Notes under the pieces: generated by a model
Database searches by the model: none
What the model was told of the DNA's origin: nothing
The model's input: only the letters and a program-made list of their open reading frames with translations
In this document: one piece after another, positions 1 to 64,000 of the stretch
Numbering within the stretch: the first letter of the stretch is position 1
How the letters are laid out: each line of letters starts with the position of its first letter
Translations under genes and position numbers: made by a program
Source of the DNA: Solobacterium sp.
Lineage (GTDB): Bacteria; Bacillota_I; Bacilli_A; Erysipelotrichales; Erysipelotrichaceae
DNA length: 64,000 nucleotides
Assembly (NCBI GenBank): GCA_017430925.1
Contig: JAFRMA010000011.1
Span: 1 to 64,000, forward strand
Reading direction: 5' to 3'

Positions 1-455
1 GCAATGATTACACCGCCGGTTTCGGAGAATTGTGCCGGGTCTATCGCTTCGCCGGCATCACAGGTAATCCCATGGTCCGGGTCACCCTCAAGCCAGACTT
101 TCCATCCGTCTCCCGTATATCCTTCCCTGACAGGATAATCCCCAAACAGGGTAAATACCGCTTCCGGAGCATTATTATCAATTGTTTCTTCCAGAATACG
201 TTCATCCGGATAGTAAATATCTTCCCCGAGTTCGTATCTCAGTGTCCAACTGAGAATTTCTTCATTCAGGGTTGGTTCAGGCTCTTCTTCCTCTTCTGGT
301 GTTTCCGTGGTCTCCGGTTCTGCCGTTATCTCTTCAACGTTCTGGATTTCTTCTCCGGGGATTTCCTCATCTTCGGCAAATACCGGCAGGATCCTTCCCG
401 CAATACTCCCCGCAAGCATCATCATGGTCAATATCAGTGTGATCAGTTTTTTCAT
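1..455 (-). CDS. Secreted or cell-surface protein, N-terminal part (runs off the window)
   Basis: The reading frame starts with ATG at 455 behind GGGAGGAGAATAC and stays open to the left edge, giving about 151 residues. It begins MKKLITLILTMMMLAGSIAG, a typical Sec signal peptide with likely cleavage after VFA near residue 27. A strongly acidic, Pro/Thr/Glu-rich linker follows (about residues 28-63), then a domain containing EEILSWTLRYELGEDIYYP and later GDYPVREGYTGDGWKVW. The layout suggests an exported modular surface or substrate-binding protein of a Gram-positive bacterium. The function cannot be named because the C-terminal part is outside the window. A TATAAT box lies at 507-502 on the minus strand upstream. 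Confidence 0.75.
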   Translation of the reverse strand, partial: MKKLITLILTMMMLAGSIAGRILPVFAEDEEIPGEEIQNVEEITAEPETTETPEEEEEPEPTLNEEILSWTLRYELGEDIYYPDERILEETIDNNAPEAVFTLFGDYPVREGYTGDGWKVWLEGDPDHGITCDAGEAIDPAQFSETGGVII

Positions 456-501
456 GTATTCTCCTCCCTGTTGACCATGTTGATCCTGTGGTATTACAAA
501 G

Positions 502-530
502 ATTATATAACCGAAATACTGCTGTGGTGA
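502..530 (-). promoter_or_regulatory. Probable promoter of the secreted-protein gene
   Basis: On the minus strand a perfect TATAAT box sits at 507-502 and a weaker TTCACC -35-like hexamer lies 18 bases upstream. The start codon is at 455, leaving a leader of about 40 bases that ends in a strong ribosome-binding site. This is a pattern match only. Confidence 0.4.
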
Positions 531-552
531 ATACGCGTATCTTCTGCCTTGA

Positions 553-594
553 AAAAAACAACCATGTGATCCGAAGATACACATGGCTGTTCTG
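553..594 (-). terminator. Rho-independent terminator of the aldo/keto reductase gene
   Basis: On the minus strand the arms AACAGCCATGTG and CACATGGTTGTT enclose a short loop containing CTTCGG and are followed by a run of seven T. One G-T wobble is present in the stem. It lies just past the stop at 616. Confidence 0.85.
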
Positions 595-615
595 TTCACT
601 GATTTTTAATCCTGG

Positions 616-1722
616 TTACTTGTCAAGATACGCGGAACATTCCTTCAGTTTCTCTATGATCTGGATATGCTGGGGGCATGCGCCTTCACACTGTCCGCAG
701 CCGATACAAGCAGAAGCTTTATTCGTACTGTTGGAATCCAGCAGACCTCTGTAATACAGATGTGGACGGTTATGTTCTCCAAACGTCAGATACATGTTAT
801 ATGCCTTGAAGATCTCCGGGATATTGATACCCATCGGGCATCCCTTGGTACAGTATCTGCAGGCTGTACACGGAATGTTGGGAACGGAAAGGATCTTCTC
901 GGTTACTTCCACAATCGCTGCTCTCTCTTCTTCGCTTAAAGGCTTGAATTCATTGAATATCCTGGTGTTCTCTGTCATCTGCTCCATGGCGTTCATTCCG
1001 GACAGGATCACCTTGACTCCGGGCAGACTGCCGACAAAGCGCAAAGCCATGGATGCCGGTGTATTCTCCGGATCGATATCGCTGTAGATCTTTGCGTATT
1101 CCGGACGGATATTGGCCAGGTAACCACCCTTGACCGGCTCCATGACCACGACATCTTTTCCGTGTCTTTCACATACCCGGTAGTTCTCTCCGGACCAGAT
1201 TACTTCACTCTCCCAGTCCACGTAATTGATCTGTAACTGTACGAAATCCACCTCCGGGTGTTCTGTCAGTAATTCTTCCAGAAGATCCGGTGCTCCGTGA
1301 TAAGAGAAGCCCGGGTTACGGATCTTCCCTTCTTCTTTCATCTTCCTGCAGAATTCCCAGCAGTTGTACTGATCATAGAAGCCTACACGGGATGGCTGCA
1401 GAGAATGCAGAAGATAATAATCAAAGTAGCCTGCGCCGGTACGCTCCAGAGAGGTCTGGAACATCTTCTCCGGTCCGAAATCTTCTCTTAACATCCATCC
1501 GGCCATCTTGGATGCGATAGTATAACTGTCTCTGGGGTAACGTTTGACCACAAACTCCTTGAACGCTTCTTCGGATCCTGCGTAGGCATACGCTGTATCA
1601 AAGTAGGTATACCCGTTCGCCAGGAATGTATCTGCCAGTGCCTTACACTGCTCAATATCGATCTGACCATCTGTACGAGGCAGGCGCATCAGACCAAATC
1701 CCAGTTTTTTCCGTACTTCCAT
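616..1722 (-). CDS. Aldo/keto reductase with C-terminal [4Fe-4S] domain
   Basis: The 368-residue product has an aldo/keto reductase barrel followed by a ferredoxin-like module. Visible parts of the catalytic tetrad are Asp and Tyr in FDTAYAY, Lys in ASKMAG and His in LLHSLQ. The C-terminal third holds two cysteine clusters, CTACRYCTKGC and CIGCGQCEGAC, of the kind that binds two [4Fe-4S] clusters. Such proteins are NAD(P)H-dependent reductases of unknown substrate, common in anaerobic Firmicutes. I chose ATG 1722 over an upstream in-frame ATG at 1755 because AGGAGGTAGTT precedes it directly. It follows addA by 75 bases on the same strand and is closed by the terminator at 553-594. Confidence 0.88.
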   Translation of the reverse strand: MEVRKKLGFGLMRLPRTDGQIDIEQCKALADTFLANGYTYFDTAYAYAGSEEAFKEFVVKRYPRDSYTIASKMAGWMLREDFGPEKMFQTSLERTGAGYFDYYLLHSLQPSRVGFYDQYNCWEFCRKMKEEGKIRNPGFSYHGAPDLLEELLTEHPEVDFVQLQINYVDWESEVIWSGENYRVCERHGKDVVVMEPVKGGYLANIRPEYAKIYSDIDPENTPASMALRFVGSLPGVKVILSGMNAMEQMTENTRIFNEFKPLSEEERAAIVEVTEKILSVPNIPCTACRYCTKGCPMGINIPEIFKAYNMYLTFGEHNRPHLYYRGLLDSNSTNKASACIGCGQCEGACPQHIQIIEKLKECSAYLDK

Positions 1723-1797
1723 AACTACCTCCTGATTAAATTTTATCATAGACAACAGAAGCTTCCGTACTCCTGTTCTTCATAGTATACGCACAAC

Positions 1798-4700
1798 TCA
1801 GATGTCGATATGATAGGTCAGGGCATCCGCATCTTCCCCGGTAATCATTTTGAATGCCTTGGTATACGCGGACATCTGCGCCAGATATCTCCGGTCCAGA
1901 TCACTGCCGTCCGCATTTGTCTTGTAGTCCAGGATATGCCACCTTCCTTCCGTACAGTAGATCACATCCATGACACCGTTCCAGAGAACAGTCCCTTTCC
2001 GTGTCACATCGGTATAGCTGAACGGCACCTCACAGTAGACTTCTTCTGCCTGTAACAGAATGTTAAGCATGTCCTGAGGCAGACCGTTATCCTGCAGATA
2101 TCCTCCCGTACGCATCTTCTGCGCCACACTTCGCAGAGCACCGGCTAGTTCTTCCTCATACGGTCTGGATTCTTCTGTCAGGTATTCTCCCAGGATCTCC
2201 CTGACTGCGGTTTCGGTATGGATCCGGTTTCCGGTGATCACCAGCATTTCCATCAGCTTATGTGTCATTGACCCAAGCAACGCCGGGAAGAAATGTACAC
2301 CGGATAGTTCTTCTGTATCCTCAGACACGATGATCTCCTGAGTATCTTTCATCTTGGAAGAGATGGTCTGACGGCTGGGGTTGGCGACAGAATACGTGGC
2401 TCTTTCCGCATGGTGGTTGTTCAAGGTACTGTCTTTCTCTGCCGTTTCATAGAGTTCTGCGGCATCTTCTGTTTCCGGGATCTCCTGTTCACGGACATCT
2501 TCCCTGGTTATGTAGTGGAAGAAATCCGGAAGTCCGTATTCCTTCATGATCGGATTCCACACAGAATCATGCCTATCTTTCGCCCCGATACTGTCACAGA
2601 GGATCAGGGTGTTCCGGGCTCTTGTGGCAGCTACGTAGATCAGTCTCTGTACTTCTGCTTTGGAGGCTTCTTTTTCTTCCTCTTTTTGTTCATCGTATAA
2701 CTTGGTTTCAAAGTAACTTCCGTTCGCGTTTTTTCTCGGCAGGGAGAACAGGTATCCTTCGGTTCTTTCCCCGTGGACGATGCGTATCTCATTCGATTTG
2801 TTAAACGCGGGTGAAGCCGCAAGAATGACTACCGGCGCTTCCAGGCCCTTGACTTTGTGCAGATTTGCCATGTGTACGGCATCCAACGCATCATTCAGGC
2901 TCAGACATCTCTCTTTGTCTGACATATCTGCCAGCAGGCCGGCAATATACGCACTGCCGTTTTTCAGGGAAACCACTTCCCCGGAACGCTCCGCATCACG
3001 CAGTAATTCCAGAGTATAGTAGATCACTTCCAGATTGTCTGCCTCCACAGTCTCATAGATCCGGTATTCTTCCATGATCCGGGTAAACAAGGCGGCAGGA
3101 GATAGTTTCTGCGCTTTCTGGCAGAGATCTCTTAACGCCGCAATCTTCTCAGCGACGTGTATTGTCGTACTGTCCTGACATACCTCCGGGTTGAACTCTG
3201 CCCGCAGAGATACGATTCCGCCGTTATCCTTGTACCGCATGATCTCTTCCTTGGAGAGACCGACCAGTTTCCCTGTCAGAGCTCCGTACAACGCAATCTC
3301 ATCGTCTGCGTCTGCGGCAGCCGCATAGATCCTGTAAGTTTCCTGCAAGGCTTCATTGGCACCGAATAGTACCTTTCCTTCCACCTTGACCGGAATTCCC
3401 CGGGCATCCAGATGGTCCATGATCGGTCCAAGTTTATTCTTTCCGTAGGTGATGACCATGATGTCACTGTAGCGGATCTTCCGGGGTACTTTATCTTCTT
3501 TTGTGGTGATCGTGTACTTCTCGTTATCCACCAGCGTATCGATGATCCGGCCGATCTGTAAGGGGTCTGTTTCACCGGAGTGTTCCTCTGCGGCTTTTCC
3601 TGTATAAGCTGTATATGTATAGATTCCCGGGAAATCCTCAGTTGTTTTGTCTGTCAGCGGTATCTCTTCGTACCTACTCTGATTTATCGTCTGTTCCGGC
3701 AGTAAGTCTGTAAATACCCGGTTAAAGTACCGGCATACTTCTCTGGTGGAACGGAAGTTCCTGGACAGGCTTAGGATCTCTCCTCCGCATTTCTCAAACA
3801 ATTCTTTGACCCGCAGGAATGACGCAACATCTGCACTGCGGAAGCGGTAGATGGACTGCTTGGGATCACCGACAATGAATAATGATCCCTGTCTTGGCAC
3901 ACAGTCATACCACTGCGGCACCGGATGTTCACTGGACAGATAGAAGAAGATCTCTGCCTGCATGGGATTGGTATCCTGAAATTCATCAATCAGGAAATAA
4001 CTATGTCTGTCATAGATATACCGGATCAGTTTTCCTTCGGCATCCGCGTCATCTCTTAACATATTCCGCAGATAGTACAGACAGTCAAAGAAAGTCATAT
4101 ACCCTTTATCACGCATGGCTTTCTCCAGTACCGGCACACACTCCTGCAGGAAGGTCATCGATACACCGTAACGCAGATCGATCAGCCGGGTATACACGCC
4201 CTTTTCACCGCAGACATTGCATTCCAGCCACTTTCCCTTACTACCTCCCGGCACAAACAATCCGCCCAACGAAGGTCCGTAATCATCCAGCGCGTCTTTC
4301 TTTACACGCAGATTGCCGCACTGTTTCAGGGCATACAACGTACCGGAGATGTTATAACTCCAGGTCTTACGCAAAGTCTTATAGATATTCTGGATGTTTT
4401 CCCAGGCTTCCCGGCTTTCCTTCTTTCCCTCTTCCTTCAGTTCAGGATGAGAGATCAGGCATTCCAGCGCATGGAGTACTTCCTGCCGGTCTTCCGCATA
4501 CTCTCTGTCTATATCGATATACTCTGTCCGCGGATAGTGAAAATACACATTCCGGTTACCCATGATCACGGTTTCCCCTTCAACGAACACATCTTCCGCA
4601 TTCCGGTGAAATGCCCGGAACATCCTGGACATATCCGCAAGATTCTCCCCGTATTCCCCGGAACAGATCTTTACGTACATCTGCTTGTAGAAGACTTCAG

Positions 4701-5151
4701 CTTCCTGGTCCGATACGATTGCGGCATCCGAAGGAATATGTGCCTCTGAAGGGTGTTCGGACAGCACCATACTGCAGAAAGAATCAATCGTACCCATGAA
4801 GCACAAGTCGATATCCTGCAGAGCCTGCGCGCAAAGACGTCTTGTCTGCGGAGTTGGTTCAGGTAACTGCCCGGCATGCCCGGTATCGACCCACTCATAG
4901 TCCGGATTACTGCGTTCAATCAGGAGTTTCTGGAATCTCTCGTAGAATTCCGCCGCGGCTGCCTTGGTAAACGTAATTGCGCAGATCTTGCGGATGTCTA
5001 TCCCTTCTTCCACCATCGCAACCATACGGCTGACCAGCATGGTAGTCTTTCCGGAACCGGCTCCGGCTTCCACGAAGAAGTTCTTATGAATCTCAGAAAC
5101 GATGAGATTTCTGGAAATCGTATCATGATCTGTTCCGTAACTTTTACTCAT
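1798..5151 (-). CDS. addA: ATP-dependent helicase/nuclease subunit A (AddA)
   Basis: This 1117-residue protein is a UvrD/RecB-type superfamily 1 helicase fused to a C-terminal nuclease. Walker A (AGAGSGKTT) is at about residues 29-37, the DExx-box appears as DEFQDTNP, the GDPKQSIYRFR motif follows, and the VAATRAR helicase motif is near residue 830. The end contains DYKT, the PD-(D/E)XK nuclease core. AddA works with AddB to resect double-strand breaks up to Chi sites for RecA-dependent repair. The start overlaps the end of addB by 8 bases, so the two are translationally coupled. Length is slightly below the usual 1200 residues. Confidence 0.93.
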   Translation of the reverse strand: MSKSYGTDHDTISRNLIVSEIHKNFFVEAGAGSGKTTMLVSRMVAMVEEGIDIRKICAITFTKAAAAEFYERFQKLLIERSNPDYEWVDTGHAGQLPEPTPQTRRLCAQALQDIDLCFMGTIDSFCSMVLSEHPSEAHIPSDAAIVSDQEAEVFYKQMYVKICSGEYGENLADMSRMFRAFHRNAEDVFVEGETVIMGNRNVYFHYPRTEYIDIDREYAEDRQEVLHALECLISHPELKEEGKKESREAWENIQNIYKTLRKTWSYNISGTLYALKQCGNLRVKKDALDDYGPSLGGLFVPGGSKGKWLECNVCGEKGVYTRLIDLRYGVSMTFLQECVPVLEKAMRDKGYMTFFDCLYYLRNMLRDDADAEGKLIRYIYDRHSYFLIDEFQDTNPMQAEIFFYLSSEHPVPQWYDCVPRQGSLFIVGDPKQSIYRFRSADVASFLRVKELFEKCGGEILSLSRNFRSTREVCRYFNRVFTDLLPEQTINQSRYEEIPLTDKTTEDFPGIYTYTAYTGKAAEEHSGETDPLQIGRIIDTLVDNEKYTITTKEDKVPRKIRYSDIMVITYGKNKLGPIMDHLDARGIPVKVEGKVLFGANEALQETYRIYAAAADADDEIALYGALTGKLVGLSKEEIMRYKDNGGIVSLRAEFNPEVCQDSTTIHVAEKIAALRDLCQKAQKLSPAALFTRIMEEYRIYETVEADNLEVIYYTLELLRDAERSGEVVSLKNGSAYIAGLLADMSDKERCLSLNDALDAVHMANLHKVKGLEAPVVILAASPAFNKSNEIRIVHGERTEGYLFSLPRKNANGSYFETKLYDEQKEEEKEASKAEVQRLIYVAATRARNTLILCDSIGAKDRHDSVWNPIMKEYGLPDFFHYITREDVREQEIPETEDAAELYETAEKDSTLNNHHAERATYSVANPSRQTISSKMKDTQEIIVSEDTEELSGVHFFPALLGSMTHKLMEMLVITGNRIHTETAVREILGEYLTEESRPYEEELAGALRSVAQKMRTGGYLQDNGLPQDMLNILLQAEEVYCEVPFSYTDVTRKGTVLWNGVMDVIYCTEGRWHILDYKTNADGSDLDRRYLAQMSAYTKAFKMITGEDADALTYHIDI

Positions 5152-7762
5152 CGTTCATCACTCCTTCCGTTTCCTTCCCGCATACTTTGGCAAACTTACA
5201 ATACTTACACGGATCGTTGTCTTCCTCCGGCTGAGCCACAGGGAAATCTCCCGCAATCATATGATCACGGAATACCTGTAACATTCCCAGCAGCTGCCCC
5301 TTCATCTCGGTGTCATATTTGCAGGAAACGGTCTCTCCGTTACGGATATACCGGAATTCTCCGCCGGATACGTTAAATCCTTTCTTTTCCATCAGATACG
5401 CATAGATTACGATCTGTAAACATGTGCTGATATCATCCTGCACATGAACGACCTGTCTTCCGGTCTTGAAGTCCACGATCAGGACGCTGCCGTCTTCCAG
5501 CTTTTCCACCCGGTCGGGATACCCATGGATCTTTACCCCGCTCTCATGTGTACAGTGAATATCTTCCTCATCCAGGACGACGATCCGATGAGGATCCATC
5601 TCATACGCTGTACGCATCATTTCCAGGAATTCTTCACGTACTGCCGGAACACTATCTTTGATCAGCGGCGGATTCTCCGCAATATAACGGTCAAAGTATT
5701 CTGCCGAAAGCTCCCGGAATTCTTCCGGACTCATCCAGGTACTGCCGAGATTCTCCATCAAGGTATGTGCCAGAGTTCCTGACGCTGCCGCGCTGATCAC
5801 TTCAAACGGCTTGTCATCGTCCGGCTCCGGAATTCCCAGGATATACCTGAGCATAAATCTTCTCGGACAGTCAAAGAACGTACCCAGCGCTGTAGGCGAA
5901 TACGCTTTGTCCAGATTCCATCCGGTCTCTGTTTCCGCTGCCGGTAACGAGGGTTTTGGCATGATGATCTTTCCCTGGTTATAGGCTTTACCGATATTTC
6001 TGGTCACGGAAATGGATGGTTCAAAGTAATCCACCTTCTTGATCTGTTCCTCCAACTCCTTAGCCGTAGTATTTACACCGTGTTCTTCACGGAATAACTC
6101 ATAGATCAGGGAAGAGGGATTATCCTTCTTCAGTTCCGATACATTTAATCCCGAATAGGACAGATATATGTTTGTCTCAAGTGAAGACGCCAGACGCACC
6201 AGAGAATACAGACGCTCTTTCTTTCTCGCGATCCTGCCTTCGGAAGTCATCTCCATAGCCTTCTCTCCGAATAACTTCAGATCTTCGTCCAGCAGGAGAT
6301 AATCTTCTTTGGGTGAACCGGGATACTTGGACGCGGATAAACCTGCGATATACAGATTCTTACGCATACATGCCGGAGCCCCGTTGATTCCTGTCACAAA
6401 GATCTTCCCTTCCTCACTCTGCGCCGCCGAGACACTCAGTTTCAATACATCGCGCAGGATATCCTCCTTATCCTGTTCCACACCGGAATTGCGGATCACT
6501 TTCAGTTCTTCGTAGATCGCTTTCACGGCCGCGGTATCCATGGTCATCAGTAATCTCCCGGCATTCGTCCCGGTATCTTTGCGTATACGCGCAAATTTCA
6601 TGACGAATTCTTCCGGCGGTAATGCCAGTTCTTCTGCCATCACTTTCAGGGCAGGGATACAGCGTTTCTTTTTCTTCAGGTCTGCGGCGTCTTTGAGGTC
6701 TGTCTGTTCCGCAATTTCTTCCTCTTCCGCAAGTGCCCGGATATAGTCATTTAAGCGTTTCTCGTTGGTTTCCCGGTCATCGGTAAAACGGATACTGCCA
6801 AGGATATCCCGAAATACTCTCTGGCTGAAATACGGTACTTCCGGGAATAATGCGTAGAGCTTTTCCTGGTCAAATACCGGACTGTCCAGCATCTCTTCCA
6901 CAGACGCTGCGCTGAAGAAGCCCTGCGTCATCCACTGATAGTAGAGAACAACCAGTTTAGCCGGATTGGAGTTGATGATGGGTATACCGCAGCCGATCGT
7001 CACCGGCAGATCATATAACAAAGCATAATCAAAGAATAACTGTCCGTACGTTGTATTATCCGCAACCGCAACCGTGCATTGGTCCAGCTGTTTGTTTGTG
7101 TAGATCTCAGACAGGATCGTTTCGACTTCGTTCGCCGCTCCGTAACAGTTACGAATATTACTTAGTTTTACCGGTTTCTTCTCTTTACCGTACAGAGATA
7201 ACAGGTTGGTATAGGTTACCTTTCCCTCGGATAGATGATCCAGAAGAGCCTGTTCCAGGGGATTCAGAGGGTATTCTTCCAGAACGATGAACTCGGCATC
7301 GATTGGTTGGGCCTGAGCGATTGCCTGACGGATCACCGCGATCCGGTCTGTCTGGTGACTCTCCGCGATCAACGTTCTGTATTTGCGGTATACGGAGAGA
7401 ATCGCCTGGTTCTTCTCCTGAAAGATCCCCTGGCTCAGGATCCGGGTAATCTCAGACTCTTCGTCCGGTGTTGTGACAAGACTGCGCATATTGCGTATCG
7501 CATTGGCCAGACTGCGGATATCCGGGTACGTGGGACGACCAAAGTATGTTTCTCCCTTGATTGCCTTGGCCACGATTGCGCACTCCTCACGGCTGTTGAT
7601 AAACTCTCCGCTGACCGGAATACCTGACCGCATGAGAGCCAGACGCGCCAGTTCCGCCGCCCCGCAAACCCTCACATTAAAACAGGGAACTCCCTGCAAA
7701 GCCAGGTTCCGGACTAGTTCTGTGCCGTTGATTCCCGGCGCTAAGATCATACGTTCTTTCAT
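5144..7762 (-). CDS. addB: ATP-dependent nuclease subunit B (AddB/RexB type)
   Basis: The 872-residue protein is the partner of AddA. The C-terminal nuclease region carries VDFKTG (the DxK core), followed by QIVIYAYLMEKKG. A cysteine set (FDCPRR near residue 630 and CKYCKFAKVC at the end) fits the [4Fe-4S] staple described for AddB. The N terminus reads APGINGTELVRN and lacks the Lys of a Walker A motif, so the helicase-like domain is probably catalytically silent; it is also shorter than the classical 1150 residues. ATG 7762 follows CCGGGAGAACGAT. The stop overlaps the addA start. Confidence 0.88.
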   Translation of the reverse strand: MKERMILAPGINGTELVRNLALQGVPCFNVRVCGAAELARLALMRSGIPVSGEFINSREECAIVAKAIKGETYFGRPTYPDIRSLANAIRNMRSLVTTPDEESEITRILSQGIFQEKNQAILSVYRKYRTLIAESHQTDRIAVIRQAIAQAQPIDAEFIVLEEYPLNPLEQALLDHLSEGKVTYTNLLSLYGKEKKPVKLSNIRNCYGAANEVETILSEIYTNKQLDQCTVAVADNTTYGQLFFDYALLYDLPVTIGCGIPIINSNPAKLVVLYYQWMTQGFFSAASVEEMLDSPVFDQEKLYALFPEVPYFSQRVFRDILGSIRFTDDRETNEKRLNDYIRALAEEEEIAEQTDLKDAADLKKKKRCIPALKVMAEELALPPEEFVMKFARIRKDTGTNAGRLLMTMDTAAVKAIYEELKVIRNSGVEQDKEDILRDVLKLSVSAAQSEEGKIFVTGINGAPACMRKNLYIAGLSASKYPGSPKEDYLLLDEDLKLFGEKAMEMTSEGRIARKKERLYSLVRLASSLETNIYLSYSGLNVSELKKDNPSSLIYELFREEHGVNTTAKELEEQIKKVDYFEPSISVTRNIGKAYNQGKIIMPKPSLPAAETETGWNLDKAYSPTALGTFFDCPRRFMLRYILGIPEPDDDKPFEVISAAASGTLAHTLMENLGSTWMSPEEFRELSAEYFDRYIAENPPLIKDSVPAVREEFLEMMRTAYEMDPHRIVVLDEEDIHCTHESGVKIHGYPDRVEKLEDGSVLIVDFKTGRQVVHVQDDISTCLQIVIYAYLMEKKGFNVSGGEFRYIRNGETVSCKYDTEMKGQLLGMLQVFRDHMIAGDFPVAQPEEDNDPCKYCKFAKVCGKETEGVMNDE

Positions 7763-7785
7763 ATCGTTCTCCCGGTGGATGTGCT

Positions 7786-8745
7786 CTATTTGTACAAATG
7801 TTTACTAACAAACGCGAAGAATGTGTTCCAGTACAGTTCAGGATTCTTGGAGGAGCAGCGGGCATGGATGGCATCCGGTACGACCAGCATCTCCTTTTCC
7901 CCGGCCGTGGCGTTATAGTTCTTCAGTAACATCTCAAACGGCACAAAGGTATCCTCGGTACCATGGATGAACAATACCGGTCTGGTGTTCCTCTTCAGGG
8001 CTTTTACACAGTCTACGTCAAAGTAGGAGAAGCCCAGTTTCATGCGTGTGACCAGATCTGCCGCAAACAGCACAAATACCGGACAGTGCACCGTCGTACG
8101 GCACTGATAGACATATTCATCCCAGAGACTGGAATACCCGCAGTCTTCCACCGCGCAGATCACATTCTCAGGGAGTTGTTCACCCAGCGTCAACATCACC
8201 GTGGAAGCACCCATGGATACACCATAGAGCACGATTCTGGCCTTGGGGTCAATACTGTTGATATACCGGATCCAGCGTACGACATCGTCTTTCTCATACC
8301 ATCCCATGGAGGTAAAACGACCCTGGGACTGCCCATGACCTCTGGGTTCAATCGCCAGCACGTTATACCCCTTACTGTACAACATATGTACGATCGGACC
8401 GGTAACGGTCAGATTTGAGGTATACCCGTAGTGAAAGATGATGTAATTATGCGACTTATTCCGGTAAAGACGGCTGTGTAACAGAAGATTCTCTTCCTTG
8501 ACATAGACATCGGTATAGTTATTGCGGTCATCGGACCACTTTCCGGGATCCTGACAACGTATACCCGGAGTATACTCCGGAAGTTCTTCTACTCTGGTAT
8601 TCTTTTTTAACGTTTTATTTCCTTTTTTCTTTAAACGGTCTGTATTCAGCGCGGAATGAAGAAAAGTATCACCCAGCGCAAAGAAGGTAGTCACGGAGGC
8701 GGTCACGGCGCCAGCGGTAAACGCGGTAATTAGTTTCTTATTCAT
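7786..8745 (-). CDS. Alpha/beta hydrolase, membrane-anchored or exported
   Basis: The 319-residue protein starts with a hydrophobic stretch (about residues 7-28) that could be an uncleaved anchor or signal peptide. The nucleophile elbow is GVSMGAS, the acid is in HGTEDTFVP and the histidine in AIHARC, so a full Ser-Asp-His triad can be traced. The lid-less BAAT/dienelactone-type fold with IIFHYGYTSN oxyanion region is common in Firmicutes proteins of the YqkD type, whose substrates are unknown. It lies 23 bases upstream of addB and may be co-transcribed with it. Its start overlaps the stop of a NADAR gene remnant by 8 bases. Confidence 0.82.
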   Translation of the reverse strand: MNKKLITAFTAGAVTASVTTFFALGDTFLHSALNTDRLKKKGNKTLKKNTRVEELPEYTPGIRCQDPGKWSDDRNNYTDVYVKEENLLLHSRLYRNKSHNYIIFHYGYTSNLTVTGPIVHMLYSKGYNVLAIEPRGHGQSQGRFTSMGWYEKDDVVRWIRYINSIDPKARIVLYGVSMGASTVMLTLGEQLPENVICAVEDCGYSSLWDEYVYQCRTTVHCPVFVLFAADLVTRMKLGFSYFDVDCVKALKRNTRPVLFIHGTEDTFVPFEMLLKNYNATAGEKEMLVVPDAIHARCSSKNPELYWNTFFAFVSKHLYK

Positions 8746-8971
8746 ACGTATGCCTGTACTTTCTACTTCTATTATGTATTGTTTGACCCCGGATCATCAA
8801 GATGTCTTCCTGCCGGAGTTCAGATCGTATCTTCATCAGTATTATTCCCAGATGATTCTGACCGGTTCCTGTACGGATATCCACGCCCCAGCAGCGATCG
8901 TTCCAGGTGTTGCCTTCGACCAATTGTGCGTCACCGGTAGATAACAGTTCACTGCTTGCGGTAATTATGTT
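8738..8971 (-). pseudogene. Remnant of a NADAR-family gene (C-terminal part only)
   Basis: Reading this strand gives about 77 codons, beginning NIITASSELLSTGDAQLVEG and continuing NTWNDRCWGVDIRTG then GQNHLGIILMKIRSEL. This is the recognisable C-terminal signature of NADAR (DUF1768) proteins: LL-TGDA-LVEGNTW, WGV, GxGxNxLGxxLMxxR. The N-terminal half of the family is missing, in-frame stops at 8972-8974 and near 8987 lie just upstream, and there is no convincing ATG with a ribosome-binding site; TTG 8923 is the only plausible start. The stop overlaps the start of the hydrolase at 8745. Intact NADAR proteins are N-glycosidases that act on riboflavin intermediates or on ADP-ribosylated guanine. 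Confidence 0.6.
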
Positions 8972-9037
8972 TTACTGGATAACAAACTATAAAACTTTCG
9001 CTCTGATTATCTTCTATTCTTCCGTTATTTTAATATG

Positions 9038-9066
9038 TAAAAGGGCAGGAAATATCCCTGCCCTTT
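9038..9066 (-). terminator. Terminator of the citrate operon
   Basis: A perfect 10-base stem, AAAGGGCAGG paired with CCTGCCCTTT, with a 7-base loop lies 18 bases past the esterase stop. On the minus strand it runs into TTTTACATATT. The rest of the 8746-9083 gap holds only the NADAR remnant. Confidence 0.85.
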
Positions 9067-9083
9067 GAAATCCGCAGATAAAA

Positions 9084-10844
9084 CTATTCTGCTGGTCTTC
9101 CCATGTAATACCGGTTTCCCTGCTCGTCCTTGGTGAATTTGGACATGAATTCATCGTAGGAGATGAATGTCTGTTCGGCATAATTGGCATGTGGCATATC
9201 ATCAACTACCCCGATCTTCAGCATTGGTGTACCTTTGGGATTGTGCCATTCATAGTACGTTACCGGATAACATATATAGGTTGAAGGTGTTTCTTCAAGA
9301 CCATATTCCTGACGCAGGAAGGCTATGTATTCGGTCAAAGGTGTCTCTATCGAAGGATCGGTAAACGGTTCATTAAATCCGAAGAACTTATCGCTGTCTC
9401 CAAACATCAGGAATACTGGTACATGTCCACCTTCGAGATAGCTGTCCTCATAATATTTCAGTTCGGCGGCTTTCTTCGCGATTGGTGTAACATAGCCTGA
9501 CCAGGGTGTAACAGCGGTAAAGATATCCGAAGCAGCCAAGCCGCAGTACCCGGTCATATATCCACCCGAAGACTGACCGCAGGCATAGACTCTGGCTTTA
9601 TCTACCGGGAGCCGGCTTTCCACATCTTTGACCATCGCCCGGATGAAGTTCATACAGTTGATCCTTTCACCCTTGTATTCGCCCATCCAGAGCCGGATCC
9701 CACGGAAACCACCTTCATGGTCCTGGTAGATCGAAGCTGTCGGACATACAGCAATGAAGTGTCTTTCTTCTGCAGCCAGAGCGATATCGGTAATATCGTA
9801 GAAGGTCTCGCCATTACCGCCACGGCCATGCATGCACACGACCAAGGGAAGTCGTGTGTCACTGTCTTTAGCACAGGAAGGCACATACTCATACCATTCC
9901 CGACAAATGCCATCCACTGTCAATGTATGATGGGATGCCCCGGTCTTCAACGGATCACGAAAGTAACGTAATACCTTGACATTATAGGAACGATGTCTTC
10001 TCGCTGCTCCGACATAGTCCCAGATATATTCCAGCGTTTCGGCATCTGTCTGCTGAGGATCTTCTTTGAGGGTGATACGTACCTGGGCAATATTGTCATC
10101 GTTGTTCTTGCGTGTTTTCTTCAAAGGACGGGGAAGATAGATCTTGGTGTCTCTGTCATCGGTGACATATGTGTCCTGAGACTTGTTTTCCTTTTTCCAG
10201 TATTCCCGAAGACGGCTTATGACATCATCCTCTTCCGCCACACTCATCCATACCGGCATCTGGGCTTTTTTTCCACTGACAAATAGCTCGTTAAACGTCT
10301 GCCCTGTATCCGCATCTGCTTTCTGCAGATATTCACTGAAGACACTCTCGGAGAGCTGTCCAAATGTCGCTAAACCCGACCATTCACTGGACATCTTGAT
10401 GACTGCCTGCATAGCGATCGTGGCACCATCCCCAACACCCATCGCATACACGGCATCCTGCATTACGACATAGGCATCTCTAGCCAGGAGTTTCTTGTAC
10501 GCAGCGTTGAAGAAGTCTGCATCGGATCCATCGGTATTCCAGACACCATTCTCTGCTTCAATGAATGCCAGCAGGACTTTGGTCTTATCCGCAAATGCCT
10601 GAAAGCCACTTTCAGGGATATAGGCAAGAAGATCAGCGTCAGCCGGTGCAGCCACAACAATTCCGCGGTTATTATGATGCCAGTCTTCCGGCATGTAGGT
10701 AATGATACTACGAGGTCTTCCGCTAACATTCCAGGTCTGACGGAAAGTACCATGGATGGTACTTCCCCCCGGATCAGCGAGATCTACCTCGATCTCATCT
10801 GCGCCAGGAAGATCGATTAATTCTAAACGTTTATACTCACTCAT
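9084..10844 (-). CDS. Two-domain alpha/beta hydrolase, PHB-depolymerase/feruloyl-esterase-like
   Basis: The 586-residue protein seems to contain two hydrolase-like halves. The first (about 1-240) has a degenerate elbow, GVGDGA, with no serine. The second (about 290-586) has an oxyanion region VVCMHGRGGNGE, the nucleophile elbow GQSSGG, an aspartate region FGDSDKF and a late histidine (DMPHANY), as in LpqC/PHB-depolymerase esterases. No signal peptide is visible, so it is probably cytoplasmic. ATG 10844 was chosen because AGAAGGTG lies 8 bases upstream; a GTG 9 bases earlier is less likely. It follows the citrate transporter by 29 bases and ends at a strong terminator, so it belongs to the citrate operon. 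Confidence 0.78.
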   Translation of the reverse strand: MSEYKRLELIDLPGADEIEVDLADPGGSTIHGTFRQTWNVSGRPRSIITYMPEDWHHNNRGIVVAAPADADLLAYIPESGFQAFADKTKVLLAFIEAENGVWNTDGSDADFFNAAYKKLLARDAYVVMQDAVYAMGVGDGATIAMQAVIKMSSEWSGLATFGQLSESVFSEYLQKADADTGQTFNELFVSGKKAQMPVWMSVAEEDDVISRLREYWKKENKSQDTYVTDDRDTKIYLPRPLKKTRKNNDDNIAQVRITLKEDPQQTDAETLEYIWDYVGAARRHRSYNVKVLRYFRDPLKTGASHHTLTVDGICREWYEYVPSCAKDSDTRLPLVVCMHGRGGNGETFYDITDIALAAEERHFIAVCPTASIYQDHEGGFRGIRLWMGEYKGERINCMNFIRAMVKDVESRLPVDKARVYACGQSSGGYMTGYCGLAASDIFTAVTPWSGYVTPIAKKAAELKYYEDSYLEGGHVPVFLMFGDSDKFFGFNEPFTDPSIETPLTEYIAFLRQEYGLEETPSTYICYPVTYYEWHNPKGTPMLKIGVVDDMPHANYAEQTFISYDEFMSKFTKDEQGNRYYMGRPAE

Positions 10845-10873
10845 GTTATTCACCTTCTGCTATTTTCAGTATA

Positions 10874-12166
10874 TCAGTTAAACGGAGGGAAGATAATGGA
10901 GATCCAGAGAGGATAGAGGATCAAAGAGATCAGTGCCGGTACCCAGCTCATCTTGATTAGATCTTTCTGTGAATAGTTACCAAGACCCATGTACATATTG
11001 ACCGTAGCGGTAGCCATCGGGGTCACGAAGGATGTCAGGGCTGCACAGGTACTCAGAATCATCGGTCCAATAGGGTTGCATCCCATGGCACCACAGGTCA
11101 TTGCCGCAATTGGGACGAATATGGCATCGACAGAACGATTGTTCATGAACTGTGTAAGGACAAACGGAACAGCGAAGAAGACGAAGCAGATCACCAGGTT
11201 ATTGTGCGTACCACCGATCATATTGGCAATCATACCTCCGACAAGATCCGCAGCACCGGTATTGGACAATGCTGAAGCCATAGCGATAACACCAACATAC
11301 TGCATGATGACACCGTGTTGTGTTGCCGCGTTGTATGCTTCCTTGGTACTTAAGACACCTGCCGCGACAGTGATCAAGGCGCCTGTAAGAGAGATCTCCC
11401 ACGCCGCAATCCCAATCTTGCTGGAAAGCATCATCAAGATGATCGTTCCAAAGAAGGCAATGTAGCAGAACGTTTCCTGGATACTGCTGAGCTGTGCCTG
11501 TTCACGCTTTCTTGTCTTTACTTCCGCATCGCTTTCACTTGCTGAAGGGCAGAATTTTGGAGCGAGGAAGATCGCATACAGCACCATCAATATAGCAATT
11601 GGAGCACGTGCTTTGAACAGATCCATCGGACCCATCGCAAAGCCGGAAATTCCATAGGCTTCGAGATAGCCATTGAAGGTAGCCATAGTTGTCAGATTGC
11701 CGCCAAGAGGGAGAGTTAAGACCGTACAGATCGATATGAACCCCAGCGGAAACATCATTTTGGAACGCTCATATCCCAGTTCATCACATACCGCAATTGC
11801 CAGCGGGAAGATGACCGAGAAACAGGCAGCTGAACCACCGGTAACCTGGGCCAGCAGGAAGGTGATCAGGACATATCCGGCCAGGACCATGGTGAAGGAA
11901 CCCTTGCTGACCTTGCTGACAAGCTGGGAGATCTTGTTGACCAGCTGAGTCTTGCCAAAGGCAGCCGAGACCACGAACATGCTGGCAATCAGGATCGTTG
12001 TGGCATTGCCGAAGCCGCTCAACGCTGTCTTCGCATCCAGACATCCTGTAAAGACCAGGGCCATCATGATCAGCAATGCTACGGTAGGACGAGAGATCTT
12101 CGTCTGCAGGAAGCCTACGATAAGGAGCAGAAAGAGTACTAAGCAAATTGATAATTGTGTCGTCAT
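10874..12166 (-). CDS. SLC13/DASS-type transporter, probably citrate or dicarboxylate uptake
   Basis: The 430-residue protein is almost entirely hydrophobic, with about 11-12 membrane segments. It shows the duplicated architecture of the divalent anion:Na+ symporter and ArsB/NhaD superfamily, including SxxTPMATATVNMY near residue 385 and LPLGGNLTTMATFNG in the first half. The first residues are MTTQLSICLVLFLLL. It lies between citF (32 bases upstream) and the esterase gene in the citDEF operon. From this context it is inferred to import citrate or exchange it for a fermentation product; the substrate is not proven by sequence. GAGGAGGATAATATCTT precedes the ATG. Confidence 0.82.
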   Translation of the reverse strand: MTTQLSICLVLFLLLIVGFLQTKISRPTVALLIMMALVFTGCLDAKTALSGFGNATTILIASMFVVSAAFGKTQLVNKISQLVSKVSKGSFTMVLAGYVLITFLLAQVTGGSAACFSVIFPLAIAVCDELGYERSKMMFPLGFISICTVLTLPLGGNLTTMATFNGYLEAYGISGFAMGPMDLFKARAPIAILMVLYAIFLAPKFCPSASESDAEVKTRKREQAQLSSIQETFCYIAFFGTIILMMLSSKIGIAAWEISLTGALITVAAGVLSTKEAYNAATQHGVIMQYVGVIAMASALSNTGAADLVGGMIANMIGGTHNNLVICFVFFAVPFVLTQFMNNRSVDAIFVPIAAMTCGAMGCNPIGPMILSTCAALTSFVTPMATATVNMYMGLGNYSQKDLIKMSWVPALISLILYPLWISIIFPPFN

Positions 12167-12198
12167 AAGATATTATCCTCCTCAAGAATGACGATATG

Positions 12199-13758
12199 TT
12201 AGTCGAAGGAGTAAGGCTTGATCTGCCTTACAACATCGAGAATGGTGCCATCACGTGCTTCCACGATCGCTACCACGTTATCTTCAAACTGCAGTGCTTC
12301 CGGTTCCCCTACAAGGTCATACGCTTTCTCCTGCAGGCTTTCGATAGACACATGCTTGATCCCTGACGCATCCAGGCAATCGATGATATCCTGACGCAAA
12401 GGATTGACCGCAATACCATAATCTGTGACCAGGACATCAACACAATCTCCGGGAGTCGTCACTGTCACTACATCCTTACACACTGTAGCCATACGTCCGC
12501 GAATCAAGGGAGTTACAATAATGCAGCACTTGGAGCCGGCAGCGGTATCCGGATGTCCTCCCGGAGCACCGCGCAGAATGCCATCCGAACCAGTAATCAC
12601 ATTGACATTGAACTTGGTATCGATCTCCAGTGCTGACAGGACGACATAGTCCAATTTATTGACATAGGCACCCTTATTGCCAGCGTTTGCGTATTCACTC
12701 AGATCGATTTCAATATGATGAGGATTGCTGAACAGATGTTTTGCGGCACCTTCATCAAAATCCTGGGTATCAAGGATATAATCCACATAGCCTTTATCCT
12801 GCAAAGCACAGATCGCAGAAGATGTACCACCAAGAGCGAAACTCATCTTGATGCCCGCCTTTTCCATATGTTCTTCCAGGAAACGGTTGACCGCCAGGGA
12901 AGGACCACCTACACCTGTCTGGAAGGAGAAGCCATCCTTGAAGTATGGTGTAGCAGCGATAACATTTGCGACATTCTTAGCCATCATCAGTTCTCTAGGA
13001 TCCTGGGTCAATCTGGCTTCCTTAGTCGCGATCTTTTTGGGATCACCGATCTCATCTACGACAACGACCGCATCCACATCGATACAGGAGATGGATGACG
13101 GAAGGTTCGGGAAAGGAACCAAGGTATCGGTAATAATGACTGTGTGATCCGCATATTTGGCATCATGATTCGCAAAACCCATGGATCCACAGTTGTTCTT
13201 GCCGCCCTGTCCTTTGGCATTACCGCAGCAATCGGAGGTTGCCGCAGCCAGGAAAGCGATATCGATATGGACTTCTCCTGCTTCTACCGCCCTGGGACGA
13301 CCACCATGAGAACGGATAATGACCGGGTTCTTGAGTTTTCCGTTGGAGATTGTTTCTCCGATTCTTCCTCTTACACCTGAAGTTTGTGCTTCTACGATGA
13401 TCCCCTGTTCCATGTAGTCGGCGAAGATGTCCTGTGCTGTTCCCAGGGATGTCGCGGCCACATGGAGATCCTTCAGACCCATTTCTTCCACAAGGACTTT
13501 GCATACCATCGCAGCTACATAGTCTCCGTCACGGAATTCAGTGTGGAAGGAGAAGGTCATACCATCATGAGCACCACACTTCTCACAAGCTTCCCGGATC
13601 GTCTCACAAAGCTTGCTTTCCTGAGGTTTTTCGTGTCTTACGGTCACCGGTGAAGCTTTTTTGACCAGTTTCCCGTCCATGTAATTTTTTCCCTGATAGA
13701 CTTCTTTGCCCTTGACCAGAAGCTCATCCGGGATATTTCTTCCTACCGCATTGATCAT
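12199..13758 (-). CDS. citF: Citrate lyase alpha subunit (citrate CoA-transferase)
   Basis: The 519-residue product matches CitF along its length: the start MINAVGRNIPDELLVKGKEV, the GNAKGQGGKNNCGSMG segment, and the late motif PLRQDIIDCLDASG are typical. CitF swaps acetyl on the acyl carrier protein thioester for citrate, producing citryl-ACP and acetate. It works in the cytoplasmic citrate lyase complex with CitE and CitD. The gene starts 12 bases after citE, with ATAGGAGGTACATCTC before the ATG. E. coli CitF has a similar length (510). Confidence 0.95.
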   Translation of the reverse strand: MINAVGRNIPDELLVKGKEVYQGKNYMDGKLVKKASPVTVRHEKPQESKLCETIREACEKCGAHDGMTFSFHTEFRDGDYVAAMVCKVLVEEMGLKDLHVAATSLGTAQDIFADYMEQGIIVEAQTSGVRGRIGETISNGKLKNPVIIRSHGGRPRAVEAGEVHIDIAFLAAATSDCCGNAKGQGGKNNCGSMGFANHDAKYADHTVIITDTLVPFPNLPSSISCIDVDAVVVVDEIGDPKKIATKEARLTQDPRELMMAKNVANVIAATPYFKDGFSFQTGVGGPSLAVNRFLEEHMEKAGIKMSFALGGTSSAICALQDKGYVDYILDTQDFDEGAAKHLFSNPHHIEIDLSEYANAGNKGAYVNKLDYVVLSALEIDTKFNVNVITGSDGILRGAPGGHPDTAAGSKCCIIVTPLIRGRMATVCKDVVTVTTPGDCVDVLVTDYGIAVNPLRQDIIDCLDASGIKHVSIESLQEKAYDLVGEPEALQFEDNVVAIVEARDGTILDVVRQIKPYSFD

Positions 13759-13770
13759 GAGATGTACCTC

Positions 13771-14691
13771 CTATAACTCTCCGTGGTATACACCACAAGC
13801 TTTTGCCAGTTTGATGATCCTCTTGGCATCCTCAAAGAAGGGAATATCAACCATCTTGCCATCTACCGTATAGACACCGATACCGGCATCCGCCTGGGCT
13901 TGACAGCTCAGAACAAGCTTTTCTGCATAAGCGATCTGTTTTTCCGTCGGAGCGAATGTCTCATGGACAAACTCAATCTGACGGGGATTGATCAGGGACT
14001 TGCCGTCAAAGCCCATCTTATGATTCTGGATCACTTCCTTCTTGAAACCTTCCATATCATCTACATTCGGATACATTGTATCGAAGCACTGGACACCAGC
14101 AGCTCTGGCAGCGAGCAACATCTGTCCTCTTGCCGCAAGCATCTCAATGCCGCCTTCTTCGATCTGCACATGCATGGATTTGCGGAAATCTCCGCCGGAG
14201 ATCGCACATCCAAACATCCTCGGGGATGCTGTGACAATCTCATAGGCATTCATGATGCCCAGGGGACTTTCCAGAGCAGCCATCAACAACGTACGGCCGA
14301 CTTCTACACCAAATTCAATCTCTGCTTTCTCTACCGCCTGATCAACGAGCCGCACCATTTCGGCGTTCTCACACTTAGCGATACGGATTCCATCGGCACC
14401 GGCAGCGACACATACGCGGATATCTTCATGCCAGTGCGGTGTATCCAGTCCGTTGATACGAACGATCACTTCGGTATTTCCATAATCGATCTCCTGCAGA
14501 GCATGATACAGGGAGAAACGAGCCGCATCCTTCTGGTTTTCTGCTACGGCATCCTCGAGGTCGAGGATGATGGAATCACTGCCGTAGATATACGCATCAC
14601 GGATCAGTGCTGGTTTCTGCGCATTCATGAACATCATGGTGCGGCGGAGACGATCTTTTTCCGGTCTTGGACGATGAATTTCCTTTGTCAT
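13771..14691 (-). CDS. citE: Citrate lyase beta subunit (citryl-ACP lyase)
   Basis: From ATG 14691 the protein has 306 residues, close to the 302 of E. coli CitE. It begins MTKEIHRPRPEKDRLRRTMM and contains LDLEDAV, the Glu/Asp metal-binding loop of the HpcH/HpaI/CitE barrel, with RINGLDT and CAISGGDF later. CitE cleaves citryl-ACP to oxaloacetate and acetyl-ACP. The frame is open further upstream to 14757, but ATG 14691 is preferred: it overlaps the citD stop in an ATGA junction and has GGGGAGGAGC upstream, which indicates translational coupling. Confidence 0.94.
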   Translation of the reverse strand: MTKEIHRPRPEKDRLRRTMMFMNAQKPALIRDAYIYGSDSIILDLEDAVAENQKDAARFSLYHALQEIDYGNTEVIVRINGLDTPHWHEDIRVCVAAGADGIRIAKCENAEMVRLVDQAVEKAEIEFGVEVGRTLLMAALESPLGIMNAYEIVTASPRMFGCAISGGDFRKSMHVQIEEGGIEMLAARGQMLLAARAAGVQCFDTMYPNVDDMEGFKKEVIQNHKMGFDGKSLINPRQIEFVHETFAPTEKQIAYAEKLVLSCQAQADAGIGVYTVDGKMVDIPFFEDAKRIIKLAKACGVYHGEL

Positions 14692-14990
14692 TTCCTTACT
14701 GCTCCTCCCCAGGGGACACCTGCTCCTGACGCATTGCCTGCACGGAATACCGCGCATTCCACTCTGGCTTTGATGGTGCAGTCCAGAGCTCCTTTATCGA
14801 CGACGGTGATGATGCCGTCCGAGACTTCCAGTCTGTCCAGCGTCTGCCTTACTGTATCCCGGATCTGCTTTCCGTACTGGTTGATAACACTGCTCTGGAT
14901 GTTGATCTCCAGATGATCTGCCGGTTCTACGGTAACCTGTGCGTCACTGGATTCCAGGGTTCCGGCTATCGCATTCTTTTCAATAATCAT
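14688..14990 (-). CDS. citD: Citrate lyase acyl carrier protein (gamma subunit)
   Basis: The 100-residue protein starts MIIEKNAIAGTLESSDAQV, where the serine of the GTLESSD motif is the expected attachment site of the phosphoribosyl-dephospho-CoA prosthetic group. Length and the internal NQYGKQIRDTV and LDCTIKARVE segments fit CitD. It is the first gene of the operon citD-citE-citF-transporter-esterase. GAGGAGGGCAACACCT stands before the ATG. No citC ligase gene is seen near it; a citX-citG fusion is at 47277. Confidence 0.95.
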   Translation of the reverse strand: MIIEKNAIAGTLESSDAQVTVEPADHLEINIQSSVINQYGKQIRDTVRQTLDRLEVSDGIITVVDKGALDCTIKARVECAVFRAGNASGAGVPWGGAVRK

Positions 14991-15038
14991 AGGTGTTGCC
15001 CTCCTCTTACGGTTTCATCTTAAAAGACATTTAAAATT

Positions 15039-15061
15039 CCGTAAAATTCATAATTTTACGG
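15039..15061. promoter_or_regulatory. Perfect palindrome between citD and lysR, probable LysR operator
   Basis: CCGTAAAATT and AATTTTACGG form a perfect 10-base inverted repeat around CAT. In the minus direction TTTACG of the repeat serves as a -35-like hexamer and TAAGAT lies 17 bases on, giving a plausible citD promoter. LysR proteins typically bind interrupted palindromes in such divergent intergenic regions. A second small inverted repeat, CATTCC-TTTTT-GGAATG, is at 15068-15084, nearer the regulator gene. Confidence 0.65.
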
Positions 15062-15110
15062 ATTAACCATTCCTTTTTGGAATGTTATAGTATATACAGG
15101 AGACACCTAA

Positions 15111-15977
15111 ATGGAAGAAAAAGATTATGAATTGCTAAGAATACTGAAAGAGACCAGAAACATTACCAGGACAGCCGAAGAAATGTACATTACCCAGTCA
15201 GCGTTGTCCAAGCGTATTCGGAAGATCGAAGAAGAGCTTGGCATAGACCTGCTGATCCGGTCTCGTACCGGTGCTGTCTTTACGCCTGAGGGAGAAATAG
15301 TGGCGGAATATTGTCTGAAAGCAGAAAAGGAAATGAATACAATGCGGAATATGCTGGATTCCCTTTCCGGGGAAGTGAGCGGTACATTGCGTGTAGGATT
15401 ATCCATGAATTATGCCTTGTTTATTCTTCCGCAGCTCCTGGTCAGTTTTTGCAAGAAGTATCCCCGAGTAAACTTAGATGTCACCTCCAAACAAAGCCGT
15501 GAATTGTATGGCGAACTAGTCAGCGGAGATCTGGATCTAGGAGTTCTGCGCGGGGAATTTGCCTGGGATGGACCAAAATATGCCCTTGCCGAAGAAAGAT
15601 TATGTGTCATCTGTAGTGAGCAGAATAAAGATCTTCCTTTAGATATGCAGATGTATATCGAACGAGAATCAGATGTAATGCAGATAGCGATGATCAAGCG
15701 ATGGCTTCGGGAACAGGGGATTCCCCGACCGACATCTCGTCTCCATACAGATTCCATCATCAGCTGTGTGCAGATGGTCGAGAATGGCCTGGGATGGGCT
15801 ATCGTTCCTGAGATTGCCCTAAAGGATTTTCATGGTGTAAAACTTCCCTGTGTGTTTGATAATGGGGAATCATTAGTACGCCGAAGCTGGCTGATGTGCC
15901 GCAGTGAGGTTGTGCATCTGCCGCAAATTCAGGCTTTTATTGAAGAAGTGCTTCACTTTGCCCGAACAAGTTTGTAA
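15111..15977 (+). CDS. LysR-family regulator, probably of the citrate lyase operon
   Basis: The 288-residue protein has an N-terminal winged helix-turn-helix with ITRTAEEMYITQSALSKRIR at about residues 18-37, matching the LysR recognition helix. A periplasmic-binding-like effector domain covers about residues 90-288. It is transcribed away from citD with 120 bases between the two starts, and a perfect palindrome lies there. This arrangement is classic for LysR control of a divergent operon, so citrate or a related metabolite is a likely effector. CAGGAGACACCTAA precedes the ATG. Confidence 0.88.
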   Translation: MEEKDYELLRILKETRNITRTAEEMYITQSALSKRIRKIEEELGIDLLIRSRTGAVFTPEGEIVAEYCLKAEKEMNTMRNMLDSLSGEVSGTLRVGLSMNYALFILPQLLVSFCKKYPRVNLDVTSKQSRELYGELVSGDLDLGVLRGEFAWDGPKYALAEERLCVICSEQNKDLPLDMQMYIERESDVMQIAMIKRWLREQGIPRPTSRLHTDSIISCVQMVENGLGWAIVPEIALKDFHGVKLPCVFDNGESLVRRSWLMCRSEVVHLPQIQAFIEEVLHFARTSL

Positions 15978-16138
15978 AGGACTCAGGAAAGCAGATTACA
16001 CCTGTATTATTCACATAATCATCTGCCAAACAGAAAAGCGCCTCCTCCAAACTTTTATATTATACATTTCCTGTCGTATCTTTCTGTTTATACGTTATGA
16101 TAGAGATGGAATAAGAAATCTGGTAAAGGAGGTTTGGC

Positions 16139-16753
16139 ATGGGATTATTTGACAAACTGCTGAAAGAAGGCACAGAAAAACTTAAGGAAGTCACAAAAGA
16201 AGTCACCAGCGAAGAAAACAAAGAGAAAGCTTCTGCGTTCCTGAATTCACTTAAGGAGACGGTCAGCGAAGGCGCTGAGGCAATCAAGGAAGCCGCCAAA
16301 GAAGCCACTACAGAAGAAAACAAGGAGAAGGCAGCCGCATTCATCCATTCACTCAAGAATACGATTGAGAAAGAAGCAGGACAGCCGAAAAAGACCGCAG
16401 AAACACCCGTATACGATGATTCCATCTACGAGGAATACGAAGATGGGAAGACCTGCCGGCAGAGGATCCTCGAGATCCTGGCCAATGAATTCCCGGAATA
16501 TACCGTGAGAGAGAACGTATCTCCGCAGGAATTCCATGGCGTAGGCCGTTTCATGGATTATTCCATCGTGGTATACAAGGACGGTACGCCGAAGCTGGTG
16601 ATCATGTTAATAGGGAAGACCACCACCTCCCACCGTGAATACCGCTGGTCACGTGAAGAAGCAGAGAAACACGGTTATCCGTTCATCAACTTTGTCAAAC
16701 ACTATCCGAACAGACCGGAATATATTTCCAACAGATTACATCAGTACTTGTAA
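16139..16753 (+). CDS. Unknown protein: amphipathic helical repeats plus compact C-terminal domain
   Basis: I do not recognise this 204-residue protein. Residues 1-80 are Lys/Glu/Ala-rich and made of two near copies of a unit of about 35-38 residues, each containing (S/T)EENKEKA(S/A)AF(L/I)(N/H)SLK, so a helical, coiled-coil-like region is likely. Residues 100-204 form a globular domain with ILANEFPEYTVRENV, then MDYSIVVYKDGTPKLVIML, and RWSREEAEKHGYPFINFV. The Asp plus strand-strand-Lys pattern (D-x(n)-LVIMLIGK) faintly resembles a PD-(D/E)XK nuclease, but the middle acidic residue is absent. GGAGGTTTGGC precedes the ATG. It lies 150 bases upstream of the reverse transcriptase on the same strand, so a shared transcript is possible. 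Confidence 0.65.
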   Translation: MGLFDKLLKEGTEKLKEVTKEVTSEENKEKASAFLNSLKETVSEGAEAIKEAAKEATTEENKEKAAAFIHSLKNTIEKEAGQPKKTAETPVYDDSIYEEYEDGKTCRQRILEILANEFPEYTVRENVSPQEFHGVGRFMDYSIVVYKDGTPKLVIMLIGKTTTSHREYRWSREEAEKHGYPFINFVKHYPNRPEYISNRLHQYL

Positions 16754-16766
16754 TCTTGGAATACAC

Positions 16767-16896
16767 AAGAAAGAGAAACGCAGAAATTCGCCTGTGATGG
16801 CCGCAGCACGATCCCTTACATGACTTTACAGGCAGTCGGATCCTGTACCGGCCGGTAGCGTAAGCACAGCTTACTTCAAAGCATTTTCTCTTTCTT
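16767..16896 (+). ncRNA. Candidate structured non-coding RNA in front of the reverse transcriptase
   Basis: The 149 bases between the helical-repeat gene and the RT hold no gene but much secondary structure. The ends pair perfectly over 12 bases: AAGAAAGAGAAA (16767-16778) with TTTCTCTTTCTT (16885-16896). Inside are ACAGG (16828-16832) with CCTGT (16842-16846), alternative GATCC (16810-16814) with GGATC (16838-16842), the palindrome TACCGGCCGGTA (16846-16857), and a GTAAGC-ACA-GCTTAC hairpin (16860-16874). The RT start is 7 bases after the 3' arm and has no Shine-Dalgarno sequence. The layout resembles the paired ends of retron msr-msd RNAs or the RNAs before some defence RTs. Expression and function are inferred. 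Confidence 0.5.
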
Positions 16897-16902
16897 TTTT
16901 CT

Positions 16903-18123
16903 ATGATGAATACACTTTTAGATACATTATCCTCCAGGGATACCTGGCAGGAATTCCACGACTATAAACAGGAAAAGAACCAGCTCACAAAAAAAGAACT
17001 CAAAGAACTGGATATTTTTATTGCGGAAGAAAAGTACCTGCAGGTAACCGGTACGATGTCTTTTTCCCTGCCGGAGAAGAAAGAGATCACAAAAGCCGGT
17101 TCTTCCCGCAAACGTATCGTATACTCCTACAACGAGGAAGAAACCTGGGTGCTGAAACTTCTGACCTACAAACTATACAAGTATGATGACAGGATCTCGG
17201 AACACTGTTATTCGTTCCGGAGGAATCTTACTGCCGGAAATGCATTTGAACGGATACGCAGAATTCCTGATCTGGATCACAAATATGTCCTGAAACTGGA
17301 TATCCATGACTACTTCAATTCCATCGATGTGGAACAGCTGATCGTTATCCTGCGTGAGGTTATTGCGGATGATCCGCCTCTGTTGGACTTTCTCTGTGCT
17401 CTGCTGAGACAACACAAGTGTGTGTGGCGTGGAGAGATCCTTGAAGAGAACCGGGGAGCCATGGCCGGTGTACCGCTGGCGAGCTTCTTCGCAAATCTCT
17501 ACCTGCGCGATCTTGACCAGCTCATGCATGACGCGCATATTCCGTACTTCCGTTATTCCGATGACATGATCCTGTTCCTTGACGATTCAGTACAAACAGA
17601 GGAATACTTTCAGAGAATCCGGTCTTTCTTATCCTCCAAAGGTCTGACCCTGAACATGGACAAGTACCATGTCTCTCCGCCGGAAGAACCCTGGGAGTTT
17701 CTGGGCTTCCGCTACAACGGAGGAAAGATCGACCTCGCAGAAATGACGATCCGCAAGATGCAGGCCAAGATCCGCCGCAAAGCCAACCGGATCTACCGGA
17801 ACCGTACGGAAAAAAAGATCAATTATGATAAAGCAGCCCGGACCATGATCCGGCATTTCGACAACCTGTTCTACGATCTTACCGGAAGCGGGGAATACAC
17901 ATGGATCCGCTACTACTTCCCGGTCATTACCACTGCGGAAGGTCTGCAGAAGATCGATCAGACCATGGTACAGTACCTGCGTTATCTGTACTCCGGAAGA
18001 CATTACAAAGGTAACTACAAGATTACCTATGAACACCTGAAATCTCTGGGATATACCTCGCTTGTCCATGAATACTACCAATGGAAGAAGGAGAACCGGT
18101 CCCTGGCTGAACAGAATACTTAG
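16903..18123 (+). CDS. Solitary reverse transcriptase with YSDD active site
   Basis: The 406-residue protein has the RT palm. Motif A is KLDIHDYFNSID with catalytic Asp133; motif B is RGAMAGVPLASFFANLY (about 184-200); motif C is YFRYSDDMILF with Asp220 and Asp221; a motif D/E-like NMDKYHV and WEFLGFRY follow near 251-271. The last 120 residues (KMQAKIRRKANRIYRNR, then TWIRYYFPVI and YLYSGRHYKGNYKITYEHLK) look like a basic thumb/X-like region. There is no HNH endonuclease domain, no visible group II intron structure, and no retron-type YADD or VTG motif. It therefore falls among the unassigned bacterial RTs, several of which act in phage defence. ATG 16903 and ATG 16906 are both possible; neither has a ribosome-binding site. 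Confidence 0.85.
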   Translation: MMNTLLDTLSSRDTWQEFHDYKQEKNQLTKKELKELDIFIAEEKYLQVTGTMSFSLPEKKEITKAGSSRKRIVYSYNEEETWVLKLLTYKLYKYDDRISEHCYSFRRNLTAGNAFERIRRIPDLDHKYVLKLDIHDYFNSIDVEQLIVILREVIADDPPLLDFLCALLRQHKCVWRGEILEENRGAMAGVPLASFFANLYLRDLDQLMHDAHIPYFRYSDDMILFLDDSVQTEEYFQRIRSFLSSKGLTLNMDKYHVSPPEEPWEFLGFRYNGGKIDLAEMTIRKMQAKIRRKANRIYRNRTEKKINYDKAARTMIRHFDNLFYDLTGSGEYTWIRYYFPVITTAEGLQKIDQTMVQYLRYLYSGRHYKGNYKITYEHLKSLGYTSLVHEYYQWKKENRSLAEQNT

Positions 18124-18162
18124 ATAGTCATTGCCGCTGTACATCCCGGTATACCGTGAGAA

Positions 18163-18188
18163 AAGGGATCTCTGTCAGGAGATCCCTT
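18163..18188. terminator. Terminator between the RT and the M14 peptidase (convergent genes)
   Basis: AAGGGATCTC and GAGATCCCTT form a perfect 10-base stem with a 6-base loop. On the minus strand it is followed by TTTCTC, so it best serves the peptidase gene, but as a stable stem it may also end the RT transcript. Confidence 0.8.
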
Positions 18189-18192
18189 AATC

Positions 18193-19878
18193 TTATAATT
18201 TGATCTTTACCGATGCTTTGCCGGCTTTCTGGGAAACTGCTTTTAATGTTACTTCTGTTCCTTCATTACCGCGGATATACCAGGTGACTTTTTTCTTCAG
18301 CGGTTCCTGCTCGATGTTGGCGGGACCGTAGACAGAGTACCTTGTCTTCACGGATGAGAAGCCCTCCAGCTGACCGATCTTCTGTACAGCCTTTCCGTCA
18401 GCGATCTCCGCCCCTTCCAGCGTAACTTCAATATCCCTGGCAAGTTTCAGTTTGACAAACTCACTGGTCGCGTACGAGGGCATGAAGCCGGTATTGCCGA
18501 GGACAGCTTCAATCTTGTATAGTCCCTCTGCCAGTTTTTCGGACTTTTCTTCGGTGAAGATAAGATGAGGCATGGTCTTTGCGTGGCGGAGGATATAACG
18601 TGTATGTTTCTGTACTTCCTGCGGGAGGAACTGGACAGGAGGGTTCTGAAGCAGGAATTTCTTATCCGGACCGCCGATCTCTATCGTACCGAGCTGCGGA
18701 TGTTCAAAAGTTGTCCATTCCTTGTAGAAATCATTCAGACCATTCTTGTCGACCCACGCCAGGAACTTTCTCTGGTTTTCTTCTTCCTCTTCTTCCGTGA
18801 GTTTTTTAGGCTTTGGATATTCAGGAATCATCCCGCACTGTTCCGCCAGATTCCAGGTCTCAACAGAGTGACAGAAGACACCGTTACCGTAATACAGATA
18901 ATCATCGAGAGAGCCGTCAGCCGGTGCTTTACTGTCAATACCAAGATAGTCATCCTTGATCCGCAGCTGATGATACCCTGTTTCTTCTTTGGCAATCTTC
19001 ATGAACGCCTTGAACATCTCCTGATCTTTCTGGTCTGCCTGGGATGCCGGAATACCTGCGGGCGGGTACAGATACATACCGCCGGAGGTGTGGAAGATGA
19101 TTGAACTCACAAGATTTCTCTGTTTACTGATCCATTCGATCAGATTCCGGGATTCAATGACCTGCCCCGGGTACAGACCGCCGCCCGGCTGTTTATTTTC
19201 CGGATTCCAGTTCATCGGATAATTGCGGTTTAGATCCAGTCCGTACTTTGAAGGAGCACTCTTTATTTTTACCCCGTCATATTCATTGATCAGACCTTCA
19301 CTGTACACATTGTAGAAATCCCCGGTCGTCTCATCTGCCTGTCTGCGGATGAGCATGCGCTTATCCTTGGGATCTTTCTTCCACAGACCAAACGGTGTCT
19401 TTACAAGCATATTGCGGATCACGCCGTCACCATCAATATCGGAGGGCACAAGTCCAGGCATTTCCGTTTCAAACGGATAAGGGATATTGATACTGCGGAT
19501 CATCTCCGGATGCGTCAGATAGAATTCAGATCCATCCGCGACAGGTCTCGGCATGATGTAGAAAGTAGAGTTCTTCAGCAATGCCGCCACAGCTTCATCT
19601 TCAAGATTACTGAGCAGCGCATCTGCCAGATACATTGCGCACATACTGCCTGTGACTTCACCGGCATGAACATGTCCTACTGCCAGATATCCTGGTTTTT
19701 CGTCATATTCTCCGGCAGTTGTGTCTGTGACAGCGAGTACCCACATCTCCCTTTCCTCTGTCGTTTTTCCGATGGAGGTAAGACGGGTATACTTTGGATA
19801 TTTATCGGCGTATTCATGCAGAATATCCGTGATCTCCTGGTAGTTGTAGTAATGATCATACTTATAGGATGTATTCAT
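18193..19878 (-). CDS. M14-family zinc carboxypeptidase
   Basis: From ATG 19878 the protein has 561 residues. The zinc ligands HxxE are in GHVHAGEVTG, the distal His lies in IIFHTSGG, and the catalytic Glu is likely in HSVETWN; DLNRNYP is the substrate-binding Asn-Arg motif of the family. The C-terminal 150 residues look like a beta-rich domain (EVTLEGAEIADGKAV). No signal peptide is seen, so it may act in the cytoplasm, or export is not Sec-dependent. An upstream in-frame start at 19935 is rejected because AGAAGGTCTTCT lies before ATG 19878. Confidence 0.85.
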   Translation of the reverse strand: MNTSYKYDHYYNYQEITDILHEYADKYPKYTRLTSIGKTTEEREMWVLAVTDTTAGEYDEKPGYLAVGHVHAGEVTGSMCAMYLADALLSNLEDEAVAALLKNSTFYIMPRPVADGSEFYLTHPEMIRSINIPYPFETEMPGLVPSDIDGDGVIRNMLVKTPFGLWKKDPKDKRMLIRRQADETTGDFYNVYSEGLINEYDGVKIKSAPSKYGLDLNRNYPMNWNPENKQPGGGLYPGQVIESRNLIEWISKQRNLVSSIIFHTSGGMYLYPPAGIPASQADQKDQEMFKAFMKIAKEETGYHQLRIKDDYLGIDSKAPADGSLDDYLYYGNGVFCHSVETWNLAEQCGMIPEYPKPKKLTEEEEEENQRKFLAWVDKNGLNDFYKEWTTFEHPQLGTIEIGGPDKKFLLQNPPVQFLPQEVQKHTRYILRHAKTMPHLIFTEEKSEKLAEGLYKIEAVLGNTGFMPSYATSEFVKLKLARDIEVTLEGAEIADGKAVQKIGQLEGFSSVKTRYSVYGPANIEQEPLKKKVTWYIRGNEGTEVTLKAVSQKAGKASVKIKL

Positions 19879-19956
19879 AGAAGACCTTCTTTCTCTATAG
19901 ATAAAGAATATCACATCACAGGTAAACCACTGCACTCAGAATTCATAACTATAGTA

Positions 19957-19991
19957 AAAGCCCTGTGGAGTATATCCTCTCACAAGGCTTT
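19957..19991 (-). terminator. Terminator of the 70-residue protein gene
   Basis: An 11-base stem (AAAGCCTTGTG with CACAGGGCTTT on the minus strand, one wobble) is followed by TTTTACT. It lies about 27 bases past the stop at 20019. Confidence 0.8.
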
Positions 19992-20018
19992 CTACAGGTC
20001 AGTATAACTTATAAATCA

Positions 20019-20231
20019 TTACTTCCAGGTTGCCAGTCCGGCTTTTACGGCTTCTTCCTGAATCTCATCATCAGACATGGATTCAATCTCACCAAGTTTG
20101 ATCACCGCAAGTCCCGGATGTACACCCATGGCAGAACCGTAATACTCTTTCAGTTCTTCCCGCAGCGTACTTATCACCCGGTCGTATTCTTCATCATCTT
20201 CAGGTTCATAAATTTCGTATACATCAAGCAT
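20019..20231 (-). CDS. Small acidic protein of unknown function
   Basis: This 70-residue protein starts MLDVYEIYEPEDDEEYDRVI and ends EEAVKAGLATWK. It is acidic and predicted to be helical, with no membrane segment or known motif. TTTGGAGGAAATAATAA before the ATG and a clear terminator after the stop support it as a genuine gene. It lies between an M14 peptidase and a methyltransferase on the same strand. I cannot assign a function. Confidence 0.7.
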   Translation of the reverse strand: MLDVYEIYEPEDDEEYDRVISTLREELKEYYGSAMGVHPGLAVIKLGEIESMSDDEIQEEAVKAGLATWK

Positions 20232-20368
20232 TTATTATTTCCTCCAAAGTGAATCTATCTTGAGAATTGCTGTCAAATGCCAGCCAAATTACATCAGTCT
20301 TAATCTTGTATATTTTCCATTACGCAAACTTCGATTTAGCGATGCCCCGACAAACGGGAAGTTGTACT

Positions 20369-21184
20369 TTATTTCCAAATAACCTGTACTATGTGATCAG
20401 AGTATCCCATCAAATCTGCTCGCTCTGCAGTCGCAATAAGATATTGAATCCATTCAGAATAAGATTTCTCAGACATGGAATTCACATATTTGTTTATTAT
20501 CTGTGATATACCATCTTGTGCAAATCTGCATACTTTATGAGCATCATTTTCTTTACACACTGCATCTATCAGCTCATCCACCAAGCTAATTGTATCGAGA
20601 AGTCTGGAAGACCCGGTATTATCCGTCACCAATGCGTTTTCTCGATCATAGCCTATAGCGGCTATTTCACTCGCTGGATCTTCTGACATGAAAATCTCAT
20701 GGATTAATGGTGCATCTTGAAGACAAAAAGCAATAAATACAGGAGCCCCTGGCTTCGCTATTCTCAGCGCCTCCTTACATGCTCGTTTTCGGTCATCAAA
20801 ATCCTTCATGCTGTAAATAGGCCCCATCACTAACACAAGATCGTATTCATTATTATTAAGGAAGTGCAAATCCTTTGCATTTCCTTCAAACACCCTGATA
20901 CGATCATTCCCAGCAAAATCCTCTTTCATCTGATTTACGTATTCAGGAGTTAGTTCTACAGCATCAACATTATATCCTTTATCTGCCAAAGCCTTTGTAT
21001 ACACTCCTCCTCCGGCACCTACATCAACAATCTTTCCTTCAGGAGGTAGGAATTTATGCAAATAATGCATTGTTATTATGAATTCGGTTTCATGGGCTTT
21101 AGTATAGGTCAGTCTTTTCCCTTCGGGAAAACCGGTATATTGCTCTATTACTTTTCTCTCCTGCTCATTCAATTCATTAATCAT
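20369..21184 (-). CDS. SAM-dependent class I methyltransferase
   Basis: The 271-residue protein carries motif I VDVGAGGGVYTKAL (about 53-66), an acidic motif II end (DAVELTPEYV) and the post-I segment VFEGNAKDLHFL, with DLVLVMGPIYSM as motif IV. This is the Rossmann fold of small-molecule or protein methyltransferases; the substrate is unknown. The gene is more AT-rich than neighbours and forms a leftward series with an ABM-like protein and a GNAT enzyme, suggesting acquisition as a unit. GGGAGTGAGAATCT precedes the ATG. Confidence 0.85.
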   Translation of the reverse strand: MINELNEQERKVIEQYTGFPEGKRLTYTKAHETEFIITMHYLHKFLPPEGKIVDVGAGGGVYTKALADKGYNVDAVELTPEYVNQMKEDFAGNDRIRVFEGNAKDLHFLNNNEYDLVLVMGPIYSMKDFDDRKRACKEALRIAKPGAPVFIAFCLQDAPLIHEIFMSEDPASEIAAIGYDRENALVTDNTGSSRLLDTISLVDELIDAVCKENDAHKVCRFAQDGISQIINKYVNSMSEKSYSEWIQYLIATAERADLMGYSDHIVQVIWK

Positions 21185-21225
21185 AGATTCTCACTCCCGT
21201 TAAACAGATATTTGTCGCAAATCTC

Positions 21226-21570
21226 TTAAACAGAATATCCCAAATTAATATCAAAAGGTGCAATCAGCAGTTTTTGCAAATCTTTATTGTAGTTGTCGAA
21301 AAAGATCTTTATCGCCTTGCCATAGTTTTCTTTTGTGTCAAACTCCCAGTATGAGTAGTATTTTACACACTTTACAGTTTTGGTTAACTCTCGAGGCGGC
21401 TCACCAAGTTCGATTCCATCTATGGTGTAAAATCTCTTGAAATACTTAAGAGACATGCAGCCTTCACATTTAAGCTGATCTGCGGACATTTTCTTGATCT
21501 TTGCTTCAAATTGTTCGATTTTATCAGGCTTTACCTGAAAGAGTTTCATCTCAATAAAGGTCTTTTTCAT
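21226..21570 (-). CDS. ABM-like (dimeric alpha-beta barrel) small protein
   Basis: The 114-residue protein starts MKKTFIEMKLFQVKPDKIEQ and fits the shape of the antibiotic-biosynthesis-monooxygenase/EthD-type dimeric barrels: an early beta strand with Phe/Lys, a helix with IEQFEAKIKKM, a central strand CEGCMSLKYF, and YYSYWEFDTKENY. Many such proteins have no known substrate. GGGGGACATGAA precedes the ATG. It lies 41 bases upstream of the methyltransferase gene, in the AT-rich patch. Confidence 0.6.
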   Translation of the reverse strand: MKKTFIEMKLFQVKPDKIEQFEAKIKKMSADQLKCEGCMSLKYFKRFYTIDGIELGEPPRELTKTVKCVKYYSYWEFDTKENYGKAIKIFFDNYNKDLQKLLIAPFDINLGYSV

Positions 21571-21605
21571 TTCATGTCCCCCACAAATACCGATTCACCA
21601 ATGCG

Positions 21606-22106
21606 TTACAGCTTTAGAACCGCAACGATCTCGTCCCCGTCCATTTCTCCGTTTTCTTCAAATCCCATAGATAGATACAGTTTCCTGGCAATTTCGTTTT
21701 CGGGCTCGTAGGAAACCGCGCAGTACTCCGCCTTTCCGCATGGCCAGGTCCTTATGAAATCCAGGGCAAGGTTTATCACGTCTCTTCCGTAGCCTCTTTT
21801 TTGATATCTTTTATCTATCATAAGACGCCAAAGTGTGTAATTGTTGTCATAAACCTTAGGCGGCTCGTAACCCTCCTCCTGATTGCGATCCGCATCACTT
21901 TCGTTGAAACCTATCATCAGAAAGCCCACAGGCTTTTCATCGTTATATATTCCGAACGGAAATGCAGTAGTATCCGTGTCCCAGACACTGTATGCCTGCA
22001 CGATGCTTGCCCAGTTCGGAGCAACAAAGCCTTTTTGTAATTTGAAGACCTTAAGATCCACAATATTCCAAACATTTTTATGATTGATTTTTTCTAAGTG
22101 CAGCAT
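21606..22106 (-). CDS. GNAT-family N-acetyltransferase
   Basis: The 166-residue protein has the GNAT core: LWRLMIDKRYQKRGYGRDVI contains the acetyl-CoA pyrophosphate loop (Q/RxxGxG/A as KRGYGRD), and the end LSMGFEENGEMDGDEIVAVL is typical of spermidine/diamine-type or aminoglycoside-like acetyltransferases. The N-terminal region ends with FPFGIYNDEKPVGFLMIG. The substrate is not known. It is the first gene of the AT-rich three-gene patch. Confidence 0.82.
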   Translation of the reverse strand: MLHLEKINHKNVWNIVDLKVFKLQKGFVAPNWASIVQAYSVWDTDTTAFPFGIYNDEKPVGFLMIGFNESDADRNQEEGYEPPKVYDNNYTLWRLMIDKRYQKRGYGRDVINLALDFIRTWPCGKAEYCAVSYEPENEIARKLYLSMGFEENGEMDGDEIVAVLKL

Positions 22107-22147
22107 TATGCGCCTCCATAAACCTCAGTTTGCCTGTCTACATTATA

Positions 22148-22179
22148 CAAAAACAGGACCATTATCGTCCTGCTTGTTA
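22148..22179 (-). terminator. Terminator of the acyltransferase-fold gene
   Basis: CAGGAC and GTCCTG pair around a 7-base loop on the minus strand and are followed by TTTTTGT. It lies between the stop at 22244 and the GNAT gene. Confidence 0.75.
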
Positions 22180-22243
22180 TTCTGCAGCGGAACTGATCGC
22201 AGCTCCGCAGAACTCTGATTACCACTTGAAACGATCTGATGAT

Positions 22244-23113
22244 TTACAACTTCGTATAAATCTCATCATCCAGCTTTTCATTAAACGGGTGATCTAACAA
22301 TTCCGGATGAGAGATAAAGTACTGCATCATCTTCATGGACTTGGAGAAGTAATAGCCATCCGCGATCCGCTCATCCATGGTGATATTGATCTCTACCCCG
22401 TCTCGGAATACTACTTCATCATTCTCATAGAAAGGCATTCTTCCCATCTTTCCGATGACGATAAACATGGATGTTGTACCCCAGTTAGTCAGGTGATGAA
22501 AGCCGCTGGGAAGTCCTATAGACCCCAGATTCGCAAAGTTTACCGTAGAATGATACGGATCTGTTTCTACCAGTGCCGGCGGGATCAGACCCTTCTTTTC
22601 CATCTTACAGACAATGTCCAGTGCCGGTCTGGAGATCCATTTCGGCAAGGCGTTGAACTTGTCCATGAAACCTGTAGATTCATCCACATAGCTTGTATTC
22701 TTTAACTTGATCAGCTGTCTGTGAATCTCGTTGTGAAGATCATCAATTGTCCAGTCAGGCTTACTGTGGATAAACGCCAGTACTTCTCCGCCGTCATCAC
22801 TGAATACCTGTTTCACCGTAAACGCCGCACTGATCTCATTACGTTTATACATCTTACGGTTGTGGATGAAGATCGATAGTTTGGAACGCAGTGTGATCGT
22901 CTTCAGCACGGCTGCGATCATACACTGAAACATATTGTATTTATATTCCGGATTCACAGAATTCTTCTTCTGAATATACTCATTCAAGGGTGTCAGATCA
23001 ATTTTGAAACTGAAGAATGTCTCATTGTCACACCGGTTGGGAAACATAAAAGGCATAATGAAATGCATGGAGTCTACGTCTTTTAGATATTTTGCGTCAA
23101 ATCTGTCTGTCAT
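22244..23113 (-). CDS. Chloramphenicol-acetyltransferase/E2-fold protein, catalytic His not conserved
   Basis: The 289-residue protein starts MTDRFDAKYLKDVDSMHFIM and shows the CAT/2-oxoacid dehydrogenase acyltransferase fold: LTPLNEYIQKKN, a central AAFTVKQVFSDDGGE segment, VNFANLGSIGLP near residue 200, and MDERIADGYYF near 255. The last is the HxxxDG position, but Glu stands where the catalytic His should be. It may thus be a binding protein, or use a different mechanism. ATG 23113 is chosen because AGGAGAAAAAAAT precedes it; a start 27 bases earlier lacks a site. Confidence 0.7.
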   Translation of the reverse strand: MTDRFDAKYLKDVDSMHFIMPFMFPNRCDNETFFSFKIDLTPLNEYIQKKNSVNPEYKYNMFQCMIAAVLKTITLRSKLSIFIHNRKMYKRNEISAAFTVKQVFSDDGGEVLAFIHSKPDWTIDDLHNEIHRQLIKLKNTSYVDESTGFMDKFNALPKWISRPALDIVCKMEKKGLIPPALVETDPYHSTVNFANLGSIGLPSGFHHLTNWGTTSMFIVIGKMGRMPFYENDEVVFRDGVEINITMDERIADGYYFSKSMKMMQYFISHPELLDHPFNEKLDDEIYTKL

Positions 23114-23230
23114 ATTTTTTTCTCCTGATATTATTCGCATTATGCATTATACACTTTCTTCCGCCAAATGAACTACCAACACTTGGAATCGTGACATTGA
23201 TCCTATTGCAGATACTCCGGAACTACAGGA

Positions 23231-24472
23231 TTAAGCTTTCTTCAATGTGAATTCCACATCACTTCGATCTTCCGGAACAGGAACTTCCTCCGTACATGCG
23301 GCATAACCTTCGGGAACCTTCTGAAGATGAACAGTATAATGCTCATTTTCAGCAGGGAAAGAAGCTATGCCTTCCGCATCTGTCTTTCCTGCCATGCAGG
23401 TGGTATCGGTGCAGAACTGAACCGTAACACCTTCTACCGGATTCCCCGCGTCATCTCTGACAACGATACGGCAAGAGTCTTTTTCTTTAGCTGTTGTTCC
23501 TTCCTGTGCGGTTGGATCATATCCTGCGGCAGCTTTGGCAAGCATCTTATCAATAGTTTTCTCATACTCGGAAATATCCGACGGTACACCGACGATCGGA
23601 TAAGTCATGATTTTTCCGTCACGGCTGACAAAGAAGGATGTCGGAATTCCTCTTGTCGGCATCTGTACATCCAGTTCCGGATACGGCAGAAGGTTGATAT
23701 AGGTCATATTGTTTTTCACCATCAGTTCTCTGCATTCCTCTGCTTTCTCATCCGCATCCGTACAGATACCGACAATCGCCGCGTCCTTCTCCGCCAGACG
23801 TCTGTGAATATTGCCCAGCTCTTCCAGCTCGCTCTTGCACGGTCCGCACCAGGTAGCCCAGAGATTGATCATGGTGACCGCATGAGCCGCAAAGAGCTCT
23901 TCACTCTTTACCGGATTACCGTCAATGTCCTTCGTCTCAAAACTGATCTTCCTGCCAATCAGATCCGCGCCGGGAAGACGTGGTTTGAAGTATTCGGCAT
24001 TCTTCAAAGCATCGATCAACGCTGCCTGAAGGTTATGGAATTCTTCCGCAAAAGCAGGATCTTGTCTATTCAGGAACGCTTCTTCACTATTGTGATCTTT
24101 GATCGCGTAATACGTCATGTCCTCATGCTTTGCGAGTTCAACAAACTGACTCGTATTGGCTCTGCTTTCCATCTGCGTCTTTTTAATGATCTCTTCCGGT
24201 CCCTGATTACCGTCAATGCCGATTACCATCAGCATCGGTCCCGTGGCATTCATGACTTTTTTTCTGACCTCTTCACTCATCTGCCCCGCAACAGTATTAT
24301 TGTTTATCTCGTCCAGTTCCTCCTTGGTGAGTGCCATATACGTGAACATCATCAAATAGACACCGTTATTACTGCCTACCGGCATCGGCATGACCACTCC
24401 CCTGGCAGTATCGAATACATCAGGATAAGTCAGACGAAATCCCATATTGTCATATGTCTCGATTCTTCCCAT
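23231..24472 (-). CDS. TlpA/ResA-like thioredoxin protein with extra N- and C-terminal domains
   Basis: The 413-residue protein has three parts: an unrecognised N-terminal domain (about 1-165), a thioredoxin fold with WATWCGPCKSEL near residues 207-218 and a cis-Pro region PTRGIPTSFFV, and a C-terminal beta-sandwich (about 340-413; VRDDAGNPVEGVTVQF and DAEGIASFPAENEHYTVH) like SpaA/Cna-B or carboxypeptidase regulatory domains. The CPC core suggests disulfide or peroxide reduction. No signal peptide is visible, unusual for a TlpA protein with a domain of surface type. Upstream GCGAGAAATATAAT is a weak ribosome-binding site. Confidence 0.72.
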   Translation of the reverse strand: MGRIETYDNMGFRLTYPDVFDTARGVVMPMPVGSNNGVYLMMFTYMALTKEELDEINNNTVAGQMSEEVRKKVMNATGPMLMVIGIDGNQGPEEIIKKTQMESRANTSQFVELAKHEDMTYYAIKDHNSEEAFLNRQDPAFAEEFHNLQAALIDALKNAEYFKPRLPGADLIGRKISFETKDIDGNPVKSEELFAAHAVTMINLWATWCGPCKSELEELGNIHRRLAEKDAAIVGICTDADEKAEECRELMVKNNMTYINLLPYPELDVQMPTRGIPTSFFVSRDGKIMTYPIVGVPSDISEYEKTIDKMLAKAAAGYDPTAQEGTTAKEKDSCRIVVRDDAGNPVEGVTVQFCTDTTCMAGKTDAEGIASFPAENEHYTVHLQKVPEGYAACTEEVPVPEDRSDVEFTLKKA

Positions 24473-24590
24473 ATTATATTTCTCGCTTTCTTTTTCCGAT
24501 CAGATTATACCTTGTTTCAGACTCTTTACACAATTCTTGAAGTGATATGGAAAAACTGTAATCTTTTCGTTTCTTAACGTCGAACTAAAA

Positions 24591-24610
24591 AACAGGAAGA
24601 AGTCTTCCTG
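24591..24610 (-). terminator. Terminator of the DUF1232 gene
   Basis: AACAGGAA and TTCCTGTT pair around a short loop; on the minus strand the stem is followed by TTTTTAG. It lies about 27 bases after the stop at 24637. Confidence 0.8.
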
Positions 24611-24636
24611 TTCTTATTTCCCTGTTTTACGGAGAA

Positions 24637-25062
24637 TTACGCTTCGGCGGCTTCCTTGGCCTGTGCTGCTTTCCACTCACGGAACGCATTGATCTCAGGC
24701 TGTACGAATTTCAGCGCCAGCACAACCACCGCGATATCATCCAGCTGTCCCAGAATCGGGTAATTATCCGGAATCAGATCTTTTCTCTTCACCAGATACA
24801 AGAACGCGCTGACGATCGTCGCTACTACCTTCGGCGATACTGCCTCATACTCCTTTGTCGCATAGCTCTTTACCATGGATACCATGACCGGGAAATCCTT
24901 TACGGCAGATTCCAGCATCGGTACTTCTTTCACCTTTGCCTGTACCTGTTCCAGGACTCTGGATACCTGTTCGTTGTTTTTCAGGACATCTGTGGCCTGA
25001 TCAATACCACTGTCTATAATCTCTTTTGCCTTATCAAGATCAATCACTGAATTTGTCATCAT
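24637..25062 (-). CDS. DUF1232 (YkvA-like) protein
   Basis: The 141-residue protein ends with the DUF1232 signature: SAFLYLVKRKDLIPDNYPILGQLDDIAVVVLAL, which here is split as LVKRKDLIPDNYP and ILGQLDDIAVVVLAL. The N-terminal half is a hydrophilic helix rich in Lys/Glu/Val. Members of this family are found in membrane-associated proteins of unknown function. The ATG at 25062 is preceded by CAGGAGGTAGT. No transmembrane segment is certain apart from the weakly hydrophobic VVATIVSAFLYLV. Confidence 0.75.
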   Translation of the reverse strand: MMTNSVIDLDKAKEIIDSGIDQATDVLKNNEQVSRVLEQVQAKVKEVPMLESAVKDFPVMVSMVKSYATKEYEAVSPKVVATIVSAFLYLVKRKDLIPDNYPILGQLDDIAVVVLALKFVQPEINAFREWKAAQAKEAAEA

Positions 25063-25105
25063 ACTACCTCCTGATCTCTGATTCCATTATACTCTTCCTG
25101 CGCTC

Positions 25106-26044
25106 TTACAGATAACCCAGCTGTCCCATTACCGTGATAAAGATCATGAACATCGGCAGGACAAAGAGCGTTGTCGAAAGGATACTCTGTGCCTGAAGTT
25201 CACCGTCACAGTGCATCTCCACCGTCATCGCGTATGAACTGACAGCTACCGGTCCGCCAAGCAGCACCAGCAGACTGATCAGAGCCACATCACGATACCC
25301 CATGAGTACTGCCCCGGTAAGACCGGTCAGAGGCACGATGACCAGACGCAGTATCGTAATCACACTGAGTAACTTCATATTCTCGCGTAGTGAACGGAAC
25401 TCAAACAGTCCGCCCATCACAAACAATGCCAGAGGTGTACACATCTTGTTTGTTGTAGTCAGGACATTCATTAAGATCCCCGGCAGTTTAAGCCCGGTAA
25501 CCTGTAGGATAACCCCCAGAATACTGGCAATGATCAGCGGATTCTTCAAGATCTTCAGCACGGTATGCTTCATATCCGCATGTTCACCGGAATAGTGCTC
25601 CAGCACAAGAATCGCGAGGAAGTTGAAGAACGGGACACTCCAGGACGCCAGGAACGAAGGAAGTCCCAGACTGCCGTCCCCGTAGATACTCTGAACGATC
25701 GGTATCCCGAGAATAATATAATTCGACCGGAACATGCACTGTACAATGACTCCCTTTTTCTTTTCATCAATCTTGACATTCCGCAGAAACAACATCGCCA
25801 ATAAGGCAAACCCAAGAAAGATTCCCAGACAATACACGCTCAGACGCAGATCCACGATCTTACTCAGATCTGCCTGGACAATATTCAGGAAAACATTCAA
25901 AGGAAGTAAAAGATGAAAGACAACCCAGTTAAAATCCTTAAAAGACTTCTGTGACACATATCCCTTTCTCTGGATAAGAATCCCCAGAAAGATCAATACC
26001 GTAATCGGCAAGATCGCATTTACCGCCACCAATAAACTATTCAT
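25106..26044 (-). CDS. AEC-family (auxin efflux carrier-like) transporter
   Basis: The 312-residue protein has about ten hydrophobic segments arranged as two repeats, with LPLNVFLNIVQ in the first half and GGPVAVSSYAMTVEM near residue 265 in the second, as in the bacterial AEC family (MleP, MdcF-like). These are secondary carriers of malate, malonate or similar organic anions. The start overlaps the end of the upstream YwaF-like gene by 8 bases, so both are co-translated. Substrate not predictable. Confidence 0.85.
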   Translation of the reverse strand: MNSLLVAVNAILPITVLIFLGILIQRKGYVSQKSFKDFNWVVFHLLLPLNVFLNIVQADLSKIVDLRLSVYCLGIFLGFALLAMLFLRNVKIDEKKKGVIVQCMFRSNYIILGIPIVQSIYGDGSLGLPSFLASWSVPFFNFLAILVLEHYSGEHADMKHTVLKILKNPLIIASILGVILQVTGLKLPGILMNVLTTTNKMCTPLALFVMGGLFEFRSLRENMKLLSVITILRLVIVPLTGLTGAVLMGYRDVALISLLVLLGGPVAVSSYAMTVEMHCDGELQAQSILSTTLFVLPMFMIFITVMGQLGYL

Positions 26045-26801
26045 GATTAGAATTATATTTCCTCAGAATCGTTTTATCAAACATAACAGATAACAGATAA
26101 TTCACAAGAATGATCATCCCGAGATAAACCACAATCTCCGGCAATATCCCCAGAACCCCTGCAATATCCGCAAATACCGGCTGACTCACCGGCATATACG
26201 GAGAAATATAGAACAAATTCGGCTGTTCCAGAGCAGGAAAGAATACATACGCGGAAATATTCAGCACTTCCGCAATACACGCACACCCCAGAAACAGCAC
26301 TGTACACCTGCGCATATCCATACATTTGCGCTTCTGCAGAACACGTAAAGCCAGCACACTCTGCAGGATCATGAACCCATGGTACAAGAATCCGTGCAGA
26401 CTTAACAACACCTGGATCCTTAACATATCCTGCGGGTACAACAGTGCCAGTACCGCCGCCATAAGCGAATACGTCGCCAGGAAGGACAACACGGTATTCT
26501 GTCTCTGTTCCCCGAGAAAAGGCAGAAGCGAGGATACATACATGGCGATGGAACATAACTGCCAAGGCAGATACCACAGCGATACCACCCCGTGATTCAC
26601 CACCGTCACACAGAACCACTGCTTGAACACTTCCAGCAGTACCATGATCCACCCGAGAACACCAATCATCCGGATCAATCTCTGTCCGGAATATCCCCGG
26701 CTGATCCTCCACACCAGAAAACCCGCAATACTGATCAAGATAAGCATTGCCAGATGGAAATAACCGTACATCTCCGGTACATGTTCAAAACACAGGTTCA
26801 T
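26037..26801 (-). CDS. YwaF-like integral membrane protein
   Basis: The 254-residue protein has about seven membrane helices and WYLPWQLCSIAMYVSSLLPF near residue 77, a pattern of the YwaF/TMEM164-like family (TIGR02206). Its function is unknown. The ATG at 26801 was chosen over GTG 26804. It overlaps the AEC transporter gene by 8 bases and lies 50 bases after the M28 peptidase terminator. Confidence 0.7.
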   Translation of the reverse strand: MNLCFEHVPEMYGYFHLAMLILISIAGFLVWRISRGYSGQRLIRMIGVLGWIMVLLEVFKQWFCVTVVNHGVVSLWYLPWQLCSIAMYVSSLLPFLGEQRQNTVLSFLATYSLMAAVLALLYPQDMLRIQVLLSLHGFLYHGFMILQSVLALRVLQKRKCMDMRRCTVLFLGCACIAEVLNISAYVFFPALEQPNLFYISPYMPVSQPVFADIAGVLGILPEIVVYLGMIILVNYLLSVMFDKTILRKYNSNHE

Positions 26802-26816
26802 CACCTGCAGTATACA

Positions 26817-26841
26817 AGAAAAGCAGGAGAATTTCTCCTGC
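26817..26841 (-). terminator. Terminator of the M28 peptidase gene
   Basis: GCAGGAGA and TCTCCTGC form an 8-base stem with a 3-base loop, followed by TTTTCTTG on the minus strand, 10 bases past the stop at 26851. Confidence 0.82.
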
Positions 26842-26850
26842 CTGACTTCG

Positions 26851-28173
26851 TTATTCGCTCTTTTCTGCTTTCTTCTTTCTCGGCTTACGCGCAGGTTTTT
26901 CTTCCTTAGCCTCTTCCGGTTTGCCTTCTCTCATCGCAAACATCTTTTTTCTTTCTTCGATCTGTTTTTCGACTTTTTCCGCAAACTTACGAGGTACCGG
27001 ATTGACCGCCGCATTGCCGATCTGTTCACCGAACTTCGCCGCAAAGCCAAGAGTTGTCATGAAGGAATCCGGGTCCAGACGATCCATGGTGTCGTGATGA
27101 TTGTGGATCTCCGCGCCGCCTCTCGGAGCTAATCTCGCAAATGTACAGGACGGTACACCGGCACTCGCGAAACTGCTGGAATCCGATGCGTACATGCCTA
27201 ATTCCGCATTCAGAGGGAAACCTTCCACCTTTGCCAGATGTTCAATCACATGCATGGTCTCCTCACTGCAGGAACAACATACATGTTCATAACCAAGGGT
27301 AACACCTGTCATATCAAAGTTGATCTCAAAGATATAATCCTTCAGTTCATCCTTGTGCTGTTCACAATACTTACGGGAACCGACAAGTCCGATCTCTTCA
27401 CTTCCGCAGCAGATAAACTTCATCGTTCTTCTGGGACGATGTTCATTGAAGTAATGCATCAGCTCAATGACGGTTACCGCACCTGTACCGTTATCCCACG
27501 CACCCGGAGAATACGGAACGGAGTCGTAATGACCACTGAACGCGACAACCTCATTCTTCAGATCTGTACCTTCAATCGTCGCCACAACATTTCTGGAAGT
27601 ACCTTTAACTTCCTCTGTCTTTAGCACAAGACGTACTTTTTCCGGATGAGAACGAATCAGTTCTTCCGCGTCACACATATGGATCTTGATTCCGGGAATC
27701 TCCTGGGAAGGCCCAAACGCGTTGGAAGGACGCAGTTCATGACGAATACTTTCTTCTTCATAGATATTCCCTGCCAGCAGGATATATCCCAGAGCACCCT
27801 TCTCTTTTAACTTCTTCACCAGATCCGGCATCACTCTGCCCTGTACCATGACGATCTTGCCTTCAATATCCGTCAGGTTGGCATCCATACCGTTCTCAAT
27901 ATACTTGAAACCACCGACAATACCCTCATCCGGTGTACTCGCTGTCTTACCGATACCGATAACAGGATATTCACGATATTCCGGCTCCAGGACTTCCAGA
28001 CTGACCTTACTGATCTCAGCACCTTCAATCTCAAATTCCTCAATGACCGCAGGAACACCGGCATCCTGACAAACCTTCAGGAAGATCTCCGCTGCCCTCT
28101 TCTCATCATCCGATCCGGAAATACGCACAAAACTGATCTCATTCAATAATTTCCAAGCTCTTTCTTTATTCAT
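26851..28173 (-). CDS. M28-family zinc aminopeptidase
   Basis: The 440-residue protein has a PA-type insert (about 90-180) and an M28 catalytic domain: VAFSGHYDSVPYSPGAWDNG carries the first His and Asp zinc ligands, CCGSEEIGLVGSRKY the catalytic and ligand Glu pair, NFDMTGVT the next Asp, and EIHNHHDTMD the last His. No signal peptide is visible, so it is probably cytoplasmic. The tail (about 410-440) is a Lys/Glu/Pro-rich basic extension ending in KKKAEKSE. ATG 28173 is used because GAGGTATGACA places the ribosome-binding site at a proper distance; the ATG at 28179 is too close. Confidence 0.87.
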   Translation of the reverse strand: MNKERAWKLLNEISFVRISGSDDEKRAAEIFLKVCQDAGVPAVIEEFEIEGAEISKVSLEVLEPEYREYPVIGIGKTASTPDEGIVGGFKYIENGMDANLTDIEGKIVMVQGRVMPDLVKKLKEKGALGYILLAGNIYEEESIRHELRPSNAFGPSQEIPGIKIHMCDAEELIRSHPEKVRLVLKTEEVKGTSRNVVATIEGTDLKNEVVAFSGHYDSVPYSPGAWDNGTGAVTVIELMHYFNEHRPRRTMKFICCGSEEIGLVGSRKYCEQHKDELKDYIFEINFDMTGVTLGYEHVCCSCSEETMHVIEHLAKVEGFPLNAELGMYASDSSSFASAGVPSCTFARLAPRGGAEIHNHHDTMDRLDPDSFMTTLGFAAKFGEQIGNAAVNPVPRKFAEKVEKQIEERKKMFAMREGKPEEAKEEKPARKPRKKKAEKSE

Positions 28174-28267
28174 TGTCATACCTCTTTTACTTAATAAGGA
28201 TTATACCTTCAACTATTCATATCATCAAATATTAATTCATGGATATCCGTATGACCCGGGATATAAA

Positions 28268-28297
28268 TTGACTAGTCTGTACACAGACACCTACAAT
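28268..28297 (+). promoter_or_regulatory. Promoter with palindromic operator in its spacer
   Basis: TTGACT (28268-28273) and TACAAT (28292-28297) are separated by 18 bases. The spacer contains the perfect inverted repeat GTCTGT-AC-ACAGAC (28275-28288). A regulator bound here would block the polymerase. The downstream gene starts at 28328 after AGAAGGAGATC. Confidence 0.65.
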
Positions 28298-28327
28298 AGT
28301 GTTAAAGAACAGAAGGAGATCATAATC

Positions 28328-28609
28328 ATGGCAGATTTATCCGGCAGTAAATATCTTGGTGTATGGAAAGGTGTTTCTGTGTCCTTACTGGGCAGGACAG
28401 AAGCACTTACCGTTGAAAACATCCTTACACTGAACGTTGACGGTACAGCAACATACACATCCCCGGATGAAACAAGAGAGTATACGTGGAAAGAAACCCA
28501 CTATGGGGTATTCCTTGACGGCAAGTCCGATCTGAAACTCACCGAGGATGGTGGAATGCTGAAGACCAGAGTCTTTGGATTTGTTACACTGAACTTTGAA
28601 AAACAATAA
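28328..28609 (+). CDS. Small protein of unknown function, lipocalin-like strand pattern
   Basis: The 93-residue protein starts MADLSGSKYLGVWKGVSVSL and alternates short beta strands (ALTVENILTLNVDGTATYTS, YTWKETHYGVFLDG, LKLTEDGGMLKTRVFG). This recalls small Firmicutes beta-barrel proteins with a GVWK start, but I cannot name the family firmly. ATG 28328 is chosen because GAAGGAGATCATAATC is upstream; the frame is open to 28268. It has its own promoter and a perfect terminator, so it is a single-gene unit. Confidence 0.75.
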   Translation: MADLSGSKYLGVWKGVSVSLLGRTEALTVENILTLNVDGTATYTSPDETREYTWKETHYGVFLDGKSDLKLTEDGGMLKTRVFGFVTLNFEKQ

Positions 28610-28643
28610 GTATCTGACTGACAATTAAGTCAACTGATGACAA

Positions 28644-28676
28644 GCAGAGTATCTCCGGAGATACTCTGCTTTTCTT
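28644..28676 (+). terminator. Terminator of the small 93-residue protein gene
   Basis: A perfect 26-base palindrome (arms GCAGAGTATCTCC and GGAGATACTCTGC, 28644-28669) followed by TTTTCTT. Confidence 0.9.
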
Positions 28677-28682
28677 GTACAG

Positions 28683-28704
28683 AAAAGGGTGCCTAACAGC
28701 ACCC
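28683..28704 (-). terminator. Terminator of the sugar operon
   Basis: GGGTGC and GCACCC pair around a 6-base loop; on the minus strand the stem leads into TTTTCTG. It lies 24 bases past the kinase stop. Confidence 0.72.
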
Positions 28705-28727
28705 CGTGTTTCTAACACTATATCCGC

Positions 28728-30326
28728 TTACCAGTCTACCGCCTTGATCGCAGCTTTCTCAATCTCCAAGCCTGCCAGATAATGTTTTGTGAATTCCTCG
28801 AAGCCTTTCACTTCTTCCGGATCCGGTTCCACCGCATCACCGGTCAGCCCCGCGAATACACGCTGATCCAGATATTCTTCCAGCTTTCCGTTCTGTTTAC
28901 CGTCTGCCATATATGCAGCCAGTAAGGCAATACCCCAGGCACCGCCCTCAGACGCTGTCGCCATCACGGTTACCGGTGTATTCACTGCCGCAGCCAGCAC
29001 CTTCTGCATGACTACCGGCGTCTTGAACAATCCGCCGTGTCCCATGATCCGGTCCAGCTTTACGCCTTCATCCTTCAACAGGATATCCATGCCCAACTTT
29101 ACCGCCCCAAGTGAAGTATACAGATTCACCTTGAAGAAGTTCGCCAGGTTGAAGTTACTCTGCGGTGTACGCACAAACAACGGACGACCTTCATTGATAA
29201 ACGTGATATTCTCTCCGGAATAATACCCGTAGGATAATAACCCGCCGCAGTCCGGATCTCCGGTCATGGAGTGTGTATACAGTTTGCCGAACAACGTACC
29301 CATGTCCGCTTCCACACCCATCAGATCACAGAACTCCTTGAACAAGCCAACCCATGCATTCAGATCCGAAGTACCGTTATTCGCATGTGACATCGCTACC
29401 GGGAAACCTGACGGTGTCGTCACCATATCGATCTCCCGATACAGTTTGCTTAACTGATGCTCCAGCACTACCATCGCGAAGTTACTGGTGCCGGCAGACA
29501 GATTCCCTGTACGCGGAGCTACGGAATTCGTTGCGGTCATGCCTGTACCGGCATCACCTTCCGGCGGACACAGAGGAATACCAGGACGAAGATTTCCGCT
29601 GTCGTCCAGCAGCGCGGCACCCGCTTCGGTCAGTACACCGGCAGGATCACCGGCGGTCAGTACCTTCGGGAAGACTTCTCTCAGATGAATCTGCGGATAT
29701 CCCGCATCGGATACCATCTTGTCGAAGATCTCCACCATGGATGTATTGTAATCCAGTGTATCGGAATCTATCGGGAACATCCCTGCCGCATCACCTACAC
29801 CGATGACCTTCTGCCCGGTCAGTTTATAGTGCATATACGCGGCCAGAGTGAATACACTTGCGACATTCTGCACATGTGGCTCTTTGTCCAGCATACGCTG
29901 ATACAGATGCGCAGCCGACCAGCGCAGAGGAATGTTGAAATTCAGCGCTTCCGTCAGGGCATCCGCAGCCTGTGTGGTATTGGTATTTCTCCAGGTCTGG
30001 AAACGCGCAATCTGATGATCATCCTTGTCCAGGGCAATATACCCGTGCATCATTGCGCTGATCCCGATTGCCCCGAACGTTACCGGGGTAACACCATACT
30101 TCTCTTCCACTTCCTGACGCAGACTCCGGTAACACGCACGCATTCCCTTATCCGCATCTTCCAGAGCATAGGTCCATACTCCATCTACCAGGGAATTCTC
30201 CCACTCATAACCACCGGTAGCCAGCACATTGCCATCGTAGTCAATCAGAACACCCTTGATCCGGGTAGAACCGAACTCAATACCTAAAGCAGTCTTACCC
30301 TGCTCAATCAACTCTCTCGCATCCAT
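28728..30326 (-). CDS. FGGY-family carbohydrate kinase
   Basis: From ATG 30326 the protein has 532 residues. The N-terminal phosphate-binding loop is LGIEFGSTRIKGVLID, the second-domain ATP site shows GTSNFAM (about 290-300) and GHGGLFKTP (about 430), and TASEGGAWGIALLAAY is the adenosine motif. Such kinases phosphorylate ketoses or polyols, such as xylulose, ribulose or fuculose. It is the last gene of the sugar operon, 26 bases after the SDR gene. An upstream open frame (to 30497) overlaps the SDR gene and is rejected because GGAGGTACATGT precedes ATG 30326. The exact substrate is unknown. Confidence 0.87.
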   Translation of the reverse strand: MDARELIEQGKTALGIEFGSTRIKGVLIDYDGNVLATGGYEWENSLVDGVWTYALEDADKGMRACYRSLRQEVEEKYGVTPVTFGAIGISAMMHGYIALDKDDHQIARFQTWRNTNTTQAADALTEALNFNIPLRWSAAHLYQRMLDKEPHVQNVASVFTLAAYMHYKLTGQKVIGVGDAAGMFPIDSDTLDYNTSMVEIFDKMVSDAGYPQIHLREVFPKVLTAGDPAGVLTEAGAALLDDSGNLRPGIPLCPPEGDAGTGMTATNSVAPRTGNLSAGTSNFAMVVLEHQLSKLYREIDMVTTPSGFPVAMSHANNGTSDLNAWVGLFKEFCDLMGVEADMGTLFGKLYTHSMTGDPDCGGLLSYGYYSGENITFINEGRPLFVRTPQSNFNLANFFKVNLYTSLGAVKLGMDILLKDEGVKLDRIMGHGGLFKTPVVMQKVLAAAVNTPVTVMATASEGGAWGIALLAAYMADGKQNGKLEEYLDQRVFAGLTGDAVEPDPEEVKGFEEFTKHYLAGLEIEKAAIKAVDW

Positions 30327-30351
30327 ACATGTACCTCCGTACAAGGGAATA

Positions 30352-31128
30352 TTAGAAGCACGTAAACGCGCCGTCAACGATAAAATCTGATCCTGTGGTA
30401 AATCCGGCTGCATCACCTGCCAGATATACACAGACTGCCTGTAATTCTTCCGGCATACCGAGTCTTCCCATCGGAGCCATCGCATTCCACTGCGCAATCA
30501 GCGGCTGTAAGGTCGGAGAACTTAAAGTCAGATCTGTACCGATATATCCCGGAGAAAGACTGTTTACACGTACACCACGCTTTGCCCACTCTATAGCCAG
30601 TGACTTGGTCAGCTGGATAACACCAGCCTTGGACGCATTATATGCACACTGCGGCTGCGGCACATTGACGATATGCGCGGACATACTTGCGGTATTGATG
30701 ATACTTCCGCCGCCGTTCGCCAGCATATATCTTCCGGCAATCGTATCGGTCAGGAATACACTGTTCAGGTTTACATCAATATTCTTTGTCCACTGTTCAT
30801 ATGTCATGGTCTCCGCAGGCTCATTGATACAGATCCCGGCATTCGCGTGACAGAAGTCCAGACCACCCAGTTGTCTGACAACCTCATCCACCATTGCCTG
30901 TACATCACTCTCTTTTGTCACATCACACTTGATCGCAATGACCTTACGTCCGGTCGCTTCCGCAATCTCCGCAGCTGTCTTTTCCGCTGTTTCCAGATCG
31001 ATGTCAACGATCGCCACATCCGCGCCTGCTTCCGCAAACGCTGTCGCTGTGCACTTACCGATACCACGTGCTCCGCCTGTTACGAATCCCTTTTTGCCGT
31101 CAAGACGCATTTTTTCAATAATACCCAT
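30352..31128 (-). CDS. Short-chain dehydrogenase/reductase
   Basis: The 258-residue protein is a classical SDR: NAD(P)-binding TGGARGIG (about residues 15-22), NADH-selective Asp in VAIVDIDLE, NAG in HANAGI, catalytic Ser in INTASMSA, YxxxK as YNASKAG, and a C terminus typical of the family. In this operon it probably oxidises a sugar alcohol or acts on a keto-sugar. ATG 31128 was chosen over a TTG start 9 bases earlier because ACGGAGGATTGCACACA precedes it. Confidence 0.88.
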   Translation of the reverse strand: MGIIEKMRLDGKKGFVTGGARGIGKCTATAFAEAGADVAIVDIDLETAEKTAAEIAEATGRKVIAIKCDVTKESDVQAMVDEVVRQLGGLDFCHANAGICINEPAETMTYEQWTKNIDVNLNSVFLTDTIAGRYMLANGGGSIINTASMSAHIVNVPQPQCAYNASKAGVIQLTKSLAIEWAKRGVRVNSLSPGYIGTDLTLSSPTLQPLIAQWNAMAPMGRLGMPEELQAVCVYLAGDAAGFTTGSDFIVDGAFTCF

Positions 31129-31238
31129 TGTGTGCAATCCTCCGTTTCTGTTCTTTCTATCCGCACATAATCAATACATAGAATGGTACCCCGGGAAATG
31201 ATTCAGGATACCATTTAGATTTGTACAATTACAGATGA

Positions 31239-33254
31239 TTATAGAATCTGGTTGAATTCCAGTTTCTCGTTGTTAGGTCCGACAATGGTGAAGAACTTCA
31301 CCCCGTTGGCATAGTACGGAAGATATACCGGACCGTCTTCTCCTTCCGCAAATGTATATCCTGCAGCCTTTACCGCTTCATACACCTTGTCAATATCCCT
31401 GACATTCATGGCGATATGATCCCAGGCACCCCATACCGGATGAACCTGATCGGAAGTATAGGTTTCAATCACTACTTCATTCAGCCGCAGGAACGCGCAT
31501 TCCCTGTCTGTTGCCTTCCAGTCAATGGTAAATCCTAAACCCTCATAGAATGCCAAAGTCTCAATAAAGTGATCTGTAGGTAAGCCAAGATGCTGGATAT
31601 TGGTAACTTGTTCACGCATCTTTCCGGTAAATGTCTCTTTTCCCCAGAGATATTTCTTCAGGACTTCACGTACAGCACCGGGACCTTCGATTTCTTCCCT
31701 GAACATTTCTTCAATCTTACTTCCGATACCGGATTCATACAGGTCACTGCCGAAGATATTCGCGTTGGATAATACAGGTTTCAGCTTCTCACCAACCTCT
31801 TCCGGGTGACCCAGACGGAAATTCTTCTGCATGTAGTCCCAGATCTCCTTACCACGGGGATCCGGCGCCAGTTCAAACGCGTTCCCCTGATCATCTACCG
31901 CAAGCATATATCTCAGCCAGCCGGTAATTGCCAGAGGCAATGCCACAAGTTTCTCTGCTGTACCATACTTCTGTACATACGCCTTGATCGTCTCACCGAA
32001 ACGGATACCCACCATCTGTGAAATATCCACGGAAATACGCTGAGAAGTATCTCCCAGATACTTGTTCGGGAATCTCTCGGTAAACAGTTCATCCAGGAAT
32101 TCTGTCGGAGACAAGATCTCCGGATCCGGCACAACATCCATACCTTCCACATAACTGACACGTCTTGCCAGTTCTGCCAGTTCCGGATCAAACATTCCAT
32201 CCGCGAAGTATTCATACCCCAGCAGACAATCATATGTAGTCAAAGCAGTATGTACAGGATTCAGACATACCGTGACCTTCATCCGTTCCGACTTGTTTAC
32301 GGTCTCACGGTCAGTCATGTATACACCGGCGTTTTCCAGCGGCGGTCTGCCGTTGGGGAAACGATCTTCCACCACCAGGTACTGCGGACCTTCCGCGTTC
32401 ACAAACGGGGCGATAAACGTATGCTTGGAAGTAACCACAGGCATCATGTTCTCAAGCCCACGCGCTTCCAGATCTCCGGCAATCTCTTCGCTTGGTCTCG
32501 GGGTGATCTTATCGATCATTGTCCAGGGGAATGACACCTGATCCTCATCGGAAATAAACGACATATACTCCGGCGTTACCTTCCCCTGACGATACCACTC
32601 ACCGGCAACTTCCAGCACCGCATTACGCAGCGTTTCCCCGTTACGTGAACAGTTATCCATCGATACCAGCGCCAGCGGTGTTCCGCCTGCCTCAAAGCGT
32701 TCCTTCAGCATTGCGGCCAGGATCGCCGGCACACTGCTTACTGTTGCCGGACCCTGTTCGATATCCTTCAGGACAAACGGATAATACGCACCGTTTTCAT
32801 CCTTCAGCGCATACCCTTTCTCGGTAATGGTAAAGGTTACCATCTGCAGGGTAGGACTGCGGAAGATCTCTTTCAGACGTTTCCAGCACTCCGGGCAGGA
32901 CGCATCCGCTCTTACCGCTTCACCGAACACCCCGATCACCTTGCGGTCTACGGTTCCATCCGCATGCAGGATCACATTCAGGGAAAGATTATCATACGGT
33001 GTATAGATCTTATCCAGAACTTCATAGTCAAAACTCTCAACACAGGTGATACCACTCTCCATCAGACCGTTTTCCACCAGCTGATCCGCAATACTGCCGT
33101 TAAATACCCGGAAGATATTCCCGATCCCGAAATGGACCCATACCGGATTCTGTCTGGTTTTTTCCGCCAGCACTTCGGGATCATATCCCGGAAGCCTGAT
33201 ATCTGCCTGGGCGAATGCTTCTCTATCTTTGATTCCCGCAAATGTCAGTTTCAT
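31239..33254 (-). CDS. Mannitol-dehydrogenase-family protein fused to a VOC/glyoxalase domain
   Basis: The 671-residue protein is two proteins in one. Residues 1 to about 540 are a polyol dehydrogenase of the MtlD/UxaB/UxuB long-chain family, with HFGIGNIFRVF near the start (Rossmann motif) and the conserved SKHTFIAPFVN-like and ERMKVTVCLNPVHTAL (KxxxxNxxHS-type active site) segments. Residues 550-671 form a VOC domain, beginning NIQHLGLPTDHFIETLAFYE and ending NNEKLEFNQIL, as in lactoylglutathione lyase-like or epimerase-like proteins. The MDH part would oxidise a sugar alcohol or acid; the VOC part may act on the product. The joined frame is intact and has no internal start signal that I can see. 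Confidence 0.85.
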   Translation of the reverse strand: MKLTFAGIKDREAFAQADIRLPGYDPEVLAEKTRQNPVWVHFGIGNIFRVFNGSIADQLVENGLMESGITCVESFDYEVLDKIYTPYDNLSLNVILHADGTVDRKVIGVFGEAVRADASCPECWKRLKEIFRSPTLQMVTFTITEKGYALKDENGAYYPFVLKDIEQGPATVSSVPAILAAMLKERFEAGGTPLALVSMDNCSRNGETLRNAVLEVAGEWYRQGKVTPEYMSFISDEDQVSFPWTMIDKITPRPSEEIAGDLEARGLENMMPVVTSKHTFIAPFVNAEGPQYLVVEDRFPNGRPPLENAGVYMTDRETVNKSERMKVTVCLNPVHTALTTYDCLLGYEYFADGMFDPELAELARRVSYVEGMDVVPDPEILSPTEFLDELFTERFPNKYLGDTSQRISVDISQMVGIRFGETIKAYVQKYGTAEKLVALPLAITGWLRYMLAVDDQGNAFELAPDPRGKEIWDYMQKNFRLGHPEEVGEKLKPVLSNANIFGSDLYESGIGSKIEEMFREEIEGPGAVREVLKKYLWGKETFTGKMREQVTNIQHLGLPTDHFIETLAFYEGLGFTIDWKATDRECAFLRLNEVVIETYTSDQVHPVWGAWDHIAMNVRDIDKVYEAVKAAGYTFAEGEDGPVYLPYYANGVKFFTIVGPNNEKLEFNQIL

Positions 33255-33274
33255 ATACACCCCTTAATTGAGTT

Positions 33275-34348
33275 TTACTCTCCGTCTGTTTCTTCCGTAT
33301 CAACATCGATGAGTACTTTCATCGTCGTCTCACGATTCATTTCAATATACTTATATGCCGCAAGATATTCTGTAAACTTGAAATGCTTTGTCTGTAACGG
33401 CTTCAGGACGATCTTTCCTTCATTGACCAGACGGATCGCATCCACATAGTCTTCATGTCTGTACATCATGGTCGTATCCAGGTCTAATTCATGATCGTTC
33501 AGGGTAAACAAATCTACTGTCGCCGGTCCCGCAAACACTGCTACGAGGATGATCTTGGAACCCTTACGGGCATACTTGATCGCCTGTCCCATGGTGGTAT
33601 TATTACCGGCACAGTCGTAGATCACATCTGCCTTATCCGGTCCGAAGCACTCAACCAGCGCTTCCCCGAAATTCTGTTTTTTCGTGTTGACCGCATAGTC
33701 TACACCGCATTTCTTTGCCAGATCCAGACGATAGTCAGAGATATCCGTAATGAGTACTTCTGCCGCGCCTAAAGCCTTGCAGGTCTGCGCCAGGAGGATA
33801 CCGATCGGTCCGCAGCCAAGGATTGCTACCTTACTGCCTTCCAGTTCCGGGAATCTTTTTGCCGCATGTACGGTAACTGCCAGTGGTTCGATCATCGCGC
33901 CGTCCGCATACGTCATCTCATCCGGCAGCGGTGTAACCTTGGTCTTACTGACACAGAAATATTCACTTGCCATACCTGTGGTCTGGAAACCCATGACCTT
34001 CAGATTCTCACACAGGTTATACTTCCCGTGACGGCACGGATAGCACTCTCCGCATACGACCTGAGGTTCTACCGTAACCTTCTGCCCGACATGGAATTCT
34101 TCGCATCCCTCGCCAAGCTTACAGATCTGTCCGGAGACTTCATGTCCCTGGGTAACCGGGTATCCTGTACCGGAGTGTTCCCCGTAATACACGTGGATAT
34201 CACTGCCGCAGATACCGATTCTCTTCATCTTGATCAGTACTTCACCTTCCTTAGGCTCCGGAATCTCAATATCACGGAAGATGATCTCTGCTGGTTCCGC
34301 AGTTCCCTGCGCAGGTTTTAACATTACCTGTTGTTTCATCAATGCCAT
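33275..34348 (-). CDS. Zinc-dependent medium-chain alcohol/polyol dehydrogenase
   Basis: The 357-residue protein has the catalytic zinc site C in RIGICGSDIHVYYGEH and GHEVSG, structural zinc cysteines in VVCGECYPCRHGKYNLCENL, and the coenzyme loop AILGCGPIGILLA (GxGxxG). The layout matches sorbitol/xylitol dehydrogenases. In the operon it would oxidise the imported polyol at a secondary alcohol. It is followed by the MDH-VOC gene at 20 bases. ATG 34348 is chosen over 34354 because of spacing from GAGGAGA. Confidence 0.88.
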   Translation of the reverse strand: MALMKQQVMLKPAQGTAEPAEIIFRDIEIPEPKEGEVLIKMKRIGICGSDIHVYYGEHSGTGYPVTQGHEVSGQICKLGEGCEEFHVGQKVTVEPQVVCGECYPCRHGKYNLCENLKVMGFQTTGMASEYFCVSKTKVTPLPDEMTYADGAMIEPLAVTVHAAKRFPELEGSKVAILGCGPIGILLAQTCKALGAAEVLITDISDYRLDLAKKCGVDYAVNTKKQNFGEALVECFGPDKADVIYDCAGNNTTMGQAIKYARKGSKIILVAVFAGPATVDLFTLNDHELDLDTTMMYRHEDYVDAIRLVNEGKIVLKPLQTKHFKFTEYLAAYKYIEMNRETTMKVLIDVDTEETDGE

Positions 34349-34363
34349 ATACATTCTCCTCTA

Positions 34364-35179
34364 TTAGTCTACGAGTTTTCCGTCAATCGGCAGCCAGTCC
34401 AGAATTCTCCGGATCCACGGATCCCAGAAATCAAAGTTATGCGCACCAGGACCTTCTTCCCAAGTCAAATCCAGACCTGCTTCCAACGCAAAGTCACGGA
34501 AAGAAATATTCTGTTCATAGGTAAAGTCTTCCGTACCGCAGCACTGGAAGAACTTCGGCAGTTCCACACCTTCATCCATCCTTTTCTTTAACAATACTTT
34601 CAGATCACTGAATTCCGGATCAAAGTATTCTTTTTCAAGGCCATACGCAAACGCACGCCACTGGTTGGAACGGGAACTAACTCCCGCAGGAGAACTGCTC
34701 CCTCTGGACTCCAGACCACCGGAAAGACTTGCGGCAGCCGCATATCTGTCCGGATAACGAAGCGCAAGTTTATAAGAACCTCCGCCGCCCATGGACAAAC
34801 CAGCGATGAACTTGTTTTCACGCTTGGAAGAAATCGGGAAGATCGCTTCCATAGCCTTGGGCAGTTCCTCTGCCACATAGCGGGAATACGCAGCCCCGAA
34901 CGGACTATTCTCATAGAAACTGTTGTATCCGTCAGGCATGACGACGGCGATATTCTTTAACTGCGCGTAAGATTCAATACGGGAGAACCTCTGCCAGTCC
35001 GATTCATCCGCGGAAAAACCATGTAACAAATACAGTACTCTGTACTTCTCACCCGGCTGGGGATAGTGAATATCTGCCCCGAAGAAATCATTGTTGGAAT
35101 CTGGAAGCGGAATCACCACATTGACATTTACGCTCCGATACAACTCTTGCGAGAATATTTTACACTGAAACAAACCCAT
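34364..35179 (-). CDS. Esterase of the S-formylglutathione-hydrolase / EstA family
   Basis: The 271-residue protein has VLYLLHGFSADESDW (oxyanion loop), nucleophile elbow GLSMGGGGS, and a C-terminal GPGAHNFDFWDPW with the catalytic His. This is the CE1-like esterase D group, which includes tributyrin esterases and acetyl-xylan esterases. No signal peptide, so cytoplasmic. Situated between the ABC permease and the zinc dehydrogenase, it may remove acetyl groups from imported sugar. GAGGTAATACA precedes the ATG. Confidence 0.83.
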   Translation of the reverse strand: MGLFQCKIFSQELYRSVNVNVVIPLPDSNNDFFGADIHYPQPGEKYRVLYLLHGFSADESDWQRFSRIESYAQLKNIAVVMPDGYNSFYENSPFGAAYSRYVAEELPKAMEAIFPISSKRENKFIAGLSMGGGGSYKLALRYPDRYAAAASLSGGLESRGSSSPAGVSSRSNQWRAFAYGLEKEYFDPEFSDLKVLLKKRMDEGVELPKFFQCCGTEDFTYEQNISFRDFALEAGLDLTWEEGPGAHNFDFWDPWIRRILDWLPIDGKLVD

Positions 35180-35192
35180 TGTATTACCTCAT

Positions 35193-36185
35193 TTACGCAC
35201 TTTCTTTTGCGGCACTGCGGATCACATGACTTCTTCTGCTCGTCTGAATGACTGTACGATAAGAGTCAAGACCTACAGAAACAAGCAGGATACTACCCTT
35301 GACAATATACTGATAATACTCAGAAATACCGGCAACGTTCATACCGTTGGAGATGACACCCATGATCAGGACACCACCCAGCATCTTGAAGACATTACCA
35401 CGGCCTCCGTTCGAGGAGATACCACCGATAATACATGCGGACAGGATCTCGATATAGATATCTGTACCGACATTAGGAATACCACTGTTCAGACGGCTCA
35501 TCAGCACAACACCACCAAGAGAGATGAACAGAGAACCTACGATAAACGAAGAAATCTGTATCTTCTTTACCGGAATACCGGAAAGACGGGCAGCTTCCTT
35601 GTTGGAACCAACCGCAAACAACATTCTTCCGTAACTGGTTTTATTCAGAATAAAGTTGCCCACAAACAGAATAAAGATAAACAGGAGAACACAGTAGGGA
35701 ATTGTTTTTGCGATACTTCCCTGACCGATGACCTTAGCCAGTTCAGGAATGTTATAGATGATATAACCATCCGTAATCAGATAGGCTATACCTCTGGCAA
35801 CGTTTTGTGTACCCAGGGTAGCGATCAGCGGCGGCATACCTGTATACGCAACCGCCATACCGTTTAACGTACCTACAGTTAACGCTGTAACTACGATTGC
35901 AATCAGGAATGAAGGAATGACCGGCCAGCCATGGTTAACCATCAGTGTGGCACAAATCATGCCTGCTACAGCTGTCTGGGAACCTGTAGAAAGGTCAATA
36001 CCGCCTCCGATCAGGATGATCGCAAGACCAACAGCACAGATACCGTTAACCGATACCTGACGAAGAACGGTAATCATATTCTTCAAAGTCATGAAATTCG
36101 GACTCAGGATCGTGAAGAATATCATCAAACAGATGAGGACGACCCATGTCGCGTTAGCAGACACTATTCTTTTTACTTTTTCCAT
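35193..36185 (-). CDS. ABC sugar transporter permease (RbsC-type)
   Basis: The 330-residue protein has about 9-10 membrane segments and the RbsC/XylH-family hallmarks GGGIDLSTGSQTAVAGM (about 60-76) and GGRGNVFKMLGGVLIMGVISNG near residue 265. It builds the membrane channel of a ribose/xylose-type ABC importer with the ATPase upstream and the binding protein at 38812. TAAGGAGATAAACGT precedes the ATG, 12 bases past the ATPase stop. Confidence 0.92.
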   Translation of the reverse strand: MEKVKRIVSANATWVVLICLMIFFTILSPNFMTLKNMITVLRQVSVNGICAVGLAIILIGGGIDLSTGSQTAVAGMICATLMVNHGWPVIPSFLIAIVVTALTVGTLNGMAVAYTGMPPLIATLGTQNVARGIAYLITDGYIIYNIPELAKVIGQGSIAKTIPYCVLLFIFILFVGNFILNKTSYGRMLFAVGSNKEAARLSGIPVKKIQISSFIVGSLFISLGGVVLMSRLNSGIPNVGTDIYIEILSACIIGGISSNGGRGNVFKMLGGVLIMGVISNGMNVAGISEYYQYIVKGSILLVSVGLDSYRTVIQTSRRSHVIRSAAKESA

Positions 36186-36197
36186 ACGTTTATCTCC

Positions 36198-37685
36198 TTA
36201 TAAGGATTCTCCGGAAGCCAGGGTCAAGATTGCTTCCTGTGAGAACTGCTCTTTATTCAGCACACCGGTCTGACGACCTTCAAACAACACCACAATACGA
36301 TCAGACATACCGATCATTTCATCCATTTCCGAAGAAATCATAATGATGGACATCCCCTGCATACACAAGTTATTCATCAAGTTATAGATCTCCTGCTTGG
36401 CACCTACGTCAATACCTCTGGTAGGTTCATCAAAGATCAGAATATCCGCTGAAGACGCCAGCCATTTCGCCAATACAACTTTCTGCTGATTACCGCCGGA
36501 TAACGTACCTGCCAGCTGTTCCGCAGAATAACAGGCAATCTTCAGATCCTCTTTCTGTTTCTCTACGATTTCCTTTTCCTTACGGAAATTCATCAGGAAT
36601 GCGTGTGATACCGTACTCAGATTCGGAAGCGATATGTTCTGCGATATCGGCAGAGATAGCAGGACACCTTCTCTTTTCCGGTCTTCAGGCAATAATACGA
36701 TGCCGTGCTGCACAGCTTCCTTCGGACTGTGGAAGAATACCTTTTTGCCATGGAGATATACTTCTCCGCTTCCTCCGAGATCTGCCCCGTAAAGGATACG
36801 CATGATCTCTGTTCTGCCGGCGCCGACAAGTCCCGCAAGTCCGAGGATCTCCCCGCGATGTAATTCAAAGTTAATATCACGTACACCGTTACCGGACAGA
36901 TTCTTCACCTCAAGGACAACTTCACCGATGGTCTTATCGCAGGTAGGGAATGCTTCCGACATATCACGTCCGACCATGTCCGCAATGATTCTCGCACGAT
37001 CTACTTCATTAATTCCGTATGTGGAAATCAGCTGTCCGTCACGCATGATTGCTACACGGTCACAGAGATCAAAGATCTCATTCATCCGGTGAGAGATAAA
37101 GATGATCGTCATCCCTCTCTCTTTGAGATTTCTCATGATCCGGAAAAGAATTGTACACTCGTGTTCGGTCAGCGGTGCTGTAGGCTCATCCATGATCAGT
37201 ATCTTGGTCTGTTTTGCCAGGTTCTTGGCAATCTCCACCAGCTGCATATATGCTACAGACAGTTCTTCTACCGGCTTGGTAACATCGATATCGATCTCCA
37301 GCTCTTCAAAGATCTTCTTCGCATCCTCAATACATTTCTTCTTATCATATAACCCGTTTTTCATCGGTAATCTTCCGACAAATACATTCTCCGCGACACT
37401 TAGTGTATTCATCAGGTTAAACTCCTGATAAACAACAGAGATACCAAGATCGGAAGACTGTTTCGGAGTCATATGGTCATATTCTTTGCCCTCAAGAACT
37501 ATCGTCCCCTCTGAAGGCAGAATTGAGCCTGAAAGTGTCTTGATCAGTGTTGATTTACCCGCTCCGTTCTCACCAACCAGTGCCAACGTCTCTCCTTCAT
37601 ATACATCAAGAGAAACATTGTTCAAGGCCAGTACACCCGGATACTGCTTGGATATGTTTTTCAATGATAATATTACTGAACTCAC
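36198..37685 (-). CDS. ABC sugar transporter ATPase (RbsA/XylG-type, two ATPase domains)
   Basis: Using GTG 37685 (preceded by AGAAGGAGTGATAAA), the protein has 495 residues, close to RbsA (501). It holds two nucleotide-binding domains: the first with GENGAGKSTLIKTLSG, VEELSVAYMQLVEIA and ILIMDEPTAPLTEHE; the second with GLVGAGRTEIMR, LSGGNQQKVVLAKWLA and LIFDEPTRGIDVGAK. The second Walker A lacks the Lys, as is normal for this family. It powers sugar import with the neighbouring permease and binding protein. The frame is open to 37760 without a credible start. Confidence 0.93.
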   Translation of the reverse strand: MSSVILSLKNISKQYPGVLALNNVSLDVYEGETLALVGENGAGKSTLIKTLSGSILPSEGTIVLEGKEYDHMTPKQSSDLGISVVYQEFNLMNTLSVAENVFVGRLPMKNGLYDKKKCIEDAKKIFEELEIDIDVTKPVEELSVAYMQLVEIAKNLAKQTKILIMDEPTAPLTEHECTILFRIMRNLKERGMTIIFISHRMNEIFDLCDRVAIMRDGQLISTYGINEVDRARIIADMVGRDMSEAFPTCDKTIGEVVLEVKNLSGNGVRDINFELHRGEILGLAGLVGAGRTEIMRILYGADLGGSGEVYLHGKKVFFHSPKEAVQHGIVLLPEDRKREGVLLSLPISQNISLPNLSTVSHAFLMNFRKEKEIVEKQKEDLKIACYSAEQLAGTLSGGNQQKVVLAKWLASSADILIFDEPTRGIDVGAKQEIYNLMNNLCMQGMSIIMISSEMDEMIGMSDRIVVLFEGRQTGVLNKEQFSQEAILTLASGESL

Positions 37686-37718
37686 TTTATCACTCCTTCT
37701 ATCCTGCTGTTTTAAGTA

Positions 37719-37749
37719 AAGCCCGGAACTTGTTTCGTATTCCGGGCTT
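37719..37749 (-). promoter_or_regulatory. Stem-loop between the binding-protein and ATPase genes
   Basis: AAGCCCGGAA and TTCCGGGCTT form a perfect 10-base stem with an 11-base loop. On the minus strand only a weak T-rich stretch (CTTTACTTAAAA) follows, so it is likely leaky. It may set the high ratio of binding protein to transporter by partial termination or by protecting the upstream mRNA. Confidence 0.7.
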
Positions 37750-37798
37750 ATACTGAACATAGTTATTATCTAAATATCTGATTCAGTCCGTATGTCAA

Positions 37799-38812
37799 TT
37801 AGTCAAGCAGCCAGTTTTCTGCGTCTTCCTGCCAGACCATCACCGGTTCAAAGTAATGCTTGATCAGAGTAGGGTCTGCCTTCTGTTCAGCTGTATACTC
37901 ACGTCCGTTTTCTACGTATTCAACAGCACGTTCGATGACATTCAGCAGTTCCTCACCACAGTTTGTGCTTACAGAACCCTTCAGAATATCTTTGTTCATC
38001 ATAGCCTTGATTTCTTCCTGAGAAGCATCGAATCCGAACAGAGCACCATCCCAGTTCGCACCTTTCAGAGCTTCATAGGCACCTGTATCAGAGCCACCGT
38101 TCCACATTACGCATACATTCATGTCAGGCAGACCGGAGAGCAGGTCTTCCGCAGCCTTCATACCACCTTCAGCGTTACCCGGCTGAGTTTCAACCTGGAG
38201 CTTAACGCCGCCATTCTTGATGTTTTCATTGATACCGTCAACGATACCCATAGCACGATACTTGAATGTTTCGTTGGATTCACGGTTACCTACACCAACA
38301 ATTGCTTCACCTTCTACGTTTTCATCACACCATTCAGCAACAATTTTACCAAGGAAGTAACCAGCATCGTAGTTGTCCAGTGTCAGGCAGAATGTATCTT
38401 TGTCTGCATAGATTTCAGAGTCATACTCAATAACACAGATTCCTGCATCCAGCATTTCATCCAGTTTGGAAGCGAAAGCATCCGGAGCCTGGTTAACCTG
38501 GAACAGAACAATGTCGCATTCAGAGTTAATGAAGTTTTCAAGAATATTTACAGCAGAGTCAGCTGTCAGGGTAATTCCGTTGTAATCCCAGCCATTCTTG
38601 TCTGCGGCTTCCTGAATCATTCTGGAAGCATCAACGAAGATCGCATTGGTTGTCCAGCTGGAAACAGCTACACCAATTTTGACTGGTTTTGTCGGTTCAG
38701 CGGCCTCAGTTGTCTGTGCAGGAGCGCTGGACTGAGCCGGTGTACTGGAGCTGCAAGCATTCAGTGAGAGAATCATGGAGATTGCAGCGAGAGCCTGTAA
38801 TACTTTTTTCAT
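37799..38812 (-). CDS. Sugar-binding lipoprotein of the ABC importer (RbsB-type)
   Basis: The 337-residue protein starts MKKVLQALAAISMILSLNAC, a lipoprotein signal with the lipobox LNAC and Cys20 as the lipidation site, followed by a Ser/Thr/Pro/Ala linker and a periplasmic-binding-protein fold of the ribose/galactose class (VKIGVAVSSWTTNAIF, SECDIVLFQVNQAPDAF, GFDASQEEIKAMM). It is tethered outside the membrane and delivers the sugar to the RbsC-like permease. ATG 38812 has AAGGAGAAAGAAAG upstream; the longer frame to 38878 is rejected. First gene of the 8-gene operon. Confidence 0.93.
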   Translation of the reverse strand: MKKVLQALAAISMILSLNACSSSTPAQSSAPAQTTEAAEPTKPVKIGVAVSSWTTNAIFVDASRMIQEAADKNGWDYNGITLTADSAVNILENFINSECDIVLFQVNQAPDAFASKLDEMLDAGICVIEYDSEIYADKDTFCLTLDNYDAGYFLGKIVAEWCDENVEGEAIVGVGNRESNETFKYRAMGIVDGINENIKNGGVKLQVETQPGNAEGGMKAAEDLLSGLPDMNVCVMWNGGSDTGAYEALKGANWDGALFGFDASQEEIKAMMNKDILKGSVSTNCGEELLNVIERAVEYVENGREYTAEQKADPTLIKHYFEPVMVWQEDAENWLLD

Positions 38813-38872
38813 CTTTCTTTCTCCTTTTTCAGTATGGCCAAACAAACAAATCAATTTCGGCAAGATTTCGCT

Positions 38873-38948
38873 AACCACTTTATTAATCAGTTTATTTAAC
38901 TGCTTTAAAAGTAACCCCTTTCACAACCATTGTCAACCACTTTGTTAA
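38873..38948 (-). promoter_or_regulatory. Promoter and putative ROK operators of the sugar operon
   Basis: Two copies of AACCACTTT(A/G)TTAA (38873-38886 and 38935-38948) lie 62 bases apart, about six helical turns, on either side of a promoter. On the minus strand TTGACA (38936-38931) is a perfect -35; the -10 (TACTTT, 17 bases on) is weak. Between them and the start is a CAGTT-TATTT-AACTG inverted repeat (38888-38902). Such AT-rich motifs with TTTATTTAA resemble ROK/XylR operators. Which element is bound is inference. Confidence 0.5.
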
Positions 38949-38969
38949 ATTAATTTTTTAACAAGTCTT

Positions 38970-39000
38970 AAAAAGTCTGTCCCTTCTTCAGAGACAGACT
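38970..39000 (-). terminator. Terminator of the ROK regulator gene
   Basis: AGTCTGTC and GACAGACT pair around an 11-base loop; on the minus strand TTTTTAAG follows. It lies 30 bases after the stop at 39030. Confidence 0.82.
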
Positions 39001-39029
39001 CTTTCTTCTATTATTTATCCCATGATTCC

Positions 39030-40154
39030 TCAGGACAGCGACACGATAAACTGTTCAATAAAGTACCGCGCAGCCCCAACTCCCGCAGCTTCCAGGTCAT
39101 ACTGCCCAATCAGCACTTTTGTCTTGCTCTCCATATACAGATGATCAAGTTTCTGCAAACGTTTCTCCAGATCCGGCAGATATGGCTTCAGATGTGTGCC
39201 AAGATATCCGCCCAGGACAACATCACTGTTGTGCATCATCCGGACATTGTAGACAAGCAGTGCCAAATCATCCAGGAAACGATCAAAGAACTTCCGGCAT
39301 TCAGAATCTCCCGCTTCCAGCTTGGTAAAGAAATTCCAGTACGGCCCATCACAGACCTCTTCCAGGCGATCAGAGGAAAGGTAACACCACGCATGACCTT
39401 TACCGCCGCAGTAACAAATCTTGTCATCTCCGGGATGAATACACATATGCCCGAATTCCCCCGCAAAGGAATCCACACCATGCCAGATATCTCCGTTCTC
39501 CACGATTGCGCCGCCGACTGTACGGCTTAACATCAGGTAGACAAAGTCTCTTTCTTCCTGGTTGGCATAACACTCAGACATACAGGAAGCCGTACCATCA
39601 TTTAAATAGATATAAGGGAACTTATCTGTCAGCGGGTAGATCATGATCTTACGCTGATTATCCAGCATATGACTGCTGAAGGATGTCTGGTCCGCATTGA
39701 TCAAGCCCTGTACGGAAATTCCTGCGCCGACAATCGTCTGCGGATCCACACCACTTCTGCGGACAAAGTCCTCACGATATCTCTCTACATCCTGAATATA
39801 CTCACGGTCATCGGAGAATTGCTTACTGATTCTCTCTGACGCGACGATTTCACCGCAGATATTTACAATGACATAGATCTGGTGACTTTGTGAGATCTCG
39901 ATACCGCAGGCATGAACCGAATCCTTGATCACGCGGTATATTGCGGCACGTCTTCCGCCGCTGGATGCTTGCACACCGGCATTCTCTACCAGCCCCTGCT
40001 GCACAAGTTCATCCACGATCAAACCCACGGTCGGAATACTCAGCTTCAGATCCGCAGCGATCTGTGGTTTGGTAACATCTTCATTCATTAACAGATACCG
40101 CAGGATACTCTTTTTATTTATCTTTCTTACTTCTGAAGTGTTGATTTTAGCCAT
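39030..40154 (-). CDS. ROK-family transcriptional regulator (XylR/NagC-type)
   Basis: The 374-residue protein has an N-terminal winged helix (KKSILRYLLMNEDVTKPQIA then LSIPTVGLIVDELVQQG) followed by a ROK sugar-kinase-like domain with GAGISVQGLI, TASCMSECYANQEERDFVYL and GAIVENGDIWHG. The zinc motif is GEFGHMCIHPGDDKICYCGGKG, with CxCGxxGC-like cysteines partly changed. It probably represses the sugar operon just downstream, with the imported sugar as inducer. ATG 40154 follows GAAGAGGGGTTCTT. Confidence 0.88.
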   Translation of the reverse strand: MAKINTSEVRKINKKSILRYLLMNEDVTKPQIAADLKLSIPTVGLIVDELVQQGLVENAGVQASSGGRRAAIYRVIKDSVHACGIEISQSHQIYVIVNICGEIVASERISKQFSDDREYIQDVERYREDFVRRSGVDPQTIVGAGISVQGLINADQTSFSSHMLDNQRKIMIYPLTDKFPYIYLNDGTASCMSECYANQEERDFVYLMLSRTVGGAIVENGDIWHGVDSFAGEFGHMCIHPGDDKICYCGGKGHAWCYLSSDRLEEVCDGPYWNFFTKLEAGDSECRKFFDRFLDDLALLVYNVRMMHNSDVVLGGYLGTHLKPYLPDLEKRLQKLDHLYMESKTKVLIGQYDLEAAGVGAARYFIEQFIVSLS

Positions 40155-40244
40155 AAGAACCCCTCTTCGAGGATAATATAGCATATATTTTCAAAAAGTG
40201 GGCACAATTTAACTAAGTCTTTATTAAATACTCTTATTTATGGA

Positions 40245-40273
40245 AAAGGCATACATTTTTCCTGTATGCCTTT
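40245..40273 (-). terminator. Terminator of the 54-residue membrane protein gene
   Basis: AAAGGCATAC and GTATGCCTTT form a perfect 10-base stem; on the minus strand TTTCCATAAAT follows. It lies 12 bases past the small gene's stop. Confidence 0.8.
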
Positions 40274-40284
40274 AGTTTCAACAA

Positions 40285-40449
40285 TCAGAATATAGTATTA
40301 TTCCAGGTATACCTGGCCAGCACCAGCGCAACGAAGACCATACATACAGCATAGATGGAAAATCCATCTCTGATCATACTTATGACATTCATTACCAACA
40401 ATGCGGCACTGAAAACCAACAATAATATTTTATATACTGTTTTCATCAT
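40285..40449 (-). CDS. Small membrane protein, 54 residues
   Basis: This short frame starts MMKTVYKILLLVFSAALLVM and continues NVISMIRDGFSIYAVCMVFV then ALVLARYTWNNTIF before the TGA at 40285. Two hydrophobic helices (about 6-24 and 32-45) are separated by a polar loop (MIRDG), with positive residues near the ends, as in two-span membrane peptides. A terminator follows at once. The ribosome-binding site is weak (AAGAACAG). It sits between the GNAT gene (40519) and the ROK gene (starts 40154). Function unknown; it could be a toxin-like or stress peptide, but nothing demonstrates this. Confidence 0.6.
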   Translation of the reverse strand: MMKTVYKILLLVFSAALLVMNVISMIRDGFSIYAVCMVFVALVLARYTWNNTIF

Positions 40450-40518
40450 CTGTTCTTATTATCTACTATACCATAACTGAGTGTATGACGCAGATAAACA
40501 GAATCATCCCGGTAATTG

Positions 40519-40968
40519 TCAATTCTCTGAAGTCTTACAAGTATACAACTCTTCTGCTGTTTTCTGAAATCCCGCAGACATAAACATTCTCTGACTCTGT
40601 GTATTGAAGGAGTATATCTTCGCCTTAACTTCTTTTATTCCTTTTTCCCTTGCCAGCTTGAGCATATCCGCAACACATCTGCGTCCGATATGACGATTCT
40701 GGTACTCTTTACAGATAACGATACAGATCTCGTCATTATCCCGCAAGGTGACATCTCCCACCAGCTCTCCGCGGTACTCGATGTAGTAACACTCCCCGTG
40801 TGTACTCAGATACATATACATACGATTCAGGGAATCCAGATCATACGCATGATCGATATTATCTACCTGTTTACACAACTCCGGGTCTTGGTACCACGCA
40901 AGGGTAACTTCCGGGTTCGGATAGTATGGAATCAGCACAATATCCTGATCTACGATTCTTTTCTCCAT
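40519..40968 (-). CDS. GNAT-family acetyltransferase
   Basis: The 149-residue protein has ECYYIEYRGELVGDVTLRDN and IVICKEYQNRHIGRRCVADM, the latter with the acetyl-CoA loop Q-N-R-H-I-G-R-R, and ends SFNTQSQRMFMSAGFQKT. This is a RimJ/RimL-like or aminoglycoside-type GNAT; the substrate is unknown. ATG 40968 was chosen because GAAAGGATTTCC is upstream; an earlier frame start at 40992 lacks a site. It follows the 131-residue protein gene at 33 bases. Confidence 0.82.
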   Translation of the reverse strand: MEKRIVDQDIVLIPYYPNPEVTLAWYQDPELCKQVDNIDHAYDLDSLNRMYMYLSTHGECYYIEYRGELVGDVTLRDNDEICIVICKEYQNRHIGRRCVADMLKLAREKGIKEVKAKIYSFNTQSQRMFMSAGFQKTAEELYTCKTSEN

Positions 40969-41001
40969 GGAAATCCTTTCAACTTCCGGCACAGAAAAGA
41001 A

Positions 41002-41397
41002 CTAGCTTTTCTGTTTCCGTTTTTCCCGTCTCTGTTCACGGTTATTCTTTTCCGATTCGAACACTTCTACCGCCGCATCTGTCAGCTCGTCCGGCCAGGT
41101 TTTTCCGGCTTTCATCACCCTTGCCCAGGGACATAACCTCTCGTAATCATCGTCAAAAACAATGGTATAGGGAGGTCCGCAGCGGTCATCCACCGCCATA
41201 TACAGATGTCTGCCGTCATACATGATCGTACCCGCGTCTCCCTCAGACATTTCTTCGTCCAGCCGGTCATAGATCTCTTTTGTGAGTTCAAACAGATGAT
41301 ACGCCTGTATACCGCCGTATTCTCCGAAATACCTTCCGGTACTTACATCGAAACACGCTTTCCAGCCGGATCCTGTTTTAAATATCCTGTCAGTCAT
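41002..41397 (-). CDS. Unknown protein of 131 residues
   Basis: From ATG 41397 the protein starts MTDRIFKTGSGWKACFDVST and holds YGGIQAYHLFELTKEIYDRL, then TIMYDGRHLYMAVDDRCGPP, with a Lys/Arg/Glu-rich tail ending REQRREKRKQKS. I do not recognise the family. ATG 41397 is 4 bases past the stop of the membrane protein gene and suggests coupling. The ribosome-binding site is weak. A longer frame to 41436 would overlap the neighbour. Confidence 0.6.
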   Translation of the reverse strand: MTDRIFKTGSGWKACFDVSTGRYFGEYGGIQAYHLFELTKEIYDRLDEEMSEGDAGTIMYDGRHLYMAVDDRCGPPYTIVFDDDYERLCPWARVMKAGKTWPDELTDAAVEVFESEKNNREQRREKRKQKS

Positions 41398-41401
41398 CTG
41401 C

Positions 41402-41731
41402 CTAAAATATTCTTTTGTTGTACTTAAACATGGCATACGTCATGAGTGCGAGACCACAGATCAACCCAGCCACAAGCGCAACCGACCCTGCCTTTTCCAG
41501 TACAGGGAGATCCATCATCTCTGCCGCAAGCCGGGAACACGCTTTAAGAATCAGGGAACACCCGACAATGATCGTCCCAAGTCCGACCATTCTGCCAAAG
41601 GGAATGCGGTCTTCTTCGGATACTCTTTGACGGTGATACCAGTGCAAAGAGGAAATATTCCCCTTCATATTCATCACACCGAGGACGATGAGAACAATCC
41701 CGATCAAAACGGGAAACACGAAATCTTCCAT
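41402..41731 (-). CDS. Membrane protein, DUF3784-like
   Basis: The 109-residue protein begins MEDFVFPVLIGIVLIVLGVM, then has a cytosolic segment with WYHRQRVSEEDRIPFGRMVG and two further membrane helices (LGTIIVGCSLILKAC and VALVAGLICGLALMTY). The pattern of a first helix, a WYHRQRVSEED loop and two helices is like DUF3784. Function unknown. ACGGAGGTACAGGAT precedes the ATG. It is encoded between the nucleoside hydrolase pair and the 131-residue protein on the same strand. Confidence 0.7.
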   Translation of the reverse strand: MEDFVFPVLIGIVLIVLGVMNMKGNISSLHWYHRQRVSEEDRIPFGRMVGLGTIIVGCSLILKACSRLAAEMMDLPVLEKAGSVALVAGLICGLALMTYAMFKYNKRIF

Positions 41732-41761
41732 ATCCTGTACCTCCGTAACAATGCGTTTGTA

Positions 41762-42691
41762 TTACTTCAGCAGCTCTTTTACACGTTTCATTACCGCATC
41801 CGCATCACCCCTGAGGATCACTGTGGTATTCCTCAGCGGCAGTTTACCCTCATACACATAGATATCACTTACGGTCTTACCAAAGGCAGGACCGGAACGT
41901 GTCTCGACATTGACTCCTGCTTTCTTTCCTTCAAAAAGTTCAGGATACTGCAGATACAGTACCGGACAGGAATCGTGCAGGAAGATCACTTCTCCATAAC
42001 CCTTACGGACATGTAAGCGCAGGATCGTCGCATTGGATACCCGGATCATTTCACTCCAGGGTTTACCGTATGAACCGATTTCATCCAGATCTTTCTGTGT
42101 CATTTTCATCTGATGGGTAATATCCAGTCCGAACATGGTTACGGGAATACCGGACTTGAATACACACTGAGCCGCATGAGGATCGGTATAAATGTTGAAT
42201 TCCGCTGCCGGTGTACTGTTTCCGGCAATGATCGCGCCGCCCATGATCAGAATGTCTTTGACCAAAGACGAAAACTTCGGGTACTTGATGATCGTATTGG
42301 CAATGTTGGTCAGCGGACCTACCGCAACTACTCTTAATTCATGAGGATACCTGCAAGCGGCTTCATACAAAGCGTCCCAGGCATGTCTGGTTTCTTCCGG
42401 CGCCTCGGATTCCGGCAGGATATACCCTCCCAAACCATCGCCGCCATGCGCATCTGAGGCAGTTCTCAGCGGAATGATCCACGGCTTCTCCGCTCCGGGA
42501 TAAACCGGGATATCTCCTCTTCCTGCCAGTGCCAGGACATTGCGCACATTCCGGAAAGTCTTGTACAGTTCCGCATTACCGCAGACCGCGGAAGCCCCGG
42601 CCAGTTCCACAGTATCCAGCTTTGTCGCAAGGATCAGCGCCATTGCGTCATCAATACCGGCATCACTATCGATCCATACAGGCTGTCTCAT
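41762..42691 (-). CDS. Nucleoside hydrolase (IunH type), second of a pair
   Basis: The 309-residue protein has the DxDxGxDD calcium-binding signature as DSDAGIDDAMAL at residues 8-19, a PL-NIANTII segment, GGAIIAGNSTPAAEFNIYTD with the Asn-Asp ligand region, and the VTMFGLDITHQ active-site segment. It hydrolyses ribonucleosides to base and ribose; substrate preference is not readable. The first 4 bases overlap the stop of the upstream hydrolase (ATGA). Confidence 0.9.
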   Translation of the reverse strand: MRQPVWIDSDAGIDDAMALILATKLDTVELAGASAVCGNAELYKTFRNVRNVLALAGRGDIPVYPGAEKPWIIPLRTASDAHGGDGLGGYILPESEAPEETRHAWDALYEAACRYPHELRVVAVGPLTNIANTIIKYPKFSSLVKDILIMGGAIIAGNSTPAAEFNIYTDPHAAQCVFKSGIPVTMFGLDITHQMKMTQKDLDEIGSYGKPWSEMIRVSNATILRLHVRKGYGEVIFLHDSCPVLYLQYPELFEGKKAGVNVETRSGPAFGKTVSDIYVYEGKLPLRNTTVILRGDADAVMKRVKELLK

Positions 42692-43641
42692 GACTGTTCC
42701 TCCTTCCCGAACTTACTGCACGCTTCTTTCAGGTATTCCACGAATTTCTCCCGGTCAATCCCGGTCACGACCCGGCAGTTCGGCGGGTTTCCTGTCGTTC
42801 CCCGATAGTCAGGCATGGTCATACCGCGCGTATACTCCCCGTCCAGGACAATTTCCACGTAAGAATCTTTCATCGTGAATATCTCCGGATGTACCAGCGC
42901 CAGCACTGCGCAGGGGTCGTGTAACGTCGCGCCGTCCCACCCCAGTTCTTTCAGTTTGATGATGAAGAAATCCAGCCAGGACGCTACGGTTTCCGCTACA
43001 GGATTACCAAGCTTGCGGATCTCTTCCCATTCTTCGGGATAGATGACTGCCTGTTCCGTCACATCCAGACCGCACATCAACAGCGGTACACCCGCGTGAA
43101 ATTCAATATACGCAGATTCCGGATCATTCAGGATATTAAACTCTGCCGTACTGGTCCAGTTACCGTTGCGCAGACCTCCGCCCATGATGGAGATCAGGCG
43201 GATCTTTTCTTTCAGTTCCGGGTGTGTCAGTAACAGCGCCGCCACATTCGTCTGCGGACCTGTAGCGATAATGATCACCGGTTCTTCAGATTCCTGCAGT
43301 ACTTTGGCCATCATCTCCACCGCAGACAGTTCGCTGAACGGATATACAGGATCAGGAAGTACAGGTCCGTCTAAGCCTGTAGTTCCGTGATAGTCTCCGC
43401 CGGTCATCAGGTCCTCAAGTAAGGGAATATCTCTTCCCCTGGCAACCTCCACGTCCAGATTGAGTAATGCCGCAATCTTTCTGGCATTCTCACCGACTTT
43501 CGCCAGTGTCTGATTGCCCGCAACCGCTGTAATTGCCTTGATCTCAAAACGGGGATCCGAAGCCGCAATGACCCAGGCAATCGCATCGTCATGTCCGGGA
43601 TCTCCGTCAAGGATCAACGGTATTTTCTTCTCATTATTCAT
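42688..43641 (-). CDS. Nucleoside hydrolase (IunH type), first of a pair
   Basis: The 317-residue protein has DGDPGHDDAIAW at residues 12-23, the calcium site, with GGGLRNGNWTSTAEFNILND near 153-172 and LLMCGLDVTEQ. Two adjacent and overlapping hydrolases with different details (RNGNWTS vs IAGNSTP) suggest different base or sugar preference, such as pyrimidine and purine. ACAGGAGAACTGATT precedes the ATG. Encoded downstream of the parAB-linked terminator at 43705. Confidence 0.9.
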   Translation of the reverse strand: MNNEKKIPLILDGDPGHDDAIAWVIAASDPRFEIKAITAVAGNQTLAKVGENARKIAALLNLDVEVARGRDIPLLEDLMTGGDYHGTTGLDGPVLPDPVYPFSELSAVEMMAKVLQESEEPVIIIATGPQTNVAALLLTHPELKEKIRLISIMGGGLRNGNWTSTAEFNILNDPESAYIEFHAGVPLLMCGLDVTEQAVIYPEEWEEIRKLGNPVAETVASWLDFFIIKLKELGWDGATLHDPCAVLALVHPEIFTMKDSYVEIVLDGEYTRGMTMPDYRGTTGNPPNCRVVTGIDREKFVEYLKEACSKFGKEEQS

Positions 43642-43704
43642 AATCAGTTCTCCTGTAGGATTGATTCCATTGTAACAGAAATCAATGAAGGTATTACCAG
43701 AAGA

Positions 43705-43733
43705 AAAAGTACGCAGATTTCCCGCGCACTCTT
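43705..43733 (-). terminator. Probable terminator downstream of parB
   Basis: On the minus strand AAGAGTGCGC and GCGTACTTTT pair (three wobbles) around a 9-base loop and run into TCTTC. A second, T-poor hairpin (AATACAGCGATG with CATCGCTGTATT) is at 43846-43880, right after parB. The 43642-43883 gap contains these two hairpins and a doubtful short frame. Confidence 0.55.
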
Positions 43734-43760
43734 CTTACACAGTATCAATTTACAGCTTGA

Positions 43761-43871
43761 TCAGGCTAAGCATTCACCAAGATCTCTGCACTCTGCCAGA
43801 GCTACTTCATCCGGTGCTTCATCAGATAATATTATGTATGGAACGAATACAGCGATGCCCATATCGTTCAT
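43761..43871 (-). CDS. Doubtful 36-residue frame after parB
   Basis: A short frame begins MNDMGIAVFVPYIILSDEAP and ends ECRDLGECLA before a TGA. It lies between parB and a good terminator, and the codons look natural, but there is no clear ribosome-binding site and its start falls within the 43846-43880 hairpin. It may be chance. No function is proposed. Confidence 0.22.
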   Translation of the reverse strand: MNDMGIAVFVPYIILSDEAPDEVALAECRDLGECLA

Positions 43872-43883
43872 CGCTGTATTTAT

Positions 43884-44786
43884 TTAAATCTGTTGTCCTT
43901 CTTCAATACATCCCAGTAATTCCAGGATCCGGTTCAGATCATCCGTACCGGAATAAGAAATCGTGATATTCTTGCCGGATACTTCTACTCTGGTCCCAAG
44001 CTTGCTGGTCATCTGATATTCCAGATCACGGATCCAGGGATCTTTCTCCTTGACCGGTTTCTTGTGCTTCTCCGGGTTCTCCTGCAGAGTCTTGACGTAT
44101 TTTTCTACTTCACGGACAGACATCTTCTGTTTCAGTACATACTGTGCCGCGTCATACATCTGGTCTTCATCGCTCAGACTCAGTAACGGACGTACATGAC
44201 CCATGGTTAATTTCTTATTGATTACCATTTCCTGTACTTCGTGCGGCAGTCTCAGAAGACGCATCATGTTGGCGCAGTATTCACGTGACTTGCCTACACG
44301 TACTGCCAGCTGTTCCTGGGTATATCCAAGACGCTTGATCAGGCTTTCGTAGGCGGAAGCTTCTTCGATTGGATTCAGATCTTCACGCTGTACGTTTTCC
44401 AGGATGGAGATCTCCATCATTTCTTCGTCGGTGAAGTCTACTTCGATGGCAGGTACCGTGGTCAGTCCGGCAAGCTTGGCGGCACGCAGACGACGTTCTC
44501 CGGTGATCAGTTCATAGCCACGGACACTCTTGCGGATCAGTAACGGGGTGAAGATCCCGTGCAGACGGATAGAATCTGCCAGTTCACTCAGTGCCTTGGG
44601 ATCGAATTCTTTTCTGGGCTGGTAGGGATTTGCCCGGATCTCTGAGATCTCTACTTCGACTTCTCTTCTTCCCGGTACATCTTTCCCGTTACTCTGGATA
44701 TCATCCAGCATCTTCTCAATATCGACATTCTCTCCGAAAAGAGCGTTCAGCCCTTTTCCAAGTCCTTTTTTATTTTCTTTGGGCAT
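43884..44786 (-). CDS. parB: Chromosome-partitioning protein ParB (Spo0J)
   Basis: The 300-residue protein starts MPKENKKGLGKGLNALFGEN, typical of Spo0J, followed by the EISEIRANPYQPRKEFD loop, CTP-binding box (GERRLRAAKLAG) and helix-turn-helix (YTQEQLAVRVGKSREYCANM), with a C-terminal dimerisation segment. ParB is a CTP-dependent clamp that loads at parS and recruits SMC. The start overlaps the parA stop by one base (TAATG). I could not find a convincing parS site in this window. Confidence 0.95.
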   Translation of the reverse strand: MPKENKKGLGKGLNALFGENVDIEKMLDDIQSNGKDVPGRREVEVEISEIRANPYQPRKEFDPKALSELADSIRLHGIFTPLLIRKSVRGYELITGERRLRAAKLAGLTTVPAIEVDFTDEEMMEISILENVQREDLNPIEEASAYESLIKRLGYTQEQLAVRVGKSREYCANMMRLLRLPHEVQEMVINKKLTMGHVRPLLSLSDEDQMYDAAQYVLKQKMSVREVEKYVKTLQENPEKHKKPVKEKDPWIRDLEYQMTSKLGTRVEVSGKNITISYSGTDDLNRILELLGCIEEGQQI

Positions 44787-45577
44787 TATCGTCCTCCTCT
44801 TTCATTCTGAATGAGAAATTCCTTGACCAGTGCCGCATAGGCTTTCGCTCCCTCAGAACGTGTATCATATTCAAATATGGATTCTTCACGGCTGGGTGCT
44901 TCACTTAACCGTACATTTCTCGGGATATAACAGCGGTATACCTTCTCCTTGAAGTATTTCCGTACTTCCTGCTGTACTTCCACGGATAACTTCGTACGGG
45001 CATCAAACATTGTCAGTAATACACCTTCAATGGACAACGAAGGATTCCAGAGTTTCTGTACCAGACGGATCGTGCTTAACAACTGGGTCAGACCTTCCAG
45101 TGCGAAATACTCACACTGTACGGGAATCATGACAGAGTCTGCGGCAGTCAAGGCATTGGTGTTCAACAGACCCAGGGACGGCGGACAGTCAATGATGATA
45201 TAGTCATAGTCTTCTCTTGCGGCATCCAGCTTGTTCTTCAGGAGATGTTCACGGCCGACTTCGTAAGAAGTGGAAGCCATCTCCACATCGGCACCGGAGA
45301 GATCGATCGTTGCGGGCAGGACATCCAGCGGAGGCATATCCAGATGCACAACATTCTGACGTACGGAATCGGATTCCATCAACACTTCATAAACACTGTG
45401 ATTACGCCGAAAACCCGCTCTGTCTGCGCCTACGCCATGTGTAGCGTTACACTGCGGATCAATATCCACCAGCAGGATCCTTTTTCCGGCATAAGCCAGT
45501 CCTGCCGATAAATTAATACTTGTGGTGGTCTTGCCTACGCCACCTTTCTGATTTGCGACTGCAATTATCTTCCCCAT
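44786..45577 (-). CDS. parA: Chromosome-partitioning ATPase ParA (Soj)
   Basis: The 263-residue protein has the deviant Walker A KGGVGKTT at residues 11-18, ILLVDIDPQCNATHG, DYIIIDCPPSLG and VPVQCEYFALEGL-like switch segments of MinD/ParA ATPases. With ParB it partitions the origin and, in B. subtilis, regulates DnaA. Encoded between noc and parB in the order typical of Bacillota. GAGGATAGTAT precedes the ATG. Confidence 0.96.
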   Translation of the reverse strand: MGKIIAVANQKGGVGKTTTSINLSAGLAYAGKRILLVDIDPQCNATHGVGADRAGFRRNHSVYEVLMESDSVRQNVVHLDMPPLDVLPATIDLSGADVEMASTSYEVGREHLLKNKLDAAREDYDYIIIDCPPSLGLLNTNALTAADSVMIPVQCEYFALEGLTQLLSTIRLVQKLWNPSLSIEGVLLTMFDARTKLSVEVQQEVRKYFKEKVYRCYIPRNVRLSEAPSREESIFEYDTRSEGAKAYAALVKEFLIQNERGGR

Positions 45578-45594
45578 ATACTATCCTCAAGATC

Positions 45595-46401
45595 TTATTT
45601 CGGAAATCTTACGATGATTCGTACATCTGTAAGCGTTTCTTCTGTTTCCATGATGACATCAATACCCATCTTTTTGATCATACGCACACACTGGTTTACC
45701 GAATTGATTCCGATCTGTGTGTTTCTGGTAAATCCCTTGGTTTTCTGCCGGCGTTTCGGTGAGGCGTTCTCTGCCAGTTTCTCGATATACGCTTCAGCCT
45801 GACGTACATTCAGGCTGCGGTCAACAATGTAGTGGTACGCGGAAGCTTGTTTCTCTTCCGGTAATTGTAAGAGCGCGCGGGCATGTCTTTCCGTCAGTTC
45901 CTTGTCCACAACGGCGTTCTGGATCTCGTTGGGCAGGTTGAGAAGACGGATCTTGTTGGCAATTGCCGACTGGGATTTCCCGACTTTCTGGGCAACTTGT
46001 TCCTGGGTCAGTCCGGACTGACGCATGATCTGCACATAGGATTTCGCTTCTTCTACAGCCGTGAGATCTTCACGCTGGATATTCTCGATCAGTGCCAGTT
46101 CGGCAGCCTGATTTTCACTCGGAGACAGAATATAGCACGGTATGGAGGTAAACCCTGCGCGCTTGCATGCTCTATATCTTCGTTCGCCGGCGATGATCTC
46201 GTAGTGGTCATCGATCTCTCTGACCGTGATGGGCTGAACCAGACCGTTCTCAATGATTGACTGAGTCAGTTCTTCCATGGATTTCTCATCAAACTTGATG
46301 CGCGGCTGATACCTGGAAGCACGTATTAAGTTGATGTCGATATCAATGATATCTCCGGTGTGTTTTTCTATTCTTTCAAAAATGTTATCCGGATCCCGCA
46401 T
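45595..46401 (-). CDS. noc: Nucleoid occlusion protein Noc (ParB family)
   Basis: From ATG 46401 (with GAGGGAGGAAAT before it) the protein has 268 residues. It has the ParB core: NLIRASRYQPRIKFDEKSM, GERRYRACKRAG and the HTH LTQEQVAQKVGKSQSAIANK. The end holds a dimerisation helix. Being a second ParB-like protein next to rsmG marks it as Noc, which protects the nucleoid from division by binding NBS sites and the membrane. The frame is open to 46419 (MIEGGN...), overlapping the end of rsmG; I prefer the downstream ATG. Confidence 0.9.
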   Translation of the reverse strand: MRDPDNIFERIEKHTGDIIDIDINLIRASRYQPRIKFDEKSMEELTQSIIENGLVQPITVREIDDHYEIIAGERRYRACKRAGFTSIPCYILSPSENQAAELALIENIQREDLTAVEEAKSYVQIMRQSGLTQEQVAQKVGKSQSAIANKIRLLNLPNEIQNAVVDKELTERHARALLQLPEEKQASAYHYIVDRSLNVRQAEAYIEKLAENASPKRRQKTKGFTRNTQIGINSVNQCVRMIKKMGIDVIMETEETLTDVRIIVRFPK

Positions 46402-46415
46402 ATTTCCTCCCTCAA

Positions 46416-47114
46416 TCATAATGGTTTCTTCTTGATCTGTCCGTAATTTCTCGGATATTTCCCGGGTGTTATCCGGGTTTTTCCGGCAGTGATGATCGTC
46501 CGTCCGTCACCGGAAGGCAGTGTATATTCCCGGATCTCGCTGTGTTCAATACCGAGAACCTGAAACGCATGCTCTGCCTGCTGGTATTCCTCCAGGCCTT
46601 TCGTACCCTTCATAGAGACGAAGTATCCTCCGGGCTTTACCAACGGTACACATAGTTCTGCCAGGACAGGCAGGGATGCGACGGCTCTCGCGATGGCGAC
46701 ATCCGCCTGTTCACGTTTTGTTTTGACATATTCTTCCGCGCGCTGATTCACCACGGTAATGTTGTTCAGCTTCAGTTCCTGCCGGATTTCTTCCAGAAAA
46801 CGGCATCGTTTGGCTGTTGGCTCAATGAGAATGACCTTCAGATCACTCCGGGCTATCGCAAACACCACCCCGGGAAAACCTGCGCCTGTGCCGACATCCG
46901 CAACCGTGCCGTTGATCCGCGGATCGGTCAGCGGGTATAACGAATCATAGAAATGCTTTTCATAGATTTCTTCCGGGTCGGTAATCGCTGTCAGGTTAAA
47001 TTCCTGGTTGCGGCGGATCAGCAGATCCATGTATACCGCCAGTTTCTCCGGCGCTTCTGCCAGCAGATCGATACCGATTCCGGCTGTTTTTACCAAGAAC
47101 TCATCCCTGTTCAT
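46416..47114 (-). CDS. rsmG: 16S rRNA (guanine(527)-N7)-methyltransferase RsmG (GidB)
   Basis: The 232-residue protein has NLTAITDPEEIYEKHFYDSL, the GidB signature, SAM motif VADVGTGAGFPGVVFA, and RAVASLPVLAELCVPLVKPG. RsmG methylates G527 in 16S rRNA. It starts the rsmG-noc-parA-parB cluster. In most Bacillota mnmG precedes it; here mnmG is 10 kb away at 57231. CAATGAGGATGTT precedes the ATG. Confidence 0.95.
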   Translation of the reverse strand: MNRDEFLVKTAGIGIDLLAEAPEKLAVYMDLLIRRNQEFNLTAITDPEEIYEKHFYDSLYPLTDPRINGTVADVGTGAGFPGVVFAIARSDLKVILIEPTAKRCRFLEEIRQELKLNNITVVNQRAEEYVKTKREQADVAIARAVASLPVLAELCVPLVKPGGYFVSMKGTKGLEEYQQAEHAFQVLGIEHSEIREYTLPSGDGRTIITAGKTRITPGKYPRNYGQIKKKPL

Positions 47115-47276
47115 AACATCCTCATTGTAGTAATTCTACCACTATTATTTCCCAAATTATATAATATTTCCTGCGTAGTTTGGACAGTTCCTGTATATAG
47201 GGTACGTAGTGCGTAATTTCTCTTTTCGCGGAGATGAAAAACCGTTATGATGATTATATCGGAAAGGAAGACCCGG

Positions 47277-48710
47277 ATGGATACAGTACACACACATGAT
47301 CCGCTGAATTGGGAAGCCCTCATGCAGGGAGAATACGTTGAACTAAGCGCGATGCTTGCGGCCAAGGAGAGACGTGTCTATCTACAGCAGGAATTACTGC
47401 GCAAACATCCGTGCTCGATGCTTTCTTTCAGTATGAATATTGCCGGACCCGTGAAGAATAATCCCCTGATCCTGCGCGCGTTTACCTATGGCCTTGAAGC
47501 GGTCCACGCCCAGCTCTACCGTATTCGTGCCGCAATCCCGGAAGAACACATCCTCCGGGAAATTACCGGTAATGAAGCTTTTCTGGCAATAAAACTGGAT
47601 CCCTTCGTATTAAAGAAGCTTGTCTCGGAGATTGAGGAACAGGAATCTGCCGGAAGACTTTTTGACATGGATGTGCTGTATCTGGACCACGATGAAGTAG
47701 TCAAAGTTGACCGTTCGGAGATCGGTCTTGCGGAGAGAAGCTGTCTGATCTGCGGCGCACCCGGGAGGAACTGTGCATCCCGGCGTGTTCATTCCGTGGC
47801 AGAACTGCAGAAGAAGACCGCGGAGATCCTGGATGCGTATGTCCGGGCAGAAGACGCAAGGAAGATCGCGGAATATGCCGTACAGGCAATGTTGTACGAA
47901 GTATCCAACACGCCTAAACCAGGCCTTGTGGACCGTGTAAACAACGGCAGTCATGACGATATGGACTTCTATACCTTCCTGAACAGCAGCGCATCTCTGT
48001 ATCCCTACTTTCTGAAATGTACAGAGACCGGGCAGAATACCGCGTTTGCGGATGCACCGGATACCTTTGACCTTCTGCGTGATCCCGGTAAGCAGGCAGA
48101 ACGGCATATGTTTTCCGCCACAAGGGGAGTCAACACCCATAAAGGCGCGATCTTCACCCTGGGTATCCTTACCGCTGCGGCCGGAAGGCTCTCTGTACGT
48201 TCATTGTATTCCGTTGAACAAACTGATCATCACGACATTTCCGCTGTATTATCTGAATGCAGGGCAATGACCAGAGACCTGATTTCCAGGGATTTCGCGG
48301 GAATCACCCGGGAAAACGCGGTTACGGCAGGACAACGCTTATACGCGGAATACGGCATTACCGGGGTGCGGGGACAGATGGCAGATGGATTGCCTGCGGT
48401 TGCGGAATATGGTCTTCCGGTACTGCGGAAAATGCTTAGTTACGGGAAGACTACGGATGCGGCAGGCGCTTCCGCGTTACTATCCATACTTGCGCATACC
48501 ACGGACACCAACATGATCCACCGCAGTTCGCTGGAGACCCAGAAGGAAGAAAACGAAAAACTCCTGCATATCCTGCAGGAGGATCCCTGTCCTGACCGGA
48601 ATACTCTGGAAGAACTGGATGAACACTATATTGAAAACCATCTCTCTCCGGGAGGCAGCGCAGATCTGCTTGCGGCATCCTGGTTTCTGTACTTTCTGGA
48701 AAATGTGTAA
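47277..48710 (+). CDS. citXG: CitX-CitG fusion: citrate lyase prosthetic group enzymes
   Basis: The 477-residue protein joins two enzymes. Residues 1-180 are CitX (apo-citrate lyase phosphoribosyl-dephospho-CoA transferase): KHPCSMLSFSMNIAGPVKNN and GRLFDMDVLYLDHDEV, then RSCLICGAPGRNC. Residues 195-477 are CitG (triphosphoribosyl-dephospho-CoA synthase): VSNTPKPGLVDRVNNGSHDD, ATRGVNTHKGAIFTLGIL and the C-terminal PGGSADLLAASWFLYFL. The two act in series on CitD, forming the ATP-dependent cofactor and attaching it. ATG 47277 has GGAAAGGAAG upstream; the frame opens at 47247. It lies far from citDEF. Confidence 0.92.
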   Translation: MDTVHTHDPLNWEALMQGEYVELSAMLAAKERRVYLQQELLRKHPCSMLSFSMNIAGPVKNNPLILRAFTYGLEAVHAQLYRIRAAIPEEHILREITGNEAFLAIKLDPFVLKKLVSEIEEQESAGRLFDMDVLYLDHDEVVKVDRSEIGLAERSCLICGAPGRNCASRRVHSVAELQKKTAEILDAYVRAEDARKIAEYAVQAMLYEVSNTPKPGLVDRVNNGSHDDMDFYTFLNSSASLYPYFLKCTETGQNTAFADAPDTFDLLRDPGKQAERHMFSATRGVNTHKGAIFTLGILTAAAGRLSVRSLYSVEQTDHHDISAVLSECRAMTRDLISRDFAGITRENAVTAGQRLYAEYGITGVRGQMADGLPAVAEYGLPVLRKMLSYGKTTDAAGASALLSILAHTTDTNMIHRSSLETQKEENEKLLHILQEDPCPDRNTLEELDEHYIENHLSPGGSADLLAASWFLYFLENV

Positions 48711-48795
48711 GTCAATGATATTTGATACTAATGATATGAAGAAACTGTTTCAAACCTTATGTTCCGCTATCTTCATGTCAAACAGGAGCTGAACG

Positions 48796-49533
48796 ATGCA
48801 CAGGTTAAGTATTAACGCGTTGACCCTGAAGCTCATCGCTGTTATCACCATGCTTATTGATCATTTTGCGGCCTCAGGGCTTCTGCGGAGGTACTTTCCT
48901 TTAGGATTCTTCAGTTTTGGCTACCGGAATACCTATTACATATTCCGCTATATCGGCAGGTTCGCCTTTCCCATCTATTGTTTCCTGCTTATTGAAGGTA
49001 TACGTCATACCAGGGACTGGCGGAAGTATGCCCTGCGGCTTTTTCTCTTCGCCCTTCTTTCCGAGATACCCTTTGATATGGCATTCCGGCATACTTTCTT
49101 TGATTACGGTCACCAGAACGTATACTTTACTCTTTTATCAGGTTTACTGCCGGTAGTATACCTGCGGCATTCCAAGCAGGAGAAACCGCTTCGTTATCTG
49201 TACTATACAGTCATGGTAGGCATCTCTGCCTGTCTTGCCCATTGGGTTTTCCACTGTGATTACAGGGCTGGCGGTATCGTACAGATCGGTATATTCGGCC
49301 TTCTTCTTGATACTACCACAGACAGACTGCGTAACTTCCTGTGCGGCAGTGCCGGAATCCTTGCCTGCTGTCTTGTACTGCACAATTCCATTGAAATCTA
49401 TGCCTTACTCTCTCTGATTCCCATTAGTTACTATAACGGGAAAAAGGGCCCTTCGGGAGAAGCCCTCAAATATACTTTCTACGCCATCTACCCTTTACAC
49501 CTGCTGGTATTTGGCTGGCTTATCATGCATTGA
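48796..49533 (+). CDS. TraX-family membrane protein
   Basis: The 245-residue protein starts MHRLSINALTLKLIAVITML and has about eight membrane helices with IDHFA near residue 23 and FRYIGRFAFPIYCFLLIEG near residue 51, the TraX (PF05857) signature. TraX acetylates F-pilin, but chromosomal homologues like this are of unknown role and are probably acyltransferases. CAGGAGCTGAACG precedes the ATG. A terminator follows. Confidence 0.85.
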   Translation: MHRLSINALTLKLIAVITMLIDHFAASGLLRRYFPLGFFSFGYRNTYYIFRYIGRFAFPIYCFLLIEGIRHTRDWRKYALRLFLFALLSEIPFDMAFRHTFFDYGHQNVYFTLLSGLLPVVYLRHSKQEKPLRYLYYTVMVGISACLAHWVFHCDYRAGGIVQIGIFGLLLDTTTDRLRNFLCGSAGILACCLVLHNSIEIYALLSLIPISYYNGKKGPSGEALKYTFYAIYPLHLLVFGWLIMH

Positions 49534-49543
49534 TTATACCTGG

Positions 49544-49563
49544 AGGGGTGAATACCCCTTTTA
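49544..49563 (+). terminator. Terminator of the traX-like gene
   Basis: AGGGGT and ACCCCT pair around GAAT and are followed by TTTTATTCTT. On the opposite strand it would also end the relic reading frame at 49561. Confidence 0.75.
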
Positions 49564-49646
49564 TTCTTGTATGTGTTCTCTTACTGCTTCGGAAGCCTCC
49601 CGGAGGCAGCGCAGATCTGCCTGCGGTATTCTGGTTCTTGTACTAA
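49561..49646. pseudogene. Fused relics of two gene tails: a GHL10-like lipoprotein gene and citG
   Basis: On the minus strand bases 49561-49599 read EASEAVREHIQE then stop, close to the last residues of the GHL10-like gene at 50627 (EASEAVREEIQHLQE); 21 bases are identical (49576-49596 and 50651-50671). On the plus strand bases 49598-49646 read PGGSADLPAVFWFLY then stop, close to the last residues of CitG (PGGSADLLAASWFLYF); about 41 of 47 bases match 48647-48693. The two tails abut at a shared TCCCGGA-like sequence. This indicates an old duplication or inversion joined through microhomology. Confidence 0.6.
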
Positions 49647-49652
49647 TAATTC

Positions 49653-50543
49653 CTAAAGTTTCTCGTTCAGGAATTCCAGGACGATCTGATGTACCTCTTC
49701 CTGGAAGAATTCATTTGAACCATGATCTGCCCCGTGGATGACATAGTAAGAGATCTCTTTCTCCTGTTGCGTCATGACGTTGTAATATAGCTCACTCTGT
49801 CCGATATTGACTGTACGGTCGCTGTCTCCGTGCATCACCAGAACCGGACAGGTTTTTACGTTGATACCGTTGATTCCGCCGGCTTTTTTCGCCAGTTCCG
49901 GTACATTGTCCGGTAAATCTCCCAGTAATTCACACTCCGGGAAACTATGAGGATCGGCAGATCTGCCTTGTCTGATACGTTCATCAATTCTCTTCAGGTT
50001 AAAGTGATAGACTTCCTCAATATCCGCGATTCCATAGAAATCCACTGCGCATTTGACAATACTGCTTACTCCGGGATACTTATCCGTGTCAAACTGACCA
50101 TCATTGTTAGCTGCCAGCAAGGTCAGATGACCTCCCGCGGAAGAACCCATGATCCCGATACGTTCCGGATCGATTCCATACTTGTCCGCGTTTGTTTTCA
50201 AAAAGCGTACACCGGTTAGTACATCCTGGATCTGTGCCGGGAATACTGCCTCTTTCAGGATCCTGTATTCTACTGCCGCAACGATATATCCGTTTTCAGC
50301 CAGGTATAACAGTTCCGGAAGCATTTCCGCTGCGCGTTCTCTTCCGCCACGCCAGGCGCCTCCGCACACCCAGACCATACAGGGCATTTTCTTCTTGTCC
50401 GTACTGCGTATGCCGTAGGGAGTAAGTAAAGATATATGCAGGTCTCGGATCTCTCCGCCGGTGATTTCCTGACTGTCATAGACAATTCCCTGGGTGAGAT
50501 AGATATGTTTATGCCGGATCTCCGGCTGAATGACCTTTCTCAT
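49653..50543 (-). CDS. Alpha/beta hydrolase, BD-FAE/esterase-lipase type
   Basis: The 296-residue protein has an oxyanion region MVWVCGGAWRGG (HGG-like, with Cys in place of His), nucleophile elbow GIMGSSAGGHLTLL with the serine, aspartate in VLVMHGDSDRTVNIG, and His in IHGADHGSNEFFQEEV. This is the esterase/acetyl-esterase group (BD-FAE-like). No signal peptide. ATG 50543 has GCGGAGGTATACAA before it. Neighbouring terminators isolate it as a single-gene unit. Substrate unknown. Confidence 0.83.
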   Translation of the reverse strand: MRKVIQPEIRHKHIYLTQGIVYDSQEITGGEIRDLHISLLTPYGIRSTDKKKMPCMVWVCGGAWRGGRERAAEMLPELLYLAENGYIVAAVEYRILKEAVFPAQIQDVLTGVRFLKTNADKYGIDPERIGIMGSSAGGHLTLLAANNDGQFDTDKYPGVSSIVKCAVDFYGIADIEEVYHFNLKRIDERIRQGRSADPHSFPECELLGDLPDNVPELAKKAGGINGINVKTCPVLVMHGDSDRTVNIGQSELYYNVMTQQEKEISYYVIHGADHGSNEFFQEEVHQIVLEFLNEKL

Positions 50544-50575
50544 TTGTATACCTCCGCTCTTATACAAAATATAAA

Positions 50576-50600
50576 GGAATACAGCGGAAAACTGTATTCC
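50576..50600 (-). terminator. Terminator of the GHL10-like lipoprotein gene
   Basis: GGAATACAG and CTGTATTCC pair perfectly around a 7-base loop, with TTTATATTTTG following on the minus strand. It is 26 bases past the stop at 50627. Confidence 0.82.
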
Positions 50601-50626
50601 ATTCTTTTATTCATAAACAGAGTCTC

Positions 50627-51778
50627 TTATTCCTGTAAATGCTGTATCTCTTCTCTTACTGCTTCGGAAGCTTCCGGATCAAACAATGAGTAATACCGGA
50701 AGAACGCATAACCCTTACAACCTTGTTCCAGAGCATAGTTGATCTGCCGTTTCAGGATATCGTGATTGTCCACCCACTCTTGTGCCGCATCTCCTGCGTA
50801 TCCATCTGCAGTACCTGCCTTGTATGCCGCAAGACCGGCATATAACTCGGTTTCGTGTTCACCAACGATAGCGATCCATTCATCTGTTGTGGGCATATAC
50901 GGACGTACGGGATTCTCAAAGCCCCAGTAGATCTGCGGAATCAGATAATCAATCAGGCCTTCTTCCATCCAGTAAGACACATCCGCGTATATACTGTCAT
51001 AGTTGTACTGGTTATTCCCGGATACGGAGATTCCGAATCTTTTCTTCTTGGCTTTGACTACGTCATGGATCTCCCTGACCAGGGTATTGATCTGTTTGCG
51101 GCGGAAGTCTTCCCGGCTGATCGGTTCGTTGTAGTTTTCTTCCTCGTACAGGTATGCGTCAAAGTTACGCCCTGCCCCGTCCGGATAGAAATAGTCATCA
51201 AGGTGTATACCATCCACATCGTACTTCTCCAGAATCTCCCGGATATTGGATACGATGAGTTCCCTTACATCTTCGTAGGCAGGATTGAGGTAGTATCTTC
51301 CCCCGACATAGCGTATACGTTCGTTGTTTTCCTTTACCCACTGTTTCAGGATAAATCCGTCATCCCAGTACTCTGTTTCTTCTTCCAGGACAGAGCGCAG
51401 GGGATTGACCCAGGCTTCTACCTGGATATTTTGTTCGTGTGCCCTCTTGATGAATATCGCAAAAGGGTCATAGGTCAGATCTTCATAGTCTTTGACTCTG
51501 GGATAGATGGTACTTTCGTGGTAGGCATCGGTAAAGGCTGTCGCGTGGAGATAAATCGTATTTACACCGATACTCTTCACATTATCCAGAATCTGGTCCA
51601 CCATTCCTTCATAGCCTTTTTCATCTCTTCCCATGAGGGTCTCCTGATAATCCAGGAAGGAGAACCAGATTGCCTTGGTGATCTGTTCCTCTGGTTCTTT
51701 ATTCTTTGTGCATCCGGACAGGAAAAGAACCACCGTGAACAGACAGGCAAAGATTGTGCGTATATACCGGGTTTTCAT
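50627..51778 (-). CDS. GHL10 (DUF4015/family 10-like) glycoside hydrolase lipoprotein
   Basis: The 383-residue protein starts MKTRYIRTIFACLFTVVLFL followed by SGC, a lipoprotein signal. The body matches the GHL10/DUF187-like glycoside hydrolases: IWFSFLDYQETL, NTIYLHATAFTDAYHES, VEAWVNPLRSVLE, YDVDGIHLDDYFYPDGAGRN (with candidate catalytic Asp) and FGISVSGNNQYNYDSIYADV. These surface enzymes probably cleave a peptidoglycan-like or polysaccharide substrate; none is known with certainty. ATG 51778 is the plausible start; the ribosome-binding site is weak. Confidence 0.82.
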   Translation of the reverse strand: MKTRYIRTIFACLFTVVLFLSGCTKNKEPEEQITKAIWFSFLDYQETLMGRDEKGYEGMVDQILDNVKSIGVNTIYLHATAFTDAYHESTIYPRVKDYEDLTYDPFAIFIKRAHEQNIQVEAWVNPLRSVLEEETEYWDDGFILKQWVKENNERIRYVGGRYYLNPAYEDVRELIVSNIREILEKYDVDGIHLDDYFYPDGAGRNFDAYLYEEENYNEPISREDFRRKQINTLVREIHDVVKAKKKRFGISVSGNNQYNYDSIYADVSYWMEEGLIDYLIPQIYWGFENPVRPYMPTTDEWIAIVGEHETELYAGLAAYKAGTADGYAGDAAQEWVDNHDILKRQINYALEQGCKGYAFFRYYSLFDPEASEAVREEIQHLQE

Positions 51779-51841
51779 CTTGTATCTATTGTATCGGGTT
51801 TCCGGGCAGAAGAAAATCCATCTTTTCGCTATAATAGGGAT

Positions 51842-52879
51842 ATGAAACAACGGGAAGCCAATTATGACTTATTGCGGATTCTTGCGTGTGCCGGGGTTGT
51901 GCTTGTCCATGTGAGCGCGATTTTTGCGGAGACGTTTATCTGGGATCTGGCGGACGGACTGCCGGGGAATCATCCGTTCTATACGCTGATGTACAATTCA
52001 GCGGGACGTTTTGCGGTGCCGGTATTTTTGATGTTGACGGGTGCGTTTGTGCTGGGTGATGCGAGAACGGCAGATTACCGCGCTTTCTACAGGAATTCTC
52101 TGAAGAAGATCGGTATCCCTTATCTGATCATTGTGCTGGTGTCTTGTCTGTACAATGCCTGGATTGCTTATCGTATTGAATATACCGGGATGGCAGGTGT
52201 CTTTGGCCCGCTGATCAAGGGGGTACCGTTCTACCATCTCTGGTACATGAGTGTATTGTTTATGATTTATCTGTTCCTGCCGTGGATCGAGCGTGTGCGG
52301 ATGAAACTGTCCCCCCGTGGTTTTGCGGTTCTTTCCGTGGTGTGGCTGCTGGCTGGAAATACCTGGCTGTATCTTGCGGATCCGGTGACCATGCACTGGA
52401 ATCCGTGGGAAGCGCTATGTTATACAGGCTATGTCCTGATGGGTTATGTGATTCGTACGACTGTTCGCAGGGATTCGCGGGGCTGGCTGCTTGTCCTGGC
52501 CGGGATCGTTCTTGAACTGTGGCTGGGTTATCAAGTATACACAGGCATACGTCACGGTCTGGACAGAGAGCTCCTGGAACAGCGCTGGCTGCTGGCGTAT
52601 ACACCGGGAATCACGGTATCTTCCCTGCTGGTCTTTTCCGGTTTCGGGATGATCAATATCGACAGGGATTTCCGTAATCTCTCCATGTACAGTTATCCGG
52701 TCTTTCTGGTTCATGCCCTGGTTTTGGATCTGGTCCTGCGTCTTTCGCGGTACTATCTCGGGCAGCGCTGGCTGGCACATCTGGATTCCCGGATCTTCAT
52801 TCCTTTCCTGACTTTGCTTATCCTCATCATTTCCCGGGTGATTTCCCCGTGTCTGATGCGTCCGAAAACACACAAATAA
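51842..52879 (+). CDS. Acyltransferase-3 family membrane protein (WecH/OafA-like)
   Basis: The 345-residue protein starts MKQREANYDLLRILACAGVV with the family pattern (R..D..R..A...V...H) followed by VHVSAIFAE and about ten membrane helices. It probably O-acetylates a surface polysaccharide or another envelope molecule. Its start is only 63 bases from the divergent GHL10-like gene. A TATAAT box (51830-51835) ends 6 bases before the ATG, so the transcript may have an almost absent leader. Confidence 0.8.
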   Translation: MKQREANYDLLRILACAGVVLVHVSAIFAETFIWDLADGLPGNHPFYTLMYNSAGRFAVPVFLMLTGAFVLGDARTADYRAFYRNSLKKIGIPYLIIVLVSCLYNAWIAYRIEYTGMAGVFGPLIKGVPFYHLWYMSVLFMIYLFLPWIERVRMKLSPRGFAVLSVVWLLAGNTWLYLADPVTMHWNPWEALCYTGYVLMGYVIRTTVRRDSRGWLLVLAGIVLELWLGYQVYTGIRHGLDRELLEQRWLLAYTPGITVSSLLVFSGFGMINIDRDFRNLSMYSYPVFLVHALVLDLVLRLSRYYLGQRWLAHLDSRIFIPFLTLLILIISRVISPCLMRPKTHK

Positions 52880-52924
52880 AACCAATTCTCTGTTATCATG
52901 AAAACAGAACAGGAGACCATGTCT

Positions 52925-54562
52925 ATGTCAAACAACGAGCCGGTATACATCACAGGTCATCAGCACCCCGATACGGATTCTGTCGTTTCCGCGATTGCCT
53001 ACGCATTATTCAAGCGGGCGATGGGGATCAAGGCTGTACCCTGCTGTCTCGGCAAACTAAGCAACGAAACAAAATATCTGCTGGACCGCTTCGGATATGA
53101 GGAACCCACGTTACTGAGCGATGCCAGAAAAACCCTGAAAGAAATCAGCTATGATGAACCTCTGTGTGTCACTGCAGACAAGACCATCATGGAAACGATC
53201 AACACCATGAAGGAAACGAACCGCCCGGGTTTTGCGGTCGTGGATGAAGAGAAGCGCCTGATCGGCTTTATCTCCAAGAGTGACCTTCTGGATATCGGAC
53301 TTGGGGATACCGCCCACGGAATTGATCTGTTACGGCAGACTTCCGCGAAGAATATTGCCAAGACGATCAGCGGGAAACTGATCTATGATGATCCCCAGAT
53401 GCATATCAACGGTAAGGTATCCATCATCGCCCTGACCCAGAGCGGTCTGGAGAACTACGAGATCCATGACCGTATTGTCATCATGGGAGATGATCCGGAA
53501 GCCCAGATCAAGCTGATCGAGAAAGGCGCGGGAATCCTGATCGTGGTATGGACACAGGCGATCCGTGAAGATGTACTCAAAGCCGCCCGGGAACATCACT
53601 GTCCGGTGATTATTTCCGGTCATGGTTCGATGAATACCTCAAGATATATCTTCTTTGCGCCGGAGATCCGTCTGGTCATGACACAGAAACCGGTATTCTT
53701 CCGGGATACCGATTTAGCGGAGGAAGCCGGCAGGAAGATGTTGACTACCCGTTTCCGTAACTATCCGATCCTCGACAGCGAAGATCATCTGATCGGTTAT
53801 GTCAGCCGTTATCACATCATGAATTACCAGAACAAGAAGATCATCCTGGTGGACCATAACGAATTCTCCCAATCCGTAAAGGCTGTAGAGAAGGCACAGA
53901 TCCTGGAGGTCGTCGACCATCACCGGATCAATGACTTCGCCACCTCACAGCCGGTATCTTTCCGCAACGAGATCGTCGGTTCCACTGCCACGATCATTGC
54001 GACAATGTACAGGGAGAACCAGATCCCCATCCCCCAGAAACTAGCGGGATTATTACTTGGGGCAGTACTCTCCGATACGTTACTGCTTCAGTCGCCGACC
54101 ACGACGCGCAAAGACAAGGAAACAGCGAATATCCTGGCTGCCCTGGCCGACCTGGATGTGGAGACCTTCGGACGTGAGATGTTTGAGGCTACCGCTTCCA
54201 ACATGAACCAGAGTATCCAGGAGATGATCGTCCAGGATATCAAATACTTTGAGATCAGCGGATGCCGTACCATGATCTCCCAGGCCATGGTTACTTCCAC
54301 ACACCAACTCTGGGGCAAGGAACGGGATATCCAGAGAGAACTGAATAAACTGGTAGAAAAAAAAGAACTGGACCTTCTGGTGGCCGCATTTACTTCTGTC
54401 TCGGAAGACGGCTCTGTCTTCTTCGCCGCGGGTGAACAGGCAGACAAGTGCTTTGAGGCCTTCCCGGGAATTGAGGATCATCTGCACGTACTGCAGAAAG
54501 GCATCCTCTCCCGTAAGAGCCAGATCCTGCCGGAGATCACCAGAGTACTGAATAATTCCTGA
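52925..54562 (+). CDS. ppaC: Manganese-type inorganic pyrophosphatase with CBS and DRTGG domains
   Basis: The 545-residue protein has the family II pyrophosphatase DHH core: TGHQHPDTDSVVSAIAYA at the start, VVDHHRINDFA near residue 335 and a DHHA2 domain with KELDLLVAAFTSVSED at the end. Two CBS motifs (IMETINTMKETNRPGFAVVD, VMTQKPVFFRDTDLAEE) flank a DRTGG-like region (about 130-230), an insert that in related enzymes binds adenine nucleotides. It hydrolyses pyrophosphate and is regulated by nucleotides. ATG 52925 is chosen for spacing from CAGGAGACCATGTCT. It lies 45 bases after the acyltransferase gene. Confidence 0.9.
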   Translation: MSNNEPVYITGHQHPDTDSVVSAIAYALFKRAMGIKAVPCCLGKLSNETKYLLDRFGYEEPTLLSDARKTLKEISYDEPLCVTADKTIMETINTMKETNRPGFAVVDEEKRLIGFISKSDLLDIGLGDTAHGIDLLRQTSAKNIAKTISGKLIYDDPQMHINGKVSIIALTQSGLENYEIHDRIVIMGDDPEAQIKLIEKGAGILIVVWTQAIREDVLKAAREHHCPVIISGHGSMNTSRYIFFAPEIRLVMTQKPVFFRDTDLAEEAGRKMLTTRFRNYPILDSEDHLIGYVSRYHIMNYQNKKIILVDHNEFSQSVKAVEKAQILEVVDHHRINDFATSQPVSFRNEIVGSTATIIATMYRENQIPIPQKLAGLLLGAVLSDTLLLQSPTTTRKDKETANILAALADLDVETFGREMFEATASNMNQSIQEMIVQDIKYFEISGCRTMISQAMVTSTHQLWGKERDIQRELNKLVEKKELDLLVAAFTSVSEDGSVFFAAGEQADKCFEAFPGIEDHLHVLQKGILSRKSQILPEITRVLNNS

Positions 54563-54578
54563 CGATTAAGGAGATGAC

Positions 54579-55151
54579 ATGTTCGAAACGATCAGTAAGA
54601 AAAGAACCGAAAAGATTCTGAAGGAATATGATTCCTGGATTCATTCTCTGTCGGCGAAGTACCACATTCCGGCGGCTTTTATCCAGGCGATCCTGTACAT
54701 GGAAATGACCAGGATCAACCTGGTTGATTACGCGGCAGACTTTGCGGTATGGACCGGGGTATTCCCCAAGAAAGACAGTTCTACAGGATATGCGCAGATT
54801 TTCGGCTTTGTCGGACTGAACGCAGTGAACTTTGCGGCTGATCGCGGACTGACCAGTTATGCGGCATTACATATACCCAGCGATCACCGTCTAAACCGGC
54901 ATGACCCCAAAGATGTACGCCTGATGTGGAAATATCTGCACCATGACCGTAAGGCAAACCTGGAAGTAGCGGTACTGAACATGTTAAGCGCTGCGGAAGA
55001 AATGACCGGACGCATAGACTTTGACAGTTACACTGAAGATGAACTGAAACATATCTTCACCCGGTATAATGCGAATACCGACAGGATTACCGAATATGGG
55101 GAGACTGCGTATAAGCATTACCTGAGATTCATGTCACAAAAAAAGGATTAA
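54579..55151 (+). CDS. Lysozyme/transglycosylase-like protein of unknown role
   Basis: The 190-residue protein contains KYHIPAAFIQAILYMEMTRI, where the Glu after the helix is in the place of a transglycosylase acid, followed by SSTGYAQIFGFVGLNAVNFA, which resembles the GLMQI motif. The end, TRYNANTDRITEYGETAYKHY, is like SLT domains. There is no signal peptide, so it may act on internal or released substrates, or be exported otherwise. TTAAGGAGATGAC precedes the ATG, 16 bases past the pyrophosphatase. Assignment is tentative. Confidence 0.6.
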   Translation: MFETISKKRTEKILKEYDSWIHSLSAKYHIPAAFIQAILYMEMTRINLVDYAADFAVWTGVFPKKDSSTGYAQIFGFVGLNAVNFAADRGLTSYAALHIPSDHRLNRHDPKDVRLMWKYLHHDRKANLEVAVLNMLSAAEEMTGRIDFDSYTEDELKHIFTRYNANTDRITEYGETAYKHYLRFMSQKKD

Positions 55152-55165
55152 ACAATCCTTTTTTT
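55138..55165. terminator. Bidirectional terminator between convergent genes
   Basis: AAAAAAAGGATT and AATCCTTTTTTT form a perfect stem with an AAAC loop. It overlaps the stop codons of both the transglycosylase-like gene (55151) and the MATE gene (55164). Confidence 0.9.
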
Positions 55166-56516
55166 ACGCCTGTACAGCCTCCAACGCAAACTTCTTTTCC
55201 AGTTTCTTCTTACAAATCAGATAGGCAGGTAAGGCAAACGCTGCGGTAAAGACCCATGCCAGTGTATTCGCGAAACATACGCCGGTGAAGCCGAACGGAC
55301 CTGCCAGTACCCAGCACGCGAACATACGTCCAAGTACTTCGGTCATTCCTGTCACCAGACTGACCATCGGGTATCCCATGCCCTGAATGATCCCCGGTGT
55401 ACAGGTTGCCGGTCCAAGGACCGTAAAACCAATCACGTTGATGAGGTTTGCCAGATACCCTAGTTCTATGACTTCCACCGGGGGATTCTCCACAAACAAT
55501 GCCACAAACGAACGTCCGAAGAAGATGGATATCAACAAGTCTATACAGGTAATTCCCAGATCCAGCAGGATGGCGGCACGCAGACCCTGAGATACACGAT
55601 CCAGACGGCGGGCACCGATATTCTGACCGGCAAACGGAGATACGGCCTGATTTACAGCCATGATCGGGGACGACAAGATTCCATACATCTTCCCTGACGC
55701 AACCATTCCCGCAATCGCATATGTCCCGAGTCCGTTGACCGCATACTGCAGGATTGCCGCCCCGGCCGCAATGATCGAACTGCGGATCCCCATAGGTAAG
55801 CCGTAACGCAAAGTTTCTTTCGTCAGTGTATGACTTTCATCCCAGGATCGTCTGTTGATATGCAGGATCGGTAATTTACGGCGGATATGGATCAGGCAGG
55901 CAAATCCGGAAGTAGCCTGGGCAATGACTGTAGCCAGAGCTGCCCCGCGTACGCCAAGACCCAGCCAGAGGATAAATACCAGATCGAGGACGATATTCAA
56001 AAGTGACGCGAATACCAGCATCAGGAACGGTGTACGGCTGTCTCCCAGGGAACGTATACAGCTCGCAGAGTAGTTATAAACCATGGTAAACGGCACCCCG
56101 AGGATGATCACCAGGATATACGCATGCGCATAGGGGAAGATCTCTGCCGGTGTCTTCAGTGCCTGCAGGATGGGTCCGATGGTCAGAGCCAGGACTGTGG
56201 TCCCGCACAAGACAATGATGATTGCCAGACGTATACCCGCGGACAGATATCTGCGCACCATCTCATGACGTTTACCGCCGAAGTTCTGCGCTACCGGTAT
56301 ACAGAAACCGTTACATAATCCTCCGAAGAACCAGATCACCAGATTGGAGAAGATGGAAGTGGCGCCGACACCCGCAAGCTGGTTCAATCCCAGGAAACGT
56401 CCGACAATGACCGTATCCGCAACACTGTAAAATTGTTGGAACAGGATACCCAGCCAGACCGGGAAAGCGAATTTCAGGATATGTTTCAAGGGTGATCCCT
56501 GCGTCATGTTGTTCAT
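55164..56516 (-). CDS. MATE-family multidrug/drug:cation antiporter
   Basis: The 450-residue protein has twelve membrane segments in two homologous bundles with MTQGSPLKHILKFAFPVWLG at the start and FYSVADTVIVGRFLGLNQLA, a MATE motif. The second half has AVNQAVSPFAGQNIGARRLD, the matching second motif. It exports small cations or drugs against Na+ or H+. The tail is Lys-rich (KKKLEKKFALEAVQA). AGAGGCTTACC precedes the ATG. It is isolated by terminators on both sides. Confidence 0.9.
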   Translation of the reverse strand: MNNMTQGSPLKHILKFAFPVWLGILFQQFYSVADTVIVGRFLGLNQLAGVGATSIFSNLVIWFFGGLCNGFCIPVAQNFGGKRHEMVRRYLSAGIRLAIIIVLCGTTVLALTIGPILQALKTPAEIFPYAHAYILVIILGVPFTMVYNYSASCIRSLGDSRTPFLMLVFASLLNIVLDLVFILWLGLGVRGAALATVIAQATSGFACLIHIRRKLPILHINRRSWDESHTLTKETLRYGLPMGIRSSIIAAGAAILQYAVNGLGTYAIAGMVASGKMYGILSSPIMAVNQAVSPFAGQNIGARRLDRVSQGLRAAILLDLGITCIDLLISIFFGRSFVALFVENPPVEVIELGYLANLINVIGFTVLGPATCTPGIIQGMGYPMVSLVTGMTEVLGRMFACWVLAGPFGFTGVCFANTLAWVFTAAFALPAYLICKKKLEKKFALEAVQA

Positions 56517-56558
56517 GGTAAGCCTCTTTCTGTTGCATATGCCGGGATTAGATCAAAT

Positions 56559-56581
56559 AGCCCTGAAGGATGTTCAGGGCT
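56559..56581 (-). terminator. Terminator of the ThyX-like gene
   Basis: AGCCCTGAA and TTCAGGGCT pair perfectly around a 5-base loop, with ATTTGATC following on the minus strand. T-run is short, so efficiency is uncertain. Confidence 0.65.
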
Positions 56582-56608
56582 TGTATGCAGGGATTAGTGA
56601 CGACAGGG

Positions 56609-57241
56609 TTATTTCTGCGTGTTGGTGATAAATACAGAATACGGCAGGGTCTCGATCCACTTGCAGAATGTACGCCATTCCGGAAGACGATGATCTTTCC
56701 GCTGGATATACATGGTTTTCAGCTGACGGTAGTTCGTGGTCATCCTTGCGGTGATCTTGAAGCCTGCAGGATTGGAGTATAAAATCTCCAGATATCTGCG
56801 GGTCAGTTCCTGACGGAGTTCGGCGGTATCCTGTCCCTCTGCCTGTTTCTCCTTCAGGGTATTCTGCAGTTCGTTGTACTCTCTGACTTTTTCTTTCATG
56901 ATCTCAATGATCCGGGGATCGGTGTATTCGATGTAGGCTTTATCCAGATCAAATTTGGTGATCCTGTGCATCGTACTCTGGGAACTGACAAAGTCAAAGA
57001 AGTGATATCGTTCGGCTTCTACCCATGCCTTATTGGTAAAGGTCAGGTCAAACTGTACGATGATTCCGTTCATGAAGTTGTCATGTCCGCTGCCCATCGG
57101 TGAGTTGGCCAGCCGGTGTGTGGTTTCGGTGATCGTTCCGTCTATGGCATTCACATCGACTGCCATGGAGAACTTTGCGCCTCGTACGGAATCCTCCAGA
57201 CCATATACATTCACGTTATTTACTACTTCTTCAATTTTCAT
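56609..57241 (-). CDS. Divergent ThyX-like protein of unknown function
   Basis: The 210-residue protein begins MKIEEVVNNVNVYGLEDSVR and has FNGIIVQ-type strands, FDFVSSQSTMHRITKFDLDK, a long charged helix (about 115-150), and ITARMTTNYRQLKTMYIQRK then LPEWRTFCKWIETLPY. The last part has the pattern T-x-N-x-R-x-L...R...P-E-W-x-T-F, recalling the end of flavin-dependent thymidylate synthases. The RHRxxSxxQxS motif is not clear, so activity cannot be claimed. The gene overlaps the mnmG stop by 11 bases and is thus in the mnmG operon. Confidence 0.5.
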   Translation of the reverse strand: MKIEEVVNNVNVYGLEDSVRGAKFSMAVDVNAIDGTITETTHRLANSPMGSGHDNFMNGIIVQFDLTFTNKAWVEAERYHFFDFVSSQSTMHRITKFDLDKAYIEYTDPRIIEIMKEKVREYNELQNTLKEKQAEGQDTAELRQELTRRYLEILYSNPAGFKITARMTTNYRQLKTMYIQRKDHRLPEWRTFCKWIETLPYSVFITNTQK

Positions 57242-59114
57242 CCTTTTTCTCCTTCTGCCTGTGTTTCAAAGCGATTGCCAGTACCGCGATATCTGCCGGG
57301 TTTACGCCGGAGATCCGGGATGCCTGTCCTACCGTTGCCGGTTTATATTCTTTCAGTTTTTGTCTGCCTTCCAGTGACAGATTATCCACTTCATCGTAGT
57401 TGAACTCTGTTCCCAGCTTCTGTACTTCCAGTTTCTTCAGTTTTTCTGCTTCTCTCCTGGCTTTTTCAATATATCCTTCGTATTTGATGTCGAAATCGCA
57501 TTTCTCTGCCAGTGCTTCATCGGTATCCATTCTAATTGTTTCCAGTAGTGCATGTGTTGTGATATGGGGACGTTTCACCAGACTGATTCCGGTGATGCCG
57601 ATCTGTTCATCATCGTCATAACCGGCATTTCTCAGGTATTCCGCGGTTTGCGCGTCCCTGGTGCTGAAACGTGTATTTCTCAGAGTATCCTTGAGTTCCT
57701 GCAGGGTTTCCTTTCTGCGCAGGTATTTCCGGTATCGTTCTTCCGTGACCAGGCCGATGCGATGTCCCTTGTCGATCAGGCGTTCTTCCGCGTTATCGTG
57801 TCTCAGTAATAACCGGAATTCTGCCCGGCTGGTGAGTAAACGGTATGGTTCCAGGGTGCCTTTGGTAGTCAGGTCATCGATCAGTACACCGATGTAGGCT
57901 TCATCTCTGCTTAAGATCAGGGGTTCTTTTTCCTCGAGCTTTTGTATGGCGTTGATTCCGGCGAGGATTCCCTGTCCGGCTGCTTCTTCGTATCCAGATG
58001 TACCGTTTACCTGTCCTGCCGTGAAAAGATTGCGGATGACCTTGGATTCCAGGGATGGCTTCATCTGTATCGGGTCTATAGCGTCATATTCGATTGCGTA
58101 GGCGTACTTCTTGATCACACAGTGTTCAAAGCCGGGTAATGTGTGCGTCATCTTCTCCTGTACATCTCTGGGCAGGGATGTGGAGAATCCCTGGACATAG
58201 GTCGTATCCAGAGATCGTGATTCCGGTTCCAGGAATAACAGGTGTCTGGGTTTGTCCTTGAAGCGTACAAGTTTATCTTCTATTGATGGACAGTAACGCG
58301 GGCCTACGCCTTTGACAACACCGGAATACATGCTGGATCTGTGAAGATTAGCCATGATAATCTCATGTGTTTCTGCGGTAGTATGTGTCATATAACAGGG
58401 TACTTGCTGATCAAAGGGAAGGATCTTCTCGGTATCTTCCGAGAAGTGCAGGAATTGATCCGTGCCGGGTTCCAGGGTCGTCCTGGTGAAATCAATGGAG
58501 TTTGTGTAGACACGCGGCGGTGTCCCTGTCTTCAGGCGGAAAGTTTTTAATCCGGCCTGACGCAGAGATTCAGACAATAAACCTGTGGTTGGTTCAAGGT
58601 CCGGTCCTCCGGGTAACACTTCATCACTGATCATGTTTACACCGGCCATGTATGTGCCTGTCGTCAGGATTACTGCCCGGGAAATAATCCGGGATCCGTC
58701 TGCCAGTTCCACGCCTTTTACCGTATCTCCTTCGATGATCAGGGAGGTCGTCATCGCTTCCATGACAGTGAGATTCGGGGTGTGCAGACATACTTCCTGC
58801 ATACGCTTGCTGTAAGCGAGCTTGTCGGATTGTACACGCAGAGCCCGTACTCCGGGACCTTTTGCACTGTTGAGCATCTTGAACTGGAGAGCGGTGATAT
58901 CCGCGGTTCTGGGCATTTCCCCGCCGAGGGCATCGATTTCACGTACGACGATTCCCTTGGCTGGTCCGCCTACCGATGGATTACACGGCATCTTCCCGAT
59001 ATTCTCTATGCTCAGAGTCAATAAAAGCGTGGGATGAGATAATCTGGCACAAGCCAGCGCTGCCTCGATCCCCGCATGTCCTCCTCCGATAACGATGACA
59101 TCAAAATCATTCAT
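57231..59114 (-). CDS. mnmG: tRNA uridine 5-carboxymethylaminomethyl modification enzyme MnmG (GidA)
   Basis: The 627-residue protein starts with an FAD loop (DVIVIGGGHAGIEAALACAR), has GKMPCNPSVGGPAKGIVVRE, LKTGTPPRVY, and GLFTAGQVNGTSGYEEAAGQG-like motif FTAGQVNGTSGYEEAAGQG, plus a C-terminal helical domain (ARREAEKLKKLEVQKLG). With MnmE it modifies wobble uridines of tRNAs. The start overlaps the end of the 59107 gene by 8 bases and there is no Shine-Dalgarno, indicating coupling. Its usual neighbours mnmE and rsmG are elsewhere. Confidence 0.95.
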   Translation of the reverse strand: MNDFDVIVIGGGHAGIEAALACARLSHPTLLLTLSIENIGKMPCNPSVGGPAKGIVVREIDALGGEMPRTADITALQFKMLNSAKGPGVRALRVQSDKLAYSKRMQEVCLHTPNLTVMEAMTTSLIIEGDTVKGVELADGSRIISRAVILTTGTYMAGVNMISDEVLPGGPDLEPTTGLLSESLRQAGLKTFRLKTGTPPRVYTNSIDFTRTTLEPGTDQFLHFSEDTEKILPFDQQVPCYMTHTTAETHEIIMANLHRSSMYSGVVKGVGPRYCPSIEDKLVRFKDKPRHLLFLEPESRSLDTTYVQGFSTSLPRDVQEKMTHTLPGFEHCVIKKYAYAIEYDAIDPIQMKPSLESKVIRNLFTAGQVNGTSGYEEAAGQGILAGINAIQKLEEKEPLILSRDEAYIGVLIDDLTTKGTLEPYRLLTSRAEFRLLLRHDNAEERLIDKGHRIGLVTEERYRKYLRRKETLQELKDTLRNTRFSTRDAQTAEYLRNAGYDDDEQIGITGISLVKRPHITTHALLETIRMDTDEALAEKCDFDIKYEGYIEKARREAEKLKKLEVQKLGTEFNYDEVDNLSLEGRQKLKEYKPATVGQASRISGVNPADIAVLAIALKHRQKEKKDEN

Positions 59115-60012
59115 GGTTAAAATATTCAGTCAATCTCTGTATTTCTTCTTCGTCTTCATTACAGAGTACCTGGAATTCCATATGTTTGACTGACAGGTTC
59201 CTCTGTTTCATCTGTAGTTTATATAATGTCAGTTTCCCGAAAAATTCTCTCTTCCTCAGGGCATAATTACGGCTTTGTGAGACAAACGGCACCGTGATCT
59301 TCACCTGGTCTTCTTCAATCTCAAGGATATCCGTACGGCTTCCGCGGATCAGTTCTCCGGGGTTGTTTTTCAGGTATTCCTTTGCGAGCTTGTTGGCGGC
59401 TGCGCTTTCCTTTTCGGTGTACGCTGTCTTACCGATCTGCTTGTTTATCAGGGTAAGCTGGTGACGTATTTCATCCCGGCGGAAGATATTCTCCGGCTCG
59501 CTGATCTCAGGCGCACTCCAGATATCGATACCGACATCTTCCGCTACCTTGAGGATCTTGGCGGTTGTGGAGGGATCTTCCTGATCCAGGTAGTAATAAC
59601 TTTCCAGTTTCGGGGAGATTCTGAGTCCTACTTCTTCAGGATATACCGGTCCCAGGAAGAAGACTACATCTTCTAACTGAAGACAGCTCATTCTTTCAGG
59701 GATGGGTTTATCCTTGGCAGCTTTGCGTATCGCTTCCTCCATTTGAGCCAATGTATCATAACCGTTGGAATTGCCGTATTTCTTCCACATCGCTTCCAGG
59801 GACATGGATTGAGAAGAGACATAGTGCGCATATCCGACAAAGCCTTTCTTCCGGCTGTTGTTGGGACGGGTATAGAAAAACAGCAGTTCACCGGGATGGA
59901 AGTTGGTAAATTCCTTATGACTGGTAAGACGCCAGAAATTGATCCGGCGGTTACCGCATAACCGGTGATACTCAATCATCTTCTCATCTGTTACATAGGC
60001 TATAGAACTCAT
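59107..60012 (-). CDS. Unknown protein between recR and mnmG, EVE/PUA-like N terminus
   Basis: The 301-residue protein starts MSSIAYVTDEKMIEYHRLCG and contains FHPGELLFFYTRPNN then KKGFVGYAHYVSSQSMSLEA, a pattern like EVE/PUA-fold modules that bind modified nucleic acid (GELVFFY...G...V). The middle has DVVFFLGPVYPEEVGLRISP and a charged C-terminal half. I do not recognise it beyond that. It overlaps mnmG by 8 bases and begins 2 bases past recR (GGGTGGCTGAT before ATG 60012), so all are translated together. Confidence 0.6.
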   Translation of the reverse strand: MSSIAYVTDEKMIEYHRLCGNRRINFWRLTSHKEFTNFHPGELLFFYTRPNNSRKKGFVGYAHYVSSQSMSLEAMWKKYGNSNGYDTLAQMEEAIRKAAKDKPIPERMSCLQLEDVVFFLGPVYPEEVGLRISPKLESYYYLDQEDPSTTAKILKVAEDVGIDIWSAPEISEPENIFRRDEIRHQLTLINKQIGKTAYTEKESAAANKLAKEYLKNNPGELIRGSRTDILEIEEDQVKITVPFVSQSRNYALRKREFFGKLTLYKLQMKQRNLSVKHMEFQVLCNEDEEEIQRLTEYFNHE

Positions 60013-60013
60013 A

Positions 60014-60613
60014 TCAGCCACCCATTTTTCTTCTGTCTGTGAGTGCGTGTGTCAAAGTGATCTCATCCGCGTAGTCCAGCAGACCTCCGGAAGGTATACC
60101 GTGGGCAATTCGTGTGACCAGGACATCCGGGGCAGTCTGCGCAAGTAATCTTGACAGGTACATGGCGGTGGTTTCCCCATCCAGGGTAGCGCTTGTGGCA
60201 AGAATGATCTCTTCGGCATCTTTAGCGCGTTCTGTAAGGGAATCGATGTTCAGATCTTCCGGTAAGATTCCCTTTCCTGAGGAGATCAGACCGTTCAGCA
60301 CATGATATACCCCCTGGTATTCTCCGGTTCTTTCCATGGCCAGGATATCTTTCGCCGACTGGACGACAAAGATCTGCCGGTGGTTACGTGAAGAATCACG
60401 GCAGATATCACATTCTTCCTCTTCAGAGAGATTCCCGCAGATCCGGCAGTGTTTCAGCTTCTGCTTGACATCCAGAAGTGCCTGGGCAAATTCCGTGACA
60501 TCTTCCGTATCGCTTTCACTGATCAGTAAGGCATAGCGTTCTGCGGTTTTTTCTCCTACCCCAGGTAATCTGCGGAATTGTTCGATCAGTTTGATCAGAC
60601 TGGAGGGATACAT
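60014..60613 (-). CDS. recR: Recombination mediator RecR
   Basis: From ATG 60613 the protein has 199 residues: MYPSSLIKLIEQFRRLPGVG (HhH), zinc finger CRICGNLSEEEECDIC, Toprim domain VVQSAKDILAMERTGEYQGV and EIILATSATLDGETTAMYLS. RecR works with RecF/RecO to load RecA at gaps. The frame extends upstream but ATG 60613 is 2 bases past the ybaB stop (TAAG-ATG), as usual for this operon. Confidence 0.95.
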   Translation of the reverse strand: MYPSSLIKLIEQFRRLPGVGEKTAERYALLISESDTEDVTEFAQALLDVKQKLKHCRICGNLSEEEECDICRDSSRNHRQIFVVQSAKDILAMERTGEYQGVYHVLNGLISSGKGILPEDLNIDSLTERAKDAEEIILATSATLDGETTAMYLSRLLAQTAPDVLVTRIAHGIPSGGLLDYADEITLTHALTDRRKMGG

Positions 60614-60614
60614 C

Positions 60615-60932
60615 TTACAGTCCCGGGAACCCCGCTCCTTGCGTAAATACTCCGAGCTTGTCGTCACGGTCGCTGTTGACTTTGTCCAGCGCATCGTTGA
60701 AGGCAATCACAAGCATATCCTGGAGGATTTCCTTATTCTCGGGGTTCATCAGTTCATCCGCGATCTCTACGACCTGGACTTCGGTGTCACCATTCATCTT
60801 TACGGTTACCCCTTCGGCTCCGCCGCTGTTTCCGGTATAAATCGTTTCGGATAACTCACCCTGGATCTTCATCATTTCGTTCTGCATCTGCTGGGCCTGT
60901 TTCATCAGGGAATCAAAATCAAAATTACTCAT
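60615..60932 (-). CDS. ybaB: YbaB/EbfC nucleoid-associated protein
   Basis: The 105-residue protein has the YbaB layout: FDSLMKQAQQMQNEMMKIQG helix, ETIYTGNSGGAEGVTVKMNG sheet and DELMNPENKEILQDMLVIAF. It binds DNA as a dimer. The gene overlaps dnaX by 8 bases at the start and recR follows at once. The dnaX-ybaB-recR order is widely conserved. Confidence 0.95.
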   Translation of the reverse strand: MSNFDFDSLMKQAQQMQNEMMKIQGELSETIYTGNSGGAEGVTVKMNGDTEVQVVEIADELMNPENKEILQDMLVIAFNDALDKVNSDRDDKLGVFTQGAGFPGL

Positions 60933-62697
60933 CTTCTTCTATTACCTCTACGATATCTGCCCCGAAGAGTTCAATCAGCTGATCTTCCGGCCGTGAGGCT
61001 TCTCCTTCCTTGTTTTCCTGAATCGTATATCTTTGTATGTTTTTTGCGGATGGCAGTGACTGCGTCTTCCGGCGCTGGATGTATTCTGCGACTGCCTTGT
61101 CGTAGTTTTCCTTGGTAACTGCGTAGATCATCTTATCCAGCTGGTTGTCTTTCAGATACAAGTATAATTCTTTGTTGAAGAGGGTTTCATTGATCGTATT
61201 GACAACTGCCTGCGCCGGGTTGCCCATCAGCAGCGCATCCGGACAGCTTGCGTACAGTTCCAGCTGGGTTAGTGCGGCAATATACTTGTTCATGACCAGG
61301 ACATTGGTGATATTCCCCAGACGTACCAGGTCTTTGGCTTTTTCTTCCTTTGTGCACTGGACAAGGATACTCAGAATATCTTCTACCTGCATATTCAGGA
61401 TCTGCGGGGATTCTTGTACAGGCTGCGGTACCGGTAGTTCTTCCGGAACCGGCGGTGTCTCCGTCTCTTCTTCCGGGACGCTTTCTATTACCGGTTCTTC
61501 CGGGATGATCTGCACAGGGACTTCCTGCTTTACCGGTTCGGCGGGTTTCGGCTCTGCGGGCTTTTGTTCGGCCGGTTTTGGCTGTACAGGTACAGCCGGG
61601 ACAGGCTGAGTCCGTTTCACCGGGGTTTCCGGCATCATTTTCAGACAGGCGATTTCGAAGACATTGACTGCGGATTGTGCGGTTTTATAGCGTTCAGAAG
61701 CTTCCATCAGCGTCTCGGTCATATTCAGAAGCTGTCTGGATGTGCCGAGGGAAGCGATGATCTGCGCCTGTTTCGCATTCAGTGTTCTGAGCAGGTTTTC
61801 TTTTTGTACTGCCTGATAGATCATACCGTCTTTCAAGGCATTGATCAGGTCTCCGGTCAGGCGCTTGATATCCATGCCTGAATGTTCATAGCCTTTGATC
61901 CGGGTCAGGATCTCTTCCACGTTGCCGGCAAAGATTTCCTGGATAAATTCGAGCTTTTCCCCGGTGGAGGCTAATCCGTAGATTTCGTTGATCTTATCTT
62001 CGGTAATATCTCCCAGGGCATAGGCATTGGCCTGGTCCAGCATACTCAGGGCATCACGCATACCGCCGTCTGCCAGTTCCGCAAGTTTTTCCGCGGCTTT
62101 TTCTTCCAGATGGATGTGTTCCTGTGACGCGATGCGCAGTAAGTGTTCCGAGATCTGATATACCGGCACTTTGGTAAAGTCAAAGCGCTGGCAGCGGGAG
62201 ATGATCGTACTCAAAAGTTTCTGGGGATCTGTCGTCGCCAGAATAAAGATGACATGTTCCGGGGGTTCTTCCAGGGTTTTTAATAAAGCGCTGGCGGCGG
62301 AGGAAGATAACTGGTGTACCTCATCGATAATGTAGATCTTATATCTGCCCATCATCGGGGATAATCTGGCACGTTCGATCAGAGAACGGATATCTTCAAC
62401 GTGGGTTTCATTTGCGGCGTTGATTTCCACAATATCCGGGTGATTGTTGTCGGATGCTGCCTGGCAGTTGGCGCAGTGCTCGCATGGCGCATGTGCCTGG
62501 TCTTCGCAGTTTACCGCTTTGGCCAGAAGTCTTGCCATGGTTGTTTTACCTGTACCGCGGGGACCGCAAAACAAGTACGCATGACCTACTTTCCCCTCTT
62601 TCAAGGCGTTGCGGATCGAACGTACGATATATTCCTGACCGACGACTTCTTCAAATGTTTTGGAACGGTATTTCTGATAGAGCGCTATTTTGCCCAT
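60925..62697 (-). CDS. dnaX: DNA polymerase III subunit gamma/tau
   Basis: The 590-residue protein has the clamp-loader AAA+ domain: Walker A FCGPRGTGKTTMARLLA (about 44-60), zinc cysteines CEDQAHAPCEHCANCQ, DEVHQLSSSAASALLKTLEE, and sensor/arginine-finger region TTDPQKLLSTIISRCQRFDF. Residues 370-430 are a Pro/Glu/Lys-rich repeat linker (AEQKPAEPKPAEPVKQEV), then the tau-like tail. GTAAAGGAGTCTCT precedes the ATG. No frameshift signal for a separate gamma product was recognised. Confidence 0.95.
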   Translation of the reverse strand: MGKIALYQKYRSKTFEEVVGQEYIVRSIRNALKEGKVGHAYLFCGPRGTGKTTMARLLAKAVNCEDQAHAPCEHCANCQAASDNNHPDIVEINAANETHVEDIRSLIERARLSPMMGRYKIYIIDEVHQLSSSAASALLKTLEEPPEHVIFILATTDPQKLLSTIISRCQRFDFTKVPVYQISEHLLRIASQEHIHLEEKAAEKLAELADGGMRDALSMLDQANAYALGDITEDKINEIYGLASTGEKLEFIQEIFAGNVEEILTRIKGYEHSGMDIKRLTGDLINALKDGMIYQAVQKENLLRTLNAKQAQIIASLGTSRQLLNMTETLMEASERYKTAQSAVNVFEIACLKMMPETPVKRTQPVPAVPVQPKPAEQKPAEPKPAEPVKQEVPVQIIPEEPVIESVPEEETETPPVPEELPVPQPVQESPQILNMQVEDILSILVQCTKEEKAKDLVRLGNITNVLVMNKYIAALTQLELYASCPDALLMGNPAQAVVNTINETLFNKELYLYLKDNQLDKMIYAVTKENYDKAVAEYIQRRKTQSLPSAKNIQRYTIQENKEGEASRPEDQLIELFGADIVEVIEEDE

Positions 62698-62730
62698 AGA
62701 GACTCCTTTACTTGAAAATTATAACAAAAC

Positions 62731-62769
62731 AAAGGGTTTTCCTTAAGCGTTTTCCGCGGATTACCCTTT
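62731..62769 (-). terminator. Possible terminator of tadA
   Basis: AAAGGGT and ACCCTTT pair across a long loop that itself has CCGCGGAAAACG-type pairing; TTTTGTTATAAT follows on the minus strand. It overlaps the tadA stop. Modest. Confidence 0.45.
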
Positions 62770-63274
62770 ATTCCTGTGTGATTTTAAATTGATTCTTATC
62801 CCTTTTCGGTTTTTTTCTTTTTTCCCGGAAAAATTCTGTCAGGATCATGCCGCATTCTTCAGCCAGAATTCCCGAAGTGACTTTCGGATGGTGGTTCAGC
62901 CGGGAAATTGTCTTGATTTCAATCAGACTGTCTACTGCCCCGCCTTTGGGGTCTTTTGTCCCATAGTACAGATTTTTTATCCTGGATAAGACGATGGCAC
63001 CGATACACATCATGCAGGGTTCCAGGGTCACATACAGATCACATTCATCCAGACACCATGTATGCATGGCTTCAGAGGCTTTCTGGATTGCCAGCATTTC
63101 CGCGTGTGCGTATGCCTGCATGGAGTGTTCACGGAGATTATGTGCTTTTGCGATCACTTCGTCATGAAAGACGATGACTGCACCTACCGGTACTTCATCG
63201 ATTTCTCTGGCTTTTTGCGCTTCTTCCAGCGCCATCCGCATATAGTATTCGTGCTTTTCCTGCTCGTTTTCCAT
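62768..63274 (-). CDS. tadA: tRNA-specific adenosine deaminase TadA
   Basis: The 168-residue protein has the zinc and catalytic motifs HAEMLAI (His and Glu) and PCMMCIGAI (two Cys), with VPVGAVIVFHDEVIAKAHNL early and NLYYGTKDPKGGAVDSL later. TadA converts A34 to inosine in tRNA-Arg(ACG). There is no Shine-Dalgarno before ATG 63274; only about 10 bases separate it from the end of the SRP RNA. An alternative start (Met12) has no better site. Confidence 0.93.
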   Translation of the reverse strand: MENEQEKHEYYMRMALEEAQKAREIDEVPVGAVIVFHDEVIAKAHNLREHSMQAYAHAEMLAIQKASEAMHTWCLDECDLYVTLEPCMMCIGAIVLSRIKNLYYGTKDPKGGAVDSLIEIKTISRLNHHPKVTSGILAEECGMILTEFFREKRKKPKRDKNQFKITQE

Positions 63275-63283
63275 GATATAAAA

Positions 63284-63361
63284 AATGGTACACCCAGGCA
63301 GAGGTTTGTATGGCTGCTTCCTTCCGGACCTGACCAGGTTCTATACGTACCTGTTGTACCA
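63284..63361 (-). ncRNA. ffs: Small signal recognition particle RNA (4.5S-type)
   Basis: The minus strand contains the invariant apical segment GGTCAGGTCCGGAAGGAAGC followed by AGCC, and the ends TGGTACA and TGTACCA pair to close a hairpin of about 75 bases. A T6 run (TTTTTTATAT) ends it. This is the classic small SRP RNA that binds Ffh. A matched promoter is upstream. It lies between the histidine phosphatase gene and tadA. Confidence 0.93.
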
Positions 63362-63366
63362 TTGGC

Positions 63367-63395
63367 ATTATATTCTGTTTTTCGTAAAAAGACAA
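63367..63395 (-). promoter_or_regulatory. Promoter of the SRP RNA
   Basis: TATAAT at 63372-63367 on the minus strand and TTGTCT exactly 17 bases upstream form a good sigma-A promoter. Transcription would start about 6-7 bases further, at the first base of the paired ends of the RNA. Confidence 0.75.
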
Positions 63396-63405
63396 TGTCT
63401 ATCTC

Positions 63406-63984
63406 TCAGGGATATACTTCTTCGGGGATTGAATACCCCTTTTCTGTATACTCAGTAACGTAAACAGCGCAGTTTCCGATGAACTTGTGCCAGTAGCTTC
63501 CCTGAGATTCCGGCGTGAGGTATTCCAAAGCACCTTTCATCGCGATCGCATGTGTGGAGATCAGAACGTTGCCTTCAACCGGGTTCTGAGCAAGATCTGC
63601 CAGGAAAGCGCCGAGACGACCTGTTACTTCTTCCAGCGGCTCCATGCCTGCAGGTGCGGGGACATGGATAAAATCCCGGAAGAATTCTGTGATCTCCGGA
63701 TTGGGATTCCGAAGATCCATATCTTCATATGATCCGTAGTCCATCTCTGTCAGCCGTTCATCGATCTGCGGGGTGATTCCGGATGCGATTTCCGCAGTCT
63801 GAATTGCACGCTGGAGTGGTCCGGAATAGACAGCTTTGAATTGTATGTCATTTGTTTGGAACCATTCTCCGGCTTGTCTGGCCTGCAGGATTCCTTCTTC
63901 ATTCAGTGGACGGTTACTTCTCCCTTGTAACAGATGTGCTTTATTGGCATCGGTCTGCCCATGCCGCAAGATATAAACTTTCAT
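63406..63984 (-). CDS. Histidine phosphatase (phosphoglycerate mutase-like)
   Basis: The 192-residue protein starts MKVYILRHGQTDANKAHLLQ, the RHG motif with the phosphohistidine residue, followed by AVYSGPLQRAIQTAEIASG and TEMDYGSYEDMDL with the second Glu/Asp, then ISTHAIAMKGALEYL with the second His. It is a broad cofactor-independent-looking phosphatase of the cobC/GpmB type; the substrate is not known. GAGGAGGAAGTATATT precedes the ATG. Confidence 0.87.
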   Translation of the reverse strand: MKVYILRHGQTDANKAHLLQGRSNRPLNEEGILQARQAGEWFQTNDIQFKAVYSGPLQRAIQTAEIASGITPQIDERLTEMDYGSYEDMDLRNPNPEITEFFRDFIHVPAPAGMEPLEEVTGRLGAFLADLAQNPVEGNVLISTHAIAMKGALEYLTPESQGSYWHKFIGNCAVYVTEYTEKGYSIPEEVYP

Positions 63985-64000
63985 AATATACTTCCTCCTC

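What the first reader, a model, noticed from the sequence alone, without database searches (positions are those of the whole stretch)
16754..18123. Solitary YSDD reverse transcriptase with a compact structured non-coding leader
Seen: an RT with all catalytic motifs (Asp133, Asp220, Asp221) and a basic C-terminal region but no HNH domain, no intron, and no retron YADD or VTG motif. The 149 bases before it hold no gene, yet their ends pair perfectly over 12 bases (16767-16778 with 16885-16896), and several hairpins lie between, including TACCGGCCGGTA and GTAAGC-ACA-GCTTAC. The ATG is 7 bases after the 3' arm and has no ribosome-binding site. Known: retrons and some defence RTs (for example DRT2 and DRT9) use an RNA template encoded right upstream. 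Inference: this may be an RNA-templated RT system, possibly antiviral, of a type not assigned here.
Basis: partly seen in the sequence, partly recalled or inferred. Interest (0 to 1): 0.82.

Follow-up and report, generated by a model that had tools for sequence, protein, structure and literature searches.

The report
UG26 reverse transcriptase with RT-5 RNA
A bacterial DNA-making enzyme of a catalogued but untested candidate anti-virus family (UG26) is encoded next to its own folded RNA (known to Rfam only as 'RT-5') and a dedicated partner protein, and comparison of 43 relatives shows that the RNA is a real, knotted structure that probably forms part of the enzyme's working core.

Summary
The RT (16903-18123) belongs to PADLOC family RT_UG26 (485 bits; next family 114), a candidate defence RT with no tested member that I could find. 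The leader is Rfam RF03026 'RT-5' (74 bits, cut-off 45.7). Forty-three relatives support a larger fold than Rfam's: an outer 12-bp helix, a 5' hairpin and a pseudoknot (95.7% of cells paired; 396 cells with compensatory double changes versus 43-81 in slid controls). The RNA lies beside the RT in all 46 relatives with enough sequence; in an archaeon it lies downstream, so it is not merely a leader. The gene at 16139-16753 is a dedicated partner: in 196 family genomes every homologue sits directly upstream of this RNA and RT. Its C-terminal domain has a Vsr/DUF559-like nuclease fold without conserved catalytic residues. Most likely this is a three-part, DRT-like defence complex making cDNA from a short RNA template. 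The conserved single strand UUCAAA (16875-16880), placed like the DRT10 template, is the best template candidate; the DRT10 A-B-A' repeat signature is absent. Template, product and defence are untested.

The parts
16139..16753 (+). Partner gene (204 aa): helical N-terminus with two ~34-aa repeats; C-terminal domain (aa ~103-204) of Vsr/DUF559-like PD-(D/E)XK fold, apparently without catalytic residues
   Evidence: Homologues directly upstream of the RNA-RT pair; AlphaFold2 and structural matches I-Bth0305I Z 9.2, NGO0050 Z 8.4, Vsr Z 7.6; 25 of 28 members match PADLOC RTasCOG2852; no conserved D/E/H/K column
16767..16896 (+). RT-5 non-coding RNA, 130 nt, extended structure (P1, P2, pseudoknot, P3-P5 arm, P6)
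   Evidence: Rfam RF03026 74 bits over 16786-16888; covariance model R1 141.5 bits (the window was one of the 14 sequences that built R1); covariation
16767..16778 (+). P1 5' strand (outer helix, not in the Rfam structure)
   Evidence: 12 of 12 pairs with compensatory changes in 43 sequences
16885..16896 (+). P1 3' strand
16780..16789 (+). P2 hairpin (weak in the window, stronger in relatives)
   Evidence: 3 of 3 pairs with compensatory changes, 96.1% paired; the window has one C-U mismatch
16790..16795 (+). Pseudoknot strand 5' (GCCUGU)
   Evidence: Pairs with 16828-16833; 97.6% paired, 4 of 6 pairs with double changes, although the pseudoknot was not part of the model used to align
16828..16833 (+). 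Pseudoknot strand 3' (ACAGGC) in the loop of P5
16799..16853 (+). P3 (16799-16803/16849-16853), P4 (16806-16814/16838-16846), P5 (16822-16825/16834-16837) arm
   Evidence: 92-98% paired, compensatory changes in nearly all pairs
16815..16821 (+). Loop T1 between P4 and P5: 6-14 nt in nearly all relatives, the most variable part; weaker template candidate
16860..16874 (+). P6 hairpin GUAAGC-ACA-GCUUAC, candidate template boundary
   Evidence: 6 of 6 pairs with compensatory changes
16875..16884 (+). Segment T2 UUCAAAGCAU; UUCAAA strongly conserved and unpaired; best template candidate by position
   Evidence: Commonest base 0.67-1.00 per position over 16875-16880; same place as the DRT10 template
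16903..18123 (+). UG26 reverse transcriptase, 406 aa; D133 (17299-17301), D220-D221 (17560-17565)
   Evidence: PADLOC RT_UG26 485 bits; AF2 pLDDT 93
18028..18030 (+). Codon of Tyr376, the only C-terminal hydroxyl residue invariant in 40 UG26 RTs: candidate protein primer
   Evidence: role inferred by analogy with DRT9/DRT10

Best explanation
A UG26 defence-associated RT module of three parts: a partner protein with a degenerate Vsr-like nuclease fold, the RT-5 RNA, and the RT. The RNA is co-transcribed with or processed from the operon, folds into a pseudoknotted scaffold and is held by the RT (inferred). The RT copies a short single-stranded part of it, most likely the conserved UUCAAA between hairpin P6 and helix P1, with P6 as the 5' template boundary, probably primed by a C-terminal residue such as Tyr376 (inferred). 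The cDNA, alone or through the partner protein, drives an anti-phage response (inferred). Shown here: family membership of RT and RNA, the RNA fold by covariation, its tight linkage to the RT, and the dedicated partner. Not shown: which bases are copied, what DNA is made, and defence.
For: RT_UG26 at 485 bits in the window; RT_UG26 also matches all 40 homologues. RT-5 RNA by Rfam and by a model built here. Within the family the same 21 of 196 genomes carry both; in G173 the two are 12 kb apart. RNA beside the RT in 46 of 46 relatives with enough flank (45 by model; L045 by fold). Covariation incl. pseudoknot. RNA up to 187 nt from the RT start, and downstream of the RT in archaeal L044, so it is a separate RNA. 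Partner found only next to the pair. The RT model resembles the DRT9 and DRT2 RTs that hold ncRNAs (Z 22.6 and 21.3), and the UG17 (DRT10), Drt3a and Drt9 models are among the next-best families. T2 lies at nt 109-118 of 130; template and A' of DRT10 at about 107-119 of 137, directly after a stem-loop.
Against: A-B-A' repeats are not enriched in T1 or T2 (p 0.86-1.0). Structural matches are better to group II intron RTs (Z 29) than to DRT9. Neighbours show no recurrent defence genes, and no full-length relatives were found in phages, plasmids or viral contigs. No expression or phage data. RTs of G173 (L080), L069, L070 and L095 give no hit with model R1.
Confidence: 0.7

Rival explanations
1. 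The RNA is a scaffold and regulator only: the RT makes DNA without copying it (as Class 1/Abi RTs do), or copies another RNA.
For: No repeat signature in either loop; the most conserved unpaired bases (GGU, UUCAAA) could be protein contacts.
Against: Class 2 UG systems studied so far use cis-encoded ncRNAs as templates (PMC13174585); UG17, Drt3a and Drt9 models are among the next-best families; the RT is compact, 406 aa, with no extra domain seen in the model.
Confidence: 0.2
2. Cis-acting leader that controls translation of the RT (the P1 strand lies just before the ATG, no Shine-Dalgarno).
For: 0-23 nt between P1 and ATG in most relatives; partner has an SD, RT has none.
Against: Distance reaches 187 nt in others and the RNA lies downstream of the RT in L044; the fold is far more elaborate than such a role needs.
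Confidence: 0.08
3. Group II intron-derived or other non-defence RT (housekeeping, repair or a degenerate intron RNP).
For: Closest solved structures are group II RTs; chromosomal context without recurrent defence neighbours.
Against: No maturase domain; not over the group II cut-off; RNA matches RT-5 only, no group II hit; patchy distribution, 21 of 196 family genomes, typical of accessory systems.
Confidence: 0.15
4. A retron with a short msr/msd.
For: RNA next to an RT.
Against: Matches the UG26 model at 485 bits, retron St85 model only 56 against cut-off 235; no retron Rfam family matched.
Confidence: 0.02

Closest known systems
PADLOC RT_UG26 (candidate DRT, untested as far as I could find)
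   Same: Full-length match, 485 bits; partner matches PADLOC RTasCOG2852
   Different: No difference found; this is a member. The protein models do not cover the RNA
Rfam RF03026 RT-5 RNA
   Same: Full-length match, 74 bits
   Different: The Rfam structure lacks P1, P2 and the pseudoknot found here
DRT10 (UG17 + SLATT + ncRNA)
   Same: Three parts: accessory protein, ncRNA of about 130-137 nt with a central helix and side hairpins, RT; same place for the candidate template
   Different: Partner has a Vsr-like fold, not SLATT; A-B-A' repeats not enriched; UG17 HMM only 99 bits
DRT9 (UG28 + ncRNA)
   Same: RT beside ncRNA; conserved short single-stranded template-like segment; C-terminal tyrosines; structural match Z 22.6
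   Different: No poly-U tract; partner protein present; Drt9 HMM only 70 bits
Group II intron RT (GsI-IIC)
   Same: RT and thumb fold, Z 29.3
   Different: No maturase domain, no intron RNA

Membership tests
RT_UG26 (PADLOC) | Full-length match to the family HMM, far above other RT families | tested here: met
   485.4 bits, next 113.6; all 40 homologues match
RT_UG26 (PADLOC) | Shown anti-phage activity | not testable with these tools
   No experiment; no paper found
RF03026 RT-5 RNA | Score above the gathering threshold | tested here: met
   74.0 against 45.7 bits
RTasCOG2852 partner | Match to PADLOC model PDLC03793 | tested here: met
   E 1.5e-4 for the window, best 4.1e-9, 25 of 28 members
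PD-(D/E)XK / Vsr-like nuclease (partner) | Core fold | tested here: met
   Predicted model, Z 9.2-7.6 over 85-89 residues
PD-(D/E)XK / Vsr-like nuclease (partner) | Conserved catalytic acidic/His/Lys residues | tested here: not met
   No such column at 90% or more in 28 homologues
Class 2 DRT | ncRNA encoded in cis with conserved structure | tested here: met
Class 2 DRT | Position within the Class 2 clade of a UG tree | tested here: inconclusive
   Only HMM scores (UG4, UG27, UG17, Drt3a, Drt9 among the next best); reference RTs could not be gathered for a tree
Class 2 DRT | ncRNA-templated cDNA | not testable with these tools
   No cDNA sequencing
DRT10-type repeat addition | A-B-A' pattern enriched in the template loop | tested here: not met
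   T1 p 0.86/0.94, T2 p 0.96/1.0; the template loop itself is inferred
DRT10 | SLATT partner | tested here: not met
   Partner has a Vsr-like fold; no SLATT match in Pfam
DRT9/DRT10 protein priming | Conserved C-terminal hydroxyl residue at the active site | tested here: inconclusive
   Tyr376 invariant in 40; distance to the active site not measured
Group II intron RT/maturase | NCBIfam cut-off, maturase domain, intron RNA | tested here: not met
   106 against 300 bits; Pfam RVT_1 only; no Rfam intron
Retron | Retron RT model cut-off and msr/msd RNA | tested here: not met
   56 against 235 bits; no retron RNA

The most novel reading that the evidence does not exclude
UG26/RT-5 is a mechanistically new DRT type: a pseudoknotted template RNA, architecturally reminiscent of telomerase RNA (template, boundary helix, pseudoknot), on which the RT makes a short or homopolymeric cDNA without the A-B-A' realignment of DRT10, with a catalytically dead nuclease-fold protein as sensor or effector of that DNA.
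Probability: 0.3. Interest if true: 0.8.

Novelty: new member of a known kind. Interest (0 to 1): 0.5.

Why it matters
It joins three catalogue entries (an uncharacterised RT family, an orphan Rfam RNA and an RT-associated protein) into one dedicated, testable module, and gives the RNA a full pseudoknotted structure. It predicts which bases could be the template and which tyrosine could prime, so one cDNA-sequencing experiment would show what UG26 enzymes make. As ncRNA-templated UG RTs have been proposed as relatives of telomerase (PMC12632851), a further member with a pseudoknotted RNA bears on that question.

Tried and rejected
A-B-A' (telomerase/DRT10) repeats in T1 and T2: not enriched. 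TACCGGCCGGTA hairpin: rejected, it is part of P3. UG27, UG17 and Drt9 relatives in the phylum for a reference tree: none usable (the UG17 hit, eight identical copies in one genome, is probably a group II intron). UG26 in phages, plasmids and viral contigs: no full-length relative. Defence-island test: no recurrent defence neighbour among 79. Empty-site test: the peptidase gene occurs without the module in related genomes, but flanks differ too much to define an insertion site. Promoter and terminator scan: no more than chance. The papers that, from my own knowledge, defined UG26 and RT-5 (NAR 2022 and 2017) are not held, so whether their authors already linked RT-5 to UG26 is unknown.

Full report
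What is there. The ORF 16903-18123 encodes a 406-aa RT. D133, D220 and D221 are invariant among 40 homologues. The RT matches PADLOC RT_UG26 at 485 bits; the next family scores 114, and all 40 homologues match RT_UG26. It is below the curated cut-offs of the group II intron and retron RT models and has only an RVT_1 domain.

The leader. Rfam places 16786-16888 in RF03026 'RT-5', 74 bits against a gathering score of 45.7. From my own knowledge the RT-numbered families were named for their closeness to RT genes, so such an association is not new. Rfam's structure covers one arm and the 3' hairpin. I aligned 14 relatives by sequence alone, wrote down an extended structure, and counted pairs: 95.4% of cells paired, 25 pairs with changes on both sides against 3-8 in slid controls. 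A covariance model then gave 56 sense matches in 63 sources and one weak antisense match to an RNA already found. On 43 distinct sequences 95.7% of cells pair, 41 of 45 pairs have changes on both sides, and 396 cells have double changes against 43-81 in slid versions. The pseudoknot GCCUGU/ACAGGC was not part of the model that fitted the alignment, yet 97.6% of its cells pair, with double changes at 4 of 6 pairs.

Linkage. Of the 48 UG26 loci from the genome collection, two are cut off by contig ends (L022, L040). Of the other 46, 45 have a model hit beside the RT, and L045 folds into the same shape. The distance from RNA to start codon is 0-23 nt in most relatives and up to 187 nt in others. 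In a Methanomassiliicoccaceae archaeon the RNA lies downstream of the RT (L044). It is therefore a separate RNA, not only a leader. In 196 genomes of the family the same 21 carry RT-5 and UG26; in one (G173) the RNA hit is below the threshold and 12 kb away, and its RT has no recognised RNA.

The partner. The gene 16139-16753 has homologues directly upstream of the RNA in Erysipelotrichaceae, Bacteroidales, Lachnospiraceae and one Clostridiales locus. In the same 196 genomes the partner profile finds only copies next to the RNA-RT pair, in 17 genomes. AlphaFold2 gives a confident C-terminal domain of Vsr/DUF559-like fold (I-Bth0305I Z 9.2, 87 residues, rmsd 2.3; NGO0050 Z 8.4; Vsr Z 7.6). 25 of 28 members match PADLOC RTasCOG2852. 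No acidic, histidine or lysine column is conserved at 90%, so catalysis is doubtful. The N-terminal part is helical with two repeats.

Mechanism. Class 2 UG systems studied so far hold cis-encoded ncRNAs as templates (PMC13174585): DRT9 copies a poly-U tract with tyrosine priming (PMC12483538), DRT10 copies a short loop by A-B-A' realignment with serine or tyrosine priming and needs a SLATT protein (PMC12632851). The RT-5 RNA resembles these in size and plan: an outer helix, side hairpins, and a single-stranded segment between the last hairpin and the outer helix. That segment, UUCAAA, is among the most conserved unpaired parts, as the templates of DRT9 and DRT3 are; the DRT10 template is not conserved. 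The most variable loop (T1) is the second candidate. A-B-A' repeats are not enriched in either, so DRT10-type repeat addition is not supported. Tyr376 is the only C-terminal hydroxyl residue invariant in 40 RTs. Template, product, priming and defence are inference.

Limits. I could not build a tree with reference UG families, and the papers that defined UG26 and RT-5 are not held. The phylogenetic class therefore rests on HMM scores. The alignment used for one search was fitted to all helices except the pseudoknot; the sequence-only alignment is the check on that, but there 10 of the 12 P1 pairs never vary, so the case for P1 rests on the wider set.

Noticed in passing
L044:7347-7489: In a Methanomassiliicoccaceae archaeon MAG the RT-5 RNA lies downstream of a UG26 RT, with its own compensated P1 helix.
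   Followed up: yes
L024, L028, L031, L033, L034, L036, L047, between RNA and RT: Repeat-like sequence (GACACGAGACACGGG..., with a CCCCCTTTTAAGGGGG-like palindrome in some) sits between the RNA and the RT in several Bacteroidales.
   Followed up: no
16166-16261 and 16268-16363: Two direct repeats (73% identical DNA, about 34 aa) in the N-terminal part of the partner protein; repeat number seems to vary among relatives.
   Followed up: no
L095 (G181:C29:52026-53222): A divergent UG26-like RT without a detectable RT-5 RNA, about 35 kb from a complete module in the same contig.
   Followed up: no
L068 (G173:C12:16334-16434): Sub-threshold RT-5 match beside an IS200/IS605-type transposase-like gene, 12 kb from that genome's UG26 RT; chance or a displaced RNA.
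   Followed up: no
10874-15977: Citrate lyase subunits, a citrate-type transporter and a divergent LysR regulator lie next to the module.
   Followed up: no
18193-19935: M14 zinc carboxypeptidase with several paralogues in the genus.
   Followed up: no
63279-63365: Bacterial small SRP RNA on the minus strand.
   Followed up: no

Follow-up and report, generated by a model that had tools for sequence, protein, structure and literature searches.

A decayed intergenic seam built from the swapped ends of two neighbouring genes

How does the short interval between two genes come to hold the ends of two other genes, one from either side of it? The question is raised by an 86-base scar at 49561-49646 of the window (the whole 64-kb stretch of DNA that was analysed), which lies between a traX-like gene (48796-49533, plus) and an alpha/beta hydrolase gene (49653-50543, minus), whose 3' ends face it; the stop codon of the hydrolase gene begins 7 bases from the scar. 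The scar consists of a copied GHL10 gene end, read on the minus strand, and a copied citG end, read on the plus strand, and the parent sequences lie 951 and 1,075 bp away, one on each side. It is the worn seam of an old local rearrangement to which two neighbouring genes contributed their final codons. The features of the locus are the following.

47247-48710, plus: citG (a CitX-CitG fusion), parent of the right piece; Pfam CitG 2.3e-77, CitX 1.1e-46; breakpoint TCCGG at 48647-48651
48652-50677, unstranded: putative duplicated unit of 2,026 bp (citG tail, traX, hydrolase, GHL10 tail), deduced from the two breakpoints
48796-49533, plus: traX-like gene, lying between citG and the scar; Pfam TraX 5.8e-41
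49541-49563, plus: terminator-like hairpin behind traX, abutting the left edge of the scar
49561-49600, minus: left piece, a copy of the 3' end of the GHL10 gene, EASEAVREHIQE, with stop codon TTA at 49561-49563; 82% identical over 44 nt to 50632-50675
within 49561-49600, minus: 9-base deletion in the left piece relative to the sister species, whose copy is without the deletion
49595-49607, unstranded: joint, now GCCTCCCGGAGGC, for which the parents predict GCTTCCGGGAGGC, as aligned with the in-silico joint
49601-49646, plus: right piece, a copy of the 3' end of citG, PGGSADLPAVFWFLY, with stop codon TAA at 49644-49646; 42 of 48 bases identical to 48646-48693
49653-50543, minus: alpha/beta hydrolase (BD-FAE), lying between the scar and GHL10; Pfam BD-FAE 4.8e-48 (longer reading of the frame)
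50627-51850, minus: GHL10 gene, parent of the left piece; Pfam GHL10 4.9e-46; breakpoint TCCGG at 50673-50677

The likeness of the scar to both gene ends is strong. The citG-tail repeat aligns 49597-49644 with 48646-48693 without gaps (42 of 48 bases, 88%), and the GHL10-tail repeat aligns 49557-49600 with 50632-50675, also without gaps (44 nt, 82%); the scar has an identical run of 21 bases, TTCTCTTACTGCTTCGGAAGC. In a BLAST search within the window the two repeats have E-values of 2e-9 and 4.5e-5 and make up two of the three self-repeat pairs at E <= 1e-3. Their scores are 60.8 and 47.3 bits, compared with a top score of 44.6 bits in the 20 second-order Markov windows that served as the null. 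Aligned to both gene ends set end to end, the scar scores 109, and random 97-base stretches of the window score at most 27 (n = 2,947). Chance similarity is ruled out by the self-comparison and the random stretches. A sequence-only reading of this DNA had described two gene tails, one GHL10-like and one of CitG, fused as an 86-bp scar, and matches so far above chance uphold this description, including its 21 bases identical with the GHL10 end; for citG it had counted about 41 of 47 bases, and our alignment gives the 42 of 48 stated above. Alignment with the two gene ends, which it proposed as a check for the regions 48600-48710 and 50620-50720, thus gave matches well above chance for both. A search of the genome (2.7 Mb, draft, 115 contigs) matched the scar and its two parents and no further copies, and with only three genome matches a dispersed repeat family is ruled out.

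The same scar is present in a sister species (genome G056), which is about 91% identical to the window over 7.5 kb and has the same four genes in the same order. Because the assembly of a different species has it too, the scar is not an assembly artefact, an explanation that a draft of 115 contigs might otherwise invite; with scores far beyond the null in addition, chance similarity and artefact together retain a negligible probability. Differences between the scars and the parent genes fall into five common to both scars, five private to the window and four private to the sister species. Relative to each other, the window's scar lacks nine bases and that of the sister species three, the right edge has another indel, and the GHL10-frame tail of the sister species has gained a stop codon (codons read by eye). 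The scar decayed independently in the two species. Alignment of the two scars gives 9 differences in 80 bases (0.11), and divergence at fourfold sites is 0.12 in traX, 0.12 in the hydrolase gene, 0.18 in GHL10 and 0.30 in citG. The divergence of the scar is about that of the adjacent fourfold sites, and hence it drifts roughly like silent sites nearby. In the sister species, the 26 bases past the citG match have no above-chance likeness to the continuation of citG (557 of 2,000 shuffles were as good). The 3' part of the hydrolase gene (49653-50276) is unusually alike in both species, with 6 of 83 fourfold sites differing versus 8 of 38 in the 5' part, and its neighbours are more divergent, which suggests a later, recent exchange there with no bearing on the joint.

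What kind of event joins two gene ends in this way? Along the plus strand, the scar holds the GHL10 tail and then the citG tail; the chromosomal order is the opposite, with the GHL10 tail 2 kb beyond that of citG. Both pieces are in direct orientation relative to their parents. The sequence-only reading had called the tails fused head-on, which we correct: they meet by their interior sides and their reading directions diverge, with the stop codons at the outer edges of the scar (TTA at 49561-49563 in the minus reading, TAA at 49644-49646 in the plus reading). A direct (tandem) duplication is expected to leave this combination of swapped order and direct orientation at its novel joint. The motif TCCGG is present at both breakpoints of the window's genes, in citG at 48647-48651 and in GHL10 at 50673-50677; in citG of the sister species the breakpoint match has only four bases (CCGG). 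We built the joint in silico by placing the GHL10 end up to its TCCGG before the citG end after its TCCGG. This construct aligns with the window's scar over 77 bases with zero gaps, and its alignment with the scar of the sister species crosses the junction without a gap. At the joint, two positions (49597 and 49601) differ from the prediction, both in common with the sister species, and together they could be the outcome of one template switch within an imperfect palindrome. The exact breakpoint is uncertain, because two of the five shared differences fall inside the joint.

The older gene order can be seen in relatives. The 70 genomes of the genus that we compared, one per species, contain 25 GHL10 loci, two of which are the window and the sister species. 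In 22 of the 23 others gidB directly adjoins GHL10, and the last one (L055) is cut short at this point by its contig end; in one relative (G012) the GHL10 stop codon lies one base ahead of the gidB ATG. The citG, hydrolase and traX genes are located elsewhere in 15 compared stretches from ten relatives, and only the window and the sister species, among the 70 genomes, have citG and GHL10 close together on one contig. As far as the compared genomes show, citG, traX, the scar and the hydrolase gene occupy a GHL10-gidB interval that was opened in this lineage only. The scar used as a query against 272 genomes of the family matched only the window's genome, the sister species and, weakly, the citG end of one other genome (G077). 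Comparison with related strains had been proposed in the sequence-only reading as a way to find a longer ancestral copy; it yielded the same scar in the sister species and no such copy in the 272 genomes. A GTDB scan for citG gave nine loci, the one close locus being that of the sister species, and the 20-base joint pattern had no match in viral contigs.

Within 46416-57241, citG, traX and the hydrolase gene come between GHL10 and gidB. From GHL10 to the gene at 56609-57241, the intervening genes are an acyltransferase-like gene, a gene of 554 aa (52898), a small gene (54579) and a transporter-like gene (55164). GHL10 is flanked by these two lineage-specific blocks, near the parAB region. The names gidB, acyltransferase-like, transporter-like and parAB are those that we presume for these genes.

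We consider it probable that a direct duplication event, within one chromosome or between two alleles, made a novel joint and that the scar is this joint after decay. The event would predate the split of this species from the sister species, having occurred in their common ancestor. A break or a replication slip may have joined the GHL10 gene end (50673-50677) back to the citG end (48647-48651) via TCCGG, and the outer citG and GHL10 copies would have remained whole, leaving in the joint short ends of about 12-16 codons each. Redundant material flanking the joint would later have been lost, such that one traX on the left and one hydrolase gene on the right remain, and both tails would then have drifted without constraint. 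Full-length paralogs of citG and GHL10 are unnecessary, because duplicating the segment between the breakpoints gives exactly this joint. Of the sources named in the sequence-only reading, paralogous copies or duplicated tails, the duplicated tails therefore stand and the full-length paralogs can be dispensed with; its proposal that the pieces were joined through short homology and then decayed agrees with TCCGG at both breakpoints and with the independent decay in the sister species.

As in short-junction tandem duplications, the joint is in direct orientation and connects a downstream end to an upstream end, the outer gene copies are intact, and the breakpoints share a short identity (TCCGG in the window's genes). 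The segment between the breakpoints is not present in two copies; the locus has one traX and one close hydrolase gene, and thus we class the scar as a joint remnant and not as a duplication. No remnant of a second traX or hydrolase gene was seen beside the joint, no second close copy of either was found elsewhere in the genome, and the hydrolase gene has a single strong copy there. We infer the former full duplicated unit and the disappearance of the second traX and hydrolase genes.

Was the joint made within one chromosome? We give this about an even chance. On this path the hydrolase gene would have been lost to the left of the joint and traX to the right of it. An origin within one chromosome requires that two stretches were lost separately, with an end of each loss near a gene boundary. 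There is zero intervening sequence from the traX terminator to the scar, and the opposite side has between a few and 26 bases. The path of duplication and later loss is made of documented steps: identity of 0-5 bp predominates at the junctions of duplications in Acinetobacter baylyi (PMC9997567), and in Pseudomonas aeruginosa stability over thousands of generations is predicted for duplications of 2.6 and 3.3 kb (PMC12607827).

The alternative within the same explanation is an unequal illegitimate crossover between a citG-traX-GHL10 allele and a citG-hydrolase-GHL10 allele, for example by homology-facilitated illegitimate recombination, in which incoming DNA would have paired through homology at one side and been joined at TCCGG at the other. 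We hold such a crossover to be possible but doubtful. A single step of this kind, with zero later deletions, would account for the present order and bring two alternative cargo genes side by side, and it is consistent with the lineage-specific nature of the citG-traX-hydrolase block between gidB and GHL10 and with the tails of the window, which stop at the outer edges like natural gene ends. In addition, four of the five shared differences leave the amino acid of the parent frame unchanged, compared with three of the nine private ones, as if the tails had once been coding. Given an expected fraction of 0.23-0.29, at least four synonymous differences among five have a P of 0.012-0.027 (codon classes by eye), and a Fisher test of shared versus private differences gives p = 0.13; the excess is suggestive only. 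However, it may be the genes that changed at the shared sites, in which case mostly synonymous differences would be expected as well; the numbers are tiny, and neither allele was found in the 70 genomes of the genus (one per species). Duplication within one chromosome followed by loss is somewhat ahead of a crossover between alleles, and that the scar is the seam of a single illegitimate crossover, fusing a traX-bearing and a hydrolase-bearing gidB-GHL10 interval, is a tentative reading.

Two further explanations do without a duplication-type joint. Repair between traX and the hydrolase gene could have copied a patch of the GHL10 end and then one of the citG end, the larger unit never having been duplicated. 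Template-switch mutations and short-patch double illegitimate recombination are similar in kind, and such a repair would suit a short insert whose templates lie about 1 kb off on either side with nothing else duplicated. Yet it requires three jumps in one event and leaves unexplained why the patches end at or near the ends of the parent genes, and we regard it as unlikely. Alternatively, the scar could be a functional element under selection, such as a terminator, a small RNA or a bidirectional spacer, in line with the short palindrome in the joint and the terminator-like hairpin that abuts the left edge of the scar. But this terminator sits behind traX and, except for its last bases, outside the copied pieces; and the scar contains indels and varies about as fast as nearby silent sites. 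A functional RNA is ruled out by an Rfam search without a match and by folding no better than that of shuffles (z of -0.65 and -0.91). No function of the scar is indicated, and selection on it as an element is very improbable.

A duplication-type joint, our preferred reading, is an event of a known type, of which the scar is a tidy preserved example of the ordinary kind. Illegitimate short-junction tandem duplications (0-5 bp of identity), for example those of A. baylyi (PMC9997567), likewise have a direct downstream-to-upstream joint inside two genes at a few identical bases; unlike in those, nothing but the joint survives here, in a much decayed state, and the inner copies have been lost. 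Tandem duplication-random loss in animal mitochondrial genomes likewise involves a duplication followed by loss of one copy per gene, with non-coding remnants. In contrast, our case lies on a bacterial chromosome whose gene order need not have changed, and the lost genes themselves are not seen as remnants. Pairing on one side combined with an illegitimate joint, as in homology-facilitated illegitimate recombination and transformation-made merodiploids (PMC3240628, PMC3784515), could make such a seam; most Lac-negative recombinants analysed in PMC3240628 had a partial target duplication, ascribed there to single crossovers. The two alleles required for such recombination were not found here, and the merodiploids of PMC3784515 use longer repeats.

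The scar offers a clean natural case of a duplication-type joint outliving the duplication, and a species split gives it a relative date. Its signature is an intergenic stretch to which the flanking genes contribute their tails in swapped order. Scanning for it is easy and would allow the frequency of transient duplications or allele fusions in the growth of gene clusters to be counted across genomes. If the crossover between alleles were true, alternative cargo genes would have become neighbours, and swapped-tail seams could be searched for as signatures of accessory cluster growth. In a survey of the window and 16 other stretches (291,374 bases in all, a small sample covering a subset of loci), the two-sided tail pattern was present in the window at this locus and, among the 16, only in L120, which is the same locus in the sister species. 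The survey also flagged 16166-16363 of the window; we rejected this region because it is no joint but a single tandem pair that matches itself, with two 96-base copies that are 73% identical. Between the hydrolase gene and GHL10, a hairpin at 50576-50600 resembles a terminator on either strand. The window's genome has a second traX-like gene (L019, G000:C108:8716-9345), which is 34% identical and is read with one in-frame TGA.
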